From: a virus
IMG/VR virus record: IMGVR_UViG_3300009086_000127
Coordinates: 1 to 20,003 of that record
Strand: one strand, 5' to 3'
Length of the DNA: 20,003 bases
Below the pieces are notes generated by a model. That model searched no databases, had not been told where the DNA came from, and saw only the letters and a program-made list of their open reading frames with translations. The translations under genes and the position numbers were made by a program. This document shows, piece by piece, positions 1-20,003 of the stretch (within the stretch, counting starts at the first letter, position 1; every line of letters begins with the position of its first letter).

Positions 1-3
1 ACA

Positions 4-561
4 TTAAGCATCAGAAACCCTTTGCGCCGTGTTCAGAATGTCTTTCTCTGGGTTCAGCGGGAAAAGGTACTTCGCCATCACCTTGATGCCGTTTACGTTG
101 TGAGCGTCGAATTTGGCGCCCCACCACTCCGGCGGCTTGACCGTTACATGAACGTTTGTGCCGTCGTCGAAAGTCTTGTTAGCCAGACCGCAGTAGACGA
201 CGAAGAAAATCATCTTCTTCGCTTTACTAAAGATGGTCGATAGGGTGACGTCTATCTCATCCTCTGGCACATGCTCCAGAACGTCAGTACAGATCACCGC
301 ATCCACTAAATCCTTCGTTAGGTAGTCATACCTTGGCACCGCTGGGTCGTATAGGTACAGCCCATGATCCTCAATGCCGATTAAGTTGTGGAACTTATAC
401 CGACGATACATTTGCGCCTTGCCGCAACCGTAATCTAGCATCGTTCGACAATTTAACCCCTTGATCGCCCGCTCTAAGGTCTCCACATAGCCAAACCTAA
501 GCGAATTACCAGCGAAGTGACCGTCTTTGTGCATTTGCACATATATATCTTTGTAGCGCAT
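4..561 (-). CDS. Class I SAM-dependent methyltransferase
   Basis: A 185-residue protein with the signature of a Rossmann-fold methyltransferase. The glycine-rich SAM-binding motif MLDYGCGKAQ is at residues 41-50. An acidic post-motif stretch (IGIEDHG, YDPAVPRYD) follows at about 61-79, and DAVICTDVLEHVPEDEI at 87-103 matches the motif IV region of the type 11/23 families. The substrate cannot be read from the sequence. The ATG directly follows the TAA of the upstream GT29-like gene (TAAATG), so the two are probably translationally coupled. It is the last of three enzyme genes behind the giant repeat protein, so it may methylate a sugar or a virion protein (inference). A nucleic-acid methyltransferase is less likely, as I see no NPPY- or PC-type catalytic motif. 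Fold call is firm, role is open. Confidence 0.85.
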   Translation of the reverse strand: MRYKDIYVQMHKDGHFAGNSLRFGYVETLERAIKGLNCRTMLDYGCGKAQMYRRYKFHNLIGIEDHGLYLYDPAVPRYDYLTKDLVDAVICTDVLEHVPEDEIDVTLSTIFSKAKKMIFFVVYCGLANKTFDDGTNVHVTVKPPEWWGAKFDAHNVNGIKVMAKYLFPLNPEKDILNTAQRVSDA

Positions 562-1263
562 TTAAAAATTCCCGTACTTTGAGCCGTTTATAAACTCCGG
601 TCTTAGGTCGGATAGCTTTATCCACTCCAGAAGCCCAGAGGATTCAAACGCCTGCGCCACGGCGACTTCTTGGTCGTGGTCGTGCGTCTCCGCTTTGCCA
701 GTAGAAATCGGAAGATGCCACGAACTTGGCTCGTAGTCACCCCCTCGCATCTTATTTGTCTTCTTGGCGAAAAAATCAAAGCCGATGATGGTTAGCGACT
801 TTTGGGTCGCGACCTTCTCGATAAAAAACTTCATCGCCCATATACCTACAGAAAATCGGTGAGCGTCCTTGTCGCCATCATTGATACCGTGGCAAGACAT
901 GAAATCCAGAATCTCACTGTCTTCAAACATCGCCAAATAGTCTTTTAAATTCGGGTTGATCGCCAAAGGCTTGGTGACGTGTAGACGCGCCCTATTAAAC
1001 AAAATCTTGGCGTCTTTGGTCATGTCTCGGAACTTAGGGTAGTTCAGCATATCAACCCTAAACCCTCCCGTGACCCAGACGTCCAGCTTCTTACCGATGG
1101 CGATCGCCTGCCGATCGTCATAATCGATTCCGCGACCGAACCTGACGACAACATCAAAGCCGTCGATGAGCGCCGCGTTCTCGTAATTCATCATTTCGGT
1201 CGAGTTTCCGACCAAAAGCACTTTTTTACCGGCGATGTAAGCCCGAAAGCTCTCGATGTCCAT
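562..1263 (-). CDS. Glycosyltransferase family 29-like (sialyltransferase-like) protein
   Basis: A 233-residue protein whose layout follows the GT29 sialyltransferase pattern. An L-motif-like N-terminus has KKVLLVGNST at 13-22 and FDVVVRFGRG at 36-45. An S-motif-like segment has RFSVGIWAM at 136-144 leading into LTIIGFDFF at 157-165. A VS-like HDHDQE lies at 194-199 with a C-terminal helix. Known family members transfer CMP-activated sialic or related nine-carbon sugars. Bacterial and phage relatives of this shape are often called GT29 without a proven donor, so the sugar here is unknown. Its ATG overlaps the TGA of the upstream GT-B-like gene by one base (TGATG), so translation is probably coupled. 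Together with its neighbours it suggests synthesis or attachment of a glycan, perhaps on the adjacent Thr/Asn-rich protein (inference). Confidence 0.72.
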   Translation of the reverse strand: MDIESFRAYIAGKKVLLVGNSTEMMNYENAALIDGFDVVVRFGRGIDYDDRQAIAIGKKLDVWVTGGFRVDMLNYPKFRDMTKDAKILFNRARLHVTKPLAINPNLKDYLAMFEDSEILDFMSCHGINDGDKDAHRFSVGIWAMKFFIEKVATQKSLTIIGFDFFAKKTNKMRGGDYEPSSWHLPISTGKAETHDHDQEVAVAQAFESSGLLEWIKLSDLRPEFINGSKYGNF

Positions 1264-2135
1264 CAGAGATACTTGTTTTTGTACTTCTTGCGAACAATCG
1301 CGATGTAGTCGAGATAGTTGACCAGCTTCTCTTTCCAGTCATCGTCAATCAGCGGGCAAAAGATGCCGGACTTGTAGCTATTGAACGTCCGGTTCACCCA
1401 AGCCGTGGGGTCATCTTCTTTGAAAAGATATCGGTTGATGTGATAGAACGATCCCTCGGGCGTCTTGTGATAGACGTCGATCGGCTCTAGTTGCTTGCCT
1501 AGGGCGGTCGCGTACATCGCCGACTCACTGATCACCGAGCTATAAATGATCTCAGACTGCGCCAGCAACGTGTAAAGGTCGTCGTTGCGGTGCAAGACGT
1601 TGTCTTCCTTAAATAAGTCCATGATCTCGCCGACCAGCTTGTGGGTGGTTAGCGGATGGGGTTTGATCCACACGTCGCTACCGTGGGTGTCGCGGATATA
1701 TTTCAGCTTGTTTAGGCAAACGCGCTCTTTCAGCTTGTTGGAGCCGGGCAAAACAACGATTGCTCTTCGCGCCTTCTTTTGTTCTGTTGAGCGCCTGTCT
1801 TTGTACTTGTTGGCGTTCTTTTCGTTGATATTTTTGCGGAAAAACTCGATGTAGTCGTGCTTTACCGTTGCGTCATCCTTCCACGCCTCCTCCATCTGGG
1901 TCACTCGAAGCTCTAGCTGTAGCGGGTGGATGGTGATGCAATTGGCGTATTCGGTGTAGTTCAGAGTCTTGAAATACGGCAATTCGCGGGCAATGACGTC
2001 GTAGTCATATTCAAACGGGTATTCCCGCATGGTTTTGTCGAAAAACTCCTCGAACTCCTTGGTCCACGACAGCATGTCGCTTTTTTCAATATCCCCAATG
2101 CGGTCTTTCCGCTCCTGAACGTTGTTCATCTTCAT
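1263..2135 (-). CDS. Capsule polysaccharide/GT-B-like glycosyltransferase
   Basis: A 290-residue protein. The C-terminal half resembles the nucleotide-sugar-binding half of GT-B enzymes of the capsule-polysaccharide, CDP-glycerol-transferase or polysialyltransferase type: RAIVVLPGSNK at 124-134, WIKPHP at 156-161, and the motif SSVISESAMYATALGK at 199-214 (Ser-x-Ser-E-A-x-x-x-G). The N-terminal 120 residues are charged and I do not recognise them. Start choice is clear: GGAG at 2146-2143 sits 7 bases before the ATG at 2135, just after the TAA of the 899-residue repeat protein. Acceptor and donor are unknown. Immediate linkage to the repeat protein suggests that protein, or the glycan on it, as substrate. 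A divergent polysaccharide-processing enzyme of the same fold is the alternative. Confidence 0.62.
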   Translation of the reverse strand: MKMNNVQERKDRIGDIEKSDMLSWTKEFEEFFDKTMREYPFEYDYDVIARELPYFKTLNYTEYANCITIHPLQLELRVTQMEEAWKDDATVKHDYIEFFRKNINEKNANKYKDRRSTEQKKARRAIVVLPGSNKLKERVCLNKLKYIRDTHGSDVWIKPHPLTTHKLVGEIMDLFKEDNVLHRNDDLYTLLAQSEIIYSSVISESAMYATALGKQLEPIDVYHKTPEGSFYHINRYLFKEDDPTAWVNRTFNSYKSGIFCPLIDDDWKEKLVNYLDYIAIVRKKYKNKYL

Positions 2136-2147
2136 AGAAGTGCTCCA

Positions 2148-4847
2148 TTAAGCAAAAAAGTCGGTCTGTCTGTTCGTGCTGAACTCGGTGCTAGTGTTCC
2201 ACGTCGTGATCGTGTCAACGGTTGTGTTGCGCTGAGTGCTTGTGTTCCAAACCGTCGTTGTATCTCGATTCGTTGCGGTGTCAAAAACTGTATTGTAGTT
2301 AGAGACTGTGTCTCGGTTTGTGCCTCTAGAGGTAGAAGTAAGCCATGCCGTGATTGTTGCGACGACCGTCTCTGTATCGAATAGCGTGTTGTAGTTTGAT
2401 GTGGTTGATTTCGCCGTGATTCGATCTGTGCCAGTGTTGAAGACGGTGTTTGTGTCGACGACGGTTGTGGTGTCGAAATTGGTGACATAGACAGAATTTG
2501 TGCCCCGAGTGGTAAGGCGGCTAGTTCCTGTGATGAATTCCGTGAGCGTAGAGCGCTCTGTTTGCGTGTTGAATATTGTGTCGTAGTTGGTGTTTGTGAG
2601 CCGGTCTGTCTGGCGATTCGTTCCTGTGGCGAAATCCGTAATTGTGTTGCGATTTGTGACCGTGTTAAATAATGTGTCGTAGTTCGTGTTTGTGGCACGT
2701 CCTGTGATGCGATCTGTATTTGTGTTGAAAACGGTCTGCGTATCGCGATTTGTGTTCGTGTTGAAAACTGTAGTGTAAATTGTGCTCGTGGCGCGATTTG
2801 TGTTGAAGTTGGTCGACGTGAGCCAGACAGTTGTCGTGTCTCGATTTGTGTTGAAAAAGGTCGTTGTATTGAACGACGTAGTGGTGGCTCGGTTTGTGTT
2901 GAAGTTGGTCGCTGTGAGCCGAGAAGTTGCGGTGTCTCGGTTTGTTGATCGAGTTGTATTTGTGTTCCAAACTGTCAGCGTAGACCGGCTCTCTGCGGAA
3001 TCGTAATTTGTGTTGAAAACGGTGTTCGTAGTGTACGCCGTTGTAGTGTCTCTGTTTGTGTTCGTGTTAAATACTGTGTCTGTAGACCGGCTCTCGTCTG
3101 AATTGTAATTGGTGTTAAATACCGTGTTTGTAGTCCGGCTCTCTGCTGTATTGATGTTGGTAGCCGTTAGCCAAGATGTCGTCGTATTGCGGCTCTCGTC
3201 TGAGTTGTAATTGGTATTAAAGACCGTGTTCGTAGCTCTAGACTCCGCTGTGTTTATGTTCGTGGCAGTAAGCCACGATGTAGTGGTGCTTCTACTCTCT
3301 GCGGAGTTGTAGTTAGTGTTAAACACCGTGTTTGTTGTTCGGCTCTCTGCGGTGTTCAGGTTGGTTGACGTCAGCCAAGCCGTCGTAGTGCTTCGGCTTT
3401 CTGCCGTGCTTCTACTTTCAATCGTGCTGGCGCTCGTTGCCCAGACGGTATTCGTAACCACCGAAACCACGCCAGCGTAGTCGTAGGGCGTCCAGTAGTT
3501 GGTCGCGACGTAGTCTTGATAGTAAGACGTCGTGTTCCGGTTAGTGTTGAATACCGTAGTCGTAGAGTATGAAGTCGTCGTCGAATAAGCCGTAGTGGTG
3601 CTCCGGCTTGTTGTGGTGTTAAAGACGGTGTTTGTGGTGTATGCGGTTGTTGTGTCCCGATTGGTAGACCGATTTGTGTTTGTGACGTAAGCGGTGGTCG
3701 TGCTTCGGTTTGTCGTGGTGTTAAATACCGTGTTAGTTGTATAGGCTGTCGTCGTATCCCGATTGGTGCTTCGGTTTGTATTGGTAACGTAGGCGGTCGT
3801 CGTGCCCCTGCTGGTCGCCGTATTAAAGACCGTGTTAGTTGTGTATGCGGTAGTTGTGTCTCTATTGGTCGACCGATTGGTATTGGTGACGTAGGCGGTA
3901 GTTGTGTTTCTGTTGGTCGCAGTCGCCCAAACTGTATTTGTCGATCTGCTCTCTGCCGTGTCTCGGTTGGTTAAGCGGTTGGTGTTGGTGACGTAGTTTG
4001 TCGTCGTATTGATATTGGTCGCGGTTAGGTAGACCGTATTGAACACCGTGTTAGTGTTCCAAGTCGTCGACGTATTAAACACCGTGTCATAGTTGGTGTT
4101 TGTCGCTCGGTTCGTGCCCGTCAGTCGGTTGGTGCCGAATATCGTATTAGTGACGCGACTGGTGTTCGTATTAAAGACCGTGTCGTAGTTCGTATTAGTT
4201 GCGCGGTCGGTAAGCCGAGAAGTTGCCGTCGCCCATACCGTGTTTGTAGTCCGGTTGGTGGCTGTCGGGAACGTAGTCGTATAAACCGTCTCAGTAGCTC
4301 GATCGGTGTTCCGATTGGTGCCGGTAGCGAATGCCGTGTTCGTCGACCGGTTTGTGATCGTGTTAAACAGCGTATCGTAAACCGTAGACGTTGCTCGGTT
4401 GGTGTTGCGGTTGGTCGAGGTGAGCCAAGCCGTCGTCGTGTTCCGGTTGGTTAGCGTATCGAAGTTGGTCGAATACTGGGTTCCGGTTAGGATGTTGGTC
4501 ACCCGAGACGTGCCAGTCAACCAAGCGGTTGCCGTTGTGCGATTGGTCGAGGTGTTGAATGCGGTCGTGTAGTCGGTCGTGGTCGCGATGTTAGTGTTGC
4601 GAGAGGTGCCCGTAATAAACGCCGTATTTGTTAGGCGGTTGGTCGCTGTATTAAATACAGTGTTAAACGCAGTATTTGTTAGGACGTTGGTATTGCGGGA
4701 GGTGCTGGTCTGCCAGATCGTGTTTGTAACGCGATTGGTAGCCGTGACAAAGCTAGTGACCCACGTCGTGCTGGTGACGCGCTGAGTGGCTGTGTCGCGG
4801 TTGGTTAGGTATTCTGTAATCCACCGCTTTATTTCCCACATCCACAT
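2148..4847 (-). CDS. Giant Thr/Asn-rich periodic repeat protein, probable tail fibre or surface adhesin
   Basis: An 899-residue protein. After a Trp-rich start (residues 1-14) nearly every second residue is Thr, Arg or aromatic. The units are hexads T-x-T-x-(F/W/Y or R)-x and tetrads T-x-(R/F/Y)-x. All unit lengths are even, so one face of an extended strand would carry Thr/Thr/aromatic/Thr/Thr/Arg and the other mostly Asn, Ala, Ser, Val, Leu. Units combine into 32-residue super-repeats at 73-232 and 671-862 and 34-residue ones at 317-418 and 487-588. One non-repetitive Tyr-rich insert lies at 439-464, almost at the centre. There is no Cys and very little Gly or Pro. It follows the fibre-like 325-residue protein by 6 bases; GGGTGA lies 6 bases before its ATG. 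A beta-structured fibre shaft is likely (inference). I do not recognise a family. Confidence 0.6.
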   Translation of the reverse strand: MWMWEIKRWITEYLTNRDTATQRVTSTTWVTSFVTATNRVTNTIWQTSTSRNTNVLTNTAFNTVFNTATNRLTNTAFITGTSRNTNIATTTDYTTAFNTSTNRTTATAWLTGTSRVTNILTGTQYSTNFDTLTNRNTTTAWLTSTNRNTNRATSTVYDTLFNTITNRSTNTAFATGTNRNTDRATETVYTTTFPTATNRTTNTVWATATSRLTDRATNTNYDTVFNTNTSRVTNTIFGTNRLTGTNRATNTNYDTVFNTSTTWNTNTVFNTVYLTATNINTTTNYVTNTNRLTNRDTAESRSTNTVWATATNRNTTTAYVTNTNRSTNRDTTTAYTTNTVFNTATSRGTTTAYVTNTNRSTNRDTTTAYTTNTVFNTTTNRSTTTAYVTNTNRSTNRDTTTAYTTNTVFNTTTSRSTTTAYSTTTSYSTTTVFNTNRNTTSYYQDYVATNYWTPYDYAGVVSVVTNTVWATSASTIESRSTAESRSTTTAWLTSTNLNTAESRTTNTVFNTNYNSAESRSTTTSWLTATNINTAESRATNTVFNTNYNSDESRNTTTSWLTATNINTAESRTTNTVFNTNYNSDESRSTDTVFNTNTNRDTTTAYTTNTVFNTNYDSAESRSTLTVWNTNTTRSTNRDTATSRLTATNFNTNRATTTSFNTTTFFNTNRDTTTVWLTSTNFNTNRATSTIYTTVFNTNTNRDTQTVFNTNTDRITGRATNTNYDTLFNTVTNRNTITDFATGTNRQTDRLTNTNYDTIFNTQTERSTLTEFITGTSRLTTRGTNSVYVTNFDTTTVVDTNTVFNTGTDRITAKSTTSNYNTLFDTETVVATITAWLTSTSRGTNRDTVSNYNTVFDTATNRDTTTVWNTSTQRNTTVDTITTWNTSTEFSTNRQTDFFA
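2262..2837 (-). repeat. Six tandem 96-bp repeats (32-residue units), C-terminal block
   Basis: Residues 671-862 of the 899-residue protein divide into six units of exactly 32 residues starting at 671, 703, 735, 767, 799 and 831, with the same 6-6-4-6-4-6 module order as the N-terminal block. Conservation decays towards the C-terminus, where Val, Asp and Glu replace some Thr and Arg. Confidence 0.82.
3084..3389 (-). repeat. Three near-identical 102-bp repeats (34-residue units, ESR type)
   Basis: Residues 487-588 of the 899-residue protein form three 34-residue units starting at 487, 521 and 555. Each has an AESR hexad, a TVFNTNYNS stretch and a second ESR hexad. The period equals that of the NRD-type block on the other side of the central insert, but the sequence class differs. 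Confidence 0.85.
3594..3899 (-). repeat. Three near-identical 102-bp repeats (34-residue units, NRD type)
   Basis: Residues 317-418 of the 899-residue protein hold three 34-residue units starting at 317, 351 and 385. They differ mainly near the end of each unit (for example TATSRG, TTTNRS, TTTSRS). Module order is shifted from the flanking 32-residue class by one extra two-residue step. The near identity suggests recent duplication or homogenisation by recombination. Confidence 0.85.
4152..4631 (-). repeat. Five tandem 96-bp repeats (32-residue units)
   Basis: Residues 73-232 of the 899-residue protein divide into five units of exactly 32 residues starting at 73, 105, 137, 169 and 201. Each unit has module order 6-6-4-6-4-6. 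The modules carry, in turn, an aromatic, Arg, a variable residue that is Arg in the later units, Tyr, Phe and Arg at the position before the last residue. Copies are diverged at the DNA level, while module length is kept without exception. Confidence 0.85.
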
Positions 4848-4853
4848 AGTTAA

Positions 4854-5831
4854 TCACCCAAAGTCGCCGATGTAATTGATTAGGATGGTGTTGGCATCCA
4901 CGACGAAATAGTTCACGGCGCTGATCGTATTAGCCGCCGTCTCTTGAACGATTGCCTCAGCTCTTGGCGTCTTGAACTCACTCGGGAAAGTGATCGAGTG
5001 ACCGCCGGTCGCGTTCTGTTTAAATACGATTGTGCCAGTCATTCCGACGTTTGTGGCGACATTGGACAAAGATAGGGTGGTGTTCCCTACCAGCGTAATG
5101 ATGAAGTTTTGCTCGTTAAAGTCCAGCGTCGTCGTGGCGGTAGATGACGCCGTCAGCGTGTTTTTGCTTTGGGCGGTGTCTGCCTTGTCACCCTGCGTCG
5201 CTGTGGCAAAAGCATTCGCGTCTAGGTTGGTCGATCGGACGAAAAGCGTCCCGTTTGATGCGTTGTTTACGACAAACGCGATCGGCAAGCTCAAGTCGGT
5301 GCCCGTCGGCTCAGTAGCCGTCAATGCGCCCGCAGTGGTCGAACTTGCATAAAGTATCGATCCAGCGCTAAAGCCTGAAAGGTCGATCTGTCTAATCTTG
5401 CCAAAATGCGAGACCTTGCCGTCGGCATCGTTGGCGATGTCCTCTGCCGTAACGCCTAGCATGTACTTGGCGCCTATGGTGCCATTGGCGATGAACTTGC
5501 CTACCGTGATTCGTCCAGAGGCGCCTATGGTTCCCGTCGCATAAACCACGGTGCCAGCGTCTATCTGTGCCCCAGAGTTATTGCGAACATGGTAGAAAAC
5601 GTCCTGCGCAAGATGCGCGGATATACCGTCGACCGATAGGTGTAGGGTGTCTTCGTCGGTATCCCAAGTTAGCGTCCCTTGGGTGCCCGTTCCGCCAGAT
5701 AGTTGAACAGACGCAAAGACAGGCGCGTCCCCCGACTCGTACTTGTCCGAGTTGAGGTTGGTGAAGTTAGCGTCTACCTCTGCATTTGTGAGAGGCGAAC
5801 CCTTGCCCGCCCGAGTTGTAATCGTCGACAT
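4854..5831 (-). CDS. Phage tail fibre/virion structural protein
   Basis: A 325-residue protein. Its N-terminus, with TRAGKGSPLTNAEVDANF at residues 6-23, is a motif I know from the start of many tailed-phage fibre proteins, followed by the common 'NLN-DKYE' continuation. The rest is rich in Gly, Thr, Ala and Val with beta-strand character, including DDTLHLSVDG-like and GTLFVRSTN-like strands, and ends in a hydrophobic strand pair. The ATG at 5831 is preceded by AGGG about 9 bases upstream, and a 20-base gap separates it from the previous gene. It is probably an adaptor or fibre exposed on the virion. Its 6-base spacing to the giant repeat protein suggests the two work together. Confidence 0.7.
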   Translation of the reverse strand: MSTITTRAGKGSPLTNAEVDANFTNLNSDKYESGDAPVFASVQLSGGTGTQGTLTWDTDEDTLHLSVDGISAHLAQDVFYHVRNNSGAQIDAGTVVYATGTIGASGRITVGKFIANGTIGAKYMLGVTAEDIANDADGKVSHFGKIRQIDLSGFSAGSILYASSTTAGALTATEPTGTDLSLPIAFVVNNASNGTLFVRSTNLDANAFATATQGDKADTAQSKNTLTASSTATTTLDFNEQNFIITLVGNTTLSLSNVATNVGMTGTIVFKQNATGGHSITFPSEFKTPRAEAIVQETAANTISAVNYFVVDANTILINYIGDFG

Positions 5832-5851
5832 TGGCTCGCCCTGTCTGCTGG

Positions 5852-6298
5852 TTAAGCGGCGTTAATGGTGATCGTCCAAGTGATTTGGAGAGTGTCGTCC
5901 GCCGCCTTGTTGACAACATCAAAGACGGTATGGCATAGCATGTCGCCACCGCTTGCGGCATTAAAAATGCCAGCTTCAACGACCGCGCCGGTGCCGGTGC
6001 CAGCCCCGAAATCGCCGACATAAGCCACCGAATTATTTGTTACCGTCGTGGATGTCAGGGAAACTCGTCCCAACTCACCGCCCAGAGCTGTATCTCCAGC
6101 GGCGGCGGCGGTGTTGACCGATCCGACTGCCATGTGAGACATCGCGGTAGCGGTGGCGTCCTTCATGCGTGAGGCAATAAATGCCAAACCGGTATTTACG
6201 ACAATGTTATAGACCTTGCGCTCGTCCTTTAGGTTGCCATTGCTGTCGCGCAAGACGACCGATAATGTTCCAACCAGATTGAGGTTTTCTTTAATCAT
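5852..6298 (-). CDS. Phage virion structural protein, conserved small beta-rich type
   Basis: A 148-residue protein beginning MIKENLNLVGTLSVVLRDSNG. It contains GLAFIASRMKDA at about 37-48, MSHMAVGS at 53-60, a central LGRVSLTS segment, VVEAGIFNAASGG at 105-117 and a terminal strand LQITWTITINAA. This order (induction of a free 'GL-fIasR', an 'aiG-gt' strand, an 'EaGIF' strand, a closing beta strand) is typical of small structural proteins next to phage fibre genes, but no function has been fixed for them to my knowledge. The ATG overlaps the preceding TGA (ATGA) and has AGGAG 7 bases upstream. Confidence 0.6.
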   Translation of the reverse strand: MIKENLNLVGTLSVVLRDSNGNLKDERKVYNIVVNTGLAFIASRMKDATATAMSHMAVGSVNTAAAAGDTALGGELGRVSLTSTTVTNNSVAYVGDFGAGTGTGAVVEAGIFNAASGGDMLCHTVFDVVNKAADDTLQITWTITINAA

Positions 6299-7512
6299 GT
6301 GAATGCTCCTGAATATCCGACATAGTCCTCGGCGAAATAGTCAAAACTACAGTAATTTTGACCTCGATACGTACCAGCGCTAGAGGCAGAGCCTAAGTCT
6401 GGTAGGTTCTTTTGTGGCGATTTTACTAAAATTTGACTAATCGAACTACTGTCCGATCTAGCCGTAAGAAAAGACAGCGCGAGGCTGTCCGCCGCGTCCG
6501 GTGCTTCACTAAGCGCCTTCCTAAGATCATACGCTAACGCATCAATTGATGTTGGATTTTCTACACGAACCGCGCCAAAAGCGATCGACGCAAAATCCGA
6601 TGCGCCTGAGCCTTCTCCTAACAACCTACCCCTTGCAAGAGAGGTGATGTCCTCCGATACCCCGACAGAACTGCTTAGAGCTTTAATCACGCTCTTATCC
6701 AGAGACTCGACAGCCTGCCCAGAGTCGCTAAATGGTCGGATATACGAAACAAGCAACCCGATCTGCTCGGATGCCCCAGTCGCGTCGGTAAAACCCTTAG
6801 CGACCGATAAGGCGACCTGTTGGCTTATGGCGCCAGCGTCTGCCAGTGCCTTGGTGACTTCAAAGGCGATGATCTGCGTAGCTGTCGGGTTCTCTGCCTC
6901 AGCCTTGCCAAAAGCCCGCTGGACGGCTTCTATGGCTCCGGTGCTGTCTTGATATTGCCTGACGTATGAAACGAGCCTGTATAGGCTCTCAGCCGCCTGC
7001 GTGTTGTTTTGCTTGATCTTGTGGAAGCTGATCTCTTGATCGTCCTCGATCGTCGCGGTGCCATCGACGTCGTCGGTAGCGGAAACAAAGTCCCTGATTA
7101 GCTTATTTACGAGAAAAATCGGGTCTGAGTCAGAGGCTGTAGCCGGATCAGCTAGGGTTTTCCCGAATAATATCGTGTCGCTATCTGTCGCCTGAGCGAA
7201 ATCCGGCGATATTTGCTTAATGAAAGAGATTGCCAGTTGGTCGGTTGAGTACCCGGCGTCCGATATTGATTTGGAGAGATATAACGCCAATGACTCGGCG
7301 ACAGCCGATTCGTCCGCTCTTGTCTTGGCGAATTCTAGTAAGACCTGATCTACGGTAGCCGATATCGAATCGGACTGTCTGGTCAAGTACAGATTAAGAA
7401 AATCACCAAGCTCCGCCGCCAGCTTCAGGTAATCGACCTCGGTCGACAGCTTCAGGTCATCACTTCGGACCCCAGCCTTTAACGCATTGAAAATGACGTT
7501 ATAGAGGTTCAC
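6295..7512 (-). CDS. Virion structural protein with ~19-20-residue repeats
   Basis: A 405-residue protein built from about 15-18 imperfect repeats. Each has an acidic start (SDA, TDA, ADP, TDS), then A/S-x-(E/D/Q)-x-(L/I), then a short hydrophobic stretch ending in Lys. Clear copies run from about residue 45 to 360, such as DESAVAESLALYLSK and DAGAISQQVALSVAK. The C-terminus NYCSFDYFAEDYVGYSGAF is unlike the repeats and looks like a conserved assembly tail. The start is GTG, overlapping the preceding stop (GTGA), with GGGGG 8 bases upstream. It is placed among fibre and surface proteins, so a rod or spacer in the virion is the best guess. Similar repeat proteins occur in aquatic phages, as far as I know without a defined role. 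Confidence 0.55.
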   Translation of the reverse strand: MNLYNVIFNALKAGVRSDDLKLSTEVDYLKLAAELGDFLNLYLTRQSDSISATVDQVLLEFAKTRADESAVAESLALYLSKSISDAGYSTDQLAISFIKQISPDFAQATDSDTILFGKTLADPATASDSDPIFLVNKLIRDFVSATDDVDGTATIEDDQEISFHKIKQNNTQAAESLYRLVSYVRQYQDSTGAIEAVQRAFGKAEAENPTATQIIAFEVTKALADAGAISQQVALSVAKGFTDATGASEQIGLLVSYIRPFSDSGQAVESLDKSVIKALSSSVGVSEDITSLARGRLLGEGSGASDFASIAFGAVRVENPTSIDALAYDLRKALSEAPDAADSLALSFLTARSDSSSISQILVKSPQKNLPDLGSASSAGTYRGQNYCSFDYFAEDYVGYSGAFT

Positions 7513-7832
7513 CCAAGTTGCCCCCTAACGTCAAGCGTCAAGAGATCGAATACTGTCTCGGTATAGTTAGCATGCTCTATCTCTATTTCAGCCTCGTAAA
7601 GACCGGCGGAAATATCTAAATCGCCATCAACCCACGCTACCACCGCCTCACCCGATGTTGGGTTGTTGACGACGCACGTTTTCGTCAGGGTCAGACTGGT
7701 AGAGCCGATCTTGCGGATGTGACAATAAACCGTGCAATCGGTTAAGTCTGCGATCTCGTTGTTATCTCCACGAGTAAGAGTGAGCTGGATTTGAGGCTTG
7801 GTGTCGCCCTGTACCAATTGATAAACCGCCAT
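7509..7832 (-). CDS. BppU-like/Ig-like beta-sandwich structural protein
   Basis: A 107-residue protein. The pattern matches the N-terminal domain of phage baseplate upper proteins (BppU type): a strand with QGDTKPQIQLTLTRGDN at about 8-24, DLTDCTVYCHIRKIG at 29-43, a 'NNPTSGEAVVAWVDGD' segment at 56-71 and a closing 'ISAGLYEAEIEIE' strand at 74-86. In known phages this domain anchors fibres or receptor-binding proteins to the tail tip. The ATG has GGAG 8 bases upstream. It stands alone here without the long C-terminal part of BppU, so it may be a connector between capsid/tail and fibre. The call rests on pattern only. Confidence 0.55.
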   Translation of the reverse strand: MAVYQLVQGDTKPQIQLTLTRGDNNEIADLTDCTVYCHIRKIGSTSLTLTKTCVVNNPTSGEAVVAWVDGDLDISAGLYEAEIEIEHANYTETVFDLLTLDVRGQLG

Positions 7833-7844
7833 TTAGGACACTCC

Positions 7845-8108
7845 TTAGCTTGTGGGGGCGCCTGTGACATCTATCGCAGTTTTTGCCTTCTTTACCCTTG
7901 GCTTCCTAGCCACCGGGGTTGCTTTGAATTCGTCTGGTTCAGCGTTGCCGCCGATTCGCATAGCCAAGCCATTCCGAATCATTCCATTAGCGACGTTTCT
8001 TTCCCATTCAGTAGAAAGCTCCAGAATATCGCCCGTCCTTAAACGCTTGGTGGATGAGCCATCCTCAGCCGTAGCCATTGCGCAAGGTCTGACAATACTA
8101 ATTTTCAT
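7845..8108 (-). CDS. Small conserved hypothetical protein next to capsid gene
   Basis: An 87-residue protein. Residues 1-50 look like the small beta-rich proteins that often follow HK97-type capsid genes: an opening strand MKISIVRPCA, a turn with polar residues, then RTGDILELSTEWERNVANGM, where a 'G-x-x-x-x-L' strand leads into a helix, and GLAMRI. Residues 60-87 are a basic, disordered-looking tail (VARKPRVKKAKTA). GGAAG lies 8 bases before the ATG. The position right after the major capsid gene suggests a head-completion, decoration or connector role, but nothing in the sequence proves it. Confidence 0.55.
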   Translation of the reverse strand: MKISIVRPCAMATAEDGSSTKRLRTGDILELSTEWERNVANGMIRNGLAMRIGGNAEPDEFKATPVARKPRVKKAKTAIDVTGAPTS

Positions 8109-8169
8109 GTATGAAACTTCCTATTGAATGAAAAAGAGGGGACCCCTGTCCCCCCTCTGCAATAGCCGC

Positions 8170-9399
8170 TTAGGAAGCCGCCATCGCCATCACGGTCATG
8201 GCTTCAGCCAACACGACCTCGCCACCTACGCGACGACGTGCCAAATAACGCACGTTGCCGACAGCGGCTTGGGTGTAAGCATCGCGCAAAACGCTAAGTG
8301 CCACGCGGTCAACGATCATGTAGCCACGGCGGAAGTCACCGAAGATAACCGGCTTCGCGCTAGCGGCGATGTCGGCAACGTCAGGAGCCTCGACGTATGA
8401 GTGACCCAAAATCGTATTAGGCAGACCAGCTTGTCCGCTGAAGCCAGCTTGGAAGATGTACGCGCCTGCTGAATCCTTCAGCTTACGCACAGCGCCCAAA
8501 GTCGCGCGGTTCAACATGAATTGAGCGTTGCGAGCATAGTCGGTCTTCAGAGAGTGGACCAAGTTGATCAACTCGTCAGCGGTAACCGCTGTAGCTGATG
8601 CACAAGTCACGCCGGTGGCAACGGTTGAACCGTTGGTGATACCTGTGGGCTTGTTGGTGCCGTTACCGTTAACAAAAGCGGCGCCTTCAGCTTTGGCAAA
8701 CTGCTCGGCGAACTCTTGGTTCATTTCAGCCTCAAGATTGAAGACGCTGTCTTCCAACAAGGCTTGTGAAATGTCGACCATAGCGTACAACTCATGTGTA
8801 GCGATCGTGTTCAAGCTGGTGGTGTAGCCGGTGGTTTCGGTACGTGTACCGCTCTCAGCCGTCCATGCCGCCGCAAAAGTTGCGGTCTTGCTTGGCACGT
8901 CGATGTCTTTGTTGGACGTTTGACGAACACGAGCCACTGAACGGACAGGAGAGATTTCGGTGATAACCTGAATCAGCTCGTTGACGTACTCGGTAGGAGC
9001 CAAGTTGCCAGCGGTTGCGTCGGTACCAACGGTCAAAGCCTTTAATTCGGCGTCGTTCAGAGACTCTTTACCCTTGCGGATAAATTTGTCGAAAGCCTTG
9101 AGCTTGATGTCCACTGACTTAGAGTCAACGTCAGACGACGCGGGACGCTTGAGCATGGTTTCGATAGAAGCTAATTTAGCCTCGATCTGCTCTTCCTTGG
9201 CTTTTTGACCTTGGATAACGTTGTTGATCTGGTCAAACTTGGTCAGATCAGCTTCGATCTTTGCCAGCTTAGACTCGGTCAATGGGTCGGCTGAACCCTT
9301 CTGCTCGATTTGCGCCAAGCGCTCGTCGTTTGCCTGTTTGAACTGCTCGAAAGCGGTTGCCATGCCGTCAATAGCGGCTTGTACTTGGTTTTGTTCCAT
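8170..9399 (-). CDS. Major capsid protein, HK97 fold
   Basis: A 409-residue HK97-family major capsid protein. Residues 1 to about 105 form a charged, mostly helical N-terminal scaffolding (delta) domain with coiled-coil character, the part normally removed by the prohead protease. From about 120 the family signature follows: TAGNLAPTEYVNELI, ISPVRSVARV, PSKTATFAAAWTAESG, then the E-loop/P-domain region with ELYAMVDISQALLEDS at about 204-219, and AAFVNGNGTNKPTGI at about 240-254. Near the C-terminus GDFRRGYMIVDR precedes the closing strands. GGGGA lies 7 bases before the ATG. The gene is complete and has normal length. Its maturation should depend on the protease encoded directly upstream, which carries an in-frame stop. 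Confidence 0.96.
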   Translation of the reverse strand: MEQNQVQAAIDGMATAFEQFKQANDERLAQIEQKGSADPLTESKLAKIEADLTKFDQINNVIQGQKAKEEQIEAKLASIETMLKRPASSDVDSKSVDIKLKAFDKFIRKGKESLNDAELKALTVGTDATAGNLAPTEYVNELIQVITEISPVRSVARVRQTSNKDIDVPSKTATFAAAWTAESGTRTETTGYTTSLNTIATHELYAMVDISQALLEDSVFNLEAEMNQEFAEQFAKAEGAAFVNGNGTNKPTGITNGSTVATGVTCASATAVTADELINLVHSLKTDYARNAQFMLNRATLGAVRKLKDSAGAYIFQAGFSGQAGLPNTILGHSYVEAPDVADIAASAKPVIFGDFRRGYMIVDRVALSVLRDAYTQAAVGNVRYLARRRVGGEVVLAEAMTVMAMAAS

Positions 9400-9419
9400 T
9401 TTGATTCCCCTTTAAGGAT

Positions 9420-9902
9420 TTAGGATTTAAGGATAGAGGTTAGACGCGCAAGTGCGTCCAATACTTCAGGCTCTGCCTTCTCTCCTGCATCCCGCAGAGA
9501 TAGCGCCTTGGCGACGGCGGATGCCGCGACCTTCGCTTCGGATCGGGATAAACTTCCTGCGTCTCGCAGTAATTCTTCCCATTCCCTGACGGTACGATCC
9601 GCACCCTTTACCGCTGATACCCGTGCGCGAGGGTTCATTGGAAAAGTGACCGCACTAATCTCTAAAAGATCGACCTCTTTGAGTAGGCGGCGCTTGCCCT
9701 TCTCGTCGTAGTCCATTCCTTTAGCGTCAACTCGATAACCGATAGACAGCCCGTCTAGGGCGCCCATTTTCATTAGTTCGTACACCTCACGACCGCGCTG
9801 TGTGCCCATAGCCAAGCGTCCTTTGACCTTGAGTCCACGAGAGTCCTCTAGGATTTCGTCAAAAACGCCGATAGGCTCGTCGGAGCGGTGTTGATATAGC
9901 AA
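9420..9902 (-). CDS. Prohead protease, C-terminal catalytic part (continues upstream in the same frame)
   Basis: A 160-residue open segment beginning at TTG 9902, carrying the conserved core of the HK97-type prohead protease. It has LYQHR with the expected catalytic His at residue 5, PIGVFDEILED, GLKVKGRLAMGTQRGREVY, the expected nucleophile Ser in GALDGLSIGYRV at about 48-59, and DLLEISAVTFPMNPRARV, the usual final core strand. A helical tail follows, as is common. The frame is the same as that of the 9936-10289 segment: exactly twelve codons separate this TTG from the TAA at 9938-9936, and they read SIASRGAKGVK, the normal family sequence before the His. So this is the second part of one gene split by a single stop. 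AAGGG before the TTG encodes conserved AKGVK and may be a chance SD. Confidence 0.88.
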   Translation of the reverse strand: MLYQHRSDEPIGVFDEILEDSRGLKVKGRLAMGTQRGREVYELMKMGALDGLSIGYRVDAKGMDYDEKGKRRLLKEVDLLEISAVTFPMNPRARVSAVKGADRTVREWEELLRDAGSLSRSEAKVAASAVAKALSLRDAGEKAEPEVLDALARLTSILKS

Positions 9903-9935
9903 TTTGACGCCCTTGGCGCCTCTGCTAGCAATTGA

Positions 9936-9938
9936 TTA
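9936..9938 (-). other. In-frame ochre (TAA) codon inside the prohead protease gene
   Basis: Translated through the TAA, the frame gives GAFT-stop-SIASRGAKGVKLLYQHR, a continuous match to the HK97 protease consensus, where Lys normally stands at the stop position. AAA to TAA is a single base change. The codon is therefore a nonsense mutation, a sequencing or assembly error, or a suppressed or read-through codon. Genome-wide recoding of TAA is unlikely because other genes here end in TAA at the expected length. Confidence 0.85.
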
Positions 9939-10289
9939 GGTAAAAGCGCCGGAGACGACGACGTCATCGCCTAGGTCTTTATTGCCGAAAATAGAGCCAT
10001 ATCCGGTAAATGTTCCGGTTTCGTCGCCAGATTCAGCCTTGATCTCTGCGGCGACGTCAAAAGAGCCGGTCACAAAGATGTCTCGCTTTTGGCTTTCGTT
10101 TAGCTCGTCGAGGTCTTGGTATGTATCTGTCATCTGTGGTTCCTCATTGGATTTTCGGAAGCTACCGAGACAAACCGCGACCCTCTGGTCTTGGTCGGGA
10201 TAGTCAGACTGCATTGTAGCGTTAGCCATGCAACGGGTCATAAAGACTGACTCTGACTCTCCCGATTTGGGTTTAGGTATTGGCATCAT
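9936..10289 (-). CDS. Prohead protease, N-terminal part with small N-terminal domain
   Basis: A 117-residue segment. Residues 2-47 (MPIPKPKSGESESVFMTRC, then DYPDQDQRVAVC) form a small conserved phage domain often found fused to or beside head proteins. Residues 53-117 include the first protease strands, GTFTGYGSIFGNKDLGDDVV followed by SGAFT, and stop at TAA where the family normally has Lys-Ser. Two starts compete at the 5' end. The ATG at 10286 (giving MPIPKPK) fits the family and sits 5 bases after GGGGG; the ATG at 10289 is only 2 bases from it. An internal ATG at 10133 (MTDTYQ) has GAGG 8 bases upstream and could give a protease without the small domain. The segment alone lacks all catalytic residues. 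Confidence 0.82.
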   Translation of the reverse strand: MMPIPKPKSGESESVFMTRCMANATMQSDYPDQDQRVAVCLGSFRKSNEEPQMTDTYQDLDELNESQKRDIFVTGSFDVAAEIKAESGDETGTFTGYGSIFGNKDLGDDVVVSGAFT

Positions 10290-10329
10290 AGCCCCCGTTT
10301 ATATTTTAATCAACATATTATTGAACGTA

Positions 10330-10518
10330 TCAACCGCCCGAAGGAGTCTCTAGCAAAAATATGACTTCCTCTATGTCGCCGATATATGGCTCCATATCGT
10401 CACCCCATTTACTCATTAACTCTCTTGCCTTCTTGATGTCCTCGGGCGAGCCACGATCGTCAGAAAGTAGCGCAGTGACCTCATCCAATAGTAAAAAAAT
10501 CTGATCGTCAGTAAGCAT
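10330..10518 (-). CDS. Small acidic protein, candidate immunity partner of the MuF-metallopeptidase
   Basis: A 62-residue protein with 16 Asp/Glu against 5 Lys/Arg, mostly helical in appearance (DDQIFLLLDEVTALLSDD, then SPEDIKKARELMSKWG and YIGDIEEVIFLLE). It starts at ATG 10518, 11 bases inside the end of the MuF-metallopeptidase gene, with GGAG 10 bases upstream. I do not recognise a family. A short, very acidic protein overlapping the end of a toxin-like gene fits the usual place and size of an immunity protein, but a head-assembly accessory is equally possible. A sampled 60-base row (10381-10440) has 42% GC, as low as the metallopeptidase part and lower than the MuF part. Confidence 0.6.
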   Translation of the reverse strand: MLTDDQIFLLLDEVTALLSDDRGSPEDIKKARELMSKWGDDMEPYIGDIEEVIFLLETPSGG

Positions 10519-12091
10519 TTTCGATCAACTCCTTTATTATCTCAACAAAAGACGGGTCGACAATGTCTCTATTGCCATTAAAGTAGGCGGCGAAATTCTC
10601 GGCGAACCACTCTTTAGAATTAGTGTCCCCGTAACGCGATGGTGACATGCGGTTTTTTATTTTATCAATTCTGCTCTCTACGGGAGGTATATAGCCTCTA
10701 TACCTTCCGCGTCCTATCGTATCGTTCCATTTTTCCAGATCAACCTTATACATTTGGTGTACATGGTGCCCGAACTCGTGATAAACCGTAGACCGGAACC
10801 TCTCAAAACCGGCTTCCCTGTGTTCACTTACCGACCACTTTCTGCCCAATTTGCTTCTATACCAGTCGTTATGGTCCGGTTTCCATAGTGAATTAGGTAG
10901 ACCGCCGAAATGACCAGCGGCTCCTATGGCTCCTCTTGCACTCATGGATTGTTCATTAAATCCCATTACACCATCCCCCATAGTGGCGTTGGTTGTTTTA
11001 GAAGTCATCTTTCTCACGCCTCTCAAAGGCGGCACATTGAATAAGCGAGCTAGCTCTTCACAATCCTTAAGACATGCCGCAAGCGCCACCGAAACCTCGT
11101 CGCTGAACCTACTACTTCGACCCCATTCCTTGTTTGGATTACCTTTAAAACGCTGAGAGGTCGGATGGCGGGGGTCTTTTACTGAAGCCGCCATCATGTC
11201 GTCGATAATCTTTCGAGATTCCTTTGGACTGACGAATTCAACCTGAGAAACCGGCTTGAAAGCAAAATCTAGCTTAGGAGTCTCTGGCGCTGTCTGCGGT
11301 ATTGGTGCAACGGGCGAAGTCTGTGGTATTGGCGCGTCATCAAAGACTTGATCGTCCGGCTCTATGTAGATCAACACACATCGGCAATTGATAACGTTCT
11401 TTGGTCCGCCTCGGTAGTCTCCGGGGTATCTCATCGAATGTCCCGTAGGCATTTGGAATTGATCATCTATGCCGACTTGGACTCCATTCATCACAGAATG
11501 ATGCGAGCGTGTACGAGCGTCATTAGTGGCTACCCACTGTTTGAGGCTATTCGGCGGCATGAATTCCTTGTTCATCTCATGGTTAGCCCATGAGCTAGCG
11601 TTATGAGTCTCGGTCCGAGCGATAACGGCGGAGCGTCTGGCTGAAAACTCCCGCCCTAGAGTCTCTATGTCTTTTGCGATTTGGCGACGGGAGGCGCCGC
11701 CTTCGATGCCTAGGGCGATCGTTTGGGCGACTCGTCTTTTGGTGTAAGCGTCTATCTCTACGACATTTTGGGCGCCACGCTCTCTGAGATATTGAGCGGA
11801 GAGGGTGGTAAAGTCGTATTTGACTCCACGTTGATCTAGCACCCTTTGACCAAAAGTTTTGACAACCTCCTCATAATGAGGACGCATAATTGAGTCTAGT
11901 TCGCCGGAAAACCCGGACATCACAGCCTCGGTGTTGCCAGCTTGAAAGCCCGCCGCCGCGCTTCTAAATTGCCGAGTGAATAGCCGTTTAAGCCGAGATT
12001 CCAGCTTTCTCTCGAAGCCTCGCTTGATACGGTCGATCTGAGCCGCCTCCTTGCGAACCTCTATTCGCCGTCTCTCGGCTTTCTGGAGCAT
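10508..12091 (-). CDS. MuF (SPP1 gp7-like) head morphogenesis protein fused to a zinc-metallopeptidase domain
   Basis: A 527-residue, two-part protein. Residues 1 to about 245 are the MuF minor head protein: a charged helical N-terminus, VAQTIALGIEGGASRRQIAKDI-type core at 121-142, ARTETHNASSWANHE at 158-172, DARTRSHHSVMNG at 191-203 and the closing CRCVLIYIEP at 236-245. A Pro-rich linker follows (APIPQT twice, 253-268). Residues about 280-527 hold a metallopeptidase-like domain with HEFGHH at 438-443 (HExxH zinc site) and EWFAENFAAYF at 494-504, where E498 is the likely third, gluzincin-type ligand. MuF proteins sit inside or at the head portal, and fusions of this kind are known as MuF polymorphic toxins of temperate phages. 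The start overlaps the portal stop as TAATG. Injected effector is the best inference; a structural peptidase is the alternative. Confidence 0.85.
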   Translation of the reverse strand: MLQKAERRRIEVRKEAAQIDRIKRGFERKLESRLKRLFTRQFRSAAAGFQAGNTEAVMSGFSGELDSIMRPHYEEVVKTFGQRVLDQRGVKYDFTTLSAQYLRERGAQNVVEIDAYTKRRVAQTIALGIEGGASRRQIAKDIETLGREFSARRSAVIARTETHNASSWANHEMNKEFMPPNSLKQWVATNDARTRSHHSVMNGVQVGIDDQFQMPTGHSMRYPGDYRGGPKNVINCRCVLIYIEPDDQVFDDAPIPQTSPVAPIPQTAPETPKLDFAFKPVSQVEFVSPKESRKIIDDMMAASVKDPRHPTSQRFKGNPNKEWGRSSRFSDEVSVALAACLKDCEELARLFNVPPLRGVRKMTSKTTNATMGDGVMGFNEQSMSARGAIGAAGHFGGLPNSLWKPDHNDWYRSKLGRKWSVSEHREAGFERFRSTVYHEFGHHVHQMYKVDLEKWNDTIGRGRYRGYIPPVESRIDKIKNRMSPSRYGDTNSKEWFAENFAAYFNGNRDIVDPSFVEIIKELIENAY

Positions 12092-13767
12092 TATTCCGCC
12101 TCAAGTTGGTCCAGCTTGCGCTCTGCCCATTCTTTCCCGGCGTCACCGCCCCAAAGGTCCCACGCGATACGACCAGCGCTCGGGAAACCGTCTTCGCCAC
12201 TGTTGAAACCCTGAGCCTGCTTGTCGACCTCATGGCGGGCGAAATAGGAATACATCCGACCAACCGTCTCGGCGGACAGCTTTTCCTTGTTCTTTAGCTG
12301 GACGGCTCGGGCTACACCGACAGACGTTCCGCCTCGGTTGTACTCTTTACGCCACTCTAGCGCCCGTGTCGCGTTACGAGCCATTTCGTCGGTAGGCGTT
12401 AAATCGACCGTCTCGATTTTCTCTTCGTTGAATCCCGCCATGATCGACTCGTACATGTCGTCTTGATCGACAGACTTGCTTGTATCGGTATCGACGGGTG
12501 ACTGCTTGGCTGACCCCAGCGGGAAGAGATTAGCGCCGATATATATATCGTCACCGCCCTCGACATCACTTAAACCAAGACGCTCACGAGCCTCATTTCG
12601 GGTGATGATGCCCTCCCTAACGCCTGAGATAACATTCTCGTAAACGCGGCGGCGGCGTTCTGCGATAGCGGGAATCTCATCCACATCGTAGATAAACTCT
12701 AGCCCCTCGCCAAACTCCGGCAATAGCCACTCATTAAGGTCAGATTCGACACGTCGCGCTAGCGGAATGATGGTCTCTTCGTACAAAGCCAATCGAGCTT
12801 CAGCGACGTTAGCGTATGTCTGATTGTCCGGCACACCAACGAGCTGTGACGGGACCCCGAAGCACAAAGCAATATCACGAGCCGACATGTTTTTCGCGTT
12901 AAGAAAATCCATATCCTTCGGAGATAGACCCATTTCCTTCCAGTCAAAATCACCCTCTAGGAGCATTGTTCGACCGGAATTAGACGCACCGGCAAAACGG
13001 CTATCTAAGTCAGCGATGATTTGACGGCGTTGTTCGCCAGTCAATTGGACACTAATCCCAGACTTAGCGTCTCGTGGATTGAAGACTACAGCCCCGGTTG
13101 GACGCGCCCCATTGTTCATAAGGTTTACATTGTGGCGGGCGATCAAATTGTGTAAGTCGATGTCCGCCGATGCCGCATAGATTGGGGATAACCCGTAGTA
13201 GTCGTTAAGTGGACTCCACAGCTTGAAGTGCTTAACGTCGCTCATACCGTTGATGGCGTCGGCGTCATATCGCTGTACAACTTGCCCGTTTATGACGTAT
13301 TCATACGCCTTTGGCATGTAATTGTTTGACGGCACAATTCGCATACGGTCCGGTCTGAACAGGTGTAACTCACTTACACCCGTTGCACCTGACTTAATCT
13401 TGAGGGCGTAAGAGTTTCCGCTGATCAAGAGGTAGCTATAGAGGGACTGGAAATACTCGACCGACGCCTGAAGTGGGTTTGGTCGATATAAGAGGCTTAA
13501 TAGCGGGTGAGACTCTAGTTGTTCACCCCTTAGCTTTAGTTTGAACGGGATAGCCGCCGCACCTTGTGAAATCTCGTTCACGCATCGATAAACGATGGCG
13601 TTTTGCGAGTACCCCTCTTCCGCAAAATCAAGATATGAGTTTTTACGGGTGTGGTCGGTTCCGACTTTTTGATAAGAGACCGAGGCATTGCTACCACTAA
13701 ATGACGGTAACTGCTTTGACTCTAAACTACCGCCCAAAGCGCGGATGATTGATTCTTTGATGCCCAT
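12091..13767 (-). CDS. Portal protein, HK97 family
   Basis: A 558-residue portal protein. The family pattern begins after a short N-terminus: NAIVYRCVNEISQGAAAIPF at about 57-76, HPLLSLLYRPNP at about 86-97, QSLYSYLLISGNSYALK, then LHLFRPDRMRIVPSN, the KHFKLWSPLNDYYGLSPI stretch, DFLNAKNMSARDIALCFGVP and NQTYANVAEARLALYEETI before the stem and clip helices. The last ~100 residues (ARAVQLKNKEKLSAETVGRM, then FPSAGRIAWDLWGGDAGKEW) form a small domain common in phage head proteins. The protein makes the dodecameric DNA-passage ring at one vertex. Its ATG overlaps the large terminase stop (TAATG). The gene looks complete; a C-terminal domain attached to a portal is unusual but seen elsewhere. Confidence 0.94.
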   Translation of the reverse strand: MGIKESIIRALGGSLESKQLPSFSGSNASVSYQKVGTDHTRKNSYLDFAEEGYSQNAIVYRCVNEISQGAAAIPFKLKLRGEQLESHPLLSLLYRPNPLQASVEYFQSLYSYLLISGNSYALKIKSGATGVSELHLFRPDRMRIVPSNNYMPKAYEYVINGQVVQRYDADAINGMSDVKHFKLWSPLNDYYGLSPIYAASADIDLHNLIARHNVNLMNNGARPTGAVVFNPRDAKSGISVQLTGEQRRQIIADLDSRFAGASNSGRTMLLEGDFDWKEMGLSPKDMDFLNAKNMSARDIALCFGVPSQLVGVPDNQTYANVAEARLALYEETIIPLARRVESDLNEWLLPEFGEGLEFIYDVDEIPAIAERRRRVYENVISGVREGIITRNEARERLGLSDVEGGDDIYIGANLFPLGSAKQSPVDTDTSKSVDQDDMYESIMAGFNEEKIETVDLTPTDEMARNATRALEWRKEYNRGGTSVGVARAVQLKNKEKLSAETVGRMYSYFARHEVDKQAQGFNSGEDGFPSAGRIAWDLWGGDAGKEWAERKLDQLEAE

Positions 13768-15086
13768 TAGGAAATTCTCCAGTAAACCGTCCCGCTGGAC
13801 TCACTTAGTTCGGTAATTGCCCAGACAAGGGCGTCCAGTCGATCAGGCGACTTCGCAGAGGTTTTTCCGTCGTATGTAGTCATCTGGTCTTCCAGTAAGG
13901 GGAAGTTACCCACATGGTGAATCTTGCCCTGTTCATACAAAGCGGAGACAGGCTCCGCCCTTAACATCTTTCCTTTCGTGGCTCTAACAGACTTGATCGG
14001 CACGTTGGGATCAATATCTCTAACCACCTTGCTAACTAAATCGCCGCCTTGGTTAACCTCGCAGACAACCCGATCGGCTCGATGCTCGTAATAACAGTCT
14101 AGGACCGTTCTCGCCCATTTATCGGCACTCATCACCCCGCTTCGGTCGTCGATGACGTAATAATGCCCATTTGCGTCACGCTGTGCCACGATGATACCAG
14201 TTTCATCAGAATTTTCGTTTGAAGTTACCGCCGGGTCAACAGCTACGACAGTTTCGACCATTTCAGGCAACAACGATCGGTCTTTGATTTTTTGGCTCTC
14301 GAACATGCTGTAGCTCCAAAGAGCCCCCTCTATGTCCGTTAAAACCTCCGCGTAAAGCTCTTGACGCCCCATCCGAGTGCCGTCGTACAGCTCCCTCAAG
14401 CTCTTTAGAGCCGATTCTGCGAGGTGGTCTTCGTTCTCAAAGGTGGAACCGCTTGTCATAACGACGTCACCGCCAGCTCTGTCAACGAGATTTTTTATTA
14501 GCTTGGTAGGTCTTGGAGTGGTCGTTATAACGGCTTTGGGGTTCTTGCCTAGGCGTAACCCAAATAGAAGCTGATCCCACGCCTCCTCGTAACGCCACGC
14601 CGCCAGCTCGTCGCACCAAGCCCTGTGATATTGCGGACCCCGCATGCGGTCGGGGACATCAGCCGAAAAACCCATAATCTTAGAGCCGTTCCATAACTTT
14701 ATTTCGCTTGTCTGCGCGTTGTAGCCGCTACCCTTACTCGGAGCCAAACACTCTTCGGGGATACAGGACAAAATCCCAGAGGGACCCTCAATGCACGTTC
14801 GCCGCAAGTCGCCCAAAGTAGGGGCAACGACGGCACATATTGATCCGGGGTTACGCATTGCATAGGAGACAATATCCTCAGCCCCGGTTCGTGTTTTACC
14901 CCAGCCCCGACCTGCCAATATCAACCAATACAACCAGTCACCAGAGGGGGCTAATTGCTTATCTCTGGCGGTCTTTACCCAGTTAGTGAAGCTCCGCAGA
15001 GCCGCCGCTTCTGGCTCTTGCCAATTGCTCGACAATTGAGAAAGCCTCGTCAAGGGCTTCGCTTGCTTTAATGCTTCCGTTGACAT
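13767..15086 (-). CDS. terL: Terminase large subunit
   Basis: A 439-residue DNA-packaging motor. The ATPase half has the Walker A motif LAGRGWGKT at 57-65, the Walker B region HRAWCDELAAW at 154-164 with D159/E160, and a coupling motif TTTPRPTK at 188-195. The nuclease half has VAVDPAVT at 281-288 with D284, VCEVNQGGD at 341-349 and SPDRLDALVWA at 413-423 with D415/D418, as expected for an RNase H-like headful or cos nuclease. The ATG at 15086 lies 104 bases inside the small subunit gene and lacks a clear SD. An alternative TTG at codon 18 has GAGG 9 bases upstream, so the true start is not certain. Length is normal for this lambda-unrelated, HK97-context family. Confidence 0.95.
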   Translation of the reverse strand: MSTEALKQAKPLTRLSQLSSNWQEPEAAALRSFTNWVKTARDKQLAPSGDWLYWLILAGRGWGKTRTGAEDIVSYAMRNPGSICAVVAPTLGDLRRTCIEGPSGILSCIPEECLAPSKGSGYNAQTSEIKLWNGSKIMGFSADVPDRMRGPQYHRAWCDELAAWRYEEAWDQLLFGLRLGKNPKAVITTTPRPTKLIKNLVDRAGGDVVMTSGSTFENEDHLAESALKSLRELYDGTRMGRQELYAEVLTDIEGALWSYSMFESQKIKDRSLLPEMVETVVAVDPAVTSNENSDETGIIVAQRDANGHYYVIDDRSGVMSADKWARTVLDCYYEHRADRVVCEVNQGGDLVSKVVRDIDPNVPIKSVRATKGKMLRAEPVSALYEQGKIHHVGNFPLLEDQMTTYDGKTSAKSPDRLDALVWAITELSESSGTVYWRIS

Positions 15087-15549
15087 GTGTGTTTTCTGTT
15101 GATTCGCCTAGGGCAAGACGCCCCGTCTTATGACATATAGATAGCGCGTTCGCCAGTTGCGTAAGCGCCGATGCGCTAAACGAGTAATCACCGTCCGGGT
15201 CTTTTTTACGCTTGATAGCCGCCGTCTGCAAGACGTTGCCAATCTCAGCCTGTAGCGTCTTGGCTAGCTTAAGCGATTTAGAGTCGAATTCGACCGAGTT
15301 GCTTAAAAGCTCTTTCCGCCGCTCTTGGTCTCGCTCCTGATCAAAACGAGACTCAAACACCGATCTAGCCTCTTCCCAGTTGCCCTCCTTAGACCGTCGA
15401 TGCACAGTGGCTAGTCCCACATCGAACCGCTCCGCCAGCTCCACCAATGTCGGGTATTTCCTGCCGTTAGGGGTGTCCTCACCCTGCACGTAAAGGTCGC
15501 GCATTTCGTCCGTCTCTGACGCACTAAGCCTTTTTAACGTTCTGGTCAT
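14983..15549 (-). CDS. terS: Terminase small subunit
   Basis: A 188-residue protein upstream of terL. Residues about 30-60 form a helix-turn-helix, PTLVELAERFDVGLATVHRRSKEGNW, which in this family recognises the packaging site. A long charged coiled-coil-like stretch follows at 61-110 (ERRKELLSN and onwards), suited to ring assembly, and then an Ala/Ser-rich segment. The ATG at 15549 is the first gene of the late block, and GGGG lies about 11 bases upstream, a long spacing. A promoter with an A-tract upstream element lies 25-55 bases before it. The 3' end overlaps terL by 104 bases. Assignment rests on the HTH, size and position. Confidence 0.85.
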   Translation of the reverse strand: MTRTLKRLSASETDEMRDLYVQGEDTPNGRKYPTLVELAERFDVGLATVHRRSKEGNWEEARSVFESRFDQERDQERRKELLSNSVEFDSKSLKLAKTLQAEIGNVLQTAAIKRKKDPDGDYSFSASALTQLANALSICHKTGRLALGESTENTHVNGSIKASEALDEAFSIVEQLARARSGGSAELH

Positions 15550-15575
15550 CGGTTATTCAGCCCCTTTGTTTCCAA

Positions 15576-15603
15576 ATTTTAACGCGCAAGATAAAAAACT
15601 CAA
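15576..15603 (-). promoter_or_regulatory. Sigma70-like promoter with A-tract UP element for the terminase operon
   Basis: On the minus strand TTGAGT (15603-15598) and TAAAAT (15581-15576) are separated by 16 bases. Directly upstream lie two A-tracts of 8 and 7 bases in 10-base phase (15621-15614, 15610-15604), like an UP element. Transcription would start near 15569, leaving a 5' leader of about 20 bases before terS. Confidence 0.55.
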
Positions 15604-15733
15604 TTTTTTTACGTTTTTTTTCAGAGAATGACCACCGGCTAATAGAGCCAGTTTGCCATTGTAAACACAAACAGAGGGGAAGACTTTTTATCGGGGTGGG
15701 TGGTCGCAAGTGGAAAGCAAAAGGTGGTCTAAA

Positions 15734-15763
15734 AACAAAAAAAGCCGGGTGCGAACACCCAGC
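15734..15763 (-). terminator. Rho-independent terminator of the replication operon
   Basis: Read on the minus strand, GCTGGGTG and CACCCGGC form an 8-bp stem (one U-G pair) around a UUCG tetraloop, followed by seven T, G and five T. This lies about 115 bases after the primase-helicase stop and would separate replication from late transcription. Confidence 0.85.
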
Positions 15764-15878
15764 CTCTTCTGCGCGGCGACCAAACCGCTAACCGGGTAGA
15801 CCAATACCCATGTACCACGAACCTCCCAGAAGGGACGCTCAATTCCAGTATAACTCAGGCACTTGTTACGATCAAGAA

Positions 15879-17666
15879 TCAGTAAGAGGGAGGCTGATAA
15901 TAGCTAGCGATGCCTTTCCTTTGTGTTGGTTCAGGCAAGCTCTCGACGTATGACTGCTTGGTCACATCGTATCGGAAATGAGCCTCTCCGATTTGACCGT
16001 ATAGACCCTGTTCCCTGATTTTGCGCGTGATCACTCTGGTCGTGTTGTTCTCGAAGTCTCGATGAACTACCAGCCCCACGTCTGCCATGTTGTTCCAGTG
16101 AGCCGCGCCGCTGATGTCGTATAGGGTTGGCGGCGGGATCACACCGTCTGGGGTCCGTTGCATCTTCGCGGGGTGGGCAACCATCCAGATCACCACGTCA
16201 TGCTTGCGACAGAACTGCTTGCACTTCGAGATTAAATCCCGAATGTGCTCGTCTTCTCGCTTGCCGTTTTCTCGGTTCGCGTTGATCTCGTTGTAGGGGT
16301 CAACGACAATCCCCTGCACCCCAAACCTTAAGCAAGCGATCCGCGCCTTTTCCAGTAGCCAATCAATCGTTGGGATGTCGTCTTGCGACTCGATAAAGTA
16401 GTAGTGGTCGTTTAGGAAGTCTAGGCACTGCGTCAGAATCTCCTTATTCATCCGAGCGCTAGGTCCATGATCAAACGGCATGCTCACGACCTTTTCTGAC
16501 AGTCTGCGCAAGTGCTGGGGCGTCGAGTGCTCTGGAGAGAAGACCGCGAACTTCCAGTTATGGATTTTTGCCAGTTGTACCGTAAGTTGATCAAGAAAAT
16601 TGGATTTCCCGTGGTTCGGAACACCAGTCACGACGTGGAACGTGGCGGGCATGACTTTGTAGATTTCGTCGAGCGACGACCAGCCGGTGTCTAGGGGCTT
16701 CTCTACGTGCCCCTCATAGATGTTAAAAACCTCTGCCCGATAGTCGTTGACTTGGTGCAAGCCCTCGATCGGATAAGCCTCCGCGCTTTCAATGATCTTG
16801 ACCAGCGCCTCGGCACCGTGGGCGAGTAAATATTCGTTAGCGTCCTTAGCGCTGGAGTCGCCCCAGCTTACGCGCCAGCATCGATCTTTCCCGAATCTAT
16901 GGGTCAATTCGAGCGCCAATGCCCGACCAGCCTCATCTGCATCGGTCGCGACGACCACCTTCTCCGCCTCCTGAATCCATTCGCAGTTATTCAGAGCCTC
17001 GAACCGCTTGTCGTGGGTGTCAAACTTCGCCTGCTTCGGAGCGCCATCAGGGAGCGTAACGGCGTTTTTGATGCCCGCCTCCCACATTGCTATAACGTCC
17101 ATTTCGCCTTCAACGAAGACCAGCTCTTTGCGCCCAGTCTGCTCCCAATGATCCTTAACTGCGTCGATGTTAAATAGGGTTCGTTCCGCGCCGTTCTCCT
17201 GTCGGAACCGCTTGTCTTGCGTTCGGTACTTAACGTTGACCAACTCGCCGTCGACCCTGTAGGGAAAGGCAATAGAGGCTTCCGCTCCAGCCCCAAAGGA
17301 TTTTTGTGCTTTGTAAACACCAAAAGCCTCAACCGTTGACTGACTGATGCCGCGCTTTTCAAACCATCGCATAACACCATCGCTCACGGGCTTTAATTCA
17401 GGCTCTGGCGGTCTTTTTGGCTCCTGCCTATACGTAGGCATATCCCTTGGTCTAAAAGCGCCTTGTTGGGCGGTTCTCGTGCCTCCGCTGAACCCACAGT
17501 TATGGCACATCCAAACTGCGGAGCTATCCGGTTGAATCGTGACCGACAGGGGCTTGTCTAGTTTGTTTTTAGACTTTCTGGTCTCTCGGCACTGTGGACA
17601 GTAGGTTTTATGGTCTCCCACTGTGGATCGATAAAGGTGGATACCTTGGTTCTCTAGTTCTTGCAT
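15879..17666 (-). CDS. Bifunctional primase-helicase (Twinkle/T7 gp4-like)
   Basis: A 595-residue replication enzyme. The N-terminal zinc-binding motif has CPQC (C23, C26) and CHNC (C54, C57). A TOPRIM primase domain follows with LVFVEGEMD at 182-190 and ATDADEAG at 240-247. The RecA-like DnaB/gp4 helicase domain has Walker A GVPNHGKSN at 348-356, Walker B GIVVDPYNEI at 462-471 and a conserved VIWMVAHPAK segment near 492-501. It would open the fork and lay down primers. I start it at ATG 17666, three bases past the initiator stop and after GGCGGGATGAC; the frame is open upstream to a TTG at 17723, but that would overlap the initiator by 56 bases. The alternative gives 614 residues. The terminator follows the gene. 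Confidence 0.92.
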   Translation of the reverse strand: MQELENQGIHLYRSTVGDHKTYCPQCRETRKSKNKLDKPLSVTIQPDSSAVWMCHNCGFSGGTRTAQQGAFRPRDMPTYRQEPKRPPEPELKPVSDGVMRWFEKRGISQSTVEAFGVYKAQKSFGAGAEASIAFPYRVDGELVNVKYRTQDKRFRQENGAERTLFNIDAVKDHWEQTGRKELVFVEGEMDVIAMWEAGIKNAVTLPDGAPKQAKFDTHDKRFEALNNCEWIQEAEKVVVATDADEAGRALALELTHRFGKDRCWRVSWGDSSAKDANEYLLAHGAEALVKIIESAEAYPIEGLHQVNDYRAEVFNIYEGHVEKPLDTGWSSLDEIYKVMPATFHVVTGVPNHGKSNFLDQLTVQLAKIHNWKFAVFSPEHSTPQHLRRLSEKVVSMPFDHGPSARMNKEILTQCLDFLNDHYYFIESQDDIPTIDWLLEKARIACLRFGVQGIVVDPYNEINANRENGKREDEHIRDLISKCKQFCRKHDVVIWMVAHPAKMQRTPDGVIPPPTLYDISGAAHWNNMADVGLVVHRDFENNTTRVITRKIREQGLYGQIGEAHFRYDVTKQSYVESLPEPTQRKGIASYYQPPSY

Positions 17667-17667
17667 G

Positions 17668-18393
17668 TCATCCCGCCAATTGGTTAAGGTTCGTGGTTCT
17701 CTGTGGTCTGGACTCTTCTCCAACGGTCTCGAATCTCGCCTGATTTAGCCATGTGGTCGCATGGGGCGTAAATTTGGGGTCCTTCCCCTTGCGGATTTGA
17801 GCATAGTCGGTCGTAGCTTGGAGTAGCCACGCCGGATCATAACGGCTACATGCTTTTTGCCAAGCCTCTAGCGCCTTTGATTTTGACCCGTCTCGTCTTG
17901 GATATACGCCCCACCAAAGCTCAAATTCAGGCGGATAACCTGCTCGATTTTTAGGCAATCGAACATTATTTGTATTTGACTGTATATCTCTGACTGTATT
18001 GGGGTACATATTTGTCACCCCCACCCCCTCATTTTTGTCACCCCTAGGGGGTACATTTTTGTCACCCCTATCTACCCTATGCAGTCCTCGACCGTCCGGT
18101 GGCTGTGTCTCACCCAAAGCGGACTCGTCAACTTGGACCTTATAACGATTACTCGTCTGCTTGCCGTCGGCGCCAAACCTAGCATGAATAGCTAAAAAAC
18201 CGTTTTGGACTAGGTACCGAAGCGCTCGATGTATGGTTCTGGTATCGCACGAGCACAGCTTCGCTAAATGCTCTTTGCTTGGGTAACATGACCCAGCTTC
18301 GTCCGCGTAGTTCGCCAGCATTAGCAAAACCAGCTTCGCGGTAGGTGTGGCGCAGTCTTGTTTTACTGCCCAGCTCATAGCGTTGAAAGACAT
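17668..18393 (-). CDS. Replication initiator, winged-helix, lambda O-like
   Basis: A 241-residue protein. Residues 1-85 are a winged-helix DNA-binding domain of the type in phage O and RepA-like initiators: TAKLVLLMLANYADEAG at 18-34, CYPSKEHLAKLC at 36-47, DTRTIHRALRYLVQNGFL at 50-67. A low-complexity linker at about 103-135 contains RGDKN twice. The C-terminal part has the pattern PPEFELWWGVYPRRDGSK-x-KALEAWQKA at about 153-183, usual in O/DnaT-like proteins that contact the helicase. AAGGAGG sits 4-5 bases before the ATG, the strongest SD in the window. The linker-coding DNA contains three iterons followed by an AT-rich stretch, as in lambda, where ori lies within O. It heads the leftward replication operon. 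Confidence 0.85.
   Translation of the reverse strand: MSFNAMSWAVKQDCATPTAKLVLLMLANYADEAGSCYPSKEHLAKLCSCDTRTIHRALRYLVQNGFLAIHARFGADGKQTSNRYKVQVDESALGETQPPDGRGLHRVDRGDKNVPPRGDKNEGVGVTNMYPNTVRDIQSNTNNVRLPKNRAGYPPEFELWWGVYPRRDGSKSKALEAWQKACSRYDPAWLLQATTDYAQIRKGKDPKFTPHATTWLNQARFETVGEESRPQRTTNLNQLAG
17961..18000. other. AT-rich stretch beside the iterons, likely unwinding element
   Basis: This 40-base segment is visibly AT-rich and carries a direct repeat TGACTGTAT at 17977-17985 and 17991-17999. It lies on the downstream side of the iterons relative to the initiator gene, the same order as in the lambda origin. It is also coding sequence, so the AT content could be partly due to the protein. Confidence 0.5.
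18001..18068. repeat. Three iterons inside the initiator gene, probable origin-binding sites
   Basis: The 15-mer CATTTTTGTCACCCC occurs at 18030-18044 and 18054-18068, and with one mismatch at 18007-18021; the copies are 23 and 24 bases apart. The first and last copies begin GGGGTA, so each 21-base element has GGGGT/ACCCC inverted ends. All copies point the same way. Together with the adjacent AT-rich DNA they match the plan of a lambda-type origin. Confidence 0.7.
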
Positions 18394-18429
18394 CTATCCT
18401 CCTTGGGTTGGTCGGTTCGTGGATCGAGT

Positions 18430-18458
18430 AATGTACCCGCATCCAAGATGTAATGCAA
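18430..18458 (-). promoter_or_regulatory. Sigma70-like promoter for the replication operon
   Basis: On the minus strand TTGCAT (18458-18453) and TACATT (18435-18430) have a 17-base spacer. The start would lie about 30 bases upstream of the initiator ATG, leaving room for the strong SD. Match to consensus is moderate. Confidence 0.45.
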
Positions 18459-18467
18459 CAAAAAAGA

Positions 18468-18478
18468 GACAATTTGTC
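18468..18478. promoter_or_regulatory. Palindrome between the divergent promoters, candidate operator
   Basis: GACAA-T-TTGTC is a perfect 11-base palindrome placed between the -35 boxes of the two divergent promoters, followed by the AT-only palindrome TTTAATTAAA (18480-18489). No regulator gene is in the window, so function is inferred from position only. Confidence 0.3.
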
Positions 18479-18496
18479 ATTTAATTAAAATAGTGG

Positions 18497-18525
18497 TTGA
18501 CGGTTGTAAACAAGGTCGGTAGATT
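18497..18525 (+). promoter_or_regulatory. Strong sigma70-like promoter for the rightward operon
   Basis: TTGACG (18497-18502) and TAGATT (18520-18525) are separated by exactly 17 bases, with AT-rich DNA upstream. The start near 18532 would give a leader of about 26 bases before the ATG at 18558. Confidence 0.65.
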
Positions 18526-18557
18526 AGCGGTGTGTTTAACCAACCGAGACCAGTACC

Positions 18558-18791
18558 ATGAAATCAGATCGCAACAGCTTTTTAATCTTTGCAGTCGCCG
18601 CGTTAGCAATAGCCACCCTTGGTTTGATCGGTCAATCCGACTACGAAATGGAGCTAGAGAGCGAAAAATATTACTGCGAAATGGTGTCGCAGTTCAATGA
18701 GACAAAGCACCTAGACCGTGACTCTCATCGTGGGCACCCTGACTATAAGGGAATCTACCAAGAAGTCTGCGTTAAGTACGCTCGCAAGTGA
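18558..18791 (+). CDS. Small membrane-anchored hypothetical protein
   Basis: A 77-residue protein. Residues 8-25 (FLIFAVAALAIATLGLIG) form one hydrophobic membrane helix after a short basic N-terminus (KSDR), so it is probably an inner-membrane anchored protein or has an uncleaved signal. The remainder is polar, with YYCEMV at 38-43 and DYKGIYQEVC at 61-70; two Cys could pair if periplasmic. The C-terminal pattern YCEMV...PDYKG...VC is one I associate with small uncharacterised proteins of aquatic phages. It is the first gene after the rightward promoter. The SD is weak (GAG about 9 bases upstream). Function unknown; host membrane modification is only a guess. Confidence 0.65.
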   Translation: MKSDRNSFLIFAVAALAIATLGLIGQSDYEMELESEKYYCEMVSQFNETKHLDRDSHRGHPDYKGIYQEVCVKYARK

Positions 18792-18801
18792 GGGGTTATC
18801 T

Positions 18802-19011
18802 ATGTCTAAAAAGTGCTGTTTTTGCGGAGTCATCCACCCTCATGGTGGGATAAAAAGGCTCTTTGTCTCGTCCTCAAAAGAGATGGTCGGGTTCTGCTCG
18901 CCTTGTGGAGAGAGGATCATAATGACCAATCCAATAACCAATGAAGAGATAACCATTTCGTCGCTTTACGAGCGATCGAGTCAGACTCAGGAGACAAACA
19001 ATGATGACTGA
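18802..19011 (+). CDS. Small zinc-ribbon protein
   Basis: A 69-residue protein with an N-terminal CCFC pair (Cys 4, 5, 7) and a second CSPC pair near 34-37, which together can bind one zinc ion. The rest is polar. The frame is open further upstream, but ATG 18802 is chosen because GAGGGG ends 6 bases before it and the Cys motif begins immediately. It lies 10 bases after the membrane protein gene and its end overlaps the start of the ADP-ribosylglycohydrolase gene by 11 bases, so the three genes form one operon. Function unknown. Confidence 0.62.
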   Translation: MSKKCCFCGVIHPHGGIKRLFVSSSKEMVGFCSPCGERIIMTNPITNEEITISSLYERSSQTQETNNDD

Positions 19012-19858
19012 AGACCAAGCCATTGGAATCTACGTAGGTATGGCTGTCGGAGACGCTGTGGGCGCCCCTCTGGAGTTTACCGACGGGGTAGGTGACTGGA
19101 GAGACGTTGAAATGTCTTATGGGGGCGTTCACGCCTGCGTTACCGGCGAATGGACCGACGATACCGCAATGGCTAGATGCCTAAGTGACGTCTATATCAA
19201 GAATGAGACGCTAAACGTCGCCATGCTGTATGAGAATTTTTCTAGGTGGATGTACAAAGGCACGTTTGGGACAAGGGACTATTGCTTTGATATTGGCAAC
19301 ACTTGCGCCAAAGCGATAACTCTTTGGGAGGTCGCCGGTAGAGAGGGGATACATGGCATAACTGATGCCGACAATCAAAGTAACGGTGGGATTACGCGCT
19401 TGGCTCCGGCTATCGTTCGGAACCACAAAGATATCAATATGGCTATGCACGACGCTTTATTACAGTCTCAAACGACCCACGCTAGCCCGACGTGCCTATA
19501 CATTGCCAGCCTGCTAACCCGCGACCTCTTCTATGGCGACATGCTCGAAGAGCACAAAGAGATAGCCATAAAGCACAAGGCGCAAAACTCAGGATGGGTG
19601 GTGGACACCTATTACTCGGCATGGCAATCGATTTTCTGCACCGATAATTTCGAGGATGCGATCAAGTGGTCTGTGCAGTACGGCGGGGACTCAGATACCG
19701 TAGCCGCTGTCGCGGGCATGATAGCGGGTCGAATCTATGGGATTGACGACATACCTAGCCGGTGGCGAAAGAATCTTATCGACTATGACAAGCTATACAT
19801 GGAGGCAGACACCATGTACTTTCTTGGTAATCGAGACAAAGAGTACGGCTTTTCCTAG
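19001..19858 (+). CDS. ADP-ribosylglycohydrolase (DraG/ARH family)
   Basis: A 285-residue enzyme with all hallmark motifs of the ADP-ribosylglycohydrolase family: GDAVGAPLEF at 17-26, EWTDDTAM at 50-57 (the TDD metal ligands), SNGGITRLAP at 127-136, HASPTC at 160-165 and YGGDSDTVAAVAGMIAG at 227-243 with the second metal site D230/D232/T233. Known members use two Mg or Mn ions to remove ADP-ribose from Arg, Ser or other acceptors, reversing ADP-ribosyltransferases. AGGAG lies 7 bases before ATG 19001; a second ATG follows at once. In a phage it could undo host ADP-ribosylation used as defence, or regulate host enzymes (inference). The gene appears intact. Confidence 0.92.
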   Translation: MMTEDQAIGIYVGMAVGDAVGAPLEFTDGVGDWRDVEMSYGGVHACVTGEWTDDTAMARCLSDVYIKNETLNVAMLYENFSRWMYKGTFGTRDYCFDIGNTCAKAITLWEVAGREGIHGITDADNQSNGGITRLAPAIVRNHKDINMAMHDALLQSQTTHASPTCLYIASLLTRDLFYGDMLEEHKEIAIKHKAQNSGWVVDTYYSAWQSIFCTDNFEDAIKWSVQYGGDSDTVAAVAGMIAGRIYGIDDIPSRWRKNLIDYDKLYMEADTMYFLGNRDKEYGFS

Positions 19859-20003
19859 TTACTTTTTATCTTTTGACCCGAGGTTCATGTTGGTGAACCC
19901 AAAGTAGGCGCCAAGCAAAGCACTCACGCTCAGATAGTAGATCGACGACATGTCCGACAACAAGGTTCCAGCCTTGGGGAGAGCCATCCACTCGGTAAGA
20001 ATG
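19859..20003 (-). CDS. Membrane protein, C-terminal end only (enters from the right edge)
   Basis: Forty-seven residues plus the TAA at 19861-19859 are visible; the gene continues beyond 20003. The stretch IYYLSVSALLGAYFGF is a membrane helix, preceded by LTEWMALPKAGTLLSDMSS and followed by a short charged tail GSKDKK. One terminal helix with a basic tail is compatible with a holin or another small phage membrane protein, but with only the end visible I do not name it. Its stop codon directly abuts the stop of the convergent glycohydrolase gene, with no terminator between them. Confidence 0.55.
   Translation of the reverse strand, partial: ILTEWMALPKAGTLLSDMSSIYYLSVSALLGAYFGFTNMNLGSKDKK

Follow-up and report, generated by a model that had tools for sequence, protein, structure and literature searches.

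The window analysed here is a 20,003-base stretch of an IMG/VR virus record, in which an ORF encodes an 899-aa, threonine-rich (T-rich) protein. Genes for a terminase, a portal, a MuF-type protein, a protease, an HK97-type capsid and a fibre-like protein come before the T-rich gene, and the closest match of the capsid protein was Rhizobium phage RHph_X2_25 (44%). The T-rich gene, the segments into which its product was divided and the neighbouring genes were as follows:

4854..5831, minus strand: tail-fibre-like protein immediately upstream (phrog_9017, weak match)
2148-4847, minus strand: T-rich gene, 899 aa, ATG start (ORF call)
4830..4847, minus strand: residues 1-6 (MWMWEI), the W-rich N-terminus, an unpaired overhang at the putative base end
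3519..4829, minus strand: N-arm, residues 7-443, alternating T-x-T strand, predicted to run outward (pairing and alternation)
3477..3518, minus strand: putative central tip motif QDYVATNYWTPYDY, residues 444-457, which breaks the alternation; mirror axis at residue 453 (window 3489-3491)
2151..3476, minus strand: C-arm, residues 458-899, predicted returning strand, complementary to the N-arm at i+j = 906 (pairing)
1263..2135, minus strand: GTx, 290 aa, the gene that follows the T-rich gene on its downstream side; its predicted fold is most similar to that of beta-Kdo transferases (KrkA, WbbB, KpsC)
562..1263, minus strand: 233-aa protein with the motif VLLVGNSTEMMN (by eye), conserved beside GTx in this subfamily
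4..561, minus strand: SAM methyltransferase, third gene of the downstream cassette (phrog_24759, E 3.5e-25)

Elsewhere in the window, the head maturation protease (9420-10289, minus strand) was split into two ORFs (117 + 160 aa), which is a frameshift or an assembly error; the near-identical L001 has one intact 289-aa ORF. The MuF-type head morphogenesis protein (10508-12091, minus strand) carries a C-terminal HEFGHH zinc-peptidase-like motif, noted by eye, and a 405-aa protein without family match (6295-7512, minus strand) has degenerate internal repeats, with relatives in L003 and, weakly, in L041. Unlike the other recognised genes, the one for an ADP-ribosylglycohydrolase (19001-19858; phrog_6572, E 6.6e-42) is on the plus strand. 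The window ORFs searched included no recognisable gene for a tail tube or a tape measure, and the record may be incomplete.

The AlphaFold2 model of GTx had a pLDDT of 85.4, and its top ten Foldseek matches all belonged to the KpsC/WbbB/KrkA group of retaining beta-Kdo transferases (E 4e-6 to 1.6e-3), with TM-scores by query length of only 0.33-0.47. GTx thus resembles these enzymes in predicted fold but differs from them in the modest TM-scores and, for the window member, in having no Pfam match; Capsule_synth was matched weakly by five of 20 GTx members (best E 0.0008). In most loci, and in Caulobacter phages Lullwater and DCM, the T-rich gene is followed by a GTx homologue, while in the cultured Stenotrophomonas phage DLP6 the homologue is present away from the T-rich gene gp265; KVP40 carries a GTx-like gene, and a first GTx pattern recovered known loci only. 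Relatives in the window subfamily have a GT8 gene in the downstream cassette. The 233-aa protein had no Pfam or PHROG match, and its motif is one that we take to resemble that of a sialyltransferase (GT29). It is plausible that the GTx product glycosylates the fibre.

Composition and alternation of the T-rich protein

The protein contains 33.5% Thr, 15.1% Asn and 1.6% Gly, and neither Cys nor His. Threonines fell mostly on even positions, both in the N-arm (135 even versus 25 odd) and in the C-arm (121 versus 18), and Thr-Thr coincidences were depleted at lags 1 and 3 (66 and 28, versus about 100 ± 7 in shuffles) and numerous at lags 4 and 6 (147 and 205). One face of the alternation (face A) holds T, R, F, Y and W, and the other (face B) N, S, A, V, T and D. 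Identity autocorrelation was highest at 32 residues (0.404), followed by 64, 16, 96, 68 and 34 (0.351). An earlier reading made from the sequence only had described T-x-T alternation, a Thr/Arg/aromatic face opposed to a small or polar one, and super-repeats of 32 and 34 residues at exactly this position, all of which were borne out. Its claim that every module is 4 or 6 residues long was nearly right, since the spacing between non-Thr residues on the Thr face was mostly 6 or 4, although some spacings of 2 occurred. The mirror complementarity of the two halves, presented below, had escaped it.

Mirror complementarity and residue pairing

Residue classes at positions i and t-i were scored for every t. 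The 899-aa protein proved to be a mirror-complementary palindrome, in which N-arm and C-arm residues pair at i+j = 906 following a simple code of Thr with Thr, Arg/Lys with aromatics and Asn with Asn; a proportion of 0.99 of its 68 basic residues lay opposite an aromatic. A few Ile/Val residues also stand opposite aromatics, and Asn, Ser and Ala occupy the other face. The window protein and two divergent homologues, of 711 and about 1007 aa, each had one dominant axis, and its offset was the same in all three (i+j = L+7, 1-based). Face-A mutual information at this axis was 1.11, 1.10 and 1.23 bits, against a background mean of 0.03-0.06 bits (sd 0.08-0.09) over 946-1538 axes. The signal was abolished by module shuffling: in 20 shuffles per protein, the maximum over all axes was 0.23, 0.17 and 0.35, compared with 0.96, 0.81 and 1.06 observed (all residues).

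In the three proteins together, 205 of the 208 basic residues lay opposite an aromatic (0.99, 1.00 and 0.99 in the individual proteins), and moving the axis by 1 or 2 residues lowered the proportion from 0.99 to 0.00-0.04. T-T pairs (366 observed versus 158 expected) and F-R pairs (87 versus 8) were in excess, and R-T pairs were absent (0 versus 67). The window scan gave a short competing axis at 0.94, which comprised only 17 basic residues and was attributed to the internal repeats; there was no competitor at full arm length. No DNA inverted repeat underlies the palindrome (best identity 0.30).

The relatives found in IMG/VR comprised two near-identical records (L001 and L002) and four divergent ones (L003-L006), which share, where the respective part is present, an N-terminal MWMWxIxxWITE, a central Q(D/N)YVxTxYWTPxDY and a C-terminal STNRxTDFF. 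The W-rich N-terminus was conserved in L003 and L004, and a similar one occurs in L045 (MKWLWNKIDFW). The central motif has 443 residues before it and 442 after it in the window protein, and 349 and 348 in L004 (711 aa). L003 is an N-terminal half with 497 residues before the motif, and L005 is a 495-aa C-terminal half from the same metagenome. Their contig ends have 7 nt in common (GTTTATT, seen by eye; the script tested overlaps of at least 8 and reported none). The two halves were complementary at 0.99 over 496 pairs, so the code itself supports their belonging to one gene, which would encode 1007 aa with flanks of 497 and 496. Two further records retrieved with the YWTPxDY pattern, L011 and L012, corresponded to an unrelated phage gene.

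Distribution among phages and two-gene forms

A degenerate DNA pattern for TxTxFNTxTxRxTxT yielded 47 stretches, many of which encode long T-rich proteins with different termini (33-48% Thr overall). A sharp single axis (z 10-22) was detected in L031, L039, L040, L046, L049, L056, L064, L041, L052, L030 and DLP6 gp265, and a weaker one in L059 and L048. The pairs at the axis numbered 725 in L031, 880 in L039/L040 and 879 in L046. The proportion of basic residues opposite an aromatic was 0.78-0.96 in further proteins where measured, with less perfect pairing in L041 (0.82) and L048 (0.75). The T-rich, proline-containing proteins of L044/L058 had no mirror axis (0.282, next 0.265) and are a useful negative control; in the small gp41-type proteins of Caulobacter phages the axis was ambiguous, being suggestive in Lullwater (0.77 of 13 basic residues). 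Eight of the records with an axis had no match to the window's terminase; as these records may be fragments, this is no more than a hint that the phages are not closely related. A scan of genome contigs gave seven matches, none of them a T-rich repeat protein, and these were regarded as chance.

In L045 the two strands are encoded by separate T-rich genes, complementary over 722 antiparallel pairs, in which all but two of the 114 basic residues (112) face an aromatic; a region of about 150 aa of the first protein is looped out and is followed by a distal segment of 85 pairs (0.92 of 13 basic residues). Two-chain complementarity was weaker in L034 (0.61, next 0.36). In the two-chain form the T-rich genes are separated by a gene of about 370 aa (L045 3682-4812; L054 849-1940), whose product ends in LLKGGSDA or LMKGGSDG, respectively. 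In L030 (1915-7434) and DLP6 (AAY80_265; L069 8001-11867), a pair of mirror-complementary T-rich arms is fused to the C-terminal end of a T4-type baseplate wedge protein; the DLP6 paper lists the gp7 homologue of this phage as a baseplate wedge protein and nothing more.

Mirrored indels and divergence at the axis

The arms of L046 and L056 are 84% identical, and their indels mirror each other: 76, 12, 14 and 32 residues at distances of 77, 165, 251 and 354 from the axis in the N-arm, and 76, 12, 14 and 16+16 at 77, 170, 252 and 324/358 in the C-arm. Between L031 and L064 the net difference was 32 in each arm (contig end left out). The symmetry was less clean in more diverged pairs (window/L003-5 and L031/L049); the sizes seen were 2, 4, 8, 12, 14, 16 and 76.

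L046 and L039 were 66-72% identical within 40 residues of the axis and identical far away from it; identity was 0.66 within 15 residues of the axis and then 0.72, 0.94, 0.97, 0.99 and 1.00 outward. Other pairs followed the same trend with more noise, and L041 has about 100 aa of non-repeat sequence around the axis. This distribution would fit a receptor-binding tip under diversification at the midpoint.

Database, structure and literature searches

No Pfam, PHROGs, NCBIfam, PDB or literature match explains the T-rich protein, in agreement with the earlier reading, which recognised no described family with such a pattern. The best Pfam hit, DUF7842 (E 0.013), was below the cut-off; PHROGs and NCBIfam gave no match; and phmmer against PDB (E up to 10) matched neither the window protein nor those of L041 and L030. 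A tblastn search of T-rich proteins against phages gave no match, the probable reason being that such sequences are masked by the low-complexity filter. The open-access literature that was searched yielded no description of the protein, and no virion proteomics or micrograph evidence for a T-rich fibre was found. The AlphaFold2 model of the full-length monomer was uninformative (pLDDT 30.6), with repeated strands drawn at 271-414. Neither confident disorder nor membership of a routine, characterised fibre family, the outcomes that would have spoken against the earlier reading, was thus encountered.

Proposed fold and alternative explanations

The exact midpoint, the pairing code, the parity, the indels and the two-gene forms are explained together by an out-and-back hairpin, and we consider it very likely that the protein is a phage fibre formed by one giant antiparallel beta-hairpin of this kind, with a midpoint tip and a residue pairing code. 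The chain would leave the virion at the W-rich base and go outward as a T-x-T strand, turn at the conserved QDYVATGYWTPxDY tip, exactly at its midpoint, and pair residue for residue on its way back to the base. Register would be set by the code of one face, with Thr opposite Thr, Arg/Lys opposite Phe/Tyr/Trp (probably as cation-pi pairs) and few Ile/Val opposite aromatics, while small residues (Asn, Ser, Ala) would fill the other face. Since the two arms have to match, an indel would be tolerated mainly if the other arm changes by the same even length at the mirrored site. Receptor binding would be the task of the tip, which in other families is enlarged to a domain of about 100 aa. Fully extended, the fibre would measure about 145 nm (440 pairs x 0.33 nm); a lone two-stranded ribbon this long would need further association, and several hairpins may associate, perhaps three of them with six strands in all, like the trimeric T4 gp37 needle. 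The palindromic length, pairing code, mirrored indels, two-chain versions, tip divergence and downstream gene are what can be read from the sequences themselves; from them we infer a hairpin rather than a homodimer, a place in a virion fibre, receptor binding, the association of several hairpins and glycosylation of the fibre by the transferase-like downstream product.

An antiparallel homodimer, in which two full-length extended chains lie head to tail and residue i pairs with 906-i of the partner, with no turn and the ends at opposite poles, would give an equal mirror correlation, and the two-gene form of L045 is itself an antiparallel two-chain ribbon. Nevertheless, the alternation breaks at the axis or, in L041, is interrupted there by about 100 aa of globular sequence, and the axis is also where divergence is concentrated; both fit an exposed tip and not the middle of a rod, which makes the homodimer improbable.

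The remaining explanations appear less probable still. The sequence-only reading had foreseen a regular beta structure and a fibre role, which are supported, and had suggested a likeness to ice-binding beta-solenoids, which is not. A beta-solenoid of ice-binding or spike type, with T-x-T rows stacked on one flat face, would account for the spacing, for the 16-residue component of the 32-residue period and for the repeated strands of the low-confidence model, but coil length is not constant, indels come in many even sizes from 2 to 76, and a solenoid predicts neither the reversed-order complementarity of the halves, nor the fixed midpoint, nor complementarity between two genes; we regard it as very unlikely. 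Just as doubtful is a disordered, heavily O-glycosylated, mucin-like brush, its Thr-rich chain modified by the neighbouring enzymes. The Thr content of these proteins, the low pLDDT, the Kdo-transferase-like fold encoded directly downstream in most loci and the methyltransferase and GT8 of the window subfamily would all suit such a brush, which however requires no residue-by-residue register, parity or mirrored indels. Glycosylation is in any case compatible with a folded hairpin.

The T-rich proteins probably constitute a widespread phage class that evolves like a nucleic-acid stem: a simple side-chain code, with compensatory indels, would keep two strands (of one or two chains) aligned for hundreds of residues, in fibres that reach lengths of about 290 nm and bind the host with their midpoint tip. 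A pairing code that can be read in a natural protein and is kept by mirrored indels would be a rare case of long-range protein contacts readable from one sequence. It would show which part recognises the host in many fibre proteins of uncultured phages that are at present listed as hypothetical, provide a natural model for the design of very long two-strand fibres locked in register, and tie T-rich fibres to a dedicated downstream gene, predicted to be glycosyltransferase-like.

Comparison with known systems

Ice-binding T-x-T beta-solenoids, such as the Tenebrio molitor AFP, carry Thr rows two apart on one face. The window protein is alike in this spacing, but it has no Cys and no fixed coil (spacings of 6, 4 and 2, super-repeats of 32 and 34, many even indel sizes), its Thr residues are interleaved with Arg and aromatics, and its halves are mirror-complementary. 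Designed beta-hairpins such as trpzip and MAX1 (the latter reviewed in PMC12940918) are likewise two-stranded and take their register from cross-strand side-chain pairs. They span about 12-20 residues, whereas here hundreds of natural pairs occur and the arm lengths co-vary.

Each chain of the T4 gp37 needle is reported (Bartual et al. 2010) to reach the tip and come back. The needle is short, formed by a C-terminal part of the chain, with His-coordinated iron. An outward chain with an antiparallel return is suggested here by the mirror axis, the midpoint tip and the mirrored indels. The needle/tip of the T4 gp37 long tail fibre, like lambda Stf-type tips, is an antiparallel beta needle of six strands that ends in a receptor-binding head (PMC7291167, PMC9659904). 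In contrast, the hairpin of the T-rich proteins would take up almost all of the chain, which is up to about 1780 aa long; the window protein, lacking His, has no His-x-His metal-binding core, it follows a T-T and R-aromatic pairing code, and it has no sequence match in PDB.
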